From Bacteroidia bacterium (GTDB lineage: Bacteria; Bacteroidota; Bacteroidia; B-17B0; Aurantibacillaceae): DNA of 64,000 nucleotides. Below the pieces are notes generated by a model that was given only the letters and a program-made list of their open reading frames with translations, ran no database searches and was not told where the DNA came from. Position 1 is the stretch's first letter; each line of letters starts with the position of its first letter. Position numbers and translations under genes: made by a program. Below are positions 1-64,000 of this stretch, one piece after another. Where the stretch lies: contig JAEUTP010000027.1 in the NCBI GenBank assembly GCA_016787705.1, forward strand, positions 124,001 to 188,000. Direction: 5' to 3'.

Positions 1-158
1 GGCACAAGAACACCAAAAGCTAGCATATCACCAACTCCTCCCCAACCTTCATTTGATTGTGAAGGGAATAACTTCATCAATAACCACGCTAAACCAATGG
101 AAAGTAAAATTCCAATGGGCAGGCTAAGGAAATTAAATAGAGTTTTCTTAACGCGCAT
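1..158 (-). CDS. Partial membrane protein, N-terminal 52 residues only
   Basis: The frame opens at an ATG (complement of 156-158) and runs off the left edge of the window. The visible part begins MRVKKTLFNFLSLPIGIL, continues with a hydrophobic segment of about 20 residues (roughly residues 8-30) and then a Ser/Gly/Trp-rich stretch and a second hydrophobic start. It looks like an inner-membrane protein of at least two spans. Its start overlaps the end of the upstream gene by 11 bases, which suggests translational coupling. No family can be assigned from this fragment. Confidence 0.6.
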   Translation of the reverse strand, partial: MRVKKTLFNFLSLPIGILLSIGLAWLLMKLFPSQSNEGWGGVGDMLAFGVLV

Positions 159-645
159 TTACCGTATTTTCCTTGTTAAGCTCATTATTCACTTTACTCT
201 TCGGTATAAAATTATAAGAAAAGCCTAATCGGGTTCTTAAATAGCCATTATTTAGTTTATTATTTATATATGGTGACAATTCAAACATAAGTTGTATATT
301 TTTAAATTTAGCAATAGGTTTAATTCTTGTTCCAAATTCTATAAAATAACCGTTTGTAAAAGGCAAATCAACAAAACTATAAGCAGGGTTAAATGAAAAC
401 CCCGGGCCAACATAATAATTAACTATTTCTTTTCGTTTGAAATTAATTTTCTGGGAAATTTCCATGTCTAAACTTGAAGCAAAATTATTAGTTTCAATTT
501 TATAATCTACCCACATTAATTTTTCAACATTGCTGCTTATTCCAAAAATGGATTGAAAAGGTATATAAGTAACAGCAATTTGGGCCTTTCCGTTTATATT
601 AAATAAATTAAAACCTATAAGTGTAATGTAGATTAATTGTTTCAT
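148..645 (-). CDS. Small exported protein, likely outer-membrane barrel-like
   Basis: The 165-residue protein begins with a signal peptide of about 21 residues ending in NGKAQ, the common Bacteroidota AxAQ-type cleavage site. The rest alternates hydrophobic and polar residues with aromatic girdle-like positions and Gly/Asn/Pro turns (for example YYVGPGFSFNPAYSF). This suits a small beta-barrel or a beta-sandwich. The C-terminal 15 residues are Asn/Lys/Glu-rich and unlike a barrel end. It is coupled to the downstream membrane gene by an 11-base overlap. No specific family was recognised. Confidence 0.6.
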   Translation of the reverse strand: MKQLIYITLIGFNLFNINGKAQIAVTYIPFQSIFGISSNVEKLMWVDYKIETNNFASSLDMEISQKINFKRKEIVNYYVGPGFSFNPAYSFVDLPFTNGYFIEFGTRIKPIAKFKNIQLMFELSPYINNKLNNGYLRTRLGFSYNFIPKSKVNNELNKENTVNAR

Positions 646-725
646 AACTTGATCTTATATCTCGCTTTTTAATTTTTCTTTATTTGCATTTTTGAAGCAA
701 TATGTTTTTAATGAGTTTTTTATTT

Positions 726-1790
726 TTATTCTTTTAAGGCGCAGTACGCGGGTTTAGCCTGGTAATTATCATCAAATAAAAGAGGATAATCTATTCTGTT
801 ATAGAATGAGCGTATCCATGAATTTGCGTCATTTACCCCCCAAAAAGTAATACCAAATTGGTTTGCATTTGGAATCTGCTTATAGTGTAATAAGATTTTT
901 TTTAAAAAATCAGCTTGTTCATTTAATATTTCTTGAGTGGGGATATTATTCTTGCCATTTGCGTTTATAGAAATATCTAATTCTGATAGATGTATTTTGT
1001 AATCGGATTTTACAATTTCATTTAAACAGCTCTTTATTTGGCTTATATCGGGGTAGTTGATATTAATGTGCATTTGTACTCCAATCCCGTCAATTTTAAC
1101 ACCTCTTTTTCGCAATAAGTTGAAATACGAAATAACACTATTATGCTTTTTTGGGTTCGATTCCAGGTTAAAATCGTTATAAAACAATAAAACATCTTTA
1201 TCTGCTTCGGCAGCATATTTAAAAGCTTTTTCGATATAATTTGAACCAATATGTTTAAGCCAGATACTTTCACGAAGTTCGCCGTTCTCGTCAAAAGCTT
1301 CATTAACTACATCCCAGGAAAGCACTTTACCTTTAAAATGGCTAACAATAGTTTGAATGTGTTTTTTAAAAAGAGTTTCCCAATCGTTGTTAGAACCTTT
1401 GTAATTGTAAATCCATTCAGGAAGCTGTTTATGCCATATTAATGTGTGACCATGAAGCCGTTTGTTGTTACTTGCACAAAAATTAGCTAGCATATCGGCG
1501 TTATCAAAATAAAAGGTGTCTTTTATAGGATGTAAATATTCAGCTTTAAAAGTGTTTTCGGCTGTAATGTTGTTAAATTGTTCGACAACAATTTTGTTAT
1601 AAGGAACATTTGAGTTTAATAAAAAAGGATCAACAGCTACACCAATAAAATAATTGGGATGACTAAAATATGCTGCATTCATGTTACATTCATATTTAGC
1701 GTCATTTACTTTTTTTATACATCCGCTATTCAATGTCAAAAAACACACCGAATAATTAATCAACAAATTACAGAAAGACTTTCTACACAT
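726..1790 (-). CDS. GH10 endo-1,4-beta-xylanase-like lipoprotein
   Basis: The 354-residue product belongs by motif to glycoside hydrolase family 10, retaining endo-beta-1,4-xylanases that cut xylan backbones. Diagnostic stretches in order are FNNITAENTFK (about residues 72-82), HGHTLIWHKQLPEW (113-126), WDVVNEA with the acid/base Glu164, YNDFNLE (204-210), GIGVQMHI (235-242) and HLSELDIS with the nucleophile Glu270. All catalytic positions are present and the length equals a bare GH10 domain, so no carbohydrate-binding module is attached. The N-terminus ends in LNSGC (Cys24), a lipobox-like site, implying a lipid-anchored envelope enzyme. No SusC/SusD pair or other xylan gene is nearby. Confidence 0.9.
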   Translation of the reverse strand: MCRKSFCNLLINYSVCFLTLNSGCIKKVNDAKYECNMNAAYFSHPNYFIGVAVDPFLLNSNVPYNKIVVEQFNNITAENTFKAEYLHPIKDTFYFDNADMLANFCASNNKRLHGHTLIWHKQLPEWIYNYKGSNNDWETLFKKHIQTIVSHFKGKVLSWDVVNEAFDENGELRESIWLKHIGSNYIEKAFKYAAEADKDVLLFYNDFNLESNPKKHNSVISYFNLLRKRGVKIDGIGVQMHININYPDISQIKSCLNEIVKSDYKIHLSELDISINANGKNNIPTQEILNEQADFLKKILLHYKQIPNANQFGITFWGVNDANSWIRSFYNRIDYPLLFDDNYQAKPAYCALKE

Positions 1791-1881
1791 TTTTAAATTT
1801 AAAAGGGCTACTTTTTTATCAGGTAAAAGATAATAGAGTTTTAAGAACTATTGCGAGAGAAAAGCATTTATAGAATAACCT

Positions 1882-2202
1882 TCACTTTACAACTAATGCT
1901 ATACTATAGTGAATATTTTTATCTTTTTTAAACCTGGGCCCATCTTTTCGTTTAACATTGAGTTGCACATCATAGTTACCCGGATTACTATAAACGTGTG
2001 ATATTTTTTGCTCCGTTGTTATAATAGAATTAGTGCTGTCACCAAAAAACCATTCATAATAAGACCCTCCAACTGAACATGAAGCATCAAATACAACAAG
2101 GTCACCGGTCTTAATATCTACGGGAAGGTGAGTGAAACAAGACTTTGTTTCTTTAGAGCAGCTGTACAAAAGAAATAGTGCTATACAAATTATTCGATTC
2201 AT
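1882..2202 (-). CDS. Small PKD-domain lipoprotein
   Basis: This 106-residue protein has a short signal peptide ending in LLYSC, with Cys15 as the lipidation site. The mature part is essentially one PKD-like beta-sandwich: VVFDASCSVGGSYYEWFFGD is followed by HVYSNPGNYDVQLNV, the usual W-x-F-G-D and Y-x-x-x-G-x-Y-x-V strands. PKD domains mediate protein or glycan contacts at the cell surface. It lies alone between the xylanase-like gene and the PH-like gene, all on the minus strand. Function beyond a surface-exposed binding domain cannot be inferred. Confidence 0.75.
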   Translation of the reverse strand: MNRIICIALFLLYSCSKETKSCFTHLPVDIKTGDLVVFDASCSVGGSYYEWFFGDSTNSIITTEQKISHVYSNPGNYDVQLNVKRKDGPRFKKDKNIHYSIALVVK

Positions 2203-2328
2203 TTAAACGATATCTTACTTGTTAATACTATTATTTATATCATTAGAATCTACCATTTAGTAACAAAAAAGTTAGTTTAATTTGTATTAAAAGAAATTAT
2301 TTAGTTAAAACCTCTTTTAATTCTTTTA

Positions 2329-2949
2329 TTACATCGTGTAGGGTAGTGGCATATTTTTTTTAAGAATCATTCTGTTACAAATATCTTCAATTGATTTAAG
2401 ATTCCATGTTATCCCATAACCGTAAGTTGCAACCTCTTTCTCTTTGTTAAAAAGGGATAATGAGCCATTAATATACTTTACATTTAAATTATTCCAGGGT
2501 ATAAATACTTGTTTTTTTATAAAACCTGAACTTAATTCAATACCACTATTATTTATTTTGAAGTCAGTTAATTCTATTGTATTTCCAGAATTCAAGAGAG
2601 TGTGATAATTATTTAAAATATTATTTTGAATAGGAGATATTGCATTTAATAGATCAAAATATACTTTTTCTATCACCTCTGGTTTGCCCTGAGAAACCAT
2701 GTGGGAAAAAGCTATACTTATAATTTTATTATTTTTATCTTTAATCTCAATTTTATAGTACGACTTTGCTATTCTGTTGCCGGCAACTTTGTTTAAACGA
2801 TTATATCGAATAGCAACAATATCTTTTGCCAACAAAGTCTTATTCTTAAATACAATACTGTCTTTAGTAATTAGAACGGCGCGCTTAAAAAGTGCAAACT
2901 GAAAAGCTACGTAGGTTATCTCTTGTGGTACCAATTCAACTTCCTTCAT
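2329..2949 (-). CDS. Cytoplasmic protein with two PH-like halves
   Basis: The 206-residue protein has no signal peptide or membrane span. Its two halves look alike: residues about 18-105 (VLITKDSIVFKNKTLLAKDI and following) and about 122-205 (FKINNSGIELSSGF and following) each read as beta strands closed by a helix (VIEKVYFDLLNAI; SIEDICNRMI), the layout of a pleckstrin-homology-like fold. This is inferred from pattern only. It starts 14 bases after the stop of the SBBP gene upstream and is probably co-transcribed with it. Confidence 0.6.
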   Translation of the reverse strand: MKEVELVPQEITYVAFQFALFKRAVLITKDSIVFKNKTLLAKDIVAIRYNRLNKVAGNRIAKSYYKIEIKDKNNKIISIAFSHMVSQGKPEVIEKVYFDLLNAISPIQNNILNNYHTLLNSGNTIELTDFKINNSGIELSSGFIKKQVFIPWNNLNVKYINGSLSLFNKEKEVATYGYGITWNLKSIEDICNRMILKKNMPLPYTM

Positions 2950-2963
2950 TGTACTAATTATTT

Positions 2964-4943
2964 CTAATTCTTAATTATTCTAAACTGTTTCTCGGATTTT
3001 GTTCCTTTTAAATTTAAAATGTATATGCCATTTACTAAATCATTTATATTCAAAGCAGAAATTCCAGAACGCACATCTAACTTTTTAACTTCAGTTCCCA
3101 AAATTGTATTTACACTTAAGATATAATCGCCTTCGGTTTCTATAACAAGCAAGCCGTTTGATGGATTTGGATAAATTTTTAATAATTGAGTTTCGTTTAA
3201 ATTTTCGTTTATACCACTACAAATAGAAACACTAACTGTTATTTGAGTTCTTGATGCGCTTAATGTACAGGTTGAAGATTCAGCATAATATGAATAAATT
3301 CCGGCAAAAAGTGGTGGTGTATTATAAATTGGTCCGTTTGCAATTGCATTTGTTGAAGTGGGAGTTGCGTACCATGACACCGAACTTCCTGAAACAGTTA
3401 ACGAAGTGCTTTGACCATCACAAATAGATAAGTTTGAATTGGAAGTAGTATTGACCGGTGGCGGCGGCGCAACGCACGGAGCTAATTTATGAATATATGC
3501 ATCACTACCACCACCAATTGCTGTAAGTGTGTAGGTTCCTGCACCCGGATTAAAATCAACGGTTGATATATAGGAGCCTGTTGTGTATATATTGGATGAG
3601 TTATCAACTACAATTGTGTTGCTGATATCGGCATTATTACCACCAAAGAATTCAACCCATACAAAGTTTCCGTTTGTATCTAATTTATGGATAAATATAT
3701 CATCGGTATTGCCATTGGATGTAGTGGTGAAAGTGGCTGGGCTTGGATCAAAATCCACTAAATTTTTAAATACACCTGTTGTATAAACATTATTAGAATT
3801 ATCAGTTGATATACCGTATGCTTGATCAACAAATGATCCTCCCATTGCTCTGGCCCAAATTGGGGCTAAAGTTGGTGAGTACTTGGCAACAAATATATCT
3901 GCACTGCCTGCCGATGCTAATGTATTTGTAACGGCGCTGTAATCAAAGTCTGCTACACCATTAAAATAGCCTGTAATTAGTATGTTATCAGAGGCATCAG
4001 AACGAATTGCCTGAGCTACATCTCCACCAGATCCTCCAACATTAAAGGCAGAATTTAATGTACCATTTGAATTTAGCATACACACAAAAGCATCGTTACT
4101 TCCACTAGAGTTTAAGGTGGCAGTAGAAGCGCTTGGATCAAAGTCTGCTATACCTTGAAAATAACCGGTAAAAAATACTCCATTTGTATTTGTTGTTATT
4201 GCTAAACCTACATCGGTTGATGTTCCTCCAAATCTATCTGCCCAAATAAAATTACCTGCCGAATTAAATTTAGTTACGAAAATATCTACCCCACCAGCCG
4301 AACTTAAATTAAATGTTGCAAGACTAGGATCGAAATCTGCGGTGCCATTAAACGTTCCTGTTGTAAATACTTCTCCCAAAGAATTTGTTGCAATTGAAGT
4401 GCCTTCATCTGTTGAAGTACCCCCCATGTTTCTAGCCCAAACAAAACTGCCACTGGAATTAAGTTTTAAAACAAAAACATCAATACCACCATTGGTGGTT
4501 AAAGTAGATACTCCCGCGTCAGGATCAAAATCAATAGCGCCCGGACCAGTAAAAGTACCCGTTAGTAATAAATTGCCTGATGGGTCTAGTGCTACACAAT
4601 TAACATTTTCTGCATACCCGCTTCCAACTCGTTTTGCCCATAATGTATTTCCAGTTGCATCCGTTTTCGTTATATAAATATCTGTAACACCTGCGGATGT
4701 AAGTGTTAAGGTAGCCGGACTTGGATCAAAATCTACAGTTCCTCTAAAATCACCAACTGCAAAAACATTGCCTGATGCATCTACTACTATTGATTTTCCT
4801 TTATCTGCATTACCTCCAATATCGCCATAACTATTTACCCAGCTAAATACAGCAGATTGCGAAAATGCGATCGAACTTTTTAATAGTGCAATTACTACAA
4901 AATGTTTAGCAACTTTTTTAGATGTATTTAAAAATGAATTCAT
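2964..4943 (-). CDS. SBBP seven-repeat surface protein with T9SS tail
   Basis: The 659-residue secreted protein has a signal peptide of about 29 residues (ending SSIAFSQ). Seven repeats of roughly 60 residues follow (about 33-490), each carrying a D-x-x-GN-x-(Y/F/L)-x-TG-x-F segment and a DFDPSPAT-type turn, as in SBBP/beta-propeller repeats; seven copies suggest a seven-bladed propeller. One Ig-like domain (about 505-575, with SWYATPTSTN) precedes the type A T9SS sorting domain (about 585-659, with KIYPNPSNGLLVIE and GIYILNL). It is exported by the Sec system, then across the outer membrane and attached to the cell surface. It lies 24 bases downstream of the paralog at 4968, as an apparent operon. 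The ligand is unknown. Confidence 0.88.
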   Translation of the reverse strand: MNSFLNTSKKVAKHFVVIALLKSSIAFSQSAVFSWVNSYGDIGGNADKGKSIVVDASGNVFAVGDFRGTVDFDPSPATLTLTSAGVTDIYITKTDATGNTLWAKRVGSGYAENVNCVALDPSGNLLLTGTFTGPGAIDFDPDAGVSTLTTNGGIDVFVLKLNSSGSFVWARNMGGTSTDEGTSIATNSLGEVFTTGTFNGTADFDPSLATFNLSSAGGVDIFVTKFNSAGNFIWADRFGGTSTDVGLAITTNTNGVFFTGYFQGIADFDPSASTATLNSSGSNDAFVCMLNSNGTLNSAFNVGGSGGDVAQAIRSDASDNILITGYFNGVADFDYSAVTNTLASAGSADIFVAKYSPTLAPIWARAMGGSFVDQAYGISTDNSNNVYTTGVFKNLVDFDPSPATFTTTSNGNTDDIFIHKLDTNGNFVWVEFFGGNNADISNTIVVDNSSNIYTTGSYISTVDFNPGAGTYTLTAIGGGSDAYIHKLAPCVAPPPPVNTTSNSNLSICDGQSTSLTVSGSSVSWYATPTSTNAIANGPIYNTPPLFAGIYSYYAESSTCTLSASRTQITVSVSICSGINENLNETQLLKIYPNPSNGLLVIETEGDYILSVNTILGTEVKKLDVRSGISALNINDLVNGIYILNLKGTKSEKQFRIIKN

Positions 4944-4967
4944 CGTTTTAATTTTAATGGTTAATTT

Positions 4968-7199
4968 TTATTGTTTAATAATTTTGTAAGTAATGGTAGT
5001 GTTTTCGTTATTTAACGAAATAAAGTATGCTCCAGGCAGCAAATCAGCAATTCCCAGCCTGTAAATATTTCCTGAATTATTAGTAATAGTAATCAACTCC
5101 CGTCCTAAAAGATCTTTAATACTAATTGTATTGAAATTTTTTTCGCTTTCAATAGTGATAAATTCATTACTTGGGTTTGGATAAAATTTGATATTAAATA
5201 GATGTCCTGCATTTTCAGTAATGTCTACACATGCATTTACATTAAGGGCAATTGTAATTGTGCTGTTACAGTTAAAATTGTTAGACGCGTTTACAGTGTA
5301 AATTGTTGTTGTTGAAGGAGAAACTATTGCTATTGAGTTATTGCTTACTGTGGGGGCCCATAAATATGTATCTCCACCAGAAACGATTAAGGTAGCAGAT
5401 TCACCTGCGCATATTATTGTATTGGATGTGATAGTAGTTAATGTTGGCGTTGGATGAACAGTAATTGTAATTGCGGTTCTTATAGCACTAACGGTGCAGG
5501 TTGTAGCTTCCACATAAAACGTGTATATACCGGCACTTGGACTTGAAAAAGTTATTACGGAGCCTGTTGCTATAGATGAAGTACCTGTTGGTGTTGTGAA
5601 CCAACTTATTGTACCACTTGCTGTTGAAGATAAGGTAGTAGTGCTATTTTCACATAAGGTTTGATTTGAAACAGGAGTTACATTTACAGGGCTGGCAGGG
5701 GCAGAGCAGGGTGGACTTAATTTTTGTATAAATGCTGCTTCATCGCTACCGGAAGAAGCAATTGAAAAAGTAGCAGGTGATGGATCAAAATCAACAGAAC
5801 CTCCAAAGGCTCCTCCAAAATAACCGCATGTATAAATACTTTCGTATTGATCTAAAACCATTGATTTACTTCGCTCGTTGTTATTACCCGAAATCAAAAG
5901 CGCCCAAACGAAATCGCCAAGCGAATCCAGTTTGCTAATGTATATTTCAGAAAAGCTTTGGTAGTTTAGTGTATAGGTAGCAGCGGAAGGATCAAAATCC
6001 GCATCTGCATTAAAATAACCTGTAGAATAGATGTTTCTTTGAGAATCGGTAACTACTGAAAAACCTTCATCATCTCCGCCGTTGCCTCCCATACTTTTTG
6101 CCCAAATAAAATTCCCCGCCGAGTCGAGTTTACTAACAAAAATATCTTTTGCCCCCAATGAAACAGGATTCATTGTAAATGTTGCCGGACCAGGATCAAA
6201 ATCAGTCGTATAAGTGAAATAACCTGTAGTAATCACGTTACCTGTATTATCAATATTTATGGCACTGCCTTTATCTGCAATTATTCCTCCAAAGGCTTTT
6301 GCCCATATAAAATTTCCTGCCGAGCTATATTTTGTAATAAAAACATCGGTATTTCCATTTGACGTTAGCGTATATGTTCCCAGCCCGGCGTCAAAATCAA
6401 CAGTAGTTCTGTATTGTCCGGTAACATAAACATTATTCCATTGGTCGGTATCAATAGAATACCCTTCATCACCAGAGGTAGAGCCAAATGTTCGCGCCCA
6501 TAAAAAATTTCCATTAGCATCTAATTTGCTAATATAAACATCGCTGCTGCCTATAGATGTTAAATTGTAACTACCACTACCCGGATTAAAATCTACAGTA
6601 CCGGAAAAATAACCTGTAGTATAAACATTACCAAACGTATCTAATTTAATTGATTCGACTCCGTCACCCGGCAGGCTAATACTGTTGCCGCCAATTCTTT
6701 TTGCCCATAAAAAGTTTCCATTTGCATCTAACTTGCAAATAAAAATATCTTTATTACCGGCTGAAGTTAAATTAAATGTGCCAGGTCCTGGATCAAAATC
6801 AACAGTACTTTCAAAATTACCTGCAATGTATACATTGCCATTAACATCTGTCGTTAAAGCGTTACCAGCACCTCCAGAAGTGGCGCCAATAAATTGTTTT
6901 ACCCAAACAAAATTACCACTCGCATCCAACTTTGTTATATAGGTGCTTAATCCTGATGGTAAAAGGGTATATGTTCCGGCACCTGGGTCAAAATCAACAA
7001 TACCTGAAAAATAACCGGTTGAAAGTACATTGCCCGAAAAATCAACAGCTACATCATTACTTCTACAAACACCCGTGCTTGCAGATGTTGTAGTAAATGC
7101 TTTAGCCCACTGAAAATTTGGTTGCTGTGCCTGAATAAGATGACATATAAAAAAAATACTTATTGTAGTAATCCTGACATATTTTATTTTAGATTTCAT
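4968..7199 (-). CDS. SBBP seven-repeat surface protein with two Ig-like domains and T9SS tail
   Basis: This 743-residue paralog of the gene at 2964 has a signal peptide ending in LIQAQ (about residue 25). Seven SBBP repeats are marked by DFDPGAGTYTL-type turns. An Ig-like domain with SWFTTPTGTSSI follows, then a second Ig-like domain (PTLTTITSNTIICAGESATL), which the 2964 paralog lacks. A T9SS type A sorting domain (KFYPNPSNEFITIE; GAYFISL) ends the protein. The first repeat begins right after the signal peptide (FQWAKAF). It heads the minus-strand run 4968-2964-2329 with short gaps. It probably acts as a surface-exposed binding or adhesion protein; the ligand cannot be read from the sequence. 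Confidence 0.88.
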   Translation of the reverse strand: MKSKIKYVRITTISIFFICHLIQAQQPNFQWAKAFTTTSASTGVCRSNDVAVDFSGNVLSTGYFSGIVDFDPGAGTYTLLPSGLSTYITKLDASGNFVWVKQFIGATSGGAGNALTTDVNGNVYIAGNFESTVDFDPGPGTFNLTSAGNKDIFICKLDANGNFLWAKRIGGNSISLPGDGVESIKLDTFGNVYTTGYFSGTVDFNPGSGSYNLTSIGSSDVYISKLDANGNFLWARTFGSTSGDEGYSIDTDQWNNVYVTGQYRTTVDFDAGLGTYTLTSNGNTDVFITKYSSAGNFIWAKAFGGIIADKGSAINIDNTGNVITTGYFTYTTDFDPGPATFTMNPVSLGAKDIFVSKLDSAGNFIWAKSMGGNGGDDEGFSVVTDSQRNIYSTGYFNADADFDPSAATYTLNYQSFSEIYISKLDSLGDFVWALLISGNNNERSKSMVLDQYESIYTCGYFGGAFGGSVDFDPSPATFSIASSGSDEAAFIQKLSPPCSAPASPVNVTPVSNQTLCENSTTTLSSTASGTISWFTTPTGTSSIATGSVITFSSPSAGIYTFYVEATTCTVSAIRTAITITVHPTPTLTTITSNTIICAGESATLIVSGGDTYLWAPTVSNNSIAIVSPSTTTIYTVNASNNFNCNSTITIALNVNACVDITENAGHLFNIKFYPNPSNEFITIESEKNFNTISIKDLLGRELITITNNSGNIYRLGIADLLPGAYFISLNNENTTITYKIIKQ

Positions 7200-7600
7200 T
7201 ACAGCATTCTTGAATTTTTTGTTTATTCTTAATCCGTTTAAGTTTTAATGAAAAGAGAGAAAAATAACTCTTTAAATCGTTTTTTTTTGATAGTATATTT
7301 ATCAAATTTCCAAAAACAAAATCTATATCAAGAGCTGTATGTATATCTGATGGATTTAGATTAAAATTCGACTGCAAGGCGTTAAAAATTGAAATTTAGA
7401 TAGATGACTTTTTTGAAAAATTTCTTTGAAGTTCCTAACCGTGCAAGTAGATGTAACATAAAATCAGTAACATCAAGGCTACGGGTATCATTTATAAAAT
7501 TAAAAGATGCCCGCTTTCAATTAAATTACGTTTGGGTAAGAATTATGTCTTAGAGGTAACTTTGAGCATCAACTTAAATTTTATTTAAACTAAAATAATT
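7200..7600. other. Intergenic region between divergent genes
   Basis: These 401 bases separate the minus-strand SBBP gene from the plus-strand metallo-hydrolase. The part near 7531-7564 holds a consensus Bacteroidota promoter for the plus gene. A minus-strand frame of 62 codons (7189-7377) has only a TTG start, overlaps the SBBP start and shows no recognisable protein character, so it is not called. No promoter of the CAAAnnTA form was found for the SBBP gene. Confidence 0.5.
7531..7564 (+). promoter_or_regulatory. Bacteroidota-type promoter for the metallo-hydrolase gene
   Basis: TTTG at 7531-7534 and TAACTTTG at 7557-7564 match the -33 TTG and -7 TAnnTTTG elements, with 22 bases between them, inside the 17-23 range known for this phylum. 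The start codon lies 36 bases downstream. Confidence 0.65.
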
Positions 7601-8884
7601 ATGCCGGAAATAGAATTTGTTAATCACGCATCTGTTATAATTTCTTATGATAAAATCCGCTTAATAACAGACCCCTGGCTTGAAGGTAATGTGTTTTACA
7701 ATGGCTGGCAATTAATTGAACCAACAAAATTCATGTATTCCGATTTTGAGCACATTACTCACATTTGGTTTTCTCATGAGCATCCTGATCATTTTAGTCC
7801 ACCGAGCCTCAAAAAAATACCTATACATATAAGAAAAAATATTGTAATACTATTTCAAAAAACAAAGGATAAAAAAGTTATTGAATATTGTAAAGAGTTA
7901 AATTTTAAAGAATGTGTTGAATTAGATGAAGATTGGTGTTGGTTAGGAGTAGATTTTAAATTGTTAAATATACCTCATAGTGACGGCGATTCCTGGCTAT
8001 GTATTAAAATTAATGGATATACATTTTTAAATTTAAATGATTGCGTGCTTGAAGACAAAAAACAAATGCTAAATATTAAAGAAAGGATTGATACAAATTC
8101 AATTGATATTCTTTTTACTCAATTCTCTTATGCAAATTGGGTTGGTAATATATATGACACAGAAGGGCAAAAAAAACAAGCTGCCAAGAAAATTCTTGAA
8201 CTGGAAAAGCAGTTGCTTTGTTTTAACCCAAAATATGTTTTTCCTTTTGCAAGTTTTGTTTGGTTTTGTCATGAAGAAAATTTTTACATGAATGAAAATA
8301 TAAACACGATTAACTTCGTTTTTGATCATATAAATAAGAATTGCAAAGCAAAACCCATAGTTATGTTTCCCGGAGAAAAATGGTTTATAACACAACCACA
8401 CGATGCAATTGAGTCATTAAATAAATGGGGGAAAAGTTATGCATCAAATATAAACTCAAAAAAAGTACTAAAGGCAAATATTTTTTCTGAAAATGAATTA
8501 ATTGAAGCTGGAAATGAATTTGTTGAAAATTTAAAGGTAAATAATACTTTTTGGATGAGATGTTTTATGAAACCAAGTTCAATTTTTGTTATAGATATAA
8601 ATTGCTCTTACGAATTGTCATTAAATAGTTTCAGGAAATCACTGGTTGAAAAAGATTACTGTGATATTTCTCTTAGTTCTGACTCATTAATGTACTGTTT
8701 TAAATTTTTGTGGGGTGGAAGTACAACCCGCATAAACGGAAGATACCAAGTACCAGAAAATGGTAATTTTTATAATTGGAAGTTATATTTTCAAATTTCA
8801 GAACTCAACAATCATGGAAATAAATTTGATTTACAATTTCTAATGAACATTTTATATAAAAAAATAAAAAAACTGGTAAGGTAA
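7601..8884 (+). CDS. Metallo-beta-lactamase-fold hydrolase, CMAH/UlaG-like
   Basis: The 427-residue cytoplasmic protein has an N-terminal metallo-beta-lactamase fold. Residues 59-64 read HEHPDH, giving the metal ligands His59, His61, Asp63 and His64. It is preceded by DPWLEGNVFYNGWQLIEP (24-41), a signature resembling the MBL domain of CMP-N-acetylneuraminate hydroxylase-like and UlaG-like proteins; later ligands include the PHSDGDSW region (near 125-133). No Rieske [2Fe-2S] motif is visible, so CMP-sialic acid hydroxylation is not implied. The C-terminal 150 residues form a separate alpha/beta part without a recognised family. It stands alone on the plus strand between two minus-strand groups. 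Confidence 0.8.
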   Translation: MPEIEFVNHASVIISYDKIRLITDPWLEGNVFYNGWQLIEPTKFMYSDFEHITHIWFSHEHPDHFSPPSLKKIPIHIRKNIVILFQKTKDKKVIEYCKELNFKECVELDEDWCWLGVDFKLLNIPHSDGDSWLCIKINGYTFLNLNDCVLEDKKQMLNIKERIDTNSIDILFTQFSYANWVGNIYDTEGQKKQAAKKILELEKQLLCFNPKYVFPFASFVWFCHEENFYMNENINTINFVFDHINKNCKAKPIVMFPGEKWFITQPHDAIESLNKWGKSYASNINSKKVLKANIFSENELIEAGNEFVENLKVNNTFWMRCFMKPSSIFVIDINCSYELSLNSFRKSLVEKDYCDISLSSDSLMYCFKFLWGGSTTRINGRYQVPENGNFYNWKLYFQISELNNHGNKFDLQFLMNILYKKIKKLVR

Positions 8885-8942
8885 ATAGTTTAGAGAAAGT
8901 ATTTTAGTGTTTTTGTATTGGCAATAGAGTTTTGGATTTGCA

Positions 8943-8974
8943 AATTTTCTTGTAAACTGGTTTACAAGAAAATT
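8943..8974. terminator. Perfect 14-bp hairpin between convergent genes
   Basis: The arms 8943-8956 and 8961-8974 are perfectly complementary around a CTGG loop, with A/T-rich outer ends. It sits between the stop of the plus-strand metallo-hydrolase and the stop of the minus-strand DUF1028 gene. It can therefore serve as a bidirectional intrinsic terminator. Confidence 0.75.
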
Positions 8975-9015
8975 CAATGACTTCAAAAAAGCGTTGACTT
9001 TTTTTATAAATGTAA

Positions 9016-10053
9016 TTATTGCTTAATCAACTTATACTTATAATTTATTTCGTTATTAAATAAGTATACAAAATAAATACTATTGCTTAATCCATCTAGA
9101 GATATTGAAATATTGGTTTTGGGTTGAACATATTGCTCCTCAAATAATTTTTGTCCTTGCGCGTTATACAACTGAATTTTTGAAATTGGACTATGACCAG
9201 TAATAGTTAAAAAATTATTTGTTGGATTGGGATAAATATTGAATTTAATCAGACCTTTATTTTCTTCAGAACCAAGTGTTAGACAATTTTGATTCACGTT
9301 AAACAATTTCTGCAAACTATCAATAGGCTCTACATTATCTACCTGCTTTGTTTTTAGCGAAATATTTAAAAATGGATTACCATGAGTATCTGTTGGATTT
9401 GCTACTTGCAAGAAAGCAAATAAAGATGAAGAATTATTACAACGTGTATCAGCTCCAATTACCTTTGCGCCTTGCATTGCAGCCATTAATTTACAAGCTA
9501 AAGGCCCATTGGTGTTTCTGAACCTGCTTTCCATGCTATCTAATACGCTTTGCCCTAACAATATATTACCTTGTATGGCGTAGTAAAATCCATTTATACT
9601 TCCATTTACATGATTTTTGTAATTAATGCAAGCGGTGCCAGTATGAGAGGCTGATGAAGGGTTGTTTCCATTAAATGCTACAATGCCATATTGTTTAAAC
9701 TGTGGATTATTATTAGCATCGTTTGTAATTAACCAACTTATTGTTTGCGAAGGCGTTTGGCCTAAGCGTAACCGTGTGCGGGCGTTATCCTGATTAGCTT
9801 GTATGAAATAGGACTGCGTATTTACTACACCTGTATCTGGTAAAATATCTGTTAAGAAGGCGGGGTTATTAATACCAGCAAAATATAAATCTAAACACGA
9901 AGCTCCGGCGCTTCCAATTTGTCTTGAAGTAGAATCAAGTCCTACAATCGAAAATGTATCTTGACAAATAGCATTATAGCTATTTGTCAAGATAAAAACA
10001 ATGTAGAATAATCGTCTGCTAAACTTAAAAAAAAACATATTTAAAATTTTCAT
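9016..10053 (-). CDS. DUF1028 protein fused to a T9SS sorting domain
   Basis: The 345-residue protein starts with a signal peptide (about 1-31, ending NAICQ). Residues about 32-240 match DUF1028, an Ntn-hydrolase-like domain: DTFSIVGLDSTSRQIGSAGA at the start, then HTGTACINYKNH, YAIQGNILLG and GADTRCNNSSSLFAFLQV. A T9SS type A sorting domain (about 270-345; FNIYPNPTNNFLTITG, SIYFVYLF) closes it. Family members are usually shorter and unfused; here the fusion places the domain on the cell surface or outside. Its substrate is unknown, though an amidase-like role is sometimes inferred for the fold. An alternative start at Met6 would also give a usable signal peptide. Confidence 0.85.
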   Translation of the reverse strand: MKILNMFFFKFSRRLFYIVFILTNSYNAICQDTFSIVGLDSTSRQIGSAGASCLDLYFAGINNPAFLTDILPDTGVVNTQSYFIQANQDNARTRLRLGQTPSQTISWLITNDANNNPQFKQYGIVAFNGNNPSSASHTGTACINYKNHVNGSINGFYYAIQGNILLGQSVLDSMESRFRNTNGPLACKLMAAMQGAKVIGADTRCNNSSSLFAFLQVANPTDTHGNPFLNISLKTKQVDNVEPIDSLQKLFNVNQNCLTLGSEENKGLIKFNIYPNPTNNFLTITGHSPISKIQLYNAQGQKLFEEQYVQPKTNISISLDGLSNSIYFVYLFNNEINYKYKLIKQ

Positions 10054-10290
10054 TGTCTATGGTACTTTAGTAAAGATGTAGTCAACCTTTTAATAATTCT
10101 TTAAAAATATGTAAGTGAAAACTTCAAGGTAAAAGCCGCATTTTTCCTGTAAAAATATTATTATGTAAATTAAAATTAATCTTTTAATTTTCAATAAACT
10201 TTTTTATAATTGGAAAGAGTAGCAGCATACAACTTTGTATTTTCATATTTGGAGATAAATCGTAAAAAAATGAGTTTAACTTAGTGTTGT

Positions 10291-12246
10291 TTAATTTTTT
10301 ACTATTTTAAAATAATTGAATTTTCCGGCGGTATGTACGGTAACGAAATAAACGCCATTATTAAGATAAGCATTCATATCAAAATCATTTTGTCCAACAC
10401 TTAGTGTTTTCTCAATTATTACTTTTCCATGTGGGTCGGTAATAATAATGTTGCAACACTCTTTAACATCAACAATAAAATTTCCATTGTTTGGGTTAGG
10501 ATAAAGGTTAATGACATTTAATTCTTTCTGAAATTCATTTGCTAAACCAGTACATGAACTTATTGTAAAGGTTATTGCTGTACGGGTAATGCTGGTTGTG
10601 CAAGTGGTAGCTTCGGCATAATATGTATACGAACCAACAGCTAAAGTTGGTGTTGCAAAGGTTGTTCCGGTACCTAAACTTAATGTAGAGGATGGTGTAG
10701 CATACCAGTTAATTGTACCATTTCCATTTGCCAATAAAGTTGTTGAATTATTAGGTAAGCAAATTACTTGATTGGCTAAAGGCGTAACATTAGTTGGAGC
10801 TGAAGGAACCATGCACATTTTGTGTACAAAAGCTCCTAGGTTAGCCCCCGATCCTAAAGTGTAGGTGCTAATGCCAGTATCAAAATCAACTGTGTTACCT
10901 ATAAATTCTCCGGCTGTACATATATTACCTGAGGCATCTACTTGAATGGCGTTTCCCTGATCTGATAAGCCACTGCCAATTCTATCTGCAAAAACGAAAT
11001 TGCCATTAGCATCTAATTTTGAAATGAAAATATCAGATTGGCCGGCTGATGCCAAGGTAAATGTCCCAATTCCCGGATCGAAGTCACAAACATTTTCAAA
11101 ATAGCCGGTAAGATATACATTGTTCATTAAATCGGTACATACTTTGTAAGCTTCTTGATCACTAGGGCCACCAACTTGTTTTGCCCATACAAAATTCCCG
11201 CTGGCATCTAATTTTGAAATAAATATCTCCGTTGAAATTCCAGTTGCATTTAGTGTGAATGTTGATGGTCCAGGGTCAAAATCACAAACATCTTGAAAAT
11301 ACCCTGTTGTATAAATGTTACCTAAACCATCCAAAGCAAGATCATAGGCCTCTTCATAATCCACACCACCCATGGTTTTTCCCCAAACAAAATTACCACT
11401 TGCATTCAGCTTCAAAACAAAAATATCATCAGTGCTGGATACGGAAGCTACGGTGAATGTTGTAGCCCCCGGATCCATATCAAAGAGTGTAGCACGAAAA
11501 GAACCACATGCGTAAATATTACCGGTAGCATCCAGTTTAATTGAATAGCCAATACTGTTATCATCAACTTTTAAATGTTTTGCGAAAGCAAAATTGCCTG
11601 ATGCGTCTAATTTTAAAATAAACGCATTATCATTGGTTGTGTTTGTCAATGTAAATGTTCCAACTCCTGGGTCAAAATCAACCGTGTAGTTAAAGTAGCC
11701 GGTAGAATAAACATTGCCTGCAGGATCTACATCAACCGAGGTCGCTTCATCAAGCCCAACGCTACCGATTGATTTTGCCCATAAAAAATTACCACTTGAA
11801 TTTAATTTTAAGATGTAAATATCTCTATCGCCATTTGTTGTTAAATTGAATGTACCTGCCCCAGGATCAAAATCACAGGTTCCTTCAAAATAACCGCAAA
11901 CAATTATATTGCCTGCGCCATCAATAGCAAGTGATTTTGCAAATTCGTATGATGTGCCTGCAAGTCTTTTGGCCCAAAGAAAATTGCCGTTGGCATCAAA
12001 TTTAGAAATAAAAACATCATTAAATGTTAAGGCTGTCATTGTAAATGTGCCTGGACTTGGATCAAAATCTGTAGTGCCATAAAAATCACCAACAGTATAA
12101 ACATTGCCAAAGGCATCTACTTTTATTGACGATGCTGAATTCGCCGAAGTTCCGCCCATTGCTTTAGCCCAAACAAGGTTATTGGTTTGTGAGAAAGAGG
12201 TAGTAACCAAAAATAAAAGTAAAAATATTAGCGAGTTTTTTTTCAT
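10291..12246 (-). CDS. SBBP seven-repeat surface protein with T9SS tail
   Basis: The 651-residue protein is the third SBBP paralog. A 20-residue signal peptide (ending TTSFSQ) is followed by seven propeller-type repeats with DFDPGAGTFNL-like turns; the fourth reads FDMDPGATTF. One Ig-like domain (INWYATPSSTLSLG) and a T9SS sorting domain (NLYPNPNNGNFIVDV; GVYFVTV) complete it. The sorting domain carries a Cys-Cys pair (VKECCNIII) not seen in the other three. It begins 37 bases after the stop of the paralog at 12284, indicating a second tandem pair. It probably serves as a secreted surface protein; the ligand is unknown. Confidence 0.88.
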   Translation of the reverse strand: MKKNSLIFLLLFLVTTSFSQTNNLVWAKAMGGTSANSASSIKVDAFGNVYTVGDFYGTTDFDPSPGTFTMTALTFNDVFISKFDANGNFLWAKRLAGTSYEFAKSLAIDGAGNIIVCGYFEGTCDFDPGAGTFNLTTNGDRDIYILKLNSSGNFLWAKSIGSVGLDEATSVDVDPAGNVYSTGYFNYTVDFDPGVGTFTLTNTTNDNAFILKLDASGNFAFAKHLKVDDNSIGYSIKLDATGNIYACGSFRATLFDMDPGATTFTVASVSSTDDIFVLKLNASGNFVWGKTMGGVDYEEAYDLALDGLGNIYTTGYFQDVCDFDPGPSTFTLNATGISTEIFISKLDASGNFVWAKQVGGPSDQEAYKVCTDLMNNVYLTGYFENVCDFDPGIGTFTLASAGQSDIFISKLDANGNFVFADRIGSGLSDQGNAIQVDASGNICTAGEFIGNTVDFDTGISTYTLGSGANLGAFVHKMCMVPSAPTNVTPLANQVICLPNNSTTLLANGNGTINWYATPSSTLSLGTGTTFATPTLAVGSYTYYAEATTCTTSITRTAITFTISSCTGLANEFQKELNVINLYPNPNNGNFIVDVKECCNIIITDPHGKVIIEKTLSVGQNDFDMNAYLNNGVYFVTVHTAGKFNYFKIVKN

Positions 12247-12283
12247 AGTGTATGTTGTGGTTTGAAAAATGGAAAAATATAGA

Positions 12284-14482
12284 TTAATGTTTTATAATTT
12301 TAAAGTTATTTTTTTTGTCCTTGCTTTGAATATTTATAAAATATATTCCTGCGGCATGATTAGTAATATCGATCTCGTTTTGTCCGGCTACTAAACTTTT
12401 AACTATGATTATTTTGCCGATTGCATCTGTAAGCGTTAATTTACATGGCTCTTGAATATCTACAATTAATATTCCGTTATTAGGATTTGGATAACTATTG
12501 AACTGAAGTATGTTTGTATTCAGTTCATTTATACCTGTACATGCGCTAACGCTTTGGTAAAGTACTGCCGATCCGTTACAACCATTAGCTGCGCCCGTAA
12601 TTGTATATGTTGTACTGATTGTTGGAGATATAACAATATTAGAACTACTACCACCCGTACTCCAGCTATAAGAGTTTGCACCGGATGCACTTAAGGTTGC
12701 CGACTCGCCAGCACAAATAACCGATGCCGAACTAACTACTGATAAGGTTGGATTAGGGAAAACCGTTACTGTTACGGGTAACCTTGATAAACTTGTTGTA
12801 CATGTATTTAAAGCTTCAACATAATAAGTATATGTGCCTGCGGTTAATGTTGTTGTGCTGTATGAATTTCCAGTTGTTAATAATGTACCTGATGTTGGTA
12901 AATTGTACCAGTTTAAAGTTCCGGTACCTGTAGCCGATAATGTAGCAAAATTTCCATCACATAAAGATAAACCTGAGGATGTGTTGGTAGGTAATAATGG
13001 AGGATCGCATTGACTCATTTTATGAATGTAGGCATCTTCTAAACCTAAAGAAGTTAGGTTTAATGTTGCTGGGCCTGGGTCAAAATCTACGGCGCTACCA
13101 CTATAAAAATAACCACAACTAAATACATCGCCTGTTGCATTTACAATAACACAATTACCCCTTTCGCTATTTATACTTCCAAATGATTTTGCCCAAACAA
13201 AACTACCATTAGAAGAATTTAATCTTGAAATAAATATATCTTGTTGACCGATTGCCGATATTGTATAGGAGATAAGTCCCGGGTCAAAATCAGCAGTGCC
13301 TTGAAATCTTCCCGTTAAATATACGCCACTCGTATTATCAACAGCAATATCGTAGGATCTATCAATTGAATTGCCGCCAAATTTATTTGCCCAAACAAAA
13401 TTGCCTGCCTGATCAAGTTTTACACAAAAAACCTCCTCATCAAAGGATCCGGCAGCAAGTGTGTAACTTGTTGCTCCTGGATCAAAATCGGCATCTGTAC
13501 TATAAAAACCACCTGTACAAAAAATATTACCAGAAGCATCAATCGTAAGACCAGTAGAAACGTCGTTGCCTGAACCACCCATTTGTTTTGCCCACATGAA
13601 ATTACCAAGGGCGTCTAATTTCAGAAGATAAATCTCATAATTTCCATTACAAGACATTGTAAAAGTAGAAGGCCCTGGATCAAAATCCATAGTTGAACTG
13701 GAAAAATCGCCGAGAATTATTGGATTACCAGACGCGTCACATCTAACCGACACGCCATAATCTGTAGCTGATCCTCCTACACTTTTAGCCCATTGAAAAG
13801 TACCGGCATTATTTAATTTTAATATAAAAGCGTCTGAACCTCCATTGGACGTCATTGTAAAAGTTGGAGCACCAGGATCGAAATCAGTAATGTTGTCAAA
13901 AGTTCCAGTAGAAAATAAATTACCCGATGGGTCGATTTCAATTGAATTAAATAAAGATTGACCACTTCCTATTAAGGCTTTCCCCCATAAAAAATTACCA
14001 GAGTTGTCAAGTTTGGTAATAAAGCCCGAACCATTAGTGTTTCCTGAAACTGTAGATGTTCCGGCACCCGGATCCAGATCTGTAATTCCATAAGTTTGAC
14101 CACACACATAAATATTACCGCTTGGATCTAATTTAATATCTTTTCCTCCTTCAAAGCTGGTTCCACCAATTTGTTTAGCCCATTGCAATGTGCCACTGCT
14201 ATTAAATTTGCTCACAAACACATCAGAACTGCCAGCCGAAACCAAACTTACATTTAGAGGTCCTGGATCTACATCTATTGTCCCATTAAAAGTTCCAACC
14301 AGGTAAACATTATCTGCTGCATCAATAGAAATTTTTTCTGAAGTACCATAACCGGTACCTCGTGCCACGTTTTTTGCCCATGTAAAATTAGCTATTTGCG
14401 CAAATGAAGAAACCGATAATAACAATAAAAAAACAAAGCCTGTTCTTTTTTTTAATGCATATTGTTTAGTAAAACCTTTCAT
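12284..14482 (-). CDS. SBBP seven-repeat surface protein with two Ig-like domains and T9SS tail
   Basis: The 732-residue fourth paralog has a signal peptide of about 29 residues (LLLLSVSSFAQ). Seven repeats follow with DFDPGPSTFTM-type turns; the first two are diverged (DVDPGPLN, DLDPGAGT). Two Ig-like domains come next: one with LNWYNLPTSGTLLTTG and one starting NPTLSVVSSASVICAGESAT. The last closely resembles the extra domain of the protein at 4968. A T9SS type A sorting domain (NSYPNPNNGILIVDI; GIYFINI) ends it. Each tandem pair therefore has a long upstream and a short downstream member, consistent with duplication of a whole pair. Confidence 0.88.
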   Translation of the reverse strand: MKGFTKQYALKKRTGFVFLLLLSVSSFAQIANFTWAKNVARGTGYGTSEKISIDAADNVYLVGTFNGTIDVDPGPLNVSLVSAGSSDVFVSKFNSSGTLQWAKQIGGTSFEGGKDIKLDPSGNIYVCGQTYGITDLDPGAGTSTVSGNTNGSGFITKLDNSGNFLWGKALIGSGQSLFNSIEIDPSGNLFSTGTFDNITDFDPGAPTFTMTSNGGSDAFILKLNNAGTFQWAKSVGGSATDYGVSVRCDASGNPIILGDFSSSTMDFDPGPSTFTMSCNGNYEIYLLKLDALGNFMWAKQMGGSGNDVSTGLTIDASGNIFCTGGFYSTDADFDPGATSYTLAAGSFDEEVFCVKLDQAGNFVWANKFGGNSIDRSYDIAVDNTSGVYLTGRFQGTADFDPGLISYTISAIGQQDIFISRLNSSNGSFVWAKSFGSINSERGNCVIVNATGDVFSCGYFYSGSAVDFDPGPATLNLTSLGLEDAYIHKMSQCDPPLLPTNTSSGLSLCDGNFATLSATGTGTLNWYNLPTSGTLLTTGNSYSTTTLTAGTYTYYVEALNTCTTSLSRLPVTVTVFPNPTLSVVSSASVICAGESATLSASGANSYSWSTGGSSSNIVISPTISTTYTITGAANGCNGSAVLYQSVSACTGINELNTNILQFNSYPNPNNGILIVDIQEPCKLTLTDAIGKIIIVKSLVAGQNEIDITNHAAGIYFINIQSKDKKNNFKIIKH

Positions 14483-14709
14483 AAAATTTAGAGTTTATAT
14501 TTTAGAAGTAAAATTCAGTATTATTATCATTATTTGATTGTAGAATGTATAAGTGATTGTGTTTGCTAAAATAATGAGCCTGTTTTACGAAATTTTAATA
14601 TTTAAAAATCGAAGCGCTATTATTGAAATTAATAAACTATAATTGCTAGTTTTAAAGAAAAATAAATATAGCGTAACATAGCAAAACCAAATAGTATAAA
14701 CTTTAAAAA

Positions 14710-15831
14710 ATGAAATATTATCTAACTTTTCTAATTTGGCTTATCATAAGCTATGAGTTAGCTGGAAATGACGGGTCTTTTTACGCGTCGGGAAATAACT
14801 TAATTCCATTACAGGAAACAAAAATCGCACTAAATAAGGAAATACTAATTTTTAAAATAAAAAGCTTTAGTTATTTGTATGTAGATGTTTACTTTGAGTT
14901 TTTTAATCCGGACGAAGAGAAAAAAATTTTAGTTGGATTTGTAACACCACCTGCAACTGGAGATGTTTCTGAGGATGATGAAAAACATCCAAAAATAAAT
15001 GACTTTACTGTGATTATGAATGATAAAGAGTTGCCGTTTAAAGTGAAGCGTATGCAAGAAACATCTTTTAAATCTGATTTAGATATTAATGCCGTTGACT
15101 TTGTTTACTATTTTGAGGCAACCTTTAAAAAAGGAATCAACAAAATAAAACATACCTATAATTACAAATCCAGAAGTGGCGTGGAAGCATATAGAGAATT
15201 TGATTATCAAATTACAACCGGTAAAAGATGGGCCAATAAAAAAATAAATGATTTTGAATTACAAATCCATTTAGATAATGGTATATTTTTCATACCGGCT
15301 TCGCTCTCTAAAAACTATTCAAAAATAAACTGGAAAATAAAAGGCTCCGGTAGTTTTAAAGAGGGTACAGAAAAATCCTTTTCAGATCATGGATTAATTC
15401 CTTATCAGTATGTGCATTTAAACAATGGCTATATCTATTTTAATGAAACAAACTTCTCTCCCGATTTTGATATTTTTTTTGGTGAAAACGCATGGCATTC
15501 ATATACGCATAAATGGTGCAAAATACAGGATGAATGCTCTGCAAATAATGTGCTCAAAAAAATAGCACCGTACTGCAAATTACAGCCAGAATATGAGGAG
15601 ACAAATATTAAACAAGATTTAACAGGCATGGAAATCAAACTACTTAAAAACTATTTTTATGCTTTAAGAGGTTTACAGTTTAATAGTAAAATTATTGCGG
15701 ATTTTTATTCTACTTTTTTTTGGTATACGCCTATAAAGGAATTAAAAGCCTATTCAATTAAATTGAGTTTTGAAGAACAAAAATTTGTGAAACTTTTAAA
15801 CAAATTAGAAAAAGAAACTTCTGAAAAGTGA
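14710..15831 (+). CDS. Secreted DUF4424-like protein with C-terminal YARHG domain
   Basis: The 373-residue protein has a signal peptide (about 1-19, ending ELAGN). The next part (GSFYASGNNLIPLQETKIAL, then VDVYFEFFNPDEEKKILVGF) resembles DUF4424, a beta-rich exported domain. The C-terminus (about 310-368: EIKLLKNYFYALRGLQF, WYTPIKE, LSFEEQKFVKLLNKLE) fits YARHG, a small extracellular domain thought to bind cell-wall material; the Tyr-Ala-Leu-Arg-Gly here stands for the usual YARHG. Both assignments come from motif recall. It is the first plus-strand gene of the accessory stretch but is separated from the next gene by 387 bases. Confidence 0.65.
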   Translation: MKYYLTFLIWLIISYELAGNDGSFYASGNNLIPLQETKIALNKEILIFKIKSFSYLYVDVYFEFFNPDEEKKILVGFVTPPATGDVSEDDEKHPKINDFTVIMNDKELPFKVKRMQETSFKSDLDINAVDFVYYFEATFKKGINKIKHTYNYKSRSGVEAYREFDYQITTGKRWANKKINDFELQIHLDNGIFFIPASLSKNYSKINWKIKGSGSFKEGTEKSFSDHGLIPYQYVHLNNGYIYFNETNFSPDFDIFFGENAWHSYTHKWCKIQDECSANNVLKKIAPYCKLQPEYEETNIKQDLTGMEIKLLKNYFYALRGLQFNSKIIADFYSTFFWYTPIKELKAYSIKLSFEEQKFVKLLNKLEKETSEK

Positions 15832-16218
15832 AACATGCTTAGTAAAGCTAATTAAAGCCGTTTGAATCACAAAAAATGTTGGTTATAAAGTTAGCTTATT
15901 TCAAACCTTACTATTTTTAATTTTTTACCATCATTTCACGTATTTAAGTAATCGCTTGCTTAGTCTGTTTTTAATTAAGCACATCAAAAAATAATGATGT
16001 TAAGAAAAAAAGTAATCCGTAACAGCTATATATGATATAACTTATGAAGTTATTTGAATGAGCAATTCTGTTTTCTGAAAATTTAATGACTTATATGTAA
16101 ATTATATTTGTATAACGAATTTCCAATCATTTAACTCAAGTTTTAACGCGTTAGGGGCATTTATGTATAATCCATTTTACATGTTGATTTTTGATCAAAC
16201 TTTACACAAAAAAATAAG
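15832..16218. other. 387-base intergenic region with short palindromes
   Basis: No coding frame is evident. It holds a hairpin at 16037-16053 (ATAACTT-ATG-AAGTTAT), a -7-like TATATTTG at 16103-16110 without a TTG at the proper distance, and a perfect 10-base palindrome TAACGCGTTA at 16144-16153. The last two lie 110 and 66 bases before the next start codon. They could be promoter and operator for the unknown cluster; this is inference. Confidence 0.4.
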
Positions 16219-17592
16219 ATGAAAAAAAATGCTCTTGTTATTTTGATTTGTGTTTTTGTAAACAATTACTTTAACGCGCAAATTGGCGGCTTACTTAGTA
16301 AAATAAACACTAAACCAGGGAAAGAAGAGAATGTAAGGTACAATGCTAGCATACTTATAAATTACACGTACTATTACGAAACACTTATTAAATCCGACTT
16401 ATCAGATACTGAAGTAGCTTTAAAAAAAGAAAAAGTAGCGTCACTTCTTAGTTCAGATTCTGCCAAACAAATTTATGATTACGTTGAGAAAAACTTAAAA
16501 AAGTATACAGAAAATAAAAGCGTAGCCGAAAATTACATGTCTACTTTTTCAAAATTTAATACAACATTTGAATCAGAGGTCATAACAAAAATAAATGAAA
16601 AATTAAGAACACCTTATAGTGAGGTATATGAAGTAACAGAACGTGAGTTTTTTTGGTTTAAAAATACATTTATAGCAATTAATAGTGTTAGAAAAGCCTA
16701 TACGGGCACAAACAATTTAGACGATCTTTTAAAAAGCGTAGAAATTAAAAAGAATGAATATACGGCTGCGCTTATTAAAACTAAAACTATTGGTTGTGCC
16801 GATCAGTTAAATTATTACAAGCAAATACGATTATCGGATATAAGTAACGAAACCGATTGTAAAAAAGGTAAAGATAAGTTCGCTTCAGATGTTACTGATA
16901 ACGGCGTTTATATTTATTATACAGGAGAATTAGCACTTCATTTATGTAAAATTTACATTGATGGTAAAGACGCTGGTACGTTAGCAAAAGACGATATAGC
17001 TGCGAGTAATAATGGTAACCCCAAACCCGAAAACGGATGGTATAAAATTCAACTTTTACCGGGATTAAATGAGTACAATTCAAGATCGGTAGCGAGATTG
17101 GGAGTATTTATTAAAAATTATGGCTTACACAAAAACTCGGAAATAGTAATTAAATATTCAGATAATTCAAATCAGTTTATTTATAATATTTCAAAATATC
17201 AAAATACTATTTCAGAATACCATAATCAAATAAACAATACTCAACTAAAATCTATAAAATTAACTGATACAAAGTATAAAAACGCCGTTTTAGAAAATGA
17301 GGCCATAGAGGCTTATAATAAATTTAAAACTACAAATCCTCAATACGATGAAGGAGAAGTTAAAAAGGTTAGTGTTGCAGGAAATAACTGGACAGTTTAT
17401 AAAACAAAGTCAGGTGAATTAGATTATCAGCAAACCGACGCATATTTTGTTTTGAAGGGAAAAGATGGAAAATGCTATGAAGATTTTAGAAAAATAAGAA
17501 AGGTGTACAATTCATCTACCAAAATGTATGGAATACTAAAAGTAGTGGGTGCGCCGGATAAAAAAGAAATTTCGTGTGATCTGGTAAAATAA
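16219..17592 (+). CDS. Unknown exported protein, shared C-terminal module (cluster gene 1)
   Basis: The 457-residue protein starts with a signal peptide (about 1-21, NNYFNAQ). A helical, Lys/Glu/Tyr-rich region follows (about 40-190), then a beta-rich middle (about 225-325, with GVYIYYTGEL and IYIDGKDAGTL). The C-terminal module (about 370-457) contains NNWTVYKTKSGELDYQQTDA, GKDGKC, and the ending SCDLVK. The same pattern (Trp, basic residue, Gly-x-Cys, terminal Cys-acidic-x-Val/Ile-Lys) recurs in the genes at 19661 and 20566, and partly in 17744. I do not recognise the family. It opens a same-strand cluster with short gaps. Confidence 0.8.
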   Translation: MKKNALVILICVFVNNYFNAQIGGLLSKINTKPGKEENVRYNASILINYTYYYETLIKSDLSDTEVALKKEKVASLLSSDSAKQIYDYVEKNLKKYTENKSVAENYMSTFSKFNTTFESEVITKINEKLRTPYSEVYEVTEREFFWFKNTFIAINSVRKAYTGTNNLDDLLKSVEIKKNEYTAALIKTKTIGCADQLNYYKQIRLSDISNETDCKKGKDKFASDVTDNGVYIYYTGELALHLCKIYIDGKDAGTLAKDDIAASNNGNPKPENGWYKIQLLPGLNEYNSRSVARLGVFIKNYGLHKNSEIVIKYSDNSNQFIYNISKYQNTISEYHNQINNTQLKSIKLTDTKYKNAVLENEAIEAYNKFKTTNPQYDEGEVKKVSVAGNNWTVYKTKSGELDYQQTDAYFVLKGKDGKCYEDFRKIRKVYNSSTKMYGILKVVGAPDKKEISCDLVK

Positions 17593-17596
17593 AAAT

Positions 17597-17734
17597 ATGG
17601 AAAAACCACAAAAAGAATCTCAAGCTAAGCGTGCAATAAATCAAGTAAAAGTAAGTGCCATAAGGCAAGTAGGTAATGTATTATTAAAGTCATTAACAGT
17701 TTTTTTATCTAAACTATTAGGAAGATATAAATAA
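17597..17734 (+). CDS. 45-residue cationic, amphipathic microprotein
   Basis: An ATG frame of 45 codons lies exactly between two cluster genes, 4 bases after one stop and 9 bases before the next start. The N-terminal third is polar (MEKPQKESQAKR). The rest could form a helix with hydrophobic and basic faces (VGNVLLKSLTVFLSKLLGRY). Ten Lys/Arg against two Glu give a strong positive charge. It has no signal peptide. Its tight fit between genes and non-random composition favour a real gene; a membrane- or protein-binding peptide is inference. Confidence 0.6.
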   Translation: MEKPQKESQAKRAINQVKVSAIRQVGNVLLKSLTVFLSKLLGRYK

Positions 17735-17743
17735 TATAATAAT

Positions 17744-19102
17744 ATGGAACCAACCAACAGGGCAGCTATTACTTACTACCGTACATTTCAAAAGGTACTT
17801 GAAAAGATTGCAGAAATTGATCCAACTGCAAAATCAGCAGCTTATAAAAGTCAGTTATCACAGATGGAGCTTAATCTAAAAAATATTAAAAAGATTGAGC
17901 CGGATTTTGACGTATCTGTTATGGTGGCGGAAGTTGAAAAATATAAAAATACAATTACCAACCAGGACGGAACTAAAGCCCTGGATAAAGATTTAGCCGC
18001 TTTAAACATTAGCCTGAATGGTTTATCAAAATATTTGAATGAAACTAAATTAAATACAGATAATATAGATTTAACGATGGAGGGTTCAACAAAGCCAATT
18101 TTACGCGACATTGCTATCTTCAAGAAAAATCATCCAAAGCACAATATTACAGAATTAGAAAATAAAGTAAAAGATTTCGAAAACAGTTTACGCATAAAAT
18201 TAAATGGTGCCTCTTCTGATCATAAAAATGCTAAGGAACAATTAAAGGAGTTAGAAGAGACAATTTACTTACCTTATTTAACCTGGAGAGATTATGAGCA
18301 CGAAGATTTTATTTATGGTTCACACAATCCAAACGGAGATCCATATTTACCTGATTACATCTGGTCCCAGAATGGAATTAACAAATTACAATCTATTTTA
18401 AACTCGTATCCATTAAGAGCCGAAAAATACCTTGCAAAATACGGCCCACACAAATTAGAAACTTCAAATTCAGCAGGAAGAAAGCAAAGTGCAAATAGTG
18501 TTTCAGAATACAAATCATCGGCAGAAACCAGTTTTCTAATAAATTTTATTAAAAACAATTCACTTAAAGATGCACGAATGAGACTTGCTGAAGTTGAGGA
18601 GAAAATGGACTTTGTTGTTGATTTTTATTTTGAAAGAATGGTAAACGCCTACAGAATTATTAATGCCTCAAAGCTAACTGATAACGCCGAATTAAATGCA
18701 GTGGCAAAAATACACCAAAGTATGGTAGATAAGTTAGGTGATATGGATAACTACAGAAATTTAGTACTTGAAAATACCATTAAAAATGCCAAAAAAGTAT
18801 TTATGCCTAAAGCCAAAATAGAAAACGCTGAAATGGAACAATTAGCGAAAATTGCATTGGAGAGCCGTGGATGGAATGAAACCGTACTAAAGGTAAATCT
18901 CTTAGATTTTGATTGGCGCTTAGAAAGAAATACTGATTTTATAACCGGGCGTGTTTTTGCCGCTAGTATTGCTACAAAAAAAGAAAATGGTTTGTGTATG
19001 TTATATACAGCCACGATAAGACAAGAACAAATTGGAGAGCGCTTTGCCCAACCAATTTTATACTCGTACACAAGTAAATACATTGCTGAAGAGAATATTT
19101 AA
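17744..19102 (+). CDS. Unknown protein, shared C-terminal module, no signal peptide (cluster gene 3)
   Basis: The 452-residue protein begins MEPTNRAAITYYRTFQKVL and lacks a signal peptide or membrane span, so it should be cytoplasmic unless exported by another route. Residues 1-180 are helical with heptad-like spacing. A central part holds an aromatic patch (LPYLTWRDYEHEDFIYGS) and a second helical region (about 270-360). The end (about 365-452) carries FDWRLERNTDFITGRVFAAS, then ENGLC and GERFAQPILYSY, matching the module of the cluster genes at 16219, 19661 and 20566, but it lacks the terminal Cys ending. No known family was recognised. Confidence 0.8.
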   Translation: MEPTNRAAITYYRTFQKVLEKIAEIDPTAKSAAYKSQLSQMELNLKNIKKIEPDFDVSVMVAEVEKYKNTITNQDGTKALDKDLAALNISLNGLSKYLNETKLNTDNIDLTMEGSTKPILRDIAIFKKNHPKHNITELENKVKDFENSLRIKLNGASSDHKNAKEQLKELEETIYLPYLTWRDYEHEDFIYGSHNPNGDPYLPDYIWSQNGINKLQSILNSYPLRAEKYLAKYGPHKLETSNSAGRKQSANSVSEYKSSAETSFLINFIKNNSLKDARMRLAEVEEKMDFVVDFYFERMVNAYRIINASKLTDNAELNAVAKIHQSMVDKLGDMDNYRNLVLENTIKNAKKVFMPKAKIENAEMEQLAKIALESRGWNETVLKVNLLDFDWRLERNTDFITGRVFAASIATKKENGLCMLYTATIRQEQIGERFAQPILYSYTSKYIAEENI

Positions 19103-19113
19103 AATTTTAAGAA

Positions 19114-19530
19114 ATGAAATTACTAAAGCTAAGCGCACTTTTAATAATTACTTTGTTTATTTTTTCCTGCAAAAATTCAGGGAATAGTAATACAGATACA
19201 CGCGATATTTCAAATCAGGATAGTTCGGTTGCGGAAGAGTCACAAAAAGAAAATTTGCAATCTTCAGACAGTTTGACAACTGCCGAAGCAATTACTGATA
19301 ATACCAATACTGAAAGCGAAAACCAGTCAGATTATATAAAAATAATTAACGAATGTGTTGATAAAGTTGATTTTGCGGTTGATCCTTCAGGTGTTCAAAA
19401 TAATTATCTATCAGGAGGTAGTAGTACAGAAATAGCAATGAAACCAGGCGATAAAGTACGATTAATAAACGGTGGTGTTATTTATACACATACTGCCGGA
19501 AGTACTGGTCCTGTTTATTTATGTAAATAA
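19114..19530 (+). CDS. Small lipoprotein of the unknown cluster
   Basis: The 138-residue protein has a lipoprotein signal peptide with LFIFSC and Cys19 as the anchor. A low-complexity Ser/Asn/Thr/Glu linker (about 20-75) follows, then a compact C-terminal domain (about 76-138): IINECVDKVDFAVDPSGVQN, GGSSTEIAMKPGDKVRLING and a final PVYLCK. The two Cys residues of that domain may pair. The layout (anchor, flexible spacer, small domain) suits a periplasm- or surface-facing receptor or immunity-like protein, but no family was identified. It starts 11 bases after the preceding stop. Confidence 0.75.
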   Translation: MKLLKLSALLIITLFIFSCKNSGNSNTDTRDISNQDSSVAEESQKENLQSSDSLTTAEAITDNTNTESENQSDYIKIINECVDKVDFAVDPSGVQNNYLSGGSSTEIAMKPGDKVRLINGGVIYTHTAGSTGPVYLCK

Positions 19531-19546
19531 AGCATATGAAAAAATT

Positions 19547-19651
19547 ATGGAAAATTCATATTTAATTATAATAGTGCTATGTTGCATTATACCGTTAATG
19601 ATAGCAGTAATTAGTTTCAAAAAAAAGAAAGACAATAAAAATAATAAGTGA
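19547..19651 (+). CDS. 34-residue single-span membrane microprotein
   Basis: An ATG frame of 34 codons fills the gap between the lipoprotein stop (16 bases upstream) and the next cluster gene (9 bases downstream). It encodes a short polar start (MENSY), one hydrophobic span of about 17-19 residues (LIIIVLCCIIPLMIAVISF) and a Lys/Asn-rich tail (KKKKDNKNNK). This is a typical single-pass topology with a positive cytoplasmic tail. Position and composition support a real gene; function is unknown. Confidence 0.6.
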   Translation: MENSYLIIIVLCCIIPLMIAVISFKKKKDNKNNK

Positions 19652-19660
19652 GGAAAAAAC

Positions 19661-20545
19661 ATGAAAAAAATAGTATTAGCACTAAGTATAGTAGCCTTAT
19701 CTACAACAAACATACTTGCTCAAACGCGCCCAACCAGAGACCAAATTATGAATGGAAGTAAAAATGCAAAAGGAATTATAGATGACCCATTCATATTCAA
19801 AAGAGCAGAGCTACAAGTAAGCGGGGATAATGTAACAAGCGTTAAGGCCTTTCAGGAAGCAATTGCCAAAAGTGATGCCGTTATTAAAGAGTACGGTGAT
19901 GAAGTGACAAAATTTTTGGCATCCAATCCCTCTCCCGCTATTTTAAAAAGTCATTATAACAGCATCTTATCGAAAGCTAAAGGGGTTGACTCTGAAATTT
20001 CTAAAGTAGCATCAGAATACAAAACCGGAAACTCATTAGGAAGTGTATATTATTTACAAAACCTGTATATATATAAAGGTTACCTGGAAGGTGTAAGTCG
20101 GATTTACACTGAAACACAAGAACTAAAAGATAAACTGGAAAGCGTGAAAAATGCAATTACGCTTTATAAGAGCAGAGATGAATTTATGAATAAAATGACC
20201 GCAAATCAAAAAGAACAAGCTAAAAACATGAAGATGATTCCTGCCGCCCAAAGTAATGCAAAAATAGAAGCGATGGTGAAAAAAGAATATGAAGCAGTTT
20301 TTAAAGAATTTACGGTTACAAAAGTAAATATCACCTATAAAACATGGATTGTAGATAAAAATGAATTAGATATACCGGTATGTAGGAAATTAAGTGTTTC
20401 TGTGGCTGTAAAAAATGCTAAGGGTGAGTGTGGTATTGGCAGCAGTAATGTTAAAGAAGATTATATTGGTGGGGGAAACTATGGTCAAGCTTATTCATAT
20501 CTGCCCTCTGATCCAATAACTGTTCCTTGTGAAAATATTAAATAG
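19661..20545 (+). CDS. Unknown exported protein, shared C-terminal module (cluster gene 6)
   Basis: The 294-residue protein has a 21-residue signal peptide (ending NILAQ). The mature part (about 30-200) is helical, with several segments rich in Lys, Glu and Ala. The C-terminal module (about 205-294) holds YKTWIVDKNELDIPVCRKLS, NAKGECG, GGGNYGQAYSYLP and the ending PCENIK. It is the same pattern as in the genes at 16219 and 20566. Three Cys in this module could form a disulfide in the oxidising envelope. Its stop overlaps an unlikely GTG start of the next gene; the better ATG lies 21 bases on. No family was recognised. Confidence 0.8.
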   Translation: MKKIVLALSIVALSTTNILAQTRPTRDQIMNGSKNAKGIIDDPFIFKRAELQVSGDNVTSVKAFQEAIAKSDAVIKEYGDEVTKFLASNPSPAILKSHYNSILSKAKGVDSEISKVASEYKTGNSLGSVYYLQNLYIYKGYLEGVSRIYTETQELKDKLESVKNAITLYKSRDEFMNKMTANQKEQAKNMKMIPAAQSNAKIEAMVKKEYEAVFKEFTVTKVNITYKTWIVDKNELDIPVCRKLSVSVAVKNAKGECGIGSSNVKEDYIGGGNYGQAYSYLPSDPITVPCENIK

Positions 20546-20565
20546 TGATTTTAACTAAAATAACA

Positions 20566-21435
20566 ATGAGAAATTTAATTATAATCACCTTTAGCCTAGT
20601 TACTATGGTAACTATAGCACAAAAAGAAATTATATTGCCACAAGATTCCACAAAACGTACCTGGGATTTCTTTAAGTATTTTACTGCACCGTCAGCGGGA
20701 AATTTAAATGACGTTGTTGAACCATCGGCTTGTCTTAAAACTGCTCAAAAAAAATATGATCAATCAAACACAAGTTTTGAAAAACTATGGAATGATTTTC
20801 ACAGTGGTAGCAAAAGCTATAAGAAAATCAAAAATGCCGAAAAACAAACAGCCACTACCTGTAAAAGTAATATATATGATGCCAACGCGTACAAAAGTTC
20901 GGTATTGAATGCAACCGATAAGTGTTTAATGGCTGAGTACTATTTCAAAATTAAAGGTTTTGAAGCCTTTATTGAAAAATGCCAACAACTTTATCCATCA
21001 AATTCAATTATTGGTCAGGCGAGCGAAGATATAAAAACCATTGTTAGTGAATTAGGAGATCAAGGAGATTTAAAAGCAATTGAGCAAAAAAATAAGGAAG
21101 ATAAACTGGCAAAAGTAGAACCACCAAAAGCTTTATCTTCAAACCCTGAGTGGGAAAAGTGGTTTAAAGATTACTTTATAAAAGAATATGCCGGGTATAA
21201 ATTTATAAAGCAGTATTTGCGTTCAACAGAGTGGAGTATTCACAGAAACGAAGTTACATCCATAATTATTGATAGGCAAATAGCAAGCACTGTTGCAGCA
21301 ACAAAACCTGATGGAACCTGTGTTTTGGTTGAGTTGGCCTTATATCAAAATTACGAGGGGGGAAAATATGGTGCATCTTATTTTTTAAAAGCGGCTGAAG
21401 CCCAGCAACAAATTTTATGTGAAAAAGTAAAGTAG
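20566..21435 (+). CDS. Unknown exported protein, shared C-terminal module (cluster gene 7)
   Basis: The frame can start at GTG 20545, but the ATG at 20566 places a clean signal peptide (MRNLIIITFSLVTMVTIAQ) at the N-terminus, so it is preferred and gives 289 residues. The mature protein is mainly helical up to about residue 185, with Cys residues at intervals. The C-terminal module (about 195-289) carries STEWSIHRNEVTSIIIDRQI, KPDGTC, GGKYGASYF and the ending LCEKVK. It parallels the cluster proteins at 16219 and 19661. Function is unknown; it is probably periplasmic or surface-exposed. Confidence 0.8.
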   Translation: MRNLIIITFSLVTMVTIAQKEIILPQDSTKRTWDFFKYFTAPSAGNLNDVVEPSACLKTAQKKYDQSNTSFEKLWNDFHSGSKSYKKIKNAEKQTATTCKSNIYDANAYKSSVLNATDKCLMAEYYFKIKGFEAFIEKCQQLYPSNSIIGQASEDIKTIVSELGDQGDLKAIEQKNKEDKLAKVEPPKALSSNPEWEKWFKDYFIKEYAGYKFIKQYLRSTEWSIHRNEVTSIIIDRQIASTVAATKPDGTCVLVELALYQNYEGGKYGASYFLKAAEAQQQILCEKVK

Positions 21436-21470
21436 TAATTTTTCAAAATCTAATTGTTTAAGCCGATTTA

Positions 21471-21917
21471 ATGAAACCAATAACAAAAATATACTTTCTA
21501 ATGTTGGTTTTAGCGGCTTTTATTTCAGGTGTATTTGTATTTCTATATATCAGAGAGAAAAAACAAGATGAATTATTGAATGAACGTGGCATTACAGCTA
21601 AAGCATGGATAACAAATTTAAAACATAGTAAAGCAAGTAAAAAAACAAGTTCAATCTACTACATGGAGGTGGTGTTTTTTTCAGATACATGCAAAATTGT
21701 ACAAGGCTCATTAAAAGCGGTAAAACCTAATACGTTTTCTAAAGTTGATGAAATTTTAAAAAATATGCGAGTTGATAATAAGTCATTCGGTGATTATTTA
21801 ACAAGTACTATTCCAATATCTTATCAGCAATATAGCCACTATAAGGTCAATGATAGGATTGAGGTTATTTATTTGAAAGAAGACCCCAAAGTAATCAGAT
21901 TAAGAAACAATAATTAA
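21471..21917 (+). CDS. Membrane-anchored DUF3592-like protein
   Basis: The 148-residue protein has one N-terminal membrane span (about 8-27, YFLMLVLAAFISGVFVFLYI) followed by a beta-rich soluble domain. The pattern GITAKAWITNLKHSK, then VVFFSDT, then YSHYKVNDRIEVIYLKEDPK is that of DUF3592-like domains, in which Y-x-V-G/N-D and V-x-Y-x-x-x-x-P-x are typical. The role of that domain is unclear. It continues the same-strand cluster, 35 bases after the preceding stop. Confidence 0.65.
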   Translation: MKPITKIYFLMLVLAAFISGVFVFLYIREKKQDELLNERGITAKAWITNLKHSKASKKTSSIYYMEVVFFSDTCKIVQGSLKAVKPNTFSKVDEILKNMRVDNKSFGDYLTSTIPISYQQYSHYKVNDRIEVIYLKEDPKVIRLRNNN

Positions 21918-21926
21918 ACAGTAATT

Positions 21927-22595
21927 ATGGCAATAAAAATAAAAAAAGTAAAAATTAAACCCATTCAATTGGGTAATGGTTCCACAGGAAAAGCTATGGG
22001 TTATTTTCGTAAATTTTCTCTTAGCAGCACCAACAAAAATGCTAATACCTTACGTGAATTAATAACAGGTTTACAATTGCAAGTGGATTTAAACTCATTA
22101 GAAATACCGGATAATGAAAATGAGTGGACCTACTACTCCCAAAATGGCGAATGCAGTTTAGCGCCTGAACCTATTAAAAAAGAGCTAATAGCTACGTACA
22201 AAAAATACTTAAATTTTACTATTGATTTAAAGAATCCTACCGTTGATGAAAGAAAGAACATTCTTTTTAGTCAAAAAAACGACATAGAAATAAGTATTAA
22301 TTACGATAAAAACAATGGTGAAGATCACCCTTTGTGTGTATGGAAGGAATTGGATATAAGAGATTTGGATATAATTGGGCCTGTAAAAGAAGTAGAGTGG
22401 CGCAACTATGATGATGATAATCTCGGTATAGAGCAAGCGTGGGATAATAAACATAAAATACAGCCCGATTTTGGAGATGAGCCTATGTGGCCGCATAAGG
22501 GTTGGAAAAACGATATTGCCGGTTATTTGCCGGGTTATATGATCACGTTAAGTTTTGAGTGCGAAATTGAAGGAGAAATAAAAGATGATGAATAA
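21927..22595 (+). CDS. Unknown acidic cytoplasmic protein closing the cluster
   Basis: The 222-residue protein has no signal peptide or membrane span. A basic N-terminus (MAIKIKKVKIKPI) precedes an acidic body rich in Asp, Glu, Asn and Trp, for example NEWTYYSQNGEC and VEWRNYDDDNLGIEQAWDN. The final strands (YMITLSFECEIEGEI) suggest a beta fold. It starts 9 bases after the DUF3592-like gene, so they are likely translated from one message. Nothing in it matches a family I know. Confidence 0.7.
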   Translation: MAIKIKKVKIKPIQLGNGSTGKAMGYFRKFSLSSTNKNANTLRELITGLQLQVDLNSLEIPDNENEWTYYSQNGECSLAPEPIKKELIATYKKYLNFTIDLKNPTVDERKNILFSQKNDIEISINYDKNNGEDHPLCVWKELDIRDLDIIGPVKEVEWRNYDDDNLGIEQAWDNKHKIQPDFGDEPMWPHKGWKNDIAGYLPGYMITLSFECEIEGEIKDDE

Positions 22596-22694
22596 TAACA
22601 GTATTCAATTTAGTAATGATGTACTAATCAGAAAATAATGGAAATGAAATATGAAAGTTATCATTTTTTTGAAAGATCGAGTAGCATAATTTGG

Positions 22695-22725
22695 TTGAAA
22701 ACCTCAATAAAACTCAATAAATTTG
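22695..22725 (+). promoter_or_regulatory. Distal promoter upstream of prs
   Basis: TTG at 22695-22697 and TAAATTTG at 22718-22725 are separated by 20 bases, matching the phylum's -33/-7 consensus. Transcription would start about 70 bases before the prs start codon. Confidence 0.55.
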
Positions 22726-22759
22726 TTCCATAGATTACTTTTCTTTTTTTAGCTTTTTA

Positions 22760-22790
22760 TTGCCCAAATCCATAAAATTCCCTATATTTG
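22760..22790 (+). promoter_or_regulatory. Proximal promoter of prs
   Basis: TTG at 22760-22762 and TATATTTG at 22783-22790 are separated by 20 bases, a full match to the Bacteroidota vegetative promoter. It lies 14 bases before the ATG at 22805. This rules out the longer in-frame start that begins within the promoter. Confidence 0.75.
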
Positions 22791-22804
22791 CAGTCCTTAA
22801 AAAA

Positions 22805-23737
22805 ATGGAATCGCAGGTAAAAATATTTTCAGGAATTGCTACCGAAGGTTTGGCTGCAAAAATTGCTAATTCTTATGGTCAGCCATTGGGCAAAGTTGAG
22901 CATTATCGCTTTAGCGACGGGGAGTTACAGGCTTCTTACGAAGAAAGTATCCGTGGCCAAAGTGTATTTGTTATTCAAAGTACCATGCCACCTGCCGATA
23001 ATTTAATGGAGATGTTACTGTTAATTGACGCGGCAAAACGCGCCAGTGCAAGACATATTGTGGCTGTTATTCCTTATTTTGGATATGCCCGCCAGGATCG
23101 TAAAGATAAGCCCCGTGTGGCCATTGGCGCTAAATTAGTGGCCGATATGTTGGCTGTTGCAGGCGCTACAAGGGTTATGACCATGGATCTTCATGCCGAC
23201 CAGATACAAGGCTTTTTTAACGTGCCGGTTGATCATTTATATGCTTCTACTATTTTTTTACCTTACATAAAATCTTTAGGTTTAGAAAACCTCACCATTG
23301 CTGCGCCTGATATGGGTGGTAGCAAACGTGCCAATGGTTATGCAAAACATTTAAAGGCCGAAATGGTAATTTGTTATAAGCAACGTGCAAAGGCAAATGT
23401 GGTTGAAAGCATGACTGCCATTGGAGAAATTGAAGGAAGGAATATTGTATTGGTAGATGACCTTGTTGATACTGGTGGAACATTGTGTAAAGCAGCAGAA
23501 ATGATGTTGGACAGGGGGGCTTTAAGCGTGCGCGCTATTTGTACGCACCCTGTGCTTTCTGGTAAAGCATACGAAAATATTGCCAATTCAAGGTTAACGG
23601 AACTGATCGTTACAGATACAATTCCTTTAACGCAGCAAAGCCCTAAAATAAAAGTATTAAGTGTTGCCGATCTTTTCGCAAAAGTGATCAAGAGTGTTCA
23701 TAATTATGAATCGATAAGCGAAAATTTTATAATGTAA
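22805..23737 (+). CDS. prs: Ribose-phosphate pyrophosphokinase (PRPP synthetase)
   Basis: The enzyme makes phosphoribosyl pyrophosphate from ribose 5-phosphate and ATP for nucleotide, histidine and NAD synthesis in the cytoplasm. The 310-residue length is standard. Motifs include FSDGE near the N-terminus, the flexible-loop segment YFGYARQDRKD, the metal/ribose site MDLHADQIQGFF, and the PRPP-binding loop VLVDDLVDTGGT. The ATG at 22805 is chosen because the promoter ends at 22790 and the protein then begins MESQVKIFSG, as in the family. It is followed 77 bases on by the L25 gene, a common pairing. Confidence 0.97.
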   Translation: MESQVKIFSGIATEGLAAKIANSYGQPLGKVEHYRFSDGELQASYEESIRGQSVFVIQSTMPPADNLMEMLLLIDAAKRASARHIVAVIPYFGYARQDRKDKPRVAIGAKLVADMLAVAGATRVMTMDLHADQIQGFFNVPVDHLYASTIFLPYIKSLGLENLTIAAPDMGGSKRANGYAKHLKAEMVICYKQRAKANVVESMTAIGEIEGRNIVLVDDLVDTGGTLCKAAEMMLDRGALSVRAICTHPVLSGKAYENIANSRLTELIVTDTIPLTQQSPKIKVLSVADLFAKVIKSVHNYESISENFIM

Positions 23738-23814
23738 TACCCGTAAATTAAAAATAACAAGAGAAGAGATTTTGAAACGGGCAGGATCTTAACTCTAAAA
23801 TTAAAACAAAAAAA

Positions 23815-24450
23815 ATGAAAACAGTATCTTTGAGCGGTTCGTTACGTGCGAACGTAGGGAAGGTGGATGCTACAGCTGTAAGAGCTAAAGGCCACGTTCC
23901 ATGTGTAATTTATGGAGCAGGTGAGCAAATTCACTTCAGCGCCGATATTCGTGATTTTAAAAATATCATCTTTACACCAGACACTAATTTAGTGGAAGTA
24001 AATATTGATGGTAAAAAATACTTAACCGTATTACAGGAAGCACAATACCATAAAATTAACGACAAATTAATTCACGCAGATTTTTTAGCTGTAAACGCTG
24101 ACAAACCGGTTTCGGTTCAGTTACCTGTTAAAACTGTTGGACAGGCAGAAGGCGTTAAAGCCGGTGGTAAATTAATTGTAAAAATGCGTAAATTAAAGGT
24201 AAAAGGTTTAATTTCTAAATTACCTGAGAGTATTGACTTAAATATCGAGAAACTGGCAATCGGTAAATCAATTTCTGCCGGAGATATCAATATTGATGGT
24301 ATTACTGTATTACATCCAAAAAACATTTCTGTTATCAGTGTTGAAACTACACGTGCCGCAGTTGTTGAAGAGCCAGCTAAAACAGCTACAACAGCTACTG
24401 CTGCTGCTACAACAGCAACGCCTGCAGCTAAGCCTGCGGCAAAAAAATAA
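23815..24450 (+). CDS. rplY: 50S ribosomal protein L25/CTC
   Basis: The 211-residue protein binds 5S rRNA in the large subunit. The N-terminal L25 domain (about 1-92) contains RAKGHVPCVIYG and HKINDKLIHADFLAV. A C-terminal beta domain (about 95-185, CTC/TL5 type) follows, and a low-complexity Ala/Thr/Lys/Pro tail (about 186-211) closes it. This two-domain length is usual for Bacteroidota. It probably shares the prs transcript. The often adjacent peptidyl-tRNA hydrolase gene is absent; a terminator follows instead. Confidence 0.95.
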   Translation: MKTVSLSGSLRANVGKVDATAVRAKGHVPCVIYGAGEQIHFSADIRDFKNIIFTPDTNLVEVNIDGKKYLTVLQEAQYHKINDKLIHADFLAVNADKPVSVQLPVKTVGQAEGVKAGGKLIVKMRKLKVKGLISKLPESIDLNIEKLAIGKSISAGDINIDGITVLHPKNISVISVETTRAAVVEEPAKTATTATAAATTATPAAKPAAKK

Positions 24451-24470
24451 TCTGATCCTTTTTAATCTTT

Positions 24471-24503
24471 AAGCCCTTTCGTTAAACGGAAGGGCTTTTT
24501 TGT
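24471..24503 (+). terminator. Intrinsic terminator after rplY
   Basis: An 11-bp stem (AAGCCCTTTCG paired with CGGAAGGGCTT, one G-U pair, loop TTAAA) is followed by a T run at 24494-24503. It lies 20 bases after the rplY stop. Confidence 0.85.
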
Positions 24504-24584
24504 TTAATAAACCGGTTAAAAACATTTTTTAAAGCAGGGTAACTTCCAATAATAATAAGCGTTATTTGCAATAGCAATCGATCA

Positions 24585-24863
24585 ATGAAAAAAATAGTTT
24601 TTAGCATATTTCTTCTTTTATTCATTTTCTCATTCAATAAAGTATCGTCTCAAAACAACGAGATGTTCAAGCAAAAAAGAGAACGAAAAAAAATATGGCG
24701 TAAACACCGTACCAGCGATGATGCCTATAATCCGTATTTGAAAAAGAAGGCCAAGAACAAACCTAGCGCACGAATTAATAAAGGAAATAAAAAAGAAGAA
24801 AGACGCCAGAAACGCGCTTTTAAGAGAGAGATGAAGCGTAATAAAAAGCGATTAAATAATTAG
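24585..24863 (+). CDS. Small, highly basic exported protein
   Basis: The 92-residue product has a signal peptide of about 22 residues (FNKVSSQ). The mature part is extremely rich in Lys and Arg (RERKKIWRKHRTSDDAYNPY, then KREMKRNKKRLNN), with no hydrophobic core. It may be disordered or bind acidic envelope polymers. It ends two bases before the convergent gene at 24865. No family is known to me, although similar short basic secreted proteins are common in this phylum. Confidence 0.65.
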   Translation: MKKIVFSIFLLLFIFSFNKVSSQNNEMFKQKRERKKIWRKHRTSDDAYNPYLKKKAKNKPSARINKGNKKEERRQKRAFKREMKRNKKRLNN

Positions 24864-24864
24864 T

Positions 24865-25521
24865 TTATTTTTTTTTGGTATTCTTATTCTTGAATTTACC
24901 TTTGCGCCAGGCATCAATAAATTGCGCCCACGCTATGGGATTTAATAAACTTATACTAGGTGCCTGACCGGACGAATAAACCTTAGTGTAATACGCCTGC
25001 ATAACGTACCTGTAATTTTCTGAAGCGCTTGCCGTTTGATTTCTTTCTAAATAAGTCATAGCTTCTTGTTGCAGATTTCTATCAGCCCTGTCCATATCAG
25101 TATCTGTTAAGTCTAAAGCAAGAAAAGCTCTCTTAAAATCTTCTTTACTTGGCCACGGATAAACCTCTACCTCGGCTAACTGAAAAGTATCTTTAGTTAA
25201 AAGCTGAATAGCGTAATAATATTTTTGAGAAAGTGTATCAGCAATTTTATAAGTTCGCAGTTTATGGCTTACCGAATGAAATTCCAGTTCATCGCCTGGA
25301 TTAACTATAAGACTGAAGAAGCCCGAAAATCCGCAGATCGTTCCGCGATTGGTACCCTTAATGATAATGGAAACAAAGGGTATAGGCGTTAGGCTATCCT
25401 GATCGTATACAACCCCTGAAAATTGAATTAAAGGTGGCGTTGGTTTTGTGGTAACAGTTTGAGCTTTTAAACTGTTAAAACATACCAAAACTGTTAAAAA
25501 TATAGCAACAATTAGTTTCAC
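24865..25521 (-). CDS. Exported protein with carboxypeptidase-regulatory-like domain
   Basis: The 218-residue protein has a signal peptide (about 1-20, NSLKAQ). A carboxypeptidase D regulatory-like beta-sandwich (about 34-115) follows: FSGVVYDQDSLTPIPFVSII, KGTNRG, GFSGFFSLIVNPGDELEF. This is the plug-adjacent domain seen at the front of TonB receptors, but here without a barrel. The C-terminal half (about 125-218) is helical and ends in a Lys/Asn-rich tail. Stand-alone members are common in Bacteroidota and their role is unclear. It diverges from the plus-strand gene at 25621. Confidence 0.75.
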   Translation of the reverse strand: MKLIVAIFLTVLVCFNSLKAQTVTTKPTPPLIQFSGVVYDQDSLTPIPFVSIIIKGTNRGTICGFSGFFSLIVNPGDELEFHSVSHKLRTYKIADTLSQKYYYAIQLLTKDTFQLAEVEVYPWPSKEDFKRAFLALDLTDTDMDRADRNLQQEAMTYLERNQTASASENYRYVMQAYYTKVYSSGQAPSISLLNPIAWAQFIDAWRKGKFKNKNTKKK

Positions 25522-25620
25522 TGCTATAAATTTAGCCTTTCTTTTGGTTTAGTATAAGTGGTTTAACAAATTTTACATTTGGCTGGTTTTAAATTTTTTT
25601 TTCACTTAACTTTGTAATAG

Positions 25621-26307
25621 ATGAGGGTAATTCTATATATAAGCTTTATACTTCTTTTTTTTCAAACTGCTATTGCACAGGTTAAGGTTATTAAACCTGT
25701 TAAAACACATCCACGTAAAACAACTCTTGCTTTTGGCGCGGGCGCTATGCGCAGTTTTATATTTTTGACACGAAATGTACAGGATAATAACGATGCTACT
25801 GGTTTTTCCGGATCGGTTGTTTATGGCGGGGAAAAAACTTTCAGGGGTTGTCTTGAATTTACTACATATAAAAAAATAAATATTGTGCCTACATGGTATG
25901 ATATTAAAGCCTATACCATTGAACTTAACGGACAGGCCCTTGCAAGATTTAAAAATACAAGAGCTTATTTTTATCCTTTATTTGGTTTTAGTTTTAACTC
26001 GTTTAAAGGTTATTTTACAGGCAAAAATGATTTTTTAAACCTTACCGGCAAGTATGAGCCAAATCAGGTTGCAAAAACAAATTGGTTTGGTGTTAACGTT
26101 GGTAGCGGTTATGAGCAATACTTTAAAAGGATAAGCATTTTTGGCGAATATAAAATGCGTATAGGTCGCTCAAATAAGCAATTAACTATTATGGATGTTT
26201 GTTTTAGCGCAGGGGTTAGATTTAATTTGCGCGTACCTTCTGTTTACAGCATTTTTAGTGGAACAAAAAATAGATACTTATTAGAATCCAAAGAGTCGGA
26301 GGATTAA
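25621..26307 (+). CDS. Outer-membrane beta-barrel-like protein
   Basis: The 228-residue protein has a signal peptide of about 20 residues (FFQTAIAQ). The remainder shows alternating strands with Gly and aromatic residues (FGAGAMRSFIFL, GFSGSVVYGGEK, YFYPLFGFSFNSF, GVNVGSGYEQYFKRISIFGE, DVCFSAGVRFNLRV), as in small eight-stranded outer-membrane proteins. A TAACTTTG -7 element at 25607-25614 lies just before the ATG, although the nearest TTTG is 25 bases further upstream. It precedes the antiporter gene by 7 bases, so the two may be co-transcribed. Confidence 0.7.
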   Translation: MRVILYISFILLFFQTAIAQVKVIKPVKTHPRKTTLAFGAGAMRSFIFLTRNVQDNNDATGFSGSVVYGGEKTFRGCLEFTTYKKINIVPTWYDIKAYTIELNGQALARFKNTRAYFYPLFGFSFNSFKGYFTGKNDFLNLTGKYEPNQVAKTNWFGVNVGSGYEQYFKRISIFGEYKMRIGRSNKQLTIMDVCFSAGVRFNLRVPSVYSIFSGTKNRYLLESKESED

Positions 26308-26314
26308 AACAATT

Positions 26315-28462
26315 ATGAGTACTATTCAAAATTATCTCTTAAACTTTAACCAGTTTTTTAGCCATTATTTGCCCCTTAAAAACCCGGTGCTTATTCTTGC
26401 TATTACATTATTGATTATTTTATTTTCACCACTTTTATTCAGGCGCTTTAAAATCCCAGGTATTATTGGTTTGATTATAGCAGGCGTAATTATTGGGCCT
26501 AATTCTTTTCATATCATCGAATCAACAAACAGCTTTGAGTTATTATCAAAAACAGGTTTATTGTATATTATGTTTTTAGCAGGTTTGGAGATTGATATGC
26601 AGGAGTTTCGCCAAAACCGTAGCAAGAGTATTTTATTTGGCGCTTTTACATTTTTAATTCCTATAAGTATTGGCTATTTAGTTTGTATTTATGTTTTTCA
26701 TTTTTCATTATGGTCGTCGGTATTATTGGCCAGCATGTTTAGTACACATACCTTGTTAAGCTATCCAATAGTAAGTAATATGGGAATTGTGAAGAACAGG
26801 GCAGTGCAAATTACTTTCGGCGGAACCATAATTACCGATTCGGCGGTGCTTATTTTACTGGGTATTATAACCAATATTGTAACCGGAGAAATGGACTCTA
26901 CTTTCTGGATCCGTATTATTATATCAATAGGTTTGTTATTCTTTTCTACACTTTATTTATTACCAAAAATAAGCCGCTGGTTTTTTAGAAATATCGAGGC
27001 GCAGGCCAGTTCGCATTACATTTATGTATTAGCTGTTGTTTTTATTTCAGGATTCTTAAGTGAACTTGCAGGCGTTGAACCCATTATCGGAGCATTTTTG
27101 GCAGGCTTGGGTTTAAATAAAATCATTCCGCACAACAGTATTTTAATGAACCGTATTGTTTTTATCGGTAATACCTTATTCATTCCTTTCTTTTTAATTA
27201 GTGCAGGTATGCTTGTAGACCTTAAATTGTTCTTTAAAGGAAGTGAGGCTCTTATATTTGCAGGAGTGCTTTGCGTTGTTGGTTTACTCACAAAATATTT
27301 TGCAGCATGGTTAACCGCTTTTATATATAAGTTTAGTAAGCCTGAGCGTAATATTATTTTTGGCTTAAGCGTTTCTCATGCCGCCGCTACTTTAGCTGTT
27401 ATTAAAGTTGGCTTTGATATTGGTTTGTTCGATCAGAATATTATTAATGCTACCATTATTTTAATTTTAATTTCCTGCCTTGTCAGTTCTTTTGTAAGTG
27501 AAAAAGCAGCAAGGAGAATTGCCGTACTCGAAAAAGATGTGAATCGTAAAACAAACGATAAAATTGAAAGGATATTGATACCTGTTAGTAATCCTGAAAA
27601 TATTCAGCGCTTAATTGATTTTTCTCTTTTAATTAAAGATCATAAATCATCCGAAGCCATTTATCCTTTATCAATAGTTGAAGATGATGCTGATGCTGAT
27701 GAAAAACTAAATGTGGTAAGAAAAGTGATTGAAGGTGCTGTTGAGCAAATTTCGAGTGGAGATAAAAAAGTTGAGGTATTAAAAAAAGTAGACTTAAGTA
27801 TTGTTGATGGGATAATAAGAACAGCCAAAGCTTACAATATTACCGATATTTTGATAAGCTATAAAGCGCAGCACGGCGCATCTAATCTTATATTCGGTAA
27901 TATTTCAGAAAACCTGTTGAGTAAGTCAAAACAGGCTATTATTATTTCAAAGATCCTGCAACCTCTTAATACATTTAAACGCATTGTTGTGTTACTTACG
28001 CCTAATGCAGAGCTTGAGAATGGTTTCATCCGTATGTCGGCTAAATTAAATAGCATTTTAAAACAGATAGGCAGTGAGTCGCACATTTACGGGTTAAGTA
28101 ATACGATCGATTATTTTAGTAAGGAGATAGGGGATAAGAAAAAGACTTTTTTTAAGTATAATACCATTGAAAATTTTGAGAATTTTGACCATATCAGTAA
28201 TCCAAAAGAGGACGATCTGTTTATTTTAGTAACTGCCCGTAAACAAACCGTGAGTTACGATTTTCATGTAGACGAAATGTCAAAAAAATTAAATAAAAGC
28301 CACGAGTTCACAAGCTTTGCAGTATTTTATCCTGAGATCTCGAAAGCCTTGCAGGATGGCCGTATTAGCGATATTACCAGCTCTTCATTAGAACATAACA
28401 TCGGAAAAGTAAAACAAAAAATAACCGGTATCTTTAAAAAAGAAGAAGACGGGGAAACATAA
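26315..28462 (+). CDS. CPA2-type (KefB-like) cation:proton antiporter with UspA-like tail
   Basis: The 715-residue protein has about 12-13 membrane spans (about 20-400) of the Na+/H+ exchanger superfamily. Typical segments are FKIPGIIGLIIAGVIIGPNS, LLYIMFLAGLEIDM and ELAGVEPIIGAFLAGLGLN. The cytoplasmic part (about 405-700) lacks an RCK/TrkA-N dinucleotide motif and instead resembles universal-stress-protein-like domains (RILIPVSNPENIQRLIDFSL; ILISYKAQHGASNLIFGNIS). It would exchange monovalent cations for protons across the inner membrane. It starts with ATG 7 bases after the barrel-like gene. Confidence 0.9.
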   Translation: MSTIQNYLLNFNQFFSHYLPLKNPVLILAITLLIILFSPLLFRRFKIPGIIGLIIAGVIIGPNSFHIIESTNSFELLSKTGLLYIMFLAGLEIDMQEFRQNRSKSILFGAFTFLIPISIGYLVCIYVFHFSLWSSVLLASMFSTHTLLSYPIVSNMGIVKNRAVQITFGGTIITDSAVLILLGIITNIVTGEMDSTFWIRIIISIGLLFFSTLYLLPKISRWFFRNIEAQASSHYIYVLAVVFISGFLSELAGVEPIIGAFLAGLGLNKIIPHNSILMNRIVFIGNTLFIPFFLISAGMLVDLKLFFKGSEALIFAGVLCVVGLLTKYFAAWLTAFIYKFSKPERNIIFGLSVSHAAATLAVIKVGFDIGLFDQNIINATIILILISCLVSSFVSEKAARRIAVLEKDVNRKTNDKIERILIPVSNPENIQRLIDFSLLIKDHKSSEAIYPLSIVEDDADADEKLNVVRKVIEGAVEQISSGDKKVEVLKKVDLSIVDGIIRTAKAYNITDILISYKAQHGASNLIFGNISENLLSKSKQAIIISKILQPLNTFKRIVVLLTPNAELENGFIRMSAKLNSILKQIGSESHIYGLSNTIDYFSKEIGDKKKTFFKYNTIENFENFDHISNPKEDDLFILVTARKQTVSYDFHVDEMSKKLNKSHEFTSFAVFYPEISKALQDGRISDITSSSLEHNIGKVKQKITGIFKKEEDGET

Positions 28463-28500
28463 TTAGACTTTTGTTGTTTAATTATTAAATTTGCACCCGT

Positions 28501-29184
28501 TTGAATTTCGATTACACATATATTACGTTATTTGGTTACATTATTTTTGAACCAATGACGATTATTACCAATTTGCTGATATTTATGATCAGTATCTTTG
28601 CGTTTAAAAATCTTCGCAAATGCAATACGGTTTACTCAAATTCGATGGGTTGGTTTTTACTATTGGTTGGTATAAGTAGTTGTTTTGGTTCTACCGCTCA
28701 CGCTATTCATTACCAGGCGGGTGAATTGTTTTTTAATGTGATCTTTTATATTATGAACGCCCTTAGCCTGATTTCGGTTTATTTTTGTTTTAATGCGCCT
28801 TATACTTACTATAATATTCATAAAACTTCCAAAAATAAGATCATTCCTTTTATTGTAATGGCATGGATAGGCGCAGTTCTTATCTATACACTTATTCAAA
28901 ATAATTTTCTTATTGTAAAGATCCATGCCGGAATTGTTTTATTGTATTCGTTCATAACACATCTAATGATCTATATCAAAACTAAAGAAAAAGGAAGTGG
29001 TATTGTTGTTTTTGGAATAGGATTTTCTTTTTTATCTATTATTGTTCACTCACTTAAATTCTCTATTCATGAATGGTTCAATTACAAAGATCTTGCCCAC
29101 GTAATTATTTCTGTGACTATTTTTTATATCTATAAAGGTGCAAAAATAGTTTCTGCGATACCGGAATTGAAAAGGATAATTTAA
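28501..29184 (+). CDS. Seven-span membrane protein of unknown function
   Basis: The 227-residue protein has about seven hydrophobic segments and little else. TTG 28501 is preferred as the start because it keeps the first span intact with FGYIIFEPMTIITNLLIF, whose EP-x-T-x-x-TN pattern recalls an uncharacterised seven-span family (DUF6962-like, from memory). The ATG at 28555 would cut that span. A TAAATTTG element at 28486-28493 ends 7 bases before the TTG, so the message may be nearly leaderless. Conserved-looking His and Asn/Glu occur within the spans (TAHAIHYQAGE). The substrate is unknown. Confidence 0.65.
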   Translation: MNFDYTYITLFGYIIFEPMTIITNLLIFMISIFAFKNLRKCNTVYSNSMGWFLLLVGISSCFGSTAHAIHYQAGELFFNVIFYIMNALSLISVYFCFNAPYTYYNIHKTSKNKIIPFIVMAWIGAVLIYTLIQNNFLIVKIHAGIVLLYSFITHLMIYIKTKEKGSGIVVFGIGFSFLSIIVHSLKFSIHEWFNYKDLAHVIISVTIFYIYKGAKIVSAIPELKRII

Positions 29185-32100
29185 TTATTGCAAAGCAGTT
29201 TCTTTTGCTTTTTCTTTCTTTTTTATTTTTTCGAGATACCTCTTAAAGAGCTGTTCAAAAGTCTCAAACTCTTCTCGGTAAAAAAGACCAACACCTTGTG
29301 TATATTGACCGCCATTGGTAGCAATTTGTGTATTATCATTGCTTCGGTTAAATCCTTTCACACGATATCTGCCATCATCAGAAAGTTTGTATTCGATATT
29401 TACATCACCAATTAATCCGTTATTTTTCGCCTGGCTATTATTACTGCTGTTTACTCCAAAATTTCCATCAACTGTAACCTTATTGTTTAAAAATTGTTTA
29501 CTTAAGGCAAGATCAACCTCCTGGCTGTTTTGATTTCCGGCACGGTAATTTACACCCACCTGTAGATCTTTTATACCTGTTAAATTGCCAAAATATGTAT
29601 TTAGGAATTCACTCATACGATTACTTAATAACTCACTACCTGTTGAAGCGGCAGCGCCGCCGGCTGTTACGCCACCACCATTGCTATTGTAAATTTGTGG
29701 GGTAACAAAACTTCTGAATAATAAAAATGAAAATACCTGTCTGTTAAGTTCAGCCTCGTCGCTTAAAACATTAGCAATACGCGATTTTGCGGTTGCATCC
29801 AAACTTGGAAAATCTACAGCAAAATTAATGTTAGGCGAAAATAATTTATTTGTAATTAATAATTTACAATCTACCGGAAACCGCCCTTTGTATCTATCAG
29901 TTGTATCATTTAATAAAGGTGCAACCGAAGCTCGTTGCTTATAACTGGTGGCAATATCAATTTCTGCATCTGTAGGATTGCCGCTCCAGGATATTGTACT
30001 GCCCGCATCAATTTCAAATTTTTTATTGATCACATTTTCAAGCGTAAATAAATAATCGCCATTAGTGATCATATAATCGCCATACATTTCAAATTTACCA
30101 AGTGTGCTTATTTTTAAATTCAGATCTCCTTCACCCTGCACATTCAAGGCATCACCATTCGCATTATCTAAAATTATATTTACAGTTAATTCAGGGCTTG
30201 CTTTAATGTTCATATCTAAACTAAGTCCGGATAAAGAATTTTCTACTTTCTTTTGTACCGTATCTTTTTTTACAAAGTGAATAAAATCCGATTCAGACAC
30301 ATCTGCAGGGCCATCCAAAGGAAGAATGAATTTTGAATTTTTATTGGTTGCAGCATTTACCTCCATATGCAGGTTATTTAAAAATCCGTAAATGCCCATA
30401 TTACCGGTTGAATATACTTTTCCGTAAAACGTGTTATTTTGATTAATGGTTGTATTTAAAACCAACATATTTTTATAAGTTACGTCGTAATCCAATTGTA
30501 TTTTAGAAAAATTAGAGTGAAAGACGTTACCGTTTATTGTTCCTTGAGGTGCAGCTTTTGTTTTTTTCTCTTTCATTAACTGATCGGCCATCGTTTTTTC
30601 GCGCATCACTAACTCACTAAAACGTATCTGATCAGGCATTATCTCAATATCCCCATCCATGTAATAGGTTACATTGGTGTAATCTACTTTTATCTCGCTT
30701 TTAAATAATTTAAAATTACCGTCAATCTTAATATTATCAGGTGTACCATGTATTTTCCCTTCACCTGATATTGGCCCATTATTGATCGTTAAAACCCCTT
30801 CCAGTAGTGGATTAAGTAATTTTAAATTGGCAGGTGAAGCTTTAATGTCAAGGTCTATACTTTCTTCTTTTCTATCTAAATAGTAATAACCTTTAAATGA
30901 AATGTTCTTCATTTTACCACTGCCATCAAATGCCGGAAGACCAAGAGTGGTATAGCCATCTGTAAAAATGGTTTTTGCTTTGGCATCAAAATTTGTTTTT
31001 ACAACCATCTCACCTAAAGTGTTGTTATTTATCTTGAGTGCATTAAAGCTAAGATCGCTGCCAAATGCAAAATTCTTTGGATCGTGAACTGTAACTCTAC
31101 CGTTCAATTGCCCTTCAAGATTTAATTTAATACTTCTTAAAAGCGGGTTAAATTGTTGCAGCACAACACTTGCCGTATTAATTACAAGACTATCACCCGC
31201 TTTATTGCTTAATGCTCCTGCAATACCAATGTTTTGTTCTTTATTGGTAAACAATAAAGGATTAATTAAAATATTGCCACTTGTATCAACTACTATAGGA
31301 TTAGAAGTAACAAGATTCCAGGTACTGCTATCACGTGTGGTAATAAAAAATTTATCGAAATTTAAAGTCGCTAAATTGTTGCTAAAAGAGAGTTTGCCAT
31401 TTATGCGTCCTGCATTTTTTGGCGAAGATCTATTATCCCATTCAAAATTGTATTTGGTATCTAGATCTTTTGATACTAAATACATAAAATAATTATTAAG
31501 GGTAATACTATCACTTAGCTGAATATCGCTGCCCTTAAATACAAGATTTATTTTGTTATTCTTAGAATAAGATTCAATAACATTATTATTAAGTTTTATT
31601 TTTCCATAACTAACCGAATCAGATTTTAAATTTACATTTAATAGGTTTTTAGACGCGTCAAAATCTCCACCAACAATAGTGTTTGGGCTCACGGCTAAAT
31701 TCTCAATAAATAATTCTCTAACTATCCTGAATTTTTTAACCGTGAGTTGAAACTTAAATGCGTCGGTATAAATGATTTTTGTTTTGATTTTGGGTACAAA
31801 TGTTGGATAATAAGAATGAAGTACCTGGTTAAATGCCATACCAAGATTATTGACATCAAACTTTCCATCAACGGTTAAATTAAAATAGTTTGAATTAATT
31901 ATCATGTGTTTATCAGCTGTTAGCTGGTCTAACTTAAGGTCAAATGTACTTATATTAAATTTTTTTGTTTCGTTCTTGTATTTAGTGTCATCAAAGTTGA
32001 TGGTGCCTGTTAAATTATTAAGGTTATTGCCCTTTAAATTAATTAAGATCTGTGTTGAAATCTGAGCCTCCTGTTTTGTGAAGTTTATTTTTTTCAGATC

Positions 32101-33699
32101 TAAATTATTTACGGTGGATATAAAATCCATTTCAGGTACTTTTTCTTTAAAATTTATATTACCGTTAAAATCAAAATCGGCGTTTGGATCTTTACTTGTA
32201 AGCAAGCCGTTAAATACTTTTTCTTTTATATTTCCATTAAGTTTAATGTTCTTATAAGAATAATTATTGTAATTAATTTTTAACACCTGCCCTTCAACAT
32301 CGGCGTCTAGAGATTTCAGTGAAACGCCTTTACCTTTAACCTCCGCATTAAGTGATAACGAATTAAGATTTGTAATTCCAAACAAAGTGCCAACATCAAA
32401 GCCTGAAGTTTGTAGTTTACCATGGTAAGCTACATCATCTGCTTTTTTGCCGATCTTAACACTTAATTGTGTTGCCAGGTTTCCCAGGCCAGTTTTAAAT
32501 TTACCGTAGGTTGTAAAATCGGTAACAAAACCATCAAATTTGCCTTTATATGAAATAGTACCAAGTCGCTTTAATTCAATCGGTAATTCTAATTTTTTAT
32601 TTTCAGAAAAAGGATAATCAGGGATCTTTATAAGATCAGTGTAATTAGTTGAAAGTTCTTCCACATCAAAATGTAAAAAGCTGGCATTAAAATCAGGTAA
32701 GCCGGTAATAGTTAAATTACCGTTAAAGCGTGTATGTTTGCCATATTTTAGTTTAAATTCTTTTAAATTAAGATCGTTAACATAACCTCTTACTTTCCCA
32801 GAAAGATAAACTATCTCTTTTAAGCCATTAAGCTCGCTGGTAAATGTGGCAATATCTTCAGATGCCAATTGCGTTCCGGGCAGCAGATCGGCTTTTATTT
32901 TCACTTTATTTAAAAAATCAGAGTAATCATCCCATGATTGAGAATAAAAATCTACATTTCCTTTTAGATATGTGTGTGGCGTTTTTATGATCAGTTTTTT
33001 TAATAATAGTTCTTTGCTGCTGATCTTTGCATCTGTAGTTAAATTTTTTAACACAAAGCCCGACTGTTCAATAGTGCGAACGTCATTTAATTTTACAAAT
33101 ATGGTATCTTTTTCAAATTTGATCTCGGAGAATTTACCGCTGGCTTTTGCAAAATGCAAATTATTAAAATTCATATTTTGCGATACCTTAGTATCTTTTT
33201 GTTCATCGCGGTAAGTAATGTTTACACTATCCAGATAAATATCACCAAGTTTTACTTCCCATTCTTTTGTTGGTGTTGTATCGACCGCTCCCGAATCAAA
33301 ATAATCAATCAAAAATTGAAAATTCATTGTACTATCGCCTTTATAGTTAACTATTTTGGCAGTTGAATTTTTTAATGTTATTTTTTTAAATTCTATTTTT
33401 TGATTTTTAAGATCAAGATTTCTTATATCCACTAAAAGATCGCCGGAAAAAAGTGTGTCGTTTTTTTTATCACTGATGAATACACCTTCTAAATTTGCTT
33501 TTTTTAAAAATTTAATATTAACCGCTTTTATGCTGATAGTGCTATTTAACTCTTTGCTCAGATAACCACTTGCTTTTTGACCAAGCCATGTTTGAAAAGA
33601 GGGAGATTGTACGGCAAAAAAGAGACTCACCCCTAATAATATTATAAATAGGGCCAGTACACCAAGTGTTTTAAAAAATATTCTTATAACTTTGCGCAA
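29185..33699 (-). CDS. tamB: TamB-type translocation and assembly module protein
   Basis: The 1504-residue protein has a single N-terminal membrane anchor (about 9-30, FKTLGVLALFIILLGVSLFF) and then a very long series of beta strands of the AsmA/TamB repeating-groove type. It ends in the DUF490/TamB C-terminal domain (about 1180-1490), including KISTLGKFEMYGDYMITNGD and FAVDFPSLDATAKSRIANVL. TamB-like proteins bridge the inner and outer membranes and help lipid transport or outer-membrane protein assembly. It is a single gene divergent from tsaD, with 54 bases between. No TamA partner is visible in the window. Confidence 0.9.
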   Translation of the reverse strand: MRKVIRIFFKTLGVLALFIILLGVSLFFAVQSPSFQTWLGQKASGYLSKELNSTISIKAVNIKFLKKANLEGVFISDKKNDTLFSGDLLVDIRNLDLKNQKIEFKKITLKNSTAKIVNYKGDSTMNFQFLIDYFDSGAVDTTPTKEWEVKLGDIYLDSVNITYRDEQKDTKVSQNMNFNNLHFAKASGKFSEIKFEKDTIFVKLNDVRTIEQSGFVLKNLTTDAKISSKELLLKKLIIKTPHTYLKGNVDFYSQSWDDYSDFLNKVKIKADLLPGTQLASEDIATFTSELNGLKEIVYLSGKVRGYVNDLNLKEFKLKYGKHTRFNGNLTITGLPDFNASFLHFDVEELSTNYTDLIKIPDYPFSENKKLELPIELKRLGTISYKGKFDGFVTDFTTYGKFKTGLGNLATQLSVKIGKKADDVAYHGKLQTSGFDVGTLFGITNLNSLSLNAEVKGKGVSLKSLDADVEGQVLKINYNNYSYKNIKLNGNIKEKVFNGLLTSKDPNADFDFNGNINFKEKVPEMDFISTVNNLDLKKINFTKQEAQISTQILINLKGNNLNNLTGTINFDDTKYKNETKKFNISTFDLKLDQLTADKHMIINSNYFNLTVDGKFDVNNLGMAFNQVLHSYYPTFVPKIKTKIIYTDAFKFQLTVKKFRIVRELFIENLAVSPNTIVGGDFDASKNLLNVNLKSDSVSYGKIKLNNNVIESYSKNNKINLVFKGSDIQLSDSITLNNYFMYLVSKDLDTKYNFEWDNRSSPKNAGRINGKLSFSNNLATLNFDKFFITTRDSSTWNLVTSNPIVVDTSGNILINPLLFTNKEQNIGIAGALSNKAGDSLVINTASVVLQQFNPLLRSIKLNLEGQLNGRVTVHDPKNFAFGSDLSFNALKINNNTLGEMVVKTNFDAKAKTIFTDGYTTLGLPAFDGSGKMKNISFKGYYYLDRKEESIDLDIKASPANLKLLNPLLEGVLTINNGPISGEGKIHGTPDNIKIDGNFKLFKSEIKVDYTNVTYYMDGDIEIMPDQIRFSELVMREKTMADQLMKEKKTKAAPQGTINGNVFHSNFSKIQLDYDVTYKNMLVLNTTINQNNTFYGKVYSTGNMGIYGFLNNLHMEVNAATNKNSKFILPLDGPADVSESDFIHFVKKDTVQKKVENSLSGLSLDMNIKASPELTVNIILDNANGDALNVQGEGDLNLKISTLGKFEMYGDYMITNGDYLFTLENVINKKFEIDAGSTISWSGNPTDAEIDIATSYKQRASVAPLLNDTTDRYKGRFPVDCKLLITNKLFSPNINFAVDFPSLDATAKSRIANVLSDEAELNRQVFSFLLFRSFVTPQIYNSNGGGVTAGGAAASTGSELLSNRMSEFLNTYFGNLTGIKDLQVGVNYRAGNQNSQEVDLALSKQFLNNKVTVDGNFGVNSSNNSQAKNNGLIGDVNIEYKLSDDGRYRVKGFNRSNDNTQIATNGGQYTQGVGLFYREEFETFEQLFKRYLEKIKKKEKAKETALQ

Positions 33700-33753
33700 G
33701 CTATGGCTTTGCTATAAAGATAAGCCAAAATTTGTTTTTACATATCCAAAAAA

Positions 33754-34776
33754 ATGCAAAATTTAAACACTTACATATTGGCAATAGAAAGCAGCTGTGA
33801 TGATACTTCCTGCGCTGTTTTGCTCAATAATACCGTGTTGGCAAATGTAACCGCAAATCAAAAGATTCATGAGCAATATGGTGGTGTTGTGCCTGAACTG
33901 GCCAGCCGCGACCATCAAAAGAACGTAGTACCTGTTGTAAACGAAGCACTAAAAGCGGCAAATATTAAAGCGGTGCAATTAAATGCAATAGCTGTAACCA
34001 TTGGCCCTGGATTAATGGGAAGCCTTTTGGTTGGTTTATCTTTTGCAAAATCAATGGCAATGGCATTAAATATTCCCTTAATTGAGGTTAATCATATGCA
34101 GGGTCATATTTTAGCGCATTTTATTAAAGAAGATGGCGGCGAGTTTCCGCAATTCCCTTTTTTATGCCTAACGGTTAGTGGCGGACACACACAATTGGTA
34201 AAGGCTACCGATCATTTAAGTTTCGAAGTATTGGGATCTACAATTGATGATGCGGTGGGCGAGGCCTTTGATAAAGCTGCAAAAGTAATGGGTTTGCCTT
34301 ATCCGGGCGGACCATTAATTGATAAATATGCAAAAGAGGGTGATGCAACAAAGTTTAAATTTTCATCTTCCAATGTTTCGGGATTTGATTATAGTTTTAG
34401 CGGTATAAAAACATCTTTTTTATATTTCATTCAAAATAATTTACAAAAGGATGCAGATTTTGTGACAAAAAATTTAAATGATATTTGCGCTTCCTATCAG
34501 CAACATTTAATTACAGTACTTTTAAAAAATGTAAAAGCGGTGTTAAAAGAAACAGGCATTAAACATTTGGCTATTGCAGGCGGTGTTTCGGCTAACAGTG
34601 AACTACGAAAACAAATTAAAAATTTAGAAAGTGAATTAAAGATCAAAACTTTCATTCCAAAATTTGAATATTGTACTGATAATGCTGCCATGATAGGCAT
34701 TGCAGGCTATTATAAATTTTTGAAAAAAGAATTTGGTGATCTTAGATCGGTACCGCAGGCTAGAATGAGCTTGTAA
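33754..34776 (+). CDS. tsaD: tRNA N6-adenosine threonylcarbamoyltransferase
   Basis: The 340-residue enzyme transfers the threonylcarbamoyl group to A37 of ANN-decoding tRNAs in complex with TsaB and TsaE. It has the ASKHA fold: ILAIESSCDDTSCAVL at the start, ASRDH (about 50-54), the metal-binding NHMQGH (His114 and His118), LTVSGGHTQLV, GSTIDDAVGEAFDKAAKVMG, YPGGP and AIAGGVSANSELR near the end, and DNAAMIG. Length and motif order are standard. The gene stands alone, divergent from tamB and convergent with the next gene two bases away. Confidence 0.97.
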   Translation: MQNLNTYILAIESSCDDTSCAVLLNNTVLANVTANQKIHEQYGGVVPELASRDHQKNVVPVVNEALKAANIKAVQLNAIAVTIGPGLMGSLLVGLSFAKSMAMALNIPLIEVNHMQGHILAHFIKEDGGEFPQFPFLCLTVSGGHTQLVKATDHLSFEVLGSTIDDAVGEAFDKAAKVMGLPYPGGPLIDKYAKEGDATKFKFSSSNVSGFDYSFSGIKTSFLYFIQNNLQKDADFVTKNLNDICASYQQHLITVLLKNVKAVLKETGIKHLAIAGGVSANSELRKQIKNLESELKIKTFIPKFEYCTDNAAMIGIAGYYKFLKKEFGDLRSVPQARMSL

Positions 34777-34778
34777 TT

Positions 34779-35513
34779 TTAAAGCTGGTACACCAGCAAC
34801 AAACAAATACCCGTAAATAAAAATATAAATGGGCTATCCCATGTATGTGGCGATTTAGCTTCGGCCATAGTGGCAACTATTGGTACACCAATAAATGCAC
34901 CTATTAATTGCGTAGTTGTAAAACTATTATGATAAACACAAATTGCTAATACTGATACTAAAAATACGCAGACACTGCCTTCAATGCTTCGGTTGTATTT
35001 AGTGTTTGTGAATAGAGCTTTTACTTTGTATTTGTGTTTTCCCCAGGTAATACCAATCGGCTCTGCCAGGCCATCGCCAATAGCATTTATTAGAATGATA
35101 ATAGGAATTGCTTCTGCGTGTCCCAAACGATCAAACAATAACCAAAGCGGAACTGCTACAATATAGGTGGCAAGGTATTGTGTAAAGAGCCACTTTAATG
35201 TATGGGGCCTGTCTTCCGGCCTGTCAAATGCTGCAAACATAATGGCAACGATCTTAATGTTTTCGCGGATCGGTTTTATGTAAATTATTAAAGTAGATAA
35301 ACCAACCATGGCAATTATTACCTGTGTATAAAAGCTTTCATTAAAAGGAAAAATAAGCTTTAAAAGATAAGGCGAAAAGAAAACAAAGAAGTGATTGATC
35401 TTTCTTGTATAATTTACTTTCCAATTAAATTTTAAAACTAACAATCCTTCTAAAAATACAATTAGATGAATCATAATAAACTCTGCGAATTGATTAATGA
35501 ACAAATTGCACAT
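34779..35513 (-). CDS. CTP-dependent polyprenol/diacylglycerol kinase-like membrane protein
   Basis: The 244-residue integral membrane protein has about six to seven spans. It carries RKINHFF (about 37-43) and the pair INAIGDGLAEPIG and RSIEGSVCVFL (about 180-190), matching the GDGxAxxxG and (K)RSxEGS motifs of the SEC59/VTE5 dolichol-phytol-diacylglycerol kinase family, which uses CTP as phosphate donor. The precise lipid substrate cannot be told. An internal Met (MIHLIVF, start 35474) is a possible alternative start. It follows the gene at 35534 by 20 bases on the same strand. Confidence 0.7.
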   Translation of the reverse strand: MCNLFINQFAEFIMIHLIVFLEGLLVLKFNWKVNYTRKINHFFVFFSPYLLKLIFPFNESFYTQVIIAMVGLSTLIIYIKPIRENIKIVAIMFAAFDRPEDRPHTLKWLFTQYLATYIVAVPLWLLFDRLGHAEAIPIIILINAIGDGLAEPIGITWGKHKYKVKALFTNTKYNRSIEGSVCVFLVSVLAICVYHNSFTTTQLIGAFIGVPIVATMAEAKSPHTWDSPFIFLFTGICLLLVYQL

Positions 35514-35533
35514 GGTTGGTTTAACTAAAATGT

Positions 35534-36811
35534 TTAGATTTTATTCTTTGCATTAAATCCGAAAGAGATACCAAAGCGCGTACCGTGTTTGCTTGGAATA
35601 ACAAAGGCATTTACAGGAATATTTAATTTACCCGATTTAAAAGTTCTGCCTACTGCAAATACAAAACCTGAGTGCACAACATAATCGCCGCGGCTATCCA
35701 TACGTTCGGTAATACCAAATGGATTAGGAATATTTGCGTTAAGTGGATCATTTTTCCATGTACTTTCTAATTGCCATTTATTATCCTGGTCGTAATATCC
35801 TTTTGAGGAAGTAACAAGATTAATTGTTGGCCCAAGTGCAAACTCCCATCCATTTACATTGCTTCTTAAACCATGCAATACCGTTAAGCTTGGTATAAAA
35901 TAACCCTGGTCAACACCTGTTATCAATGGTATAAATTCAAACAAAGCCTGCAGCTTTCCTTCATTTAAATATTGTTTTTCAAATTGATATCCAAATTGAA
36001 ACATAAAAGGTACGGCATCATAACCACCATTTGTTTTGCTTTCCATTAAACGGTTTTGTGTTTCGCCGGTATACATCATGGCTCCTAAACGCGGGCCATC
36101 TAATCTTAATCTATCTTTGTTTGGGTTATTAATGGCATTATCAAATTCAAATCGCTCGGTTAATTTTGCAACAAGTTCTTTTTCGTTAGGGTAGCCAAAC
36201 ATTTCTCTTACCGAAATATGGATGATGGATTGCATTTCTTCAGGTAAGTTTAAGAACTCTTTTACATATGTTTTTTCGATGCTTTTGCTTTTTACATCAA
36301 TTAAACGTAACGATACAACTATTACTTTGCCATAACGTTCTACAGTTCCACTCAGCATTTTATCTGACTTAATATTCTCTCCAATTTCGACTAAGCATAA
36401 TTTGCCATAACAATTGCTTATAAATTGTTTGTTGCGATCTGCAATAGAATTGCTGTTATATTTATCTACCATTTCAAGTGTATCTTTTCTTTCAAATGCC
36501 TGCTTATTTCCGGTAATGCGAATGATCTTATAGCGTGTTTTAATGGCAGTCGAATCAGCGTAAGAAACTGAAGAGAAGTGATTTTTTTCAAGAATGTAAT
36601 TGATATCGTATTTATCGGTAACAGCAAATGTGTCTAGCTTTTCAACCTCTGTTCTAACCAGGTTACCCATAACTGCCGAATAATAATCAAGCCCCTGAAC
36701 ATCTATATTTAAAATTGTAAGGCTTTGTTTTTTTGGTATGGTTTGAGAAATGTTATTTAATGATAACGTTAACAAACATGCTGTTGTGATGTTTTTAATA
36801 AGTGTTTTCAT
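35534..36811 (-). CDS. Exported protein with TolB/CsgG-like N-terminus and barrel-like C-terminus
   Basis: The 425-residue protein has a signal peptide (about 1-22, NNISQ). Residues about 28-210 recall the CsgG/TolB-N type alpha/beta fold: TILNIDVQGLDYYSAVMGNL, then VEKLDTFAVTDKYDINYILE, LSGTVERYGKVIVVSLRLID. The second half (about 240-425) is a run of amphipathic strands with aromatic residues (MFQFGYQFEKQY, WEFALGPTINLV, FVFAVGRTFKSGKLNIPVNA, GTRFGISFGFN), like an outer-membrane barrel. The combination suggests an outer-membrane-associated protein, assigned from pattern only. It diverges from the FTCD gene. Confidence 0.65.
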   Translation of the reverse strand: MKTLIKNITTACLLTLSLNNISQTIPKKQSLTILNIDVQGLDYYSAVMGNLVRTEVEKLDTFAVTDKYDINYILEKNHFSSVSYADSTAIKTRYKIIRITGNKQAFERKDTLEMVDKYNSNSIADRNKQFISNCYGKLCLVEIGENIKSDKMLSGTVERYGKVIVVSLRLIDVKSKSIEKTYVKEFLNLPEEMQSIIHISVREMFGYPNEKELVAKLTERFEFDNAINNPNKDRLRLDGPRLGAMMYTGETQNRLMESKTNGGYDAVPFMFQFGYQFEKQYLNEGKLQALFEFIPLITGVDQGYFIPSLTVLHGLRSNVNGWEFALGPTINLVTSSKGYYDQDNKWQLESTWKNDPLNANIPNPFGITERMDSRGDYVVHSGFVFAVGRTFKSGKLNIPVNAFVIPSKHGTRFGISFGFNAKNKI

Positions 36812-36975
36812 GGTATTTAGTTTTAATTACTGAAACAAAATTATTTTAAACACATTGGATAGAATAATTGATAAATGCCATGTTTATTGTATTCCTGGTA
36901 CTTTTTGCCGACTTGTATGTTAGATATGGTTAAAAAAAGAATGCTTATTACTTTTTAATAGATATTGACCTCTCT

Positions 36976-37006
36976 TTTGCGATTTTTACTAATTTTAGTA
37001 GCTTTA
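36976..37006 (+). promoter_or_regulatory. Probable promoter of the formiminotransferase-cyclodeaminase gene
   Basis: TTTG at 36976-36979 and TAGCTTTA at 36999-37006 (one mismatch to TAnnTTTG) are 19 bases apart. The start codon is 35 bases downstream. Confidence 0.5.
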
Positions 37007-37041
37007 GCAATTAAATTTTAACAAGTTTTTATAAGCAAATT

Positions 37042-38730
37042 ATGGAACAATTAATAGAATGTGTGCCCAATTTTAGTGAAGGTGTTGATATGAACATCAT
37101 TAAACAAATAACCAATGTTATTGAAAGTGTTGATGGTGTAAAGTTATTAAATGTAGATCCGGGTAAAGCAACTAACAGAACAGTTGTTACTTTTGTTGGC
37201 AACCCCAAAAACGTTATAGAGGCAGCATATCTTGCCATTAAAAAAGCAGGCGAGTTAATTGATATGAGCAAACATAAAGGTGAGCACCCACGTATGGGCG
37301 CTACAGATGTATGTCCGCTAATTCCAATAAGTAACATTAGCATGGAAGAAACAGCTAAGTATGCGCAACAATTAGCTAAAAGAGTTGGTGAGGAATTAAA
37401 GTTACCTGTTTACTTATACGAAGAGGCACAAAAAGATAAAAAGCGCAGTAATCTCTCTGTTATTCGTAACGGGGAGTATGAAGGTTTTTTCAAAAAAATT
37501 AAATTGCCTGAGTGGAAACCTGATTTTGGCCCCGCTGAATATGACGCACAACGTGGCGCTACAGTAATTGGCGCACGCGATTTTTTAGTGGCTTACAATA
37601 TTAATTTAAATACAACTTCTACTCGTCGTGCCAACTCAATTGCTTTTGATGTACGCGAAGCGGGCCGTGTAGTGCGTGAAGGAAATACGTTAACAGGGAA
37701 AATTGTTTTGAATGCGGATGGTACTCCAAAGTCAGTTCCCGGTACTTTAAAATCGGTAAAAGCCATTGGTTGGTATATTGAAGAGTATGGCGTTTGCCAG
37801 ATCTCAATGAATTTGACCAATATTAATATCACACCTGTGCATATTGCTTTTGATGAAGTGTGTAAAAAAGCAACTGAAAGAGGAATTCGTGTCACAGGTT
37901 CTGAATTGGTAGGATTAATTCCTTTAAAATCATTATTGGATGCGGGCATTTATTTTTTAAAAAAGCAACAACGCTCTATTGGTGTAAGTGAGAGCGAATT
38001 AATTAAGATCGCCGTAAAATCAATGGGCCTGGATGAATTGGCGCCATTTAAACCGGAAGAACGTATTATTGAATATTTATTGAAAGATAAAGCAGATTCA
38101 AAATTAATAAGCATGGATCTGGCCGCTTTTGCAGATGAAACAGCGAGCGAAAGTCCTGCACCTGGTGGTGGTTCTATTTCTGCTTATGTTGGTAGTTTAG
38201 GCATTTCGTTAGCAACTATGGTAGCTAATTTAAGTTCACATAAAAAAGGCTGGGATGAAAGATGGGAAGAGTTTAGTTCGTACGCTGAAAAAGGGCAAAA
38301 AATTAAGAATGAATTATTGCGCTTGGTAGACTCAGATACCGTAGCTTTTAATAAAATAATGACGGCTTTTGGTTTGCCAAAAGGTACCGATGAAGAAAAA
38401 AAATTAAGAACAGATGCTATTCAAAGCGCTACAAAATTTGCTATTGAAGTGCCTTTTAAAGTAATGCAATTATCGTACGAGAGTTTAGAAATTATTAAAG
38501 CCATGGCAGAGATTGGTAATCCAAATTCGGTAAGTGATGCCGGGGTTGGGGCTTTATGTGCGCGTAGCGCTGTAATGGGCGCGTTTATGAATGTTAGAAT
38601 TAACGCGGGTGGCTACAATGATAAAACGTTTGTAAATGATATTCTGGCAAAAGGTAAGGAGATAGAACAAAAAACAATTGTAACCGAAGCAGCGATATTG
38701 AAAATTGTAGATGAGAAAATAGGGGGTTAA
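37042..38730 (+). CDS. Bifunctional glutamate formiminotransferase / formiminotetrahydrofolate cyclodeaminase
   Basis: The 562-residue protein is a fusion like mammalian FTCD. The N-terminal transferase (about 1-330) starts QLIECVPNFSEGVD and has HKGEHPRMGATDV, with the catalytic-type His82. It moves the formimino group of formiminoglutamate to tetrahydrofolate. The cyclodeaminase domain (about 355-562) has ETASESPAPGGGSISAYVGS and NPNSVSDAGVGALCARSAVMG and releases ammonia to give methenyl-tetrahydrofolate. Both functions belong to histidine degradation and the one-carbon pool. No hut gene is adjacent. Confidence 0.95.
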   Translation: MEQLIECVPNFSEGVDMNIIKQITNVIESVDGVKLLNVDPGKATNRTVVTFVGNPKNVIEAAYLAIKKAGELIDMSKHKGEHPRMGATDVCPLIPISNISMEETAKYAQQLAKRVGEELKLPVYLYEEAQKDKKRSNLSVIRNGEYEGFFKKIKLPEWKPDFGPAEYDAQRGATVIGARDFLVAYNINLNTTSTRRANSIAFDVREAGRVVREGNTLTGKIVLNADGTPKSVPGTLKSVKAIGWYIEEYGVCQISMNLTNINITPVHIAFDEVCKKATERGIRVTGSELVGLIPLKSLLDAGIYFLKKQQRSIGVSESELIKIAVKSMGLDELAPFKPEERIIEYLLKDKADSKLISMDLAAFADETASESPAPGGGSISAYVGSLGISLATMVANLSSHKKGWDERWEEFSSYAEKGQKIKNELLRLVDSDTVAFNKIMTAFGLPKGTDEEKKLRTDAIQSATKFAIEVPFKVMQLSYESLEIIKAMAEIGNPNSVSDAGVGALCARSAVMGAFMNVRINAGGYNDKTFVNDILAKGKEIEQKTIVTEAAILKIVDEKIGG

Positions 38731-38735
38731 TGGAC

Positions 38736-38795
38736 GAATGATAAATGGCTAAGGATTGAAGATAGATCCGCTTTGTCTTTAATCATTTGTCATTC
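38736..38795. repeat. Imperfect inverted repeat between convergent genes
   Basis: The arms 38736-38747 (GAATGATAAATG) and 38784-38795 (CATTTGTCATTC) pair at 11 of 12 positions around a 36-base interior. It begins 6 bases after the FTCD stop and ends 14 bases before the yicC stop. It may be a dispersed repeat acting as a two-way transcription barrier. Confidence 0.5.
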
Positions 38796-38808
38796 AGCTT
38801 TTACCCTT

Positions 38809-39678
38809 TTACAATACGTTATTCGCTTGCTCTTTAATTTTCTCTAACTCATCTTTCATCAATACAACCAGTTTTTGCATTTGTGCGTCATTGGCTTTGG
38901 ATCCTATTGTATTTATTTCTCTGCCAATTTCCTGGCTAATAAAATTTAGTTTTCTTCCGGGAGCAGCTTCTTTACAGGTCTCAATAAAATAATCCAAATG
39001 TGTTTTTAAACGTACTTTCTCTTCGTTTATATCTAATTTCTCAACATAATAAATTAATTCCTGCTCAAAACGGTTTTCGTCAATTTTTCCTTTTCCAATT
39101 ACATCCTCAATATTGTTTCTTATTCTTTCCTTAATTGAATTAATGCGCACAAGATCCAATTTTTTTATTTCCTCCAGGCAATTACCAATTTTATTTAAAC
39201 GTTCTTCAAAATCTTTTTGTAAAGAAATACCTTCCATGTCTCTAAATTTATTTAATTGCACAATGGCTTCGTTTACACACTGTTTAATTTGTTTCCATTC
39301 ATTCTCATCGGTTTCTTTGCGTTCACTTTTTAAAACATCAGGAAATTTTAATACCTGGTTTAAAGCCTCGCCAATAGGTTCATTAAGCTCTTTAGCCAGT
39401 TTTTTTAATTGCTCGTGATAAGCTTTAGCTAATTCAACGTTTATTTCAACAGGTGTTTCTGCCTTTTTAGACTCAATGTAAATGCTCAGATCAATTTTAC
39501 CGCGTTCCAGTTGTTTTGAAATTTCATTACGCAGTTCCAGTTCATAATTTCTTAACCCCGAAGATAACCGTAAACTGATATCTGCACCTTTACTGTTTAA
39601 AGAGCGAATCTCTACATTAATGGTCTTGTCTACCAATTCTAAAGTGGCTTTTCCAAAGCCGGTCATTGATCTGATCAT
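38809..39678 (-). CDS. yicC: YicC-family protein (putative endoribonuclease)
   Basis: The 289-residue protein begins MIRSMTGFGKA, the signature start of the YicC family, and ends with the DUF1732-type C-terminus (about 205-289): GRKLNFISQEIGREINTIGS KANDA region and the helix VVLMKDELEKIKEQANNVL. The middle (about 70-200) is a charged coiled coil. YicC proteins are linked to RNA turnover and stationary-phase survival; E. coli YicC has been reported to be an endoribonuclease. It is cytoplasmic. The DMT transporter gene lies 16 bases upstream on the same strand, so they may be co-transcribed. Confidence 0.93.
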   Translation of the reverse strand: MIRSMTGFGKATLELVDKTINVEIRSLNSKGADISLRLSSGLRNYELELRNEISKQLERGKIDLSIYIESKKAETPVEINVELAKAYHEQLKKLAKELNEPIGEALNQVLKFPDVLKSERKETDENEWKQIKQCVNEAIVQLNKFRDMEGISLQKDFEERLNKIGNCLEEIKKLDLVRINSIKERIRNNIEDVIGKGKIDENRFEQELIYYVEKLDINEEKVRLKTHLDYFIETCKEAAPGRKLNFISQEIGREINTIGSKANDAQMQKLVVLMKDELEKIKEQANNVL

Positions 39679-39694
39679 ATAGTAAGTGTTTTGT

Positions 39695-40603
39695 TTATTG
39701 TGAAGCGATCTCAGATTTGCTTCTTGTAGTTTTTTTGTTCACCAGGTACAGACCGCAAATTATTAAAATTCCCGAGAATATTTTAATAGGTGTTAATTTA
39801 TCTTCTCCCATTATTATTGCAAATATAGTGGCTAAAAAGGGTTGTAAATAAATATACATGCTAACAGTATTTGCACTTAAGGCCTGCAAACCATAAATAT
39901 TTAACAGGTAAGCAAAAAATGTAGTTGCTATTACAACAAAACAAGTTGCAAAAATAGCATGGCCGCTAAAAGTGGCCCAATTAGTTTCTATTGTCTGATT
40001 TAATCCTATTGGAATAATGTACACACTGCCAAATAAAAACATCCAGCGCATAACTGTTACGGTATTATATTTTTGCATTAGAGGTTTTACCATTACCACA
40101 AAAATGGCCCACGAAGTAGAATTAACTAGTGTTAAAAGGTCACCTGCCATTGTTTCGCTACCAAAACTAAAATTGCCTTTAAATAATAAAAGTATCATGG
40201 CACCAATAATGGCCAGACTTAAACCACCAACTTTTAAAAAAGTAATGCGTTCTTTTAAAACTATCAACGTAAAAATAAAAACAATGATGGGGTTGGAGAC
40301 CATTATAATTGCCGAATTAATAGGATGTGTTAAACTTAAACCCCAAATAAAGAAAACCTGGTTAATTACTACACCAAATAAACAAAGCCACATCATTTTC
40401 AGCATATCGGCTTTTTCTACTTTTTGTGTTTTTACAAATAAAGAGATGAGCCAAAAAAGTAAACAGGCGCCCGTTATGCGTAAAAATACCAGGGCAAAAG
40501 GGCCAATATAACCGGGCATAAGCCCTTTGGCAATGGAATAATTGAGCGCATAAACAACCTGTGCACTAAACAAAGCAATATGTCCTTTAAAGGTGTTTGT
40601 CAA
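39695..40603 (-). CDS. EamA/DMT-family transporter
   Basis: The 302-residue inner-membrane protein has ten predicted spans in two EamA halves (about 8-140 and 152-292), as in drug/metabolite exporters such as RhaT/YdcZ-like carriers. Typical stretches are IAKGLMPGYIGPFALVFLRI, NPIIVFIFTLIVLKERIT near the end of the first half and QPFLATIFAIIMGEDKLTPI in the second. The substrate cannot be inferred. A TATATTTG -7 element (complement of 40611-40618) lies 7 bases upstream of the ATG. It probably forms a two-gene unit with yicC. Confidence 0.88.
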   Translation of the reverse strand: MTNTFKGHIALFSAQVVYALNYSIAKGLMPGYIGPFALVFLRITGACLLFWLISLFVKTQKVEKADMLKMMWLCLFGVVINQVFFIWGLSLTHPINSAIIMVSNPIIVFIFTLIVLKERITFLKVGGLSLAIIGAMILLLFKGNFSFGSETMAGDLLTLVNSTSWAIFVVMVKPLMQKYNTVTVMRWMFLFGSVYIIPIGLNQTIETNWATFSGHAIFATCFVVIATTFFAYLLNIYGLQALSANTVSMYIYLQPFLATIFAIIMGEDKLTPIKIFSGILIICGLYLVNKKTTRSKSEIASQ

Positions 40604-40610
40604 AGCTGTG

Positions 40611-40618
40611 CAAATATA
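40611..40618 (-). promoter_or_regulatory. -7 element for the DMT transporter-yicC unit
   Basis: The complement reads TATATTTG, a full match to TAnnTTTG. No clear TTG was found at the expected distance upstream, so only half of the promoter is supported. Confidence 0.4.
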
Positions 40619-40657
40619 CCAAAGGTTATAAGAACTTTTAACTTTATAAACTTTGAA

Positions 40658-40686
40658 TTGTAACTAAATATAAACGCTTATTTTTG
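40658..40686 (+). promoter_or_regulatory. Promoter of the BtuF-like gene
   Basis: TTG at 40658-40660 and TATTTTTG at 40679-40686 are 18 bases apart. The ATG at 40692 follows after only 5 bases, which implies a very short or absent leader. Confidence 0.5.
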
Positions 40687-40691
40687 TTTTT

Positions 40692-41474
40692 ATGTTTGAA
40701 TATACCGATCAGATAGGGAATAAAATTAAACTAAAGCAAAAACCACAACGCATTATTTCGTTGGTGCCTTCACAATCAGAGTTTTTGTGGGACCTTGGTT
40801 TGCATCATCAGCTGGTTGGTATCACTAAATTTTGCATTCACCCAAACCAAATGTTTAAGAACATTGAAAGAGTAGGTGGGACAAAAAAAGTGAATATTGA
40901 TAAGATCAGAGCTTTAAAACCTGATCTGATAATTGGAAACAAGGAAGAGAATGAAAAATCGGATATTGAATTATTGCAGAAAGAATTTAATGTATGGATG
41001 AGCGATATTTTTGATTTTGAAGATGCTTTTAAAATGATGTTGAGTATTGGAAAAATTGTTGACAAAGAAAAGGAAGCTCAGGCTATTTCAGAAAAAATAA
41101 GAAGCTCTTTGTCTAATGTGAAAAATATTTTTAATGGTCAAAGAATCGCTTATTTTATTTGGTATAAACCGTATATGGTGATTGCTAAACATACGTTTAT
41201 TGATCATACCTTAAATTTTATTGGTTTAAATAACGCTTTTAAAAATGCAGAGCGTTATCCTGAAATTATGGACGAACAGATTGTTGCAGCAAATCCTGAA
41301 TTTTGTTTCTTATCAAGTGAGCCTTTTCCGTTCAAAGAAAAACATTTAAAAGAATTACAGAACAAGTTACCAAATTCAAAAATTGTTATTGTAGACGGAG
41401 AGATCTTTAGCTGGTATGGTTCACGCCTATTACATTTCGCCAATTACGTAGAGCAGCTAAAAACAATTCTTTAA
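40692..41474 (+). CDS. BtuF/FhuD-like helical-backbone metal-receptor protein without signal peptide
   Basis: The 260-residue protein has the class III periplasmic-binding fold: PQRIISLVPSQSEFLWDLGL, VGGTKKVNIDKIRALKPDLI, a long backbone helix (about 110-145) and a second lobe. These are features of substrate-binding proteins for cobalamin or iron chelates. It has no signal peptide: the N-terminus MFEYTDQIGNKIKLKQKPQR is already the first beta strand, and the promoter lies right before it, so no upstream extension fits. It is therefore cytoplasmic or leaderless, which is odd for a binding protein. No permease or ATPase gene is adjacent. Confidence 0.8.
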   Translation: MFEYTDQIGNKIKLKQKPQRIISLVPSQSEFLWDLGLHHQLVGITKFCIHPNQMFKNIERVGGTKKVNIDKIRALKPDLIIGNKEENEKSDIELLQKEFNVWMSDIFDFEDAFKMMLSIGKIVDKEKEAQAISEKIRSSLSNVKNIFNGQRIAYFIWYKPYMVIAKHTFIDHTLNFIGLNNAFKNAERYPEIMDEQIVAANPEFCFLSSEPFPFKEKHLKELQNKLPNSKIVIVDGEIFSWYGSRLLHFANYVEQLKTIL

Positions 41475-41537
41475 TTTTTTTTGCCACTAATTAGTACTGA
41501 CGTTTTTTTATTAATAGATATTTTGTAGGGTAATTTA

Positions 41538-41559
41538 TTCTTAGGATTTATTCTAAGAA
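41538..41559. terminator. Short hairpin between convergent genes
   Basis: TTCTTAG and CTAAGAA (41538-41544 and 41553-41559) are perfectly complementary around an 8-base loop. It lies between the BtuF-like stop and the thioredoxin stop. The stem is AT-rich and no long T run follows, so termination is only probable. Confidence 0.4.
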
Positions 41560-41589
41560 AATGAAATTTGCACAAACCACTCAATAGTA

Positions 41590-41640
41590 GTAATTTTTTT
41601 GTGAAATTGGTGTAATTCGTGACAAAGTAATTTAACAGTA
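41590..41640. repeat. Repeat-like spacer element sharing a motif with 60313-60360
   Basis: The stretch contains GTGAAATTGGTGTAATTCGT, which shares TGAAATTGGTG and ATTCGTG with the spacer at 60342-60358. No coding potential is seen. The same type of sequence in two distant spacers of the window suggests a dispersed repeat. Confidence 0.4.
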
Positions 41641-41651
41641 TACAATTACCA

Positions 41652-41948
41652 TTAAAGACATTTGGTTATTATCTGCGTTAATTCATTAGCCTGAAGCACA
41701 CCAGATTGTTTCCATAATATTTCACCTTTTTTAAAGATCATCAAAGTAGGTACACCTTGTATCTTATATGCCTGTGCTGCTTCCGGATTTTTATCTACAT
41801 CAATTTTAATGATGGTAGCCTTATCTCCAACACTCTCTTTTACGGTATGTAAAATAGATGGCATCATCTTGCAGGGACCGCACCATTCGGCAAAAAAATC
41901 AACCAATACCGGTTTTTCTGAATTTATTATTTCTGAGAATTTTGTCAT
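41652..41948 (-). CDS. trxA: Thioredoxin
   Basis: The 98-residue cytoplasmic protein reduces disulfides through the active site WCGPC (Cys23, Cys26). The cis-proline motif GVPTLMIF (Pro67) and the [11 protein letters not shown] strand-helix turn are intact, and the length is that of a classical thioredoxin. The usual buried Asp is present in the LVDFF strand (Asp17). It is a single gene with its own 284-base upstream spacer. Bacteroidota often hold several thioredoxins, so whether this is the main one is uncertain. Confidence 0.95.
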
Positions 41949-42049
41949 TTTATTTTCTTATAAAGTTACAACCGCATTTATCGTTTTGTTCAATACCAAT
42001 GTTATAACATGTTAAAGCAAATTACATACCAAAGTAAGTTTTACGCCCA

Positions 42050-42175
42050 GTATCTCTCTCTATGATAGGGTACCCGGAGGGCGGGAGAGGGAAATATCTC
42101 AACTTTCATTTTACCAAATTAAGCCTCCTCTGTCGCTTCGCATCACCTCCTCAACAGGAGGATACTGCATGCCTA
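42050..42175. repeat. GC-richer spacer element with CCTCCT/AGGAGG hairpin
   Basis: Within an AT-rich spacer this stretch is clearly richer in G and C. It contains a polypurine run (42075-42093, GGAGGGCGGGAGAGGGAAA) and a hairpin CCTCCT-CAAC-AGGAGG at about 42146-42161, preceded by another CCTCCT at 42124-42129. It has no coding frame of note. Its style resembles short dispersed repeats found in Bacteroidota spacers, but this cannot be confirmed from one window. Confidence 0.45.
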
Positions 42176-42181
42176 AAGCAA

Positions 42182-42214
42182 AAAACCCTTTTTACAAATA
42201 GTAAAAAGGGTTTT
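42182..42214. terminator. Terminator after fumC
   Basis: A perfect 14-bp stem (arms 42182-42195 and 42201-42214, loop AAATA) lies 18 bases beyond the fumC stop. A-rich sequence on the left gives the T run on the minus strand. The symmetric ends allow action in both directions. Confidence 0.8.
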
Positions 42215-42232
42215 AATTAAAAGGTCTAAATA

Positions 42233-43654
42233 TTATTTCATACTTCCAACCATGTCTTCAGGGCGCACCCATTGGTCAAATTGTTCGTTAGTAACATAAC
42301 CTAATTCGATTGCAGCCTCACGCAATGTTTTGTTGCCTTTATGAGCTGTTTTAGCAATTTTAGCAGCTTTTTCATAACCAATATGCGTATTTAATGCAGT
42401 TACTAGCATTAACGAATTTTCTAAGTGTTGTTTAATTACCGGTAAATTAGGTTCAATACCAACCGCACATTTATCGTTAAAGCTTACGCAGGCATCGCCA
42501 ATTAATCTTGCGCTTTGTAAAACGTTGGCTGCAATTAATGGTTTAAATACATTCAATTCAAAATGGCCATTCATACCACCAATTGAAACAGCAACATCAT
42601 TACCAATAACCTGGGCACAAACCATAGTCATAGCTTCAGGCTGTGTAGGATTTACTTTACCCGGCATAATTGAGCTTCCGGGTTCGTTATCGGGGATGAT
42701 CAATTCACCAATGCCACAACGTGGGCCAGATGAAAGCATACGTACATCGTTTGCAATTTTCATTAAAGCAACCGCAGTACGTTTTAAAGCGCCGCTTAAT
42801 TCTACCATCGCGTCGTGTGCAGCTAAACCTTCAAATTTATTTGGTGCAGTTACAAAAGGTAATTTGGTTAATTCTGCAATTTTTTTAGCAACCAATACAT
42901 CATAACCTTTTGGTGTATTTAAGCCTGTGCCAACAGCCGTTCCACCTAATGCCAATTCTTTTACAACCTCTAAAGCATTTTTTAAAGCACGAATGCTCAT
43001 ACTTATTTGTTGTACGTAACCACTAAATTCCTGGCCTAATGTTAAAGGTGTAGCATCCATAAAATGGGTACGACCTGTTTTTGTGATCGAAGCAAAGTCT
43101 TTCGATTTCTTTTCCAAAGTAGCTTTTAATTTTTCCAAACCGGGAATTGTAATTTCTACAACTTGTTTGTAAGCCGCAATGTGCATGGCTGTTGGGTAAG
43201 TGTCGTTACTTGATTGTGATTTGTTCACATCATCATTTGGGTGTAACACTTTTGGTTCGTCCTCTAATTTTCCACCATTCATAACGTGTGCGCGGTAAGC
43301 AATTACCTCGTTGGCATTCATGTTACTTTGTGTACCCGAACCTGTTTGCCAGATAACTAATGGAAACTGATCATCCAGTTTTCCGGCAATAATTTCATCG
43401 CAGGCTTTTGCAATCAAATCACATTTTTCTTTGCTTAAAACGCCTAATTCGTTATTTGCCAGGGCGGCAGCCTTTTTTAAATATCCAAAAGCATAAATAA
43501 TTTCTTTTGGCATGCTGGCCTCTTGTCCTATTTTAAAGTTGTTACGGCTGCGTTCTGTTTGAGCGCCCCAATATACATGTGCGGGTACTTTTACCTCGCC
43601 CATTGTGTCTTTTTCTATCCTGTAATCCATAGTTGGTGTTTTTGTAGATTCCAT
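42233..43654 (-). CDS. fumC: Fumarate hydratase class II
   Basis: The 473-residue tetrameric, iron-independent enzyme interconverts fumarate and malate in the TCA cycle. The signature [17 protein letters not shown] holds the mobile catalytic loop. Other conserved parts are [39 protein letters not shown] and [20 protein letters not shown]. Length and order are those of FumC, not of aspartase: the N-terminal part [20 protein letters not shown] is fumarase-like, though the two families are close. It has its own terminator at 42182-42214. Confidence 0.95.
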
Positions 43655-43769
43655 TTAATAATTATTTTGAAGCTATAAATGTAGCATTTATAAGAGTTTT
43701 TACAAATAGCAATTTTGAGGGTGTTTAAGGGTATTATGAATAATTGTTAAGAAAATAATAAATGATGGA

Positions 43770-44693
43770 TTACTTCTCTACAAAAAGATCAACCTGTTTT
43801 TTTGGATTTTCTACGATCATATCCAGGCTTTGAATCAATACATCTTTTGCATCTGTCCATAAAAGATCATTTTCGCTAAAGTCTTTTGCAGTAAAACCTG
43901 CCGGACTTAATTTGCTTTCAATTATTTCGAGCGAACATAATTGCGTGTTGTTTTTTGCACTTGTAATTTTTTTTATTTCAGGTTTTTCAATTACCATATC
44001 CAAGCTTTGAATTAAAAAATCACGCTCATCATTCCATAAAATACTATTTTCGCAAAGTTCTTCTGCGGTAAAAATGCCATTGATCATTCTACTTGGAACA
44101 ATCTCCTGTTTTCTATTTACTATTAAATTTGCTTGGTTTAAATCTTCTACACCATCGTATTCATACAAACGGTACTCTTCAATTATTTTTATAAGTACTT
44201 CCGGATAATAAGCGTAAGTAGCATAACCATATTTTTTTAAGCCCTGGCACCAGCCCCTGTAATCGGTAACCTTTAATTTAAACAAGCTGTTGTATCTGTC
44301 TCGCGATGTTAAAAAATGACTGTGGTCGACATAAGATTCTTTTATAGTGTTATATTTTCTAAAACATTCATCATAATCATCATCACTTTTACGAATAGTA
44401 TCACCACCCCATTGTGTGTGACATTTAATGCCAAAATGATTGTTTGATCGTTTAGCTAAAACACTGTTGCCACATCCGCTTTCAAAGATAGCCTGGGCAA
44501 GCGTTACGCTGGCAGGTATCTTATGTTCCAGCATTTGGTCAACGGCCTCTTTCGCAAAAGTGTTGATATACGAGTAAGCTAATGCTTGCGGGGGTTGTGC
44601 ATTAATTTTGAGTGTTAAAAACACCAGTAAAAAGCCAATATTTGCCGCAGAACATTTAATTATAACAGCTATTGAAAATGTGCCTTTTATCAT
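43770..44693 (-). CDS. Secreted glucosaminidase with two C-terminal repeats
   Basis: The 307-residue protein has a signal-peptide-like N-terminus (about 1-33, ending KINAQ). The glucosaminidase (GH73-type) domain (about 45-175) shows SVTLAQAIFESGCGNSVLA with the catalytic Glu, NNHFGIKC, and KYGYATYAYYPEVLIKII. It cleaves N-acetylglucosamine bonds in peptidoglycan. The tail carries two copies of one unit: ENSILWNDERDFLIQSLDMV and ENDLLWTDAKDVLIQSLDMI, each preceded by FTAE/FTAK and followed by a Glu-x-Pro turn. The repeat is unknown to me; it replaces the usual LysM domains. Confidence 0.85.
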   Translation of the reverse strand: MIKGTFSIAVIIKCSAANIGFLLVFLTLKINAQPPQALAYSYINTFAKEAVDQMLEHKIPASVTLAQAIFESGCGNSVLAKRSNNHFGIKCHTQWGGDTIRKSDDDYDECFRKYNTIKESYVDHSHFLTSRDRYNSLFKLKVTDYRGWCQGLKKYGYATYAYYPEVLIKIIEEYRLYEYDGVEDLNQANLIVNRKQEIVPSRMINGIFTAEELCENSILWNDERDFLIQSLDMVIEKPEIKKITSAKNNTQLCSLEIIESKLSPAGFTAKDFSENDLLWTDAKDVLIQSLDMIVENPKKQVDLFVEK

Positions 44694-44771
44694 CTATATT
44701 TACAAATATAGAGAGGCACTTAGAGCCTTTTTTGTGGGATTTATTTTAATATTAACAAAGCACTTTTAACA

Positions 44772-46868
44772 ATGTACAGATCTATCATTTTAGCATCTTT
44801 TATGGGAGCAATGGCTATATCCCTTTGCGCTCAAAATAAATATAATTACCCCTCAACAGGCAAAGTTGATCAAACAGATGATTATTTTGGGACAAAAATT
44901 GCCGATCCATACCGCTGGCTGGAGGATGACAAATCTCCAAAAACAGAAGCCTGGGTAAAGGAAGAGAATGCTGTTACCGAAGAGTATTTAAAAAAGATAC
45001 CTTTTCGTGAAAAAATAAAGAACCGATTAACTGACCTTTGGAATTTTAATAAACAAACAGCGCCATTCAAAAAAGGCAAATCATTTTTCTGTTATAAAAA
45101 TAATGGGCTACAAAATCAAAGCGTTCTTTACATTCAAAAATCTTTGGAAGATAAAGGCGAGATATTGTTAGATCCAAATACATTATCAAAAGACGGAACG
45201 GTTTCTTTAAGTGGTATTGCGATATCTAAAAATGGTAAGACGTTGGCTTATGGCATTTCAAAGGCTGGCAGCGATTGGGTAGAGATTCATTTCAGAGACA
45301 TAACAACAAAAAAAGATCTGCCCGATGTTATTAAATGGGTAAAATTCAGTGGTATGAGCTGGAAAGGAAATAGCCTTTACTACAGTCGTTACGACGAACC
45401 AACAGGAAGCGCTTTATCTCAAAAAAATCAATTTCATAAAGTGTACCTTCATCAATTAGGCACTAAACAAATACAGGATGTTTTGGTTTTTGAAGATAAA
45501 ACAAAGCCAGATTACAATTTTAGTGCAGGTGTTACAGATGATGAGAACTATTTAACGTTATCTATTAGCCAAACAACAAGCGGTAATAAATTATTAGTAA
45601 AAGATCTTACAGATCCAAAAGCAAAATTTGTAACTGTTGTAGATAATTTTGATTCAGAAATACATGTCATTGATAATATTGGCAAAACCTTTTATGCGCG
45701 CACCAATGCAAAAGCACCTAAATACAAAGTAATTTCTTTTGAGATAAGTGCTCCGGAAAAATGGAAAACACTTATTGCTGAAGAATTTAATTTATTAGAG
45801 AGCGCATATTTATGTAATAATAAAATTCTTGCTGCTTACTTACAAAGTGCTTGTTCAAAATTGAAAAGTTTTAGTTTGGCGGGAAATTTAGATAAAGAAA
45901 TAGAGTTGCCCGGCATTTGCAAATTAAGTGCTTTTAACAGCGATAAGACCTATAATTTTGCCACCTACAGTATTGCGCAATACACAGGTCCTGAGCAAAC
46001 CTATTATTTAGATGCAGAAAGCTGGCAAAGCACACTGATCTTTAAACCTCAGTGTGCGTTTGAATCGGAGAAATATATTACCGAACAGGTTTTCTTTCCT
46101 TCAAAGGATGGTGCAAAAATATCTATGTTCATTACACACCGCAGAGACATTGATAAAAATGAAAAAACGCCATGTTTTGTGTATGGTTACGGAGGATTTA
46201 ATATTTCACTTTCGCCGGAGTTTAGAATTGATCGCGCTGTATTTTTAGAAGCCGGCGGTATTTATTGTGTGCCTAATTTGCGCGGTGGCGGCGAGTATGG
46301 CGAAGAGTGGCATAAGGCCGGAACCAAATGTAATAAACAAAATGTGTTTAATGATTTTATTGCGGCCTGTGATTTTTTAGTAAAAAATAAATATACCTCT
46401 TACCATAAAATTGCTATTCATGGTCGCAGCAACGGTGGTTTATTAATTGGTGCAGTTATGACACAGCGCCCTGATATTTGTAAAGTAGCATTGCCAACTG
46501 TAGGTGTTTTAGATATGCTGCGTTTTCATTTATTTACCATTGGCCGCGCTTGGACAGTTGATTATGGTTGCAGCGAGAACCAGGAAGATTTTAAATGTTT
46601 GTACCAATACTCACCGTTGCATAATGTAAAACCGGTTAGTTACCCGGCAACAATGGTTTTAACGGGAGATCATGATGATAGGGTTGTGCCGGCACACTCG
46701 TTTAAATTTGCAGCAACACTTCAAAAAAATAATACTGGTGAAAATCCCATGCTCATACGCATTGATGTAAATGCAGGGCATGGTGCAGGGAAACCCACCG
46801 CAAAACAAATTGATGAATTTAGTGATATGTGGAGTTTTGTGTTTTATAATTTAGATATGTACCACTAA
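44772..46868 (+). CDS. Prolyl oligopeptidase (S9A family)
   Basis: The 698-residue protein has a signal peptide (about 1-20, AISLCAQ), so it acts in the periplasm. A seven-bladed propeller (about 75-420) covers the C-terminal alpha/beta hydrolase domain. Catalytic residues are visible: Ser in HGRSNGGLLIGA, Asp in TGDHDDRVVPAHS and His in NAGHGAGKPT. N-terminal ADPYRWLEDDKSPKTEAWV is typical of the family. It cuts short peptides after proline. It is followed 19 bases on by the M14 carboxypeptidase gene, so the two peptidases may share a transcript. Confidence 0.95.
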   Translation: MYRSIILASFMGAMAISLCAQNKYNYPSTGKVDQTDDYFGTKIADPYRWLEDDKSPKTEAWVKEENAVTEEYLKKIPFREKIKNRLTDLWNFNKQTAPFKKGKSFFCYKNNGLQNQSVLYIQKSLEDKGEILLDPNTLSKDGTVSLSGIAISKNGKTLAYGISKAGSDWVEIHFRDITTKKDLPDVIKWVKFSGMSWKGNSLYYSRYDEPTGSALSQKNQFHKVYLHQLGTKQIQDVLVFEDKTKPDYNFSAGVTDDENYLTLSISQTTSGNKLLVKDLTDPKAKFVTVVDNFDSEIHVIDNIGKTFYARTNAKAPKYKVISFEISAPEKWKTLIAEEFNLLESAYLCNNKILAAYLQSACSKLKSFSLAGNLDKEIELPGICKLSAFNSDKTYNFATYSIAQYTGPEQTYYLDAESWQSTLIFKPQCAFESEKYITEQVFFPSKDGAKISMFITHRRDIDKNEKTPCFVYGYGGFNISLSPEFRIDRAVFLEAGGIYCVPNLRGGGEYGEEWHKAGTKCNKQNVFNDFIAACDFLVKNKYTSYHKIAIHGRSNGGLLIGAVMTQRPDICKVALPTVGVLDMLRFHLFTIGRAWTVDYGCSENQEDFKCLYQYSPLHNVKPVSYPATMVLTGDHDDRVVPAHSFKFAATLQKNNTGENPMLIRIDVNAGHGAGKPTAKQIDEFSDMWSFVFYNLDMYH

Positions 46869-46887
46869 CAAAATAAAAACAGATAAA

Positions 46888-49245
46888 ATGAGAAAGATTA
46901 TTTTAGCCGTAATTGTGTTTTTTAGCATAACAGTTATTAACGCACAAAATTTAAAGTATCACAAAGTTTTAATGCAGGGTGATGAGAATCTTGCAAAAAA
47001 CTTATTGCAATTGGGGATTACTATCGATCACAGTGATGTGCAGGAGGGCGGTATAGCAGCAGAGATAAGCGATTCAGAACTGCAGGTTTTAAAAGCCAAT
47101 GGCATTAAACATAAAATACTTATTTACGATCTCGCTACATTTTATGAAGCGCGTAATAAAGCAGATGTGTTGTCTAAGTCTTCATCAATGCCGCCAACAG
47201 TTTGTAATGCGCCAAACATTGCCAAGCCAACTTATTTTCACTTAGGAAGCATGGGTGGTTATTTTACATGGAATGAAATGAAAGTGATACTGGATAGTAT
47301 GGCTTTATTGTATCCAAATTTGATTACTATTAAGCAGCCATTAAGTCCGCAAAGTATTGAAGGGCGTGATATTTACTGGGTGAAGATAAGCGACAATCCG
47401 AATGTAGATGAGGCAGAACCGGAAGTATTGTATACTGCATTGCACCATGCGCGCGAAGCAGCAAGCCTATCGCAATTGATATTTTACATGTGGTATTTAT
47501 TGGAGAATTACGCAACAAATGTAGATATTAAAGCAACCGTAGATAATGCAGAATTGTTTTTTATTCCTTGTGTAAATCCGGATGGATATGTTTATAATCA
47601 AACTACAAATCCAAATGGTGGTGGCATGTGGCGTAAGAACAGAAGAAATAATGGTTCTACTTTTGGTGTAGATCTAAACAGAAATTATGGCGATCATTGG
47701 GGTTTTGATAATATAGGCTCTTCACCAAACAGCAGTAGCGATACTTACAGGGGCACGGCAGCATTTAGCGAACCTGAGACCCAGGCTGTAAGAGATTTTT
47801 GTAATACACGTCAGTTTGCAACGGCATTAAATGCCCACACTTACAGTAATTTGTTGATCTATCCATGGGGCTATCTTCCAAGCATCTACACTCCTGATAG
47901 CGCTACTTTTGTTAACTGGAGTGTTTTGTTAACTGAAGATAGCAGATTCTTATATGGTACCGGAGATCAAACCGTAAACTATGTAACAAACGGTGATAGT
48001 GATGACTGGATGTATGGAGAACAAACTACAAAACCAAAAATATTATCTATGACGCCTGAAGCAGGTGCAGCTAATGATGGTTTTTGGCCTTTAGCTTCAC
48101 GCATAATTGATATTTGTAAAACTACATTCACGCAAAATTACAATCTTGCAAAATGTGTAGCCAAATTTGCCGTTGCAAAAGATACACGCGATAAATTCTT
48201 AAGTGGTAATGGTTATTTAAATTATAGTTTACAACGCTTAGGATTACAGGCAGGTACTTTTACGGTTTCAATAGTTCCGGTAGGTGGAGATATTTCTTCC
48301 GTTGGTGCACCAAAAATATATTCAACATTAACGCAAAATCAAACCATTCAGGATTCAATTTCTTTTGTATTAAATACAGGTTTAACACCCGGGCAAACTG
48401 TAAAGTATGCAATTGGTGTAAACAATGGAGCTTTTACACGTTTAGATACGGTAACAAAAATTTATGGCACGCCTGTAACACTGGTGTATGATAATGGTAG
48501 CTCAACAGTAACCAACTATACAACTTCAGGTACGTGGGGTTTAAGTACAACCAAATTTGTATCACCTCCAAATAGTATTACCGAAAGTCCTACAGGAAAT
48601 TATACCAGCAATCAAACAAAATCTATTACCTTAAAAAATCCAATGGTATTAACAAATGCCGTTTATGCGCATTTACAATATTACACACGTTTTGAATTGG
48701 AGAAAGATGGAGATAAAACACAAATTTTAATTACAACCAATAACGGTAGTACCTGGACACCTTTATGCGGGCGTTATGAAACATCACCAGCATCGTTTGG
48801 TGGAACCAATCCAATTTACGATGGATTTCAGGATGCATTTGTAAAAGAAGATATTGATCTTTCTTTGTACCTTGGTCAAACTATCAAATTAAGATTTTTA
48901 TTTAATTCAGATCCGAGTATCAATAAAGATGGGTTTTATTTTGATGATCTTTGGATCCGCATTATTCAATCCGGCCCCGTGGGTGTTGCAAAAAATGTTT
49001 TGGTTGGCGATCATATTGTATTAAGTCCAAACCCATCAAACGGTAATTTTAATTTAGCAAACCCGGATGGCATTGCGGTAGATGTAACTGTTTTTAATTC
49101 GTTAGGACAATTGGTTTACCAGCAGCAAAGCAATACTGCTTTAAATTCAAACATTAATATTGATAACCAGCCTGCGGGTATTTATTTTGTAAAAATAAAA
49201 GCGGGTGGAGAAGAAGTGGTGAAGAAAATTATAGTTGAAAAATAA
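46888..49245 (+). CDS. M14 zinc carboxypeptidase with T9SS tail
   Basis: The 785-residue secreted protein has a signal peptide (about 1-19, VINAQ). The M14 peptidase domain (about 110-420) has the zinc ligands in ALHHAREAAS (HxxE) and the later His in LNAHTYSNLLIYPWGY, substrate residues in GVDLNRNYGDHWG, and the catalytic Glu in SMTPEAGAAND. A beta-rich middle (about 540-690) with a jelly-roll-like region follows, then a T9SS type A sorting domain (about 705-785; VLSPNPSNGNFNLANP, GIYFVKI). It removes C-terminal residues from peptides outside the cell. Confidence 0.93.
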   Translation: MRKIILAVIVFFSITVINAQNLKYHKVLMQGDENLAKNLLQLGITIDHSDVQEGGIAAEISDSELQVLKANGIKHKILIYDLATFYEARNKADVLSKSSSMPPTVCNAPNIAKPTYFHLGSMGGYFTWNEMKVILDSMALLYPNLITIKQPLSPQSIEGRDIYWVKISDNPNVDEAEPEVLYTALHHAREAASLSQLIFYMWYLLENYATNVDIKATVDNAELFFIPCVNPDGYVYNQTTNPNGGGMWRKNRRNNGSTFGVDLNRNYGDHWGFDNIGSSPNSSSDTYRGTAAFSEPETQAVRDFCNTRQFATALNAHTYSNLLIYPWGYLPSIYTPDSATFVNWSVLLTEDSRFLYGTGDQTVNYVTNGDSDDWMYGEQTTKPKILSMTPEAGAANDGFWPLASRIIDICKTTFTQNYNLAKCVAKFAVAKDTRDKFLSGNGYLNYSLQRLGLQAGTFTVSIVPVGGDISSVGAPKIYSTLTQNQTIQDSISFVLNTGLTPGQTVKYAIGVNNGAFTRLDTVTKIYGTPVTLVYDNGSSTVTNYTTSGTWGLSTTKFVSPPNSITESPTGNYTSNQTKSITLKNPMVLTNAVYAHLQYYTRFELEKDGDKTQILITTNNGSTWTPLCGRYETSPASFGGTNPIYDGFQDAFVKEDIDLSLYLGQTIKLRFLFNSDPSINKDGFYFDDLWIRIIQSGPVGVAKNVLVGDHIVLSPNPSNGNFNLANPDGIAVDVTVFNSLGQLVYQQQSNTALNSNINIDNQPAGIYFVKIKAGGEEVVKKIIVEK

Positions 49246-49250
49246 TAAAA

Positions 49251-49802
49251 GTGAACAGTAAAAAGAAAAAAGAATATTTTAAAAGATCCTTTGCGGGCCT
49301 TTTTATGCTGCTTTTTACTGTTCTCGCATTTAAATTTTTGTTTTTTACTTCATTTATCAAGTCACATAAAAAAGATTTCAGGAAGCAATTAATTGAACAA
49401 AGCAGTGAGAGTGTTTTTGACCTTAAAATAGCTTTAAATGAAGTTTTAGTTGACAAACCGGGTTTTGACTGGAAAGAAAAAGGCAAAGAGCTGGTTATAA
49501 ATGGTGTGTATCATGAAGTTGTAAAAATTAAAAAATTTAAAGATCATGCAATAGTATCACTCATTGAAGACTCTCAGGAAAACGAATTGTTTAATAAGTA
49601 TTTTTGTTTGAATAAAAATATGCAGAACGAATATTCAGATCTGATGAAATTATTATTAGATTTTAATTGTATTGAACAGCAAACAGCTTATAACATCCAT
49701 ACGTATTTCGTAAATTGCAAAAATGTAAGCCAGGATTTTATGTTTACTGAATTTGATTATTTTAATAAACTTATTAAACCACCTCAAAAACTTGTGATAT
49801 AA
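49251..49802 (+). CDS. Membrane-anchored protein of unknown function, upstream of the TonB receptor
   Basis: The 183-residue protein starts at GTG 49251, 5 bases after the carboxypeptidase stop; the first ATG would remove half of its single membrane span (about 14-33, AGLFMLLFTVLAFKFLFFTS). A basic N-terminus (NSKKKKEYFKR) points to cytoplasmic N-in topology, leaving a soluble domain of about 145 residues in the periplasm. It contains VFDLKIALNEVLVDKPGFDW and two Cys near the end. No family was recognised. The TonB receptor follows after 61 bases, so it may be an accessory gene for it. Confidence 0.7.
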   Translation: MNSKKKKEYFKRSFAGLFMLLFTVLAFKFLFFTSFIKSHKKDFRKQLIEQSSESVFDLKIALNEVLVDKPGFDWKEKGKELVINGVYHEVVKIKKFKDHAIVSLIEDSQENELFNKYFCLNKNMQNEYSDLMKLLLDFNCIEQQTAYNIHTYFVNCKNVSQDFMFTEFDYFNKLIKPPQKLVI

Positions 49803-49863
49803 CTCTAAAGTCGCAAGCTTAAGTTAATTACTTAAGTATTTAATAATTTTTAAATAATTTAAA

Positions 49864-52272
49864 ATGAATAAATTTTTATGCCTGCTATTGGCGTGGCTAT
49901 CTTTTAGTGCCCTGGGTCAAAATATTATAATAAGAGATAATTCTACCAGAGAGCCTATTTATAATGTATCTATTAAAGATAAAAATAACAACATGGCAAT
50001 TACCGATATAAAAGGGGTTGCTAATATTAATACACTTGATAAAACTGATTCTTTATTGTTATATAATGCAGCGTATTCAAGTAAAAAAATAATATTTAAC
50101 GGCGAGAACATGCTTGTTGATCTTTCAGCAAAATTATTTCAGTTGGATGAGATAATTTTTTCAGCGAATAGAAAAGAAGAAAAAAAAATCGATGTTCCTT
50201 ATACGATAGAAGTTGTAAAGCAAAAGGATATTGAATTTGCTAATCAACCTACTACAGGTGAAGTAATGCAAAACACGGGTGCTGTTTTTGTTCAGAAAAG
50301 TCAAATGGGGGGAAGCAGTCCTGTTTTAAGAGGTTTTGAAGCAAGCCGTGTTTTAATGGTAGTTGATGGTGTGCGTATGAATAATGCTATATATCGTTCA
50401 GGGCATTTACAGGATATAATTACAATTGATGCTAATATGCTGGATAGGGCAGAGATTATTTTTGGTCCCTCATCAACCATCTATGGTAGCGATGCGCTTG
50501 GAGGTGTAATGCATTTTTATACAAAAAATGCACAGTTTAGTCAGGATGATAAAATGCTTGTAAAAGTTAACGGTATGGGCCGTTATGCAACTGCAAATAA
50601 AGAAACAACCGGGCATCTTGATTTTAATCTTGGTTGGAAAAAATTTGCGTCGCTTACAAATATAACGTATACAAAATTCGATGATCTTATGAGTGGTTCA
50701 ACAAAATTAACCGGGTATTACAAAGGCTGGGACCGACAATACTATTCACAACGTTTTGGTGATAGAGATAGTATGATCGCTAATAGCAATGATAATTTAC
50801 AGGTAGGTACAGGTTATGATCAATTAGATATTATGCAACGTTTTAATATTAAAACAGGAGAACATCTTACACATAACATAAATTTTCAGATGAGTCAATC
50901 AAGTGATGTGCCAAGGTACGACCGTTTAACTGAGATCGCTGCCGGCAAATTACGTTTTGCTGAATGGAAATACGGTCCGCAAAAACGTTTGCTGGGGGCT
51001 TACACTTTAAATTTTGATGGGAAGACAAAAGTATCTGACAATATAAAAGTGATACTTGCTTATCAAAAAATTGAGCAGGATAGAATTACACGCAGGTTTC
51101 AAAATAACAATCGTGTTTCGCAAATGGAAGATGTAACCGTTCTTTCTACTAATGTGGATGTGTATAAGAATATCAAAGAAAAACATGAATTACGTTATGG
51201 TCTTGAACTTACAAGTAACGATGTACAATCAACTGCAAATAATTTAAATATTGTAACAAATTCAGTGAGCCCTGCTGCCACACGTTATGCTGATGGTGGG
51301 AGTAAAATGAGTTCCGCAGCGATCTATATCTCTCATGCCTGGGAAGTCAATGAAAAATTTGTTATCACCGATGGATTGCGGTTTACAGGTTCAAAATTAA
51401 CTTCAACCTTTAACGATACTACTTTTTACAAATTTCCATTTAAAACAGTAGATCAAAAAAGTAAGGCTGTAACAGGCTCACTTGGATTTACATGGAAAGA
51501 TAATAATAATTATAAAGTATCTTTTTTAGTTAATACGGGCTTTAGAACCCCAAACGTTGATGATATGACTAAGGTATTCGCAAGCGCAGGTACAATATTA
51601 GTAGTTCCAAATCCTGAGATCAAGCCGGAATATGCCACTAATTTTGAATTAGGTATTAGCAAGATATTTGAAGGGCGATATAAGTTTGACATGACAGGAT
51701 TTTATACTGTTTTAGAAGATGCTTTAGTTCAGCGCGATTTTAAATTTAATGGACAAGACAGCGCATTATTTAATGGAGTGAAATCAAAAGTACAGGCAAT
51801 GCAAAATGTTGACAGGGCTTATATTTATGGTTTTACAAGTGGTGTTCAATTTGATTTTAATGATAATATTTCGTTTAAAAGTATCATTAATTATACATAT
51901 GGCAGATATGTGGATACGAGAAAAGATACAGTTGTTCCATTGGATCACATTCCACCTGTATTTGGCCAAACAAGTATTATTTATAAAGCAAAAAGTACAG
52001 ATGTTGAATTTTTTGTTAGATATAATGGTAAAAAGGCGAGTGCAGATTATAGCGCCAGTGGGGAAGATAATGCGGTTTACTCAGCAGATCCTGCTAAAGG
52101 TTACATGCCTGCCTGGTTTACTTTAAATATTAGAGCGGGCTATAATTTTACAAAAAATATTAGATTAAATGTTGCATGCGAAAATTTAACAGATAATCGT
52201 TACCGCGTTTTTGCGAGCGGTATAAACGCTCCGGGCAGAAATTTTATTATTAGTTTAAGATATAAAATATAA
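49864..52272 (+). CDS. TonB-dependent receptor, hemin/hemoglobin-type
   Basis: The 802-residue outer-membrane receptor has a signal peptide (about 1-19, SALGQ). A carboxypeptidase-regulatory-like domain (about 20-95), a plug (about 115-225) with SPVLRGFEASRVLMVVDGVR and GPSSTIYGSDALGGVMHFYT, and a 22-stranded barrel to the C-terminus (ENLTDNRYRVFASGINAPGR) follow. The plug wording (RGF-x-A-x-R-V-L-M-V-x-D-G-x-R) is typical of the heme/hemoglobin receptor group, but the ligand is inferred. Barrel motif NTGFRTPNVDDM is also typical. A terminator follows at 52296. Confidence 0.93.
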   Translation: MNKFLCLLLAWLSFSALGQNIIIRDNSTREPIYNVSIKDKNNNMAITDIKGVANINTLDKTDSLLLYNAAYSSKKIIFNGENMLVDLSAKLFQLDEIIFSANRKEEKKIDVPYTIEVVKQKDIEFANQPTTGEVMQNTGAVFVQKSQMGGSSPVLRGFEASRVLMVVDGVRMNNAIYRSGHLQDIITIDANMLDRAEIIFGPSSTIYGSDALGGVMHFYTKNAQFSQDDKMLVKVNGMGRYATANKETTGHLDFNLGWKKFASLTNITYTKFDDLMSGSTKLTGYYKGWDRQYYSQRFGDRDSMIANSNDNLQVGTGYDQLDIMQRFNIKTGEHLTHNINFQMSQSSDVPRYDRLTEIAAGKLRFAEWKYGPQKRLLGAYTLNFDGKTKVSDNIKVILAYQKIEQDRITRRFQNNNRVSQMEDVTVLSTNVDVYKNIKEKHELRYGLELTSNDVQSTANNLNIVTNSVSPAATRYADGGSKMSSAAIYISHAWEVNEKFVITDGLRFTGSKLTSTFNDTTFYKFPFKTVDQKSKAVTGSLGFTWKDNNNYKVSFLVNTGFRTPNVDDMTKVFASAGTILVVPNPEIKPEYATNFELGISKIFEGRYKFDMTGFYTVLEDALVQRDFKFNGQDSALFNGVKSKVQAMQNVDRAYIYGFTSGVQFDFNDNISFKSIINYTYGRYVDTRKDTVVPLDHIPPVFGQTSIIYKAKSTDVEFFVRYNGKKASADYSASGEDNAVYSADPAKGYMPAWFTLNIRAGYNFTKNIRLNVACENLTDNRYRVFASGINAPGRNFIISLRYKI

Positions 52273-52295
52273 GTTTTAAATAACCTTTCTTTAAT

Positions 52296-52326
52296 AAAAG
52301 GCGCTTATCTTTATAGGCGCCTTTTT
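52296..52326 (+). terminator. Intrinsic terminator after the TonB receptor gene
   Basis: The stem AAAAGGCGC / GCGCCTTTT with a loop of about 12 bases ends in a T run (52322-52326). It lies 24 bases after the receptor stop. Confidence 0.85.
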
Positions 52327-52362
52327 ATTTATACAACTAAAAAACATTTGTATTTTTACTAT

Positions 52363-53139
52363 ATGACTGAATACATTATTATATGTTTAGCCGCTTTTAT
52401 TGCTTCGGGCCTCACTTTTTTCTCAGGCTTTGGGTTGGGAACCATTCTTGTTCCTGTATTTGCTTTATTTTTCCCTATTGAACTTGCTATTGCATTAACG
52501 GGTATCGTTCATTTTTTTAACAGCGTGTTTAAATTATTTTTAGTAGGACGTAATGCAGATAAAACAGTCCTTATTCGTTTTGGCATCCCTGCTGTTATCG
52601 CAGCTTTTGGCGGCGCATGGCTTCTCGTTCATATACCAGATGCTAAACCATTATTTAGTTATGAATTATCAGGAAAAGTTTTTGAAGTGTATCCGATAAA
52701 ATTTATAATTTCATTGCTGCTTATCTTTTTTGCAATTCTTGATATGATTCCGTTCTTTAATAAGTTTGAATTCGGAAAAGAAAAATTACCATTGGGTGGA
52801 ATACTTAGCGGTTTTTTTGGCGGCTTATCAGGCAACCAGGGAGCGCTGCGAAGCGCATTCTTAATAAAAGCCGGATTATCAAAAGAATCTTTTATTGGAA
52901 CAGCAGTTGTTATTTCCTGTTTTGTTGATCTGACTCGAATTTCGGTTTACGCCACTAAATTTGTAAAAGAAGATCTAAGCAATAATATTATTTTAATCAT
53001 CATCGCAACTCTATCGGCAATAACAGGAGCCATTATTGGAAATAAATTAATTAAAAAAGTAACGCTTAAATTTATTCAAACGTTGGTTGCTATTATGCTG
53101 CTTATTATAGCTCTTGCATTAGGCGCAGGGCTTATTTAG
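52363..53139 (+). CDS. TauE/SafE-family membrane transporter
   Basis: The frame reaches back to a TTG at 52348, but the ATG at 52363 starts directly before the first span (MTEYIIICLAAFIASGLTFF), so it is preferred; this gives 258 residues. Eight or so membrane spans show the family's Gly-rich helices, for example FSGFGLGTILVPVFALFFPI and GGILSGFFGGLSGNQGALRS. TauE/SafE proteins export sulfite or organosulfonates, but many homologues have unknown anion substrates. It is a single gene, convergent with the large T9SS gene at 53142 with only two bases between the stops. Confidence 0.9.
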   Translation: MTEYIIICLAAFIASGLTFFSGFGLGTILVPVFALFFPIELAIALTGIVHFFNSVFKLFLVGRNADKTVLIRFGIPAVIAAFGGAWLLVHIPDAKPLFSYELSGKVFEVYPIKFIISLLLIFFAILDMIPFFNKFEFGKEKLPLGGILSGFFGGLSGNQGALRSAFLIKAGLSKESFIGTAVVISCFVDLTRISVYATKFVKEDLSNNIILIIIATLSAITGAIIGNKLIKKVTLKFIQTLVAIMLLIIALALGAGLI

Positions 53140-53141
53140 CT

Positions 53142-56100
53142 TTATTGAATAATTACTTTTTTAGTCACCGTTTTTGTATTGCTTTCTACACTTACTAAAT
53201 ATAAACCCTTTACAAAATTGCCCATATTAATTTCATAGTTCTTATTGAATACACTTGCTTTATTCTCATAAACAATCCTGCCTGAATTATCCCTTATTAC
53301 AATTGCTTTAATGTTTTTAGGATCGGCAGTAAAAGTAATAGTTATCTTTTCGTTTGTTGGATTTGGATAAAAACTAAATAAAGAATTGTCTGACAATGCT
53401 TCCGGACTTTTTGTGGTGATCAAGCTTGCTCCTAAATTAATATTGTCAATATAAATTACATTACCATAATTCCCACGGTTCTGAAAAGTTATCATTACTT
53501 CAGGCTGGCCAATATAAGAACTCAAGTTAACAGTATCGGTTCTCCATTGGGTAGCCGTAGGAATAAAAAAGCCGGTATTATCAGGTGCTGTTGCTAAAAC
53601 AGTATTGCTTTTTACATAAACGATATTATACGATTGTCCGCAGTTAGTTGAAACGCCAACTGCCAAAGAATCGAAGTTTACATTGTCATAACGCGCGTAA
53701 GCAACATCAAAATATAATTTTGGATTTAATACTCCAACTAAATTATAATTTTGTGTTGTGAACGCATCACGTTTTCCTAACTCAGCAAAATTATAATTAT
53801 CAAAGAAAGCGCTTTCACTACTGTTACTGTATCCTCCAACAGTATTACTTTTTTGCCATACAACCTGGTTTTGTGTATCATCAAATAAGGTCCAGTTGGT
53901 TGGTGGAAATGTTCCTGTAAAAGTTTCTGTAACCGGAAGTATTAAAGAACCTGTAACTGTAATATAACTTGTTTGTGTTAAAGAAGCGGTTCCATTTGCA
54001 TTTGTTACAACGAGAGTAACAGGATAAACTCCCGGAGCCGCGTAAGTAACAGACGGATTCATGGCATTAGATGACGAAGGATTGCCCCCTGCAAATGTCC
54101 ATTGCCATGCTGTTGGATTGCCATAACTCATGTCAGAAAAATTTACTGTTGTATTTTGACAAATAACTTGTTTATTAACTGTAAAATTTGGTGCAGGTAC
54201 CATTGATGTGTTTAAAGGTAATTCAAAAACCCCTCGACCGTAGTAACCAACGCGCAGGGCAGAAGCAGCGTTACCCGAATTGTAAATCATAAATTCCTGT
54301 ATATCGGCAATGCTCGGTAAATTGTAAGTAATGTTTTGCCATGAGGCCATAGATGAATTTCTATAATATACTTTTTTTGCTGTGCAGGCATATACACTTT
54401 CGTTAGTGCTAAATTCATCATGATAAATGCGAATTATATTTAATCCGCCTGTAATTCCTGTATTGTAGTTTGTAAATGTTTGCCCTTTGTTTGTTGATCT
54501 GTAAATTGTATTTCCACACGAAACAATAACTACATTACTATTTGTTTTAATTGTTGTAATCGCAGATGCGAACGAAGTTGAACCCGGCGCAGTATATGTT
54601 GTAAATGTTGGTGTTCCGGCAAAAACATTATCGCAACGGTATAAAGTATTGTTGGAAGTAAAAGCATAAATAACAGAAGAATCTGCCCACGACGAATGCA
54701 ATGCAACAACTGTATTTGTTGTTGTTCCTATTTGTGTCCAGGCCGGTGTTGCAGTTGTAACAGCATTGCTTAAATAAATATTCTGATGCGCGCAAAACGC
54801 TTTATTCGGAATTTTTTTATTGAACTCTAAATTAATATTATTGTTTGCTGCAAATGGCAAATTATAACTTGTTTCAGAACCGCTAACTGGCCTTCGATTG
54901 CCGTTTTCATAATAGTAAACTGTATTAGCACTGTTATACGAAAACAACATTTTGCTTCCCCAGTCACCGCCCCGGTTAGTGAACCAGGTTGAGTTATTTA
55001 AAAATAACTCGCCATTATCCTGTGTGCCAATACTTACAATATTGCGTTGTAATTTACTTTGCGCCGCATGATATATTTCTGTTGCTTCAATACCATCTGA
55101 ACGCTGCGACCAGTTCACACCTCCGTTACGACTAATAAAAACCCCTCCGTCATTTATATTAAACAGCATATTGCTGTATTGTGGATGCTGTTGTATGCCA
55201 TGCATGTCGGTATGACATTTATCCCACCAATCAGTTAATTTTGTCCATGCCACGCCACCGTTAGTGCTTTTCCAAACGCAATGTGCGGCAATGTACACTA
55301 CGTTAGCATTGTTTTGATCGGCAGTCATACCAAAATTATAATCTCCCTGTCCGGGAGTACTTGCATCATAACCTACCAGGCTTTGTGCCGGATTATTATA
55401 AACTGTTGTAAAGCTGGTTCCAAAATTGGTTGATTTTAAAGTTAAGCCTTCGTTAGCAATCATCGAAATATAAACTACATTCGGACTTGCTTTGCTTACG
55501 GCCAAGCGCATTCCCTGGCCATTACTAGAAGGCACGAACACGCCATTTGTTATTTGCTGCCAGGTAGTTCCAAAATCAACCGAACGCCAGAATTCAGATG
55601 AGGTAACAGCATAAACAGTGTCGGCGCTGTTTGGTTTTAAGATCATGGCTTTAAAATCGCCACCGCTTTTTACAAGGCCCCAGTTAACTCCCGCATTATT
55701 TGTCTTATAAATTCCATTTTCTGTTGCTGCTAAAATAACCTGATTGTTAATCGGGCTCATTATTAGTTCAACTACCAGGCGGTTACCCATTCCGCTATTT
55801 GAAGCCGCCCAGGTATTGCCGCCATTTGTGCTTTTCCAAACACCAAAATCTGCATTGTAATAATTTGGATCGCCGCTGCCTAAATATAAATTATTGTTAT
55901 TTGTATGATCAATGCAAATAGAAGCGCAGCTCATTTTTGGAAAATAATCGGTGCCAACATTTTGCCAGGTAGCGCCGGTATCGTTGCTACGCCATAAACC
56001 ACCCGACGCAGATGTAACATAGATTCTGTTTACATTAACCGGATCAAATTTTATTTGTGTTGTTCGGCCAATGCCATTTATTTGTCCGCTGGCATTTATC

Positions 56101-56201
56101 GGAAAATTTATTGGCCCGTTAGCTTTCCACGATGTGGCAGGCTGGGCAAGAACGTTTGTGCTTATGCAGAAAGTCAAAAACAGTTTTAATACACTTTTCA
56201 T
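53142..56201 (-). CDS. Large secreted BNR/PKD protein with T9SS tail
   Basis: A start 29 codons upstream is possible, but the Met at 56201 opens a clean signal peptide (MKSVLKLFLTFCISTNVLAQ) and overlaps the preceding stop as TAATG, so it is preferred; this gives 1019 residues. Many BNR/Asp-box-like repeats (about 30-640), for example RSNDTGATWQ and STNGGNTWA, form sortilin/VPS10-like propellers. A PKD domain (about 690-765; NFSDMSYGNPTAWQWTFAGG), a jelly-roll-like domain (about 780-930) and a T9SS sorting domain (SFYPNPTNEKITITFT) follow. Such proteins are surface or secreted; an enzymatic glycosidase role is possible but unproven. Confidence 0.88.
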   Translation of the reverse strand: MKSVLKLFLTFCISTNVLAQPATSWKANGPINFPINASGQINGIGRTTQIKFDPVNVNRIYVTSASGGLWRSNDTGATWQNVGTDYFPKMSCASICIDHTNNNNLYLGSGDPNYYNADFGVWKSTNGGNTWAASNSGMGNRLVVELIMSPINNQVILAATENGIYKTNNAGVNWGLVKSGGDFKAMILKPNSADTVYAVTSSEFWRSVDFGTTWQQITNGVFVPSSNGQGMRLAVSKASPNVVYISMIANEGLTLKSTNFGTSFTTVYNNPAQSLVGYDASTPGQGDYNFGMTADQNNANVVYIAAHCVWKSTNGGVAWTKLTDWWDKCHTDMHGIQQHPQYSNMLFNINDGGVFISRNGGVNWSQRSDGIEATEIYHAAQSKLQRNIVSIGTQDNGELFLNNSTWFTNRGGDWGSKMLFSYNSANTVYYYENGNRRPVSGSETSYNLPFAANNNINLEFNKKIPNKAFCAHQNIYLSNAVTTATPAWTQIGTTTNTVVALHSSWADSSVIYAFTSNNTLYRCDNVFAGTPTFTTYTAPGSTSFASAITTIKTNSNVVIVSCGNTIYRSTNKGQTFTNYNTGITGGLNIIRIYHDEFSTNESVYACTAKKVYYRNSSMASWQNITYNLPSIADIQEFMIYNSGNAASALRVGYYGRGVFELPLNTSMVPAPNFTVNKQVICQNTTVNFSDMSYGNPTAWQWTFAGGNPSSSNAMNPSVTYAAPGVYPVTLVVTNANGTASLTQTSYITVTGSLILPVTETFTGTFPPTNWTLFDDTQNQVVWQKSNTVGGYSNSSESAFFDNYNFAELGKRDAFTTQNYNLVGVLNPKLYFDVAYARYDNVNFDSLAVGVSTNCGQSYNIVYVKSNTVLATAPDNTGFFIPTATQWRTDTVNLSSYIGQPEVMITFQNRGNYGNVIYIDNINLGASLITTKSPEALSDNSLFSFYPNPTNEKITITFTADPKNIKAIVIRDNSGRIVYENKASVFNKNYEINMGNFVKGLYLVSVESNTKTVTKKVIIQ

Positions 56202-56611
56202 TATTTTTCCTCCCACATTTTTAATTGTTCTTCTTTTGAAAGTATATGGCCATCGGGCTGCACATAAGGTTTTACCTGTAATTTCCAATGTTCGAACTTT
56301 TTACATTCGAGGCCGTATTTTCTATACATTTCTTTTTCTCTGCGTTTTTCGCGCATTTTCTTACGACTTTCCATTTTTTCTTCTTTGCTGGTTTCGCCTT
56401 TTGTCTGACCAATTAATTCATCTTCTTCTAAAGGTTTCTCTTTGTTTTTCCAAAATGTTTCGTAGGCTTTAATGGCTTCAAAATAATTTACGTTTGGATC
56501 TTTCATCATGTCAATCCAAGCAGGATTTTTTTTGTAATTTTTAGATTTGCTTTTTTGTGCGTTCATGAAACTGAAGCAAATAAGCAGGCAAATAGTAAGA
56601 AGATGTTTCAT
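56201..56611 (-). CDS. Small charged exported protein coupled to the large T9SS protein
   Basis: The 136-residue protein has a signal peptide (about 1-18, SFMNAQ). The mature part is highly charged, with predicted helices and a Lys/Arg/Glu-rich core (EEKMESRKKMREKRREKEMY), followed by a conserved-looking end (YVQPDGHILSKEEQLKMWEE). Its stop overlaps the start of the next gene by one base (TAATG on the minus strand), so the two are translationally coupled. A role in handling or presenting the T9SS partner is inference. No family was identified. Confidence 0.7.
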   Translation of the reverse strand: MKHLLTICLLICFSFMNAQKSKSKNYKKNPAWIDMMKDPNVNYFEAIKAYETFWKNKEKPLEEDELIGQTKGETSKEEKMESRKKMREKRREKEMYRKYGLECKKFEHWKLQVKPYVQPDGHILSKEEQLKMWEEK

Positions 56612-56696
56612 TTATTTAAATCGATTTAATAATATCATAAAATTAGGGATATACTTTTAATCAGACTAATTCTAAAAATATTTAGGAAATTTTTAC

Positions 56697-56786
56697 TTTG
56701 CGTTCTTTGTGATTTATCTTTGTGTGCTTAGCGGTTAAATGATCTAACCACAAAGGCAGCAAAGATTGCGCGAAGCCCACAAAGAA
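56697..56786. repeat. Imperfect inverted repeat beside dnaG
   Basis: The outer arms TTCTTTGTG (56703-56711) and CACAAAGAA (56778-56786) are perfectly complementary. An inner stem GGTTA/TAACC (56733-56737 and 56745-56749) and further CTTTGTG/CACAAAG copies lie within. It ends two bases before the dnaG stop. This is the shape of a small non-coding, fold-back repeat. Confidence 0.55.
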
Positions 56787-56787
56787 T

Positions 56788-58776
56788 TTATTTAATTACT
56801 TCTCTGCCTAAGAGTTTATTTACCCGGCTTTTAAGAATATCTAGGCGTTTGATCTCTTCTAAGATTTCGATGGATTCTTCGTATGAAATTGTTTTTAATG
56901 ATTCGCGGATAGAATTGATATAAGCATTCAGTTTCCTGCTTTTAAAACTGAATAATGTTTTTTCCGCATCTTTTTTTGCAAGATCAATTTCTTTTGGAAC
57001 AAGTACGCCAAAATTGATCCACTTAGGACTTACTTCATGTTTATCAATCACATGATTAACAGCAAAGCTGCTGATCAAAGGATCTGGTGATTGCAAAAAA
57101 TGTTTTACATCGGGCAAGCGATGATCTTTTAATTGTTCGATATATTCATCTAATACAACTTTATATAATGGATTTTCGTAGGCTATTTCATCACGCCACA
57201 ATTCAAAAATAATAAATTCGCCAAGTGTAATTTCTAACTCATGTTCTACATTCACTTCATCTTCGGCCTGCGTTGTAATTATAAGATTACCGTATTTTAT
57301 CATTAGTACAAGCAAACGCTCTTCTTCAGCATCAAAACTAAAAAGCTCTTTTTCGTTCTTTTGATCCAAAAATAATTCCTCCTCAATATTCTCAGGAGTG
57401 AATTGCTGAGGTTCACTTGTAGCAGTATTAGAAGCTTTTGCGACTCCTTTCCTTCTTATCTTATTTACTTCCTGTTGAAGAATAGATTCTTCTATCTCCA
57501 TAATATTGGCGCATTCTTTAATATAAATGCTGCGGATGATATTATCTGGAATAATGGCAATGCTTTCTACAAGGTCTTTAATAACGCCCGCGCGCTTTAT
57601 AGGATCGTTCTTACTTTCTTCATTTAATTTTTTTGCCTTGAACTTTAAAAAATCTTCGGTATTATTTTCTAAATAATCTTTAAATTCCTGTATGGTAACT
57701 TTTCTGCTGAACGAATCCGGGTCGTCATTATCCGGAAACATTAACAGCTTTACATTCATACCTTCTTCTAAAAGTAATGGAATTGCACGGTTACTGGCCT
57801 TTTGCCCGGCCTCGTCACCATCATACAATACAACAATGTTTTTTGTAAACCTGTGTATTGATTTTATTTGCTCAACGGTTAGCGATGTGCCGCTTGATGC
57901 CACCACGTTTTCTATACCGGCCTGATGCATGGCAATAACATCCATATAACCCTCTACCAAATAACATTTATCGGCATTTTGAATGGCTTTTTTTCCCATC
58001 CATAAACCGTACAAGATCTTACTCTTATTGTAAATGTCTGTCTCGGGGCTATTAATGTATTTAGCAGTTTTTTTATCGTTGCTTAATGTTCTTCCACCAA
58101 AGGCAACAACACGTCCGCCATCGTCGTGAATAGGAAACATAACGCGGCCGGCATAACGGTCAAACAGATCGGCCTGGGTAATTTCTGTACCTTCAACATG
58201 TTTGTTGCTAACAATACTCATGCCTGTTTTGGCAAGATACTTTGGCTGGTAACTGTTTTTTACTGCGGTTACTGTAAACGCGTTTCTTTGTTCTAAACTA
58301 TAACCTAACTGAAATTTTGCAATGATATCATCCCGTAGATCGCGCTCTTTAAAATAACTTAGTCCGATAGATTTTCCTTCATCGGTATTAAACATTGTTT
58401 CGGTAAAATAACGCTGCGCGTATTGCATTACAATAAGCATACTTTCACGCTCGGTTTGCAGTTCGCGTTCTTCGGGCGTTATTTCGCGCTCAACAATTTC
58501 TATATTATATTTTTTTGCTAGCCATCTTAACGCATCGGGATAAGAGAGCTGCAAATGCTCCATAATAAAATTAACAGAGTTACCCGATTTACCACAACCA
58601 AAACATTTGTAAATACCTTTTACAGGTGATACGGTAAAAGATGGGGTTTTTTCGCCATGAAACGGACAGAGTCCTAATAAATTAGCACCACGCTTTTTTA
58701 AAGTGATAAATTCACCTAAAACTTCCTCAACATGTGCGGCATCAATTATTTTTTCAACAGTGTCTTTAGGTATCAC
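56788..58776 (-). CDS. dnaG: DNA primase
   Basis: The 662-residue enzyme makes RNA primers at the replication fork. The N-terminal CHC2 zinc-binding domain has the ligands Cys37, His40, Cys58 and Cys61 (LCPFHGEKTPSF; YKCFGCGKSGN). The catalytic core (about 115-370) with the Toprim fold shows CYLVEGYMDVIAMHQAG and VLYDGDEAGQKASNRA plus the acidic PDNDDPDSF. The C-terminal helical part (about 450-662) would bind helicase DnaB. It is a single gene, divergent from the alpha/beta hydrolase with 41 bases between them. Confidence 0.97.
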   Translation of the reverse strand: MIPKDTVEKIIDAAHVEEVLGEFITLKKRGANLLGLCPFHGEKTPSFTVSPVKGIYKCFGCGKSGNSVNFIMEHLQLSYPDALRWLAKKYNIEIVEREITPEERELQTERESMLIVMQYAQRYFTETMFNTDEGKSIGLSYFKERDLRDDIIAKFQLGYSLEQRNAFTVTAVKNSYQPKYLAKTGMSIVSNKHVEGTEITQADLFDRYAGRVMFPIHDDGGRVVAFGGRTLSNDKKTAKYINSPETDIYNKSKILYGLWMGKKAIQNADKCYLVEGYMDVIAMHQAGIENVVASSGTSLTVEQIKSIHRFTKNIVVLYDGDEAGQKASNRAIPLLLEEGMNVKLLMFPDNDDPDSFSRKVTIQEFKDYLENNTEDFLKFKAKKLNEESKNDPIKRAGVIKDLVESIAIIPDNIIRSIYIKECANIMEIEESILQQEVNKIRRKGVAKASNTATSEPQQFTPENIEEELFLDQKNEKELFSFDAEEERLLVLMIKYGNLIITTQAEDEVNVEHELEITLGEFIIFELWRDEIAYENPLYKVVLDEYIEQLKDHRLPDVKHFLQSPDPLISSFAVNHVIDKHEVSPKWINFGVLVPKEIDLAKKDAEKTLFSFKSRKLNAYINSIRESLKTISYEESIEILEEIKRLDILKSRVNKLLGREVIK

Positions 58777-58817
58777 TTTTGTGGTAAATTTGGACTAATA
58801 AATATACGGCAAATTAA

Positions 58818-60161
58818 ATGATAAAATTACGTTATTCCCTCCAAATTTTCGCCTTGTTGCTGTTAAGCGCAAGCTATATGGCTCAGGATGAAGCTAAAGA
58901 AGTTAACCCTTATAAAAAGCTTTCCAAATCGTTTTTTGGTGCTGTAAAAAGAGATATTCCAAACCGTAACGATAAATTTTTTGACACTTCATTTTATGCA
59001 AAAATAAGCTCAGCGCAAACCGATAGAACGTTAAACAATTTCAGAAGAGATCATGGTGTAATTGTGGCCATTGAAAAAACAGAGGTAGATACACAGGGCT
59101 GTAAAATGGCTACTTGCACATCTATTAAAAGCGGTAACGGTAAATTTTTATGGTATCTATATTTTGATCAGGCTCAATATATTCAAAAGTTGGCAATTGA
59201 TACCTTTAGTACACAATGGTTTCATAAACCAAGGCCTGTGGCAACCAATAATTTTACAAGAAAAGAAATTTTGTTCGAAACCAATCCTTTTATAAAATTA
59301 CCAGGAAGTTTATACCAGCCAAACGATCAAAAAAAATTAGCACCGGCAGTTGTATTGGTTCATGGCAGCGGGCCGCATGACAGGAACATGAGCGTGGCCC
59401 GTAACAAAATATTTTTAGACATGGCTTTGGAGCTGGTGCAAAAAGGAATTGCTGTTTTGATATATGATAAAAGAACATATGTGTATCAATACCACGATCC
59501 CTTTCCATTAGATAGTATGGATTATCAATCGGAAACAATAGATGATGCAGTGGCTGCCGTAAATTTTTTAAAGCAGCAAAAAGGAATTGATACCAATCGT
59601 ATTTATATAGCAGGGCATAGTCAGGGGGCATTGTGCGCGCCATTAATGGCAAAAAAATGTAAAGTAAAAGGCTTGATCTTATTAGCGGCACCTGCAAGGC
59701 GATTGTTGGATCTTATACCCGAGCAGGTAGATTATTTAGCAAGTTTAAGAACGGTTAAAAATGAAACCGCGGAGGCACAGGATATTGCTATTAAATGGCA
59801 GGTAAATAATGCACTAAAACCCGATCTTGCTTTGTATAACAAGCAGGGCTTGCCTTTTGGCGCAGGTCCAAAATACTGGTTATTTGACAGGAATTACAAA
59901 GTATTGGATGTAGCGAAAACATTAAATACACAAATTTTATTGATACAAGGCGGAAGAGATTTTAATGTAACTAAAAAAGATTATGATCTTTGGCTGGAAG
60001 CCATGAAAGGAAAGCCGAATTTTAAAACCGCTTATTTTGAAGAATTGGATCATATGTTTTTTGAAGGAAAAGGAAAGGCGAGGCCGGAAGATGTAACAAA
60101 GTTGAATTACCCATCAGAAAAAGTGACAAATAAAATGGCGGAATTTATTAATGGGAAGTAA
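58818..60161 (+). CDS. Exported alpha/beta hydrolase (S9-like/dienelactone type)
   Basis: The 447-residue protein has a signal peptide (about 1-22, SASYMAQ). The first part (about 25-140) is a small domain resembling DUF3887-type fold, and an alpha/beta hydrolase domain (about 150-445) follows. Visible are the oxyanion stretch VHGSGPHDRNMS, the nucleophile elbow AGHSQGALCAP with Ser, the acid in LIQGGRDFNVT and the His in LDHMFFEG. It cleaves esters or peptide-like bonds in the periplasm; the substrate is unknown. A TAAATTTG element at 58785-58792 may be its -7. Confidence 0.85.
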   Translation: MIKLRYSLQIFALLLLSASYMAQDEAKEVNPYKKLSKSFFGAVKRDIPNRNDKFFDTSFYAKISSAQTDRTLNNFRRDHGVIVAIEKTEVDTQGCKMATCTSIKSGNGKFLWYLYFDQAQYIQKLAIDTFSTQWFHKPRPVATNNFTRKEILFETNPFIKLPGSLYQPNDQKKLAPAVVLVHGSGPHDRNMSVARNKIFLDMALELVQKGIAVLIYDKRTYVYQYHDPFPLDSMDYQSETIDDAVAAVNFLKQQKGIDTNRIYIAGHSQGALCAPLMAKKCKVKGLILLAAPARRLLDLIPEQVDYLASLRTVKNETAEAQDIAIKWQVNNALKPDLALYNKQGLPFGAGPKYWLFDRNYKVLDVAKTLNTQILLIQGGRDFNVTKKDYDLWLEAMKGKPNFKTAYFEELDHMFFEGKGKARPEDVTKLNYPSEKVTNKMAEFINGK

Positions 60162-60410
60162 AGAATCTTCAACTAATTGTAAATTGACTTTTTTTGACAA
60201 ATGACACTTTTTTAAATAAGCTACGAATTACACAAATTTTACAAAAAATTGTTTGAACATACAGGATTAGAATTTGTGAATTAAATATTTTGCAAGCAAG
60301 CCTAAAAAACTCACTAATTCGCGGTATCAGTATTTAGTTTTATTCGTGAAATTGGTGGCTTAAGTAGTTGTTGTACAAAATATAATTTAAGGCTTTTTGG
60401 GTGATACAAA
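60162..60410. repeat. Spacer with repeat-like inverted elements
   Basis: The 249-base spacer between the hydrolase stop and the murQ stop shows GAATTACACAAATT (60225-60238) against AATTTGTGAATTA (60271-60283), a near-perfect inverted pair. CACTAATTCGCGG (60312-60324) is followed by ATTCGTGAAATTGGTGG (60342-60358), a second loose pair. No coding frame is evident. The wording recurs at 41590-41640. Confidence 0.5.
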
Positions 60411-61217
60411 TCATTTCTTATAAGCCTCAGTAGCTTTTCTTACACTTCCGTGTTTTAATAGTAGTGCTTTTGCTTCTTCATAATTTTCCATACCGGTATT
60501 TTTCATCAGCATTTTTGCACCACGGTCTACCAACTTGTTATTACTAAGTTGCATATCAACCATTTTATTTCCTTTTACACGACCCAACTTTATCATAACA
60601 GATGTTGAGATCATATTTAATACCAGTTTTTGTGCAGTGCCGCTTTTCATGCGTGTAGATCCGGTTACAAATTCAGGCCCAACGACTACTTCTATTGGAA
60701 ATTTAGAATTGGCTGCCATTTCACTTCCTGCATTACAGGTAATACAACCTGTTAAAATATTTTCGGTATTACATTTTTTTAAAGCGCCAATTACATAAGG
60801 TGTAGAGCCTGAAGCGGCAATTCCAACCACAACATCTTTTGAAGTGATATTATGTTGTTTAAGATCTTCCCAGCCTTGTTTAAGATCGTCCTCCGCAAAC
60901 TCAACTGCTTTTCGTATAGCTTCATCGCCACCTGCAATTAAACCAATTACAATGCCATGCGCAATACCATATGTTGGCGGACATTCGCTCGCATCAACAA
61001 TGCCGAGTCTGCCGCTGGTGCCTGCGCCCATATAAAATAAACGCCCGCCGGCAGCCATTCTTTCTACAATACCATTTACCAGTTTTTCAATTTGTGGTAT
61101 TGCTTTTTCAACAGCAAGTGGTACGTTTTTATCTTCTTTATTTATATTGCCAAGAAGTTCGGCAACACTCATTTTTTCTAAATGATCGTAAAAAGAATCA
61201 GCCTCTGTTGTTTTCAT
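60411..61217 (-). CDS. murQ: N-acetylmuramic acid 6-phosphate etherase
   Basis: The 268-residue SIS-domain enzyme cleaves the lactyl ether of N-acetylmuramic acid 6-phosphate to give N-acetylglucosamine 6-phosphate and lactate in cell-wall recycling. It shows MGAGTSGRLGIVDASECPPT with the catalytic-type Glu, GLIAGGDEAI, VEFAEDD, GIAASGSTPYVIGAL and TGSTRMKSGTAQKLVLNM. Its 268-residue length is shorter than E. coli MurQ (about 298) because the C-terminal extension is missing; the active parts are complete. It acts in the cytoplasm. No anhMurNAc kinase or PTS gene is adjacent. Confidence 0.95.
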   Translation of the reverse strand: MKTTEADSFYDHLEKMSVAELLGNINKEDKNVPLAVEKAIPQIEKLVNGIVERMAAGGRLFYMGAGTSGRLGIVDASECPPTYGIAHGIVIGLIAGGDEAIRKAVEFAEDDLKQGWEDLKQHNITSKDVVVGIAASGSTPYVIGALKKCNTENILTGCITCNAGSEMAANSKFPIEVVVGPEFVTGSTRMKSGTAQKLVLNMISTSVMIKLGRVKGNKMVDMQLSNNKLVDRGAKMLMKNTGMENYEEAKALLLKHGSVRKATEAYKK

Positions 61218-61252
61218 TTTAAATAAATAAATAAATGGTTAAAGTTAAGTCC

Positions 61253-61290
61253 AAAAAAAAAGCTGCTTATTATAAGCAGCTTTTTTTTAT
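61253..61290 (-). terminator. Terminator after the large T9SS gene
   Basis: A stem of up to 17 bp (A8-GCTGCTTAT / ATAAGCAGC-T8) lies 14 bases past the stop of the minus-strand gene at 61304. It has strong T runs on both strands, so it may act in both directions. Confidence 0.9.
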
Positions 61291-61303
61291 TAAAAGATCA
61301 ATG

Positions 61304-64000
61304 TTATTTAGTAACGATTAGTTTAGCAACACGTTTTGCTCCTGAAGTACCGTTAACATTAACAATGTACATTCCGCTTGCAAGATCTGTAGTTTGGAAA
61401 GAATAGGTAAGATCACCGCCTGCATTTAATTTTCCTAAATTCTCAGTTTTAACAACACGACCATTTATATCCATTATGCTAAGTGTAGCAGATTCTCCAT
61501 CAACAGCTGCAAAAGTTACAAATACATCTCCGTTTGTTGGATTTGGATATAAACTCATATTGTTTTCAGATTTAGCAGCTGGCACTTCATCAACACCAAC
61601 ATAATAATTAACCTGGTAATCTTTATTGATCCAAACACCACGACCGTTAGTTGCAGCTAAAATAGCTCCGCTATTGTAACAATCCCACGATCTCATTACC
61701 TGTTGTTTAAGGTCAAATACCTGTAACGGTGGTAATTGATTGTTATTTGCATCAACCCATGTTGGCGTGGCAGCCGTAATATCATCTGTTCTGTAAACAC
61801 CAAAATCTGTTCCAACAAACACTTTTTTGTTATCAGATTTTTCCATTAAAGAGCAATATAATTTTGTTGTTGGTAAACCTGTACCGTTTTTAGATACAAG
61901 AGCAACGTTAGTTGAGTTACATTTTCTAACATCAGCAACTGTGCTGTACATGATTTTTGTTCCTGAAGGATCATCAAAAGTAACAGCAATAGCTTTATCG
62001 TCATTAGTAACACTAATACCTGTAATTATCTTAGTGTATGGTCCGCCTAATAAAGCAGTTCTGTAAGGCGAACGTGGGTTATGTTTAGTTCCATCAGGTG
62101 CAACAGTGTTAGAGAAAGTAAATACATTAGTATGTAATTTACCTGAGTAGCTTTTTGCAGTTGAATCCAATAATGCATCTAAATAAGATACACGGTATAA
62201 GAATTTATTACCACTTAAAGCATCGTTTGTAGCATAATATAATTCAGTACCATTTTTACTCCACTCTAAAGCAGTAACAGTACCGCTAACAGCTACTGTA
62301 TTTGAAGCGCCTGTTAATTTGTTACCCGCAGCATCAGTTGTTAAACATTTGTCAGCACTAACATTAATTAAGCTTAACGGATTATTTAAGCTTAATGGCG
62401 CGTTTGAAACATAAACGTTAGCTCCATAACCCATTGCCATCCTTGCTGAGGTTCCCATTTCCATTTTAACCGGTTTGTTATTTGGAGGAACGGCTGCTAA
62501 GAAATAACCAATATTATTTGATGTAGTTACTAAAGGTAAAATTGAAGTTGTGCTTGTATTTGCACCTATTGCTGTATTAGAGCTTAAGCCCAGTAAAGTA
62601 TAAGTAGTAGGACCTGTAGTTGGTGTTGTAACTGTAAATACAGGTGTTGATTGATTAACATTACCCGGCATTAAATTATAAGTAGATGAGTTTACTGTGC
62701 TATACGTATCCTGCGAAGTTAGAGTACCAGTACCAGTTTCTGTTATAGTATAATTTGTAGTGGTAGTTGGTGTTACCACAAAAGCAGTAGTAGTTTGTGT
62801 AACATTTCCTGGCTGCAAATTATATGTTGGATTAGAAATTGAAGCTGTACCTGCAGGAACAGCGTTGATAGTATATGTTACAGGTTTTGCAGAAGTAGTA
62901 TAAGTACCGTACGCATATATACTGTAGTTAGTTGTTGTAATTGGTCTAACAATAATGCTTGGACTTGAAGAAGGTGTGCTGGATATATTGCCGGGCATTG
63001 CTACAAATGTTGGATTTGTAACACCCACAGTATTTGTTGCAGTAATTGTATAAGCAGGTTGAGAGTTTCCGTATTGCCAGCTTAATGAATTAGTTAATAC
63101 GGCAGAGTAGGTTGCTGTTTTTGTTGAGATTTTATCGTCTACAACTGTAACAGTGCTTCCTGCTGGAATCTTATAAAAGACTGTACAAAACACACGGTAA
63201 TAGGCTGCAAAATCGGGTACTGATGCGCTGCTGGATTGCGTTTTTGTTGCAAATGGAGGAGCTGTAAATGTTACTGTAATATTATCTAATAAACTTGTTT
63301 GATTTAAAACAACAGAAGTATTTCCCGGAACAACAGGACCGGTTTGTTGAAGGATAGCAGGTGTTGTAGTACCTGCCGATGGAACGGTATATGTATTAGA
63401 TAACTTGATCATGATATCTTTTTTGTCAGTTCCCGTAAAGCCCGGAGCGTTTGCAGCAGAGCCTGAAAGCGGTAGTAATACAGTACCTGTTCTGATAGCT
63501 ATACTATCAATTAACGCCGAAGAACTTGATCTGGCAGCTGAAAATGAGAAGGTAGTTTGTGTTGTTAAAGTAGAAACACCGATCATTGAAGCAGCGAAAC
63601 GTAAACTATCATTGTAAAACACTGCTGAATCGGGGTTAACGGTAGTTTGACCATAAGTTTCCCACATTTTAAAAGGAGTTCCTGTTGCATTATAAGTTGT
63701 ATTATCAAAAGGTACGATGGTTTGTAATCTCGAATTTACCAATAAATCTACCTGAACCGGATCAGATGATTTTACATCTGTTGATCTGAATAACTTACCG
63801 GCACCTTGTGTAAAATATGCGGCGCTTGGAAGTATCTTCGAAAATTCTGATTGGTAAACGTCACCACTACTATAAACACTTTCTTGAGTTACATTAGGAT
63901 AATTACCACTAAAGTAATTTAAGCCGTTACCACCTGTTCCTCCGATAAAACCAGAATAAGGGATAACCTGTGTACCCGGCGCCGAGTTAGAATTACCAGC
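61304..64000 (-). CDS. Large surface protein with T9SS tail, truncated by the window edge
   Basis: The frame continues open from the apparent start near 63742 (a TTG inside LLVNSRLQ) up to the window end, so the true start lies beyond 64000; about 898 residues are visible. The upper part (for example GTGGNGLNYFSGNYPNVTQE and GKLFRSTDVKSSDPVQV) is beta-rich with propeller-like style. A region at about 63060-62540 has three repeats with x-Y-N-(L/M)-x-PGN-(V/I)-type turns, as in Ig-like SprB-type repeats. A propeller-like part (about 62500-61650) and a T9SS type A sorting domain (SLYPNPTNGDVFVTFA; GMYIVNV) end it. It is secreted or surface-bound; function is unknown. Confidence 0.85.
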   Translation of the reverse strand, partial: AGNSNSAPGTQVIPYSGFIGGTGGNGLNYFSGNYPNVTQESVYSSGDVYQSEFSKILPSAAYFTQGAGKLFRSTDVKSSDPVQVDLLVNSRLQTIVPFDNTTYNATGTPFKMWETYGQTTVNPDSAVFYNDSLRFAASMIGVSTLTTQTTFSFSAARSSSSALIDSIAIRTGTVLLPLSGSAANAPGFTGTDKKDIMIKLSNTYTVPSAGTTTPAILQQTGPVVPGNTSVVLNQTSLLDNITVTFTAPPFATKTQSSSASVPDFAAYYRVFCTVFYKIPAGSTVTVVDDKISTKTATYSAVLTNSLSWQYGNSQPAYTITATNTVGVTNPTFVAMPGNISSTPSSSPSIIVRPITTTNYSIYAYGTYTTSAKPVTYTINAVPAGTASISNPTYNLQPGNVTQTTTAFVVTPTTTTNYTITETGTGTLTSQDTYSTVNSSTYNLMPGNVNQSTPVFTVTTPTTGPTTYTLLGLSSNTAIGANTSTTSILPLVTTSNNIGYFLAAVPPNNKPVKMEMGTSARMAMGYGANVYVSNAPLSLNNPLSLINVSADKCLTTDAAGNKLTGASNTVAVSGTVTALEWSKNGTELYYATNDALSGNKFLYRVSYLDALLDSTAKSYSGKLHTNVFTFSNTVAPDGTKHNPRSPYRTALLGGPYTKIITGISVTNDDKAIAVTFDDPSGTKIMYSTVADVRKCNSTNVALVSKNGTGLPTTKLYCSLMEKSDNKKVFVGTDFGVYRTDDITAATPTWVDANNNQLPPLQVFDLKQQVMRSWDCYNSGAILAATNGRGVWINKDYQVNYYVGVDEVPAAKSENNMSLYPNPTNGDVFVTFAAVDGESATLSIMDINGRVVKTENLGKLNAGGDLTYSFQTTDLASGMYIVNVNGTSGAKRVAKLIVTK

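Follow-up and report, generated by a model that had tools for sequence, protein, structure and literature searches.

The window analyzed here, a stretch of 64,000 nucleotides from a Bacteroidia bacterium, carries a closely packed set of genes on its plus strand between positions 16219 and 22595. The open reading frames called from the letters alone were borne out, with their coordinates, their common strand, and their gaps of 4–35 bases (in order 4, 9, 11, 16, 9, 20, 35, and 9). Four of them encode proteins that end in a shared C-terminal module. The first, at 16219..17592, specifies a putatively exported protein of 457 residues with a distinct N-terminal part and the module at residues 363–457 (DNA 17305–17589). 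The second, at 17744..19102, encodes 452 residues without a signal peptide and without the terminal cysteine seen in the other three, its module occupying residues 364–452 (DNA 18833–19099). The remaining two encode putatively exported proteins of 294 residues (19661..20545; module 202–294) and 289 residues (20566..21435; module 196–289), the latter with an alternative GTG start at 20545. A search for related loci with one protein matched a single congener, G006 (JAEUTO01, "MAG: Bacteroidia bacterium"), where an orthologous cluster, L022, holds four module genes in the same order; the ortholog of 16219 lies at L022:13566-15011(-). This cluster differs from that of the window in that a type IX cargo gene is inserted after the ortholog of 17744 and the last two genes are missing or reduced.

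The other genes of the set are a mixed collection. Of two proposed microproteins, the cationic one of 45 residues (17597..17734) appears to be real: it shares 82% identity with a counterpart at L022:13423-13560(-), which directly precedes the 17744-type gene as it does in the window, and no homolog was found in any other fetched locus. The hydrophobic one of 34 residues (19547..19651) is absent from the orthologous cluster, was seen in the window only, and may not be a gene. Readthrough from the 45-residue frame into 17744 would be in frame in the window and out of frame in the ortholog, where the stop-to-start spacing is 7 bases rather than 9, and was therefore rejected. A lipoprotein of 138 residues (19114..19530) ends in VYLCK, and its last 69 residues recur in the 299-residue product of L022:9091-9990(-), such that the two proteins have a second small C-terminal domain in common. 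The 148-residue protein at 21471..21917 has a single transmembrane segment and resembles DUF3592, as had been suggested, but at 14.4 bits (E 0.063) it falls short of the Pfam gathering score of 25.3 bits, so that the relationship is a likeness only; its relatives adjoin other module genes at L027, L031, and, weakly, L131 (tblastn, local HMM). The set closes with an acidic protein of 222 residues (21927..22595), of which a 44-residue N-terminal remnant persists after the L022 cluster.

Upstream, two genes on the minus strand diverge from the set and encode SBBP propeller proteins of 732 and 651 residues with type IX secretion system (T9SS) type A C-terminal domains (12284..14482 and 10291..12246); both are conserved upstream of the orthologous cluster, at L022:15184-17382 and L022:17410-19365. 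Between them and the cluster, on the plus strand, lies a gene for an exported YARHG-domain protein (14710..15831; PF13308, E 4e-10, 39.8 bits against a gathering score of 27). It is possibly associated with the cluster, since a full-length homolog (L133:10515-11672(-), tblastn 8e-40) adjoins a module gene in another class, making YARHG and module genes neighbors in two classes. Papers on YARHG/DUF4424 proteins (PMC3355149, PMC3848476) propose an extracellular location for YARHG domains, which perhaps attach to peptidoglycan or an outer-membrane lipid; the protein at 14710 is a neighbor of the module family and stands outside it. Just 5' of the first cluster gene, TATATTTG (16103..16110, plus strand) matches the Bacteroidetes -7 consensus TAnnTTTG, and is the sole plus-strand match from about 14250 to about 22700, where some six would be expected by chance. 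One promoter and one transcript for the whole set are thus plausible, if weakly suggested by such a match. Scans for sigma-70 promoters and terminators returned chance-level results, and the sequences upstream of the window cluster and of its ortholog, when compared, were generally similar without a clear regulator site. A search of nine window proteins against PADLOC at E 0.01 yielded no match, and thus gave no indication of the neighboring defense genes that had been considered.

That the four tails constitute one family was originally judged by eye, and profile comparison upholds the judgment. With the tested tail and its ortholog removed from a profile of the wider family, the tails are recovered at E values of 6e-7 (16219), 5e-14 (17744), 1e-17 (19661), and 1e-23 (20566). 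When the three other window tails alone serve as the profile, 17744 (5e-5), 19661 (1.5e-9), and 20566 (4e-8) are found, and 16219, at a nonsignificant E of 0.4, is not; grouping this protein with the other three, although correct, needed sequences from outside the window. A profile built from all four tails retrieves all four, with scores that hold by construction, while a search of the genome with 20566 alone reaches 17744 (5.5e-6) and 19661 (3.2e-4) via their tails. The family consensus can be written W-x-I-x-[RK]-N-x-x-T-G ... R ... K-x-x-D-G-x-C ... Q-D-Y-x-G-x-x-Y ... C-E-N-V-K. The terminal C-(D/E)-x-(V/I)-K is present in 16219, 19661, and 20566, as first noted, and 17744 ends in AEENI instead. 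The N-terminal parts are less uniformly different than they were taken to be: that of 16219 is distinct, but those of 17744, 19661, and 20566 weakly join one large helical family. No Pfam or NCBIfam model covers the module in 41 members, a search of PDB sequences gave a best E of 0.64, and in the open-licence papers searched neither the module family nor its linkage to kinases is described; already known are the cystatin-like fold and, as an idea, exported accessory proteins of two-component systems. That these envelope proteins share a homologous C-terminal module is thereby established.

The module is predicted to adopt a cystatin-like fold, in which a helix is followed by a five-strand meander. 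AlphaFold2 models were built for two divergent members, that of 17744 with 41 family sequences, and their tails agree. In 17744 (pLDDT 93–98) the helix spans residues 362–373 and the strands 380–386, 392–396, 399–412, 418–430, and 438–447; in 16219 the same elements occur in the same order at pLDDT of about 75–91, within a model that is otherwise poor. The best sheet-containing structural matches of both are cystatin-fold scaffolds of the affimer/adhiron kind: 6hjl for 17744 (Z 8.9, rmsd 1.9 over 80 residues) and 5mn2 for 16219 (Z 8.2, rmsd 2.8 over 87 residues). Foldseek E values of 0.07 or more are not significant, and a Z of about 8 is near the level that a common arrangement can explain, so that "cystatin-like" is a statement about fold only. 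What the module has in common with phytocystatin scaffolds, monellin, and cystatin C is an antiparallel meander that curls around a helix (Z 8–9 over about 80 residues). It might nevertheless be asked whether the module is a protease inhibitor in the manner of true cystatins, shielding envelope proteins or T9SS cargo from cysteine proteases. The fold would suit such a role, yet it is a common one that tells no function; in the family alignment the inhibitory QxVxG of the first hairpin is absent and KxxDGxC stands in its place; and no recurring protease neighbors were seen. The module also differs from cystatins in having another cysteine pair and in always being a C-terminal fusion, and of the explanations considered here we hold inhibition to be the least credible.

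The cysteine pair, formed by DGxC and the terminal CExxK, is present in 16219, 19661, and 20566. An automatic count found both cysteines in 60 of 73 modules, and five more pairs were recognized by eye in extended tails (L132–L136). Where cysteines are lost they tend to go together, as in L093, L094, L028:7017, and L139; in 17744 and its ortholog the first is kept and the terminal one is missing. The modeled strand register of 17744 brings position 418 approximately opposite position 449 in the last hairpin, which the conserved pair probably clamps as a disulfide in exported members. Signal peptide and terminal cysteine have both been lost from 17744 (17744-19102) and from its counterpart L022:12036-13415, which share 56% identity between two species, while their closest relatives do have a signal peptide. 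The natural reading is that a cytoplasmic paralog would need no disulfide. The same two proteins bear on a further suggestion, that the shared tail marks a common partner or docking site at the outer membrane. Such a site is possible, although 17744 and its ortholog lack an export signal.

Within Bacteroidota the module is sporadic: the order yielded it in 17 of 87 genomes, the class in 22 of 395, and the phylum sample in 17 of 395. At E below 0.001 the genome of the window (G000) has eight copies, and the congener G006 has thirteen. Family members are mostly exported and the module is almost always at the extreme C-terminus, ending 0–5 residues from it in 58 of 73 proteins; some members carry 19–55 residues beyond it (L132–L136, L139), and lipoprotein-like members occur in other classes (L132, L133). 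In a tree of the module, which has about 90 columns and weakly supported deep branches, the four window genes fall into four deep lineages, each beside its own L022 ortholog, and a recent tandem duplication of the four was rejected on these grounds. Conservation of gene order, proposed as a check on the cluster, holds for the four genes in this one congener and does not extend to unrelated genomes, where the recurring context is instead a kinase/LytTR pair beside single module genes.

A first line of association leads to type IX secretion. In the window's taxonomic family, 21 of 29 module loci have T9SS cargo within 2 kb against 8.3 expected from an upper-bound background (P 1e-6); outside that taxonomic family, the linkage to cargo is not significant. 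SprA is found in 43 of the 44 genomes carrying the module, and in the phylum sample in 17 of 17 module genomes against 303 of 395 overall, although this co-occurrence is nearly uninformative because 165 of 171 genera have SprA. The cluster of the window itself adjoins type IX (SBBP) genes and has no kinase nearby. Together with the extreme C-terminal position and similar length of the module, T9SS-rich genomes and neighboring cargo might imply that it is a new C-terminal sorting domain and its proteins T9SS cargo. The type A domain (TIGR04183) is indeed alike in being C-terminal and about 70–90 residues long, and it shares the genomes of the module and is encoded by neighboring genes. Type A domains are Ig-like sandwiches, however, in contrast to the cystatin-like fold predicted for the module. 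An hhalign comparison with local type A domains gave a probability of 0.2%, TIGR04183 or any other NCBIfam model matched none of 41 members, some members are lipoproteins or extend 19–55 residues past the module, and 17744 has the module without a signal peptide. By profile comparison, post-module tails, and lipoprotein members, a sorting function is unlikely, and we give it little credence.

A second and wider association is with two-component systems. Neighborhoods were examined with local profiles for LytTR, LytS-type kinases, and the type IX type A domain over all fetched loci, and the expected LytTR linkage was computed from per-genome counts. A LytTR gene lies within 5 kb of 23 of 63 module loci against 2.5 expected (P 1e-17), and of 9 of 18 loci against 0.5 expected (P 2e-10) in Bacteroidia outside the window's taxonomic family, although the loci share some descent and are to that extent dependent. 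The outer-membrane family OMP_b-brl_2 served as a control in eight genomes: LytTR lay within 5 kb of 1 of its 62 loci, compared with 9 of the 20 module loci in those genomes (Fisher 5e-6). The kinase-linked loci are not one inherited block, since their arrangements differ: kinase, regulator, cargo, and module gene follow in that order at L081 and L084, the arrangement is divergent at L086, L090, L094, L110, and L111, and direct at L095 and L028. The kinases examined combine His_kinase with either TPR or Reg_prop/Y_Y_Y, and the neighbor that recurs most consistently across families of Bacteroidia is a kinase whose sensor part is TPR or propeller. Module loci of other classes lack LytTR within 5 kb without exception, and three of the genomes concerned encode none; in one such class, at L139:4668-8653 and L140:6120-10168, a kinase and a response regulator nonetheless lie directly upstream of the module gene, the regulator of L139 being NarL-type by Pfam in place of LytTR. 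Neither the window cluster nor its ortholog L022 has a kinase or LytTR within 5 kb. A repeated cassette was also observed, in which a TPR kinase and a LytTR regulator are joined by large type IX cargo of the ENKGQ type, the SBBP type, or both, and often then by a module gene (L024, L025, L029, L030, L032, L033, L099); the module match at L024 (G006:C4:115920) was missed by the gene caller and lies outside the linkage counts.

The module sits on exported proteins and, in Bacteroidia, unusually often beside sensor-kinase and response-regulator genes, which makes it a probable, as yet undescribed, partner in envelope signaling. In its specific form, the reading we prefer, at a probability of roughly 0.45, is that module proteins act as envelope partners of LytS/LytTR two-component systems and in places are paired with type IX cargo. 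Its main rival is that the proteins are outputs only: surface or secreted structural proteins, such as matrix, adhesin, or cargo accessories, that adjacent two-component systems regulate and that play no part in sensing. Regulators often neighbor their own targets; the series of kinase, regulator, T9SS cargo, and module in the window's taxonomic family, with the module gene often last, resembles a regulon; and the expansion of paralogs in G000 and G006 suits surface proteins. In several families (L086, L090, L105, L111, and L141) the module gene lies beside the kinase, divergently and without T9SS cargo, an arrangement compatible with both readings, and the linkage as a whole fits both. Outputs without a sensing role are a serious contender, though one that we would tentatively rate short of even odds.

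A precedent for partnership is PorA of Porphyromonas, which is exported, has a T9SS C-terminal domain, and acts upstream of PorY-PorX (PMC7712824), such that exported-protein input to a two-component system exists in the phylum. The PorA-PorY-PorX-SigP system is similar in that it ties an exported protein, equipped with a C-terminal domain of its own, to both a two-component system and type IX secretion. Unlike the module proteins, PorA carries a T9SS type A domain, and its N-terminal domain resembles the FimH ligand-binding domain (PMC7712824). Its confinement to one genus likewise contrasts with the phylum-wide, if sporadic, occurrence of the module family, a comparison in which sequence relationship was examined for the C-terminal module only. 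PorX is not known to be a LytTR regulator.

The four window genes encode paralogs of an undescribed and mostly Sec-exported Bacteroidota family, which combines a variable, mostly helical N-terminal part with a C-terminal module of about 90 residues and predicted cystatin fold; the last hairpin of this module is probably disulfide-clamped from DGxC to the terminal CExVK. If its members are indeed partners in envelope signaling, they would work in the envelope by binding proteins of two-component systems whose LytS-type kinases have TPR or propeller domains as sensors. Helical part and cystatin module would most probably act together to connect the kinase sensor with a protein of the surface or periplasm, a link that would report on, or set the output of, that envelope program; in the window's taxonomic family, these loci are combined with type IX-secreted SBBP propeller proteins. 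The claim is weaker for the window cluster, which has type IX cargo and no kinase nearby, and which may represent a multi-paralog branch unlinked from its kinase. A bolder extension, in which disulfide-clamped cystatin-fold heads form a phylum-wide class of protein ligands for TPR and propeller kinases, coupling them to surface proteins that in some lineages are type IX-secreted, with the cytoplasmic 17744 as regulator or decoy, strikes us as doubtful.

In Bacteroidota genomes of this kind, LytTR regulators can run to dozens, and type IX cargo genes frequently exceed 100. A conserved exported family that lies near kinases in unrelated arrangements offers a concrete candidate partner for these systems, and adds an as yet unnamed domain to be entered in family libraries.
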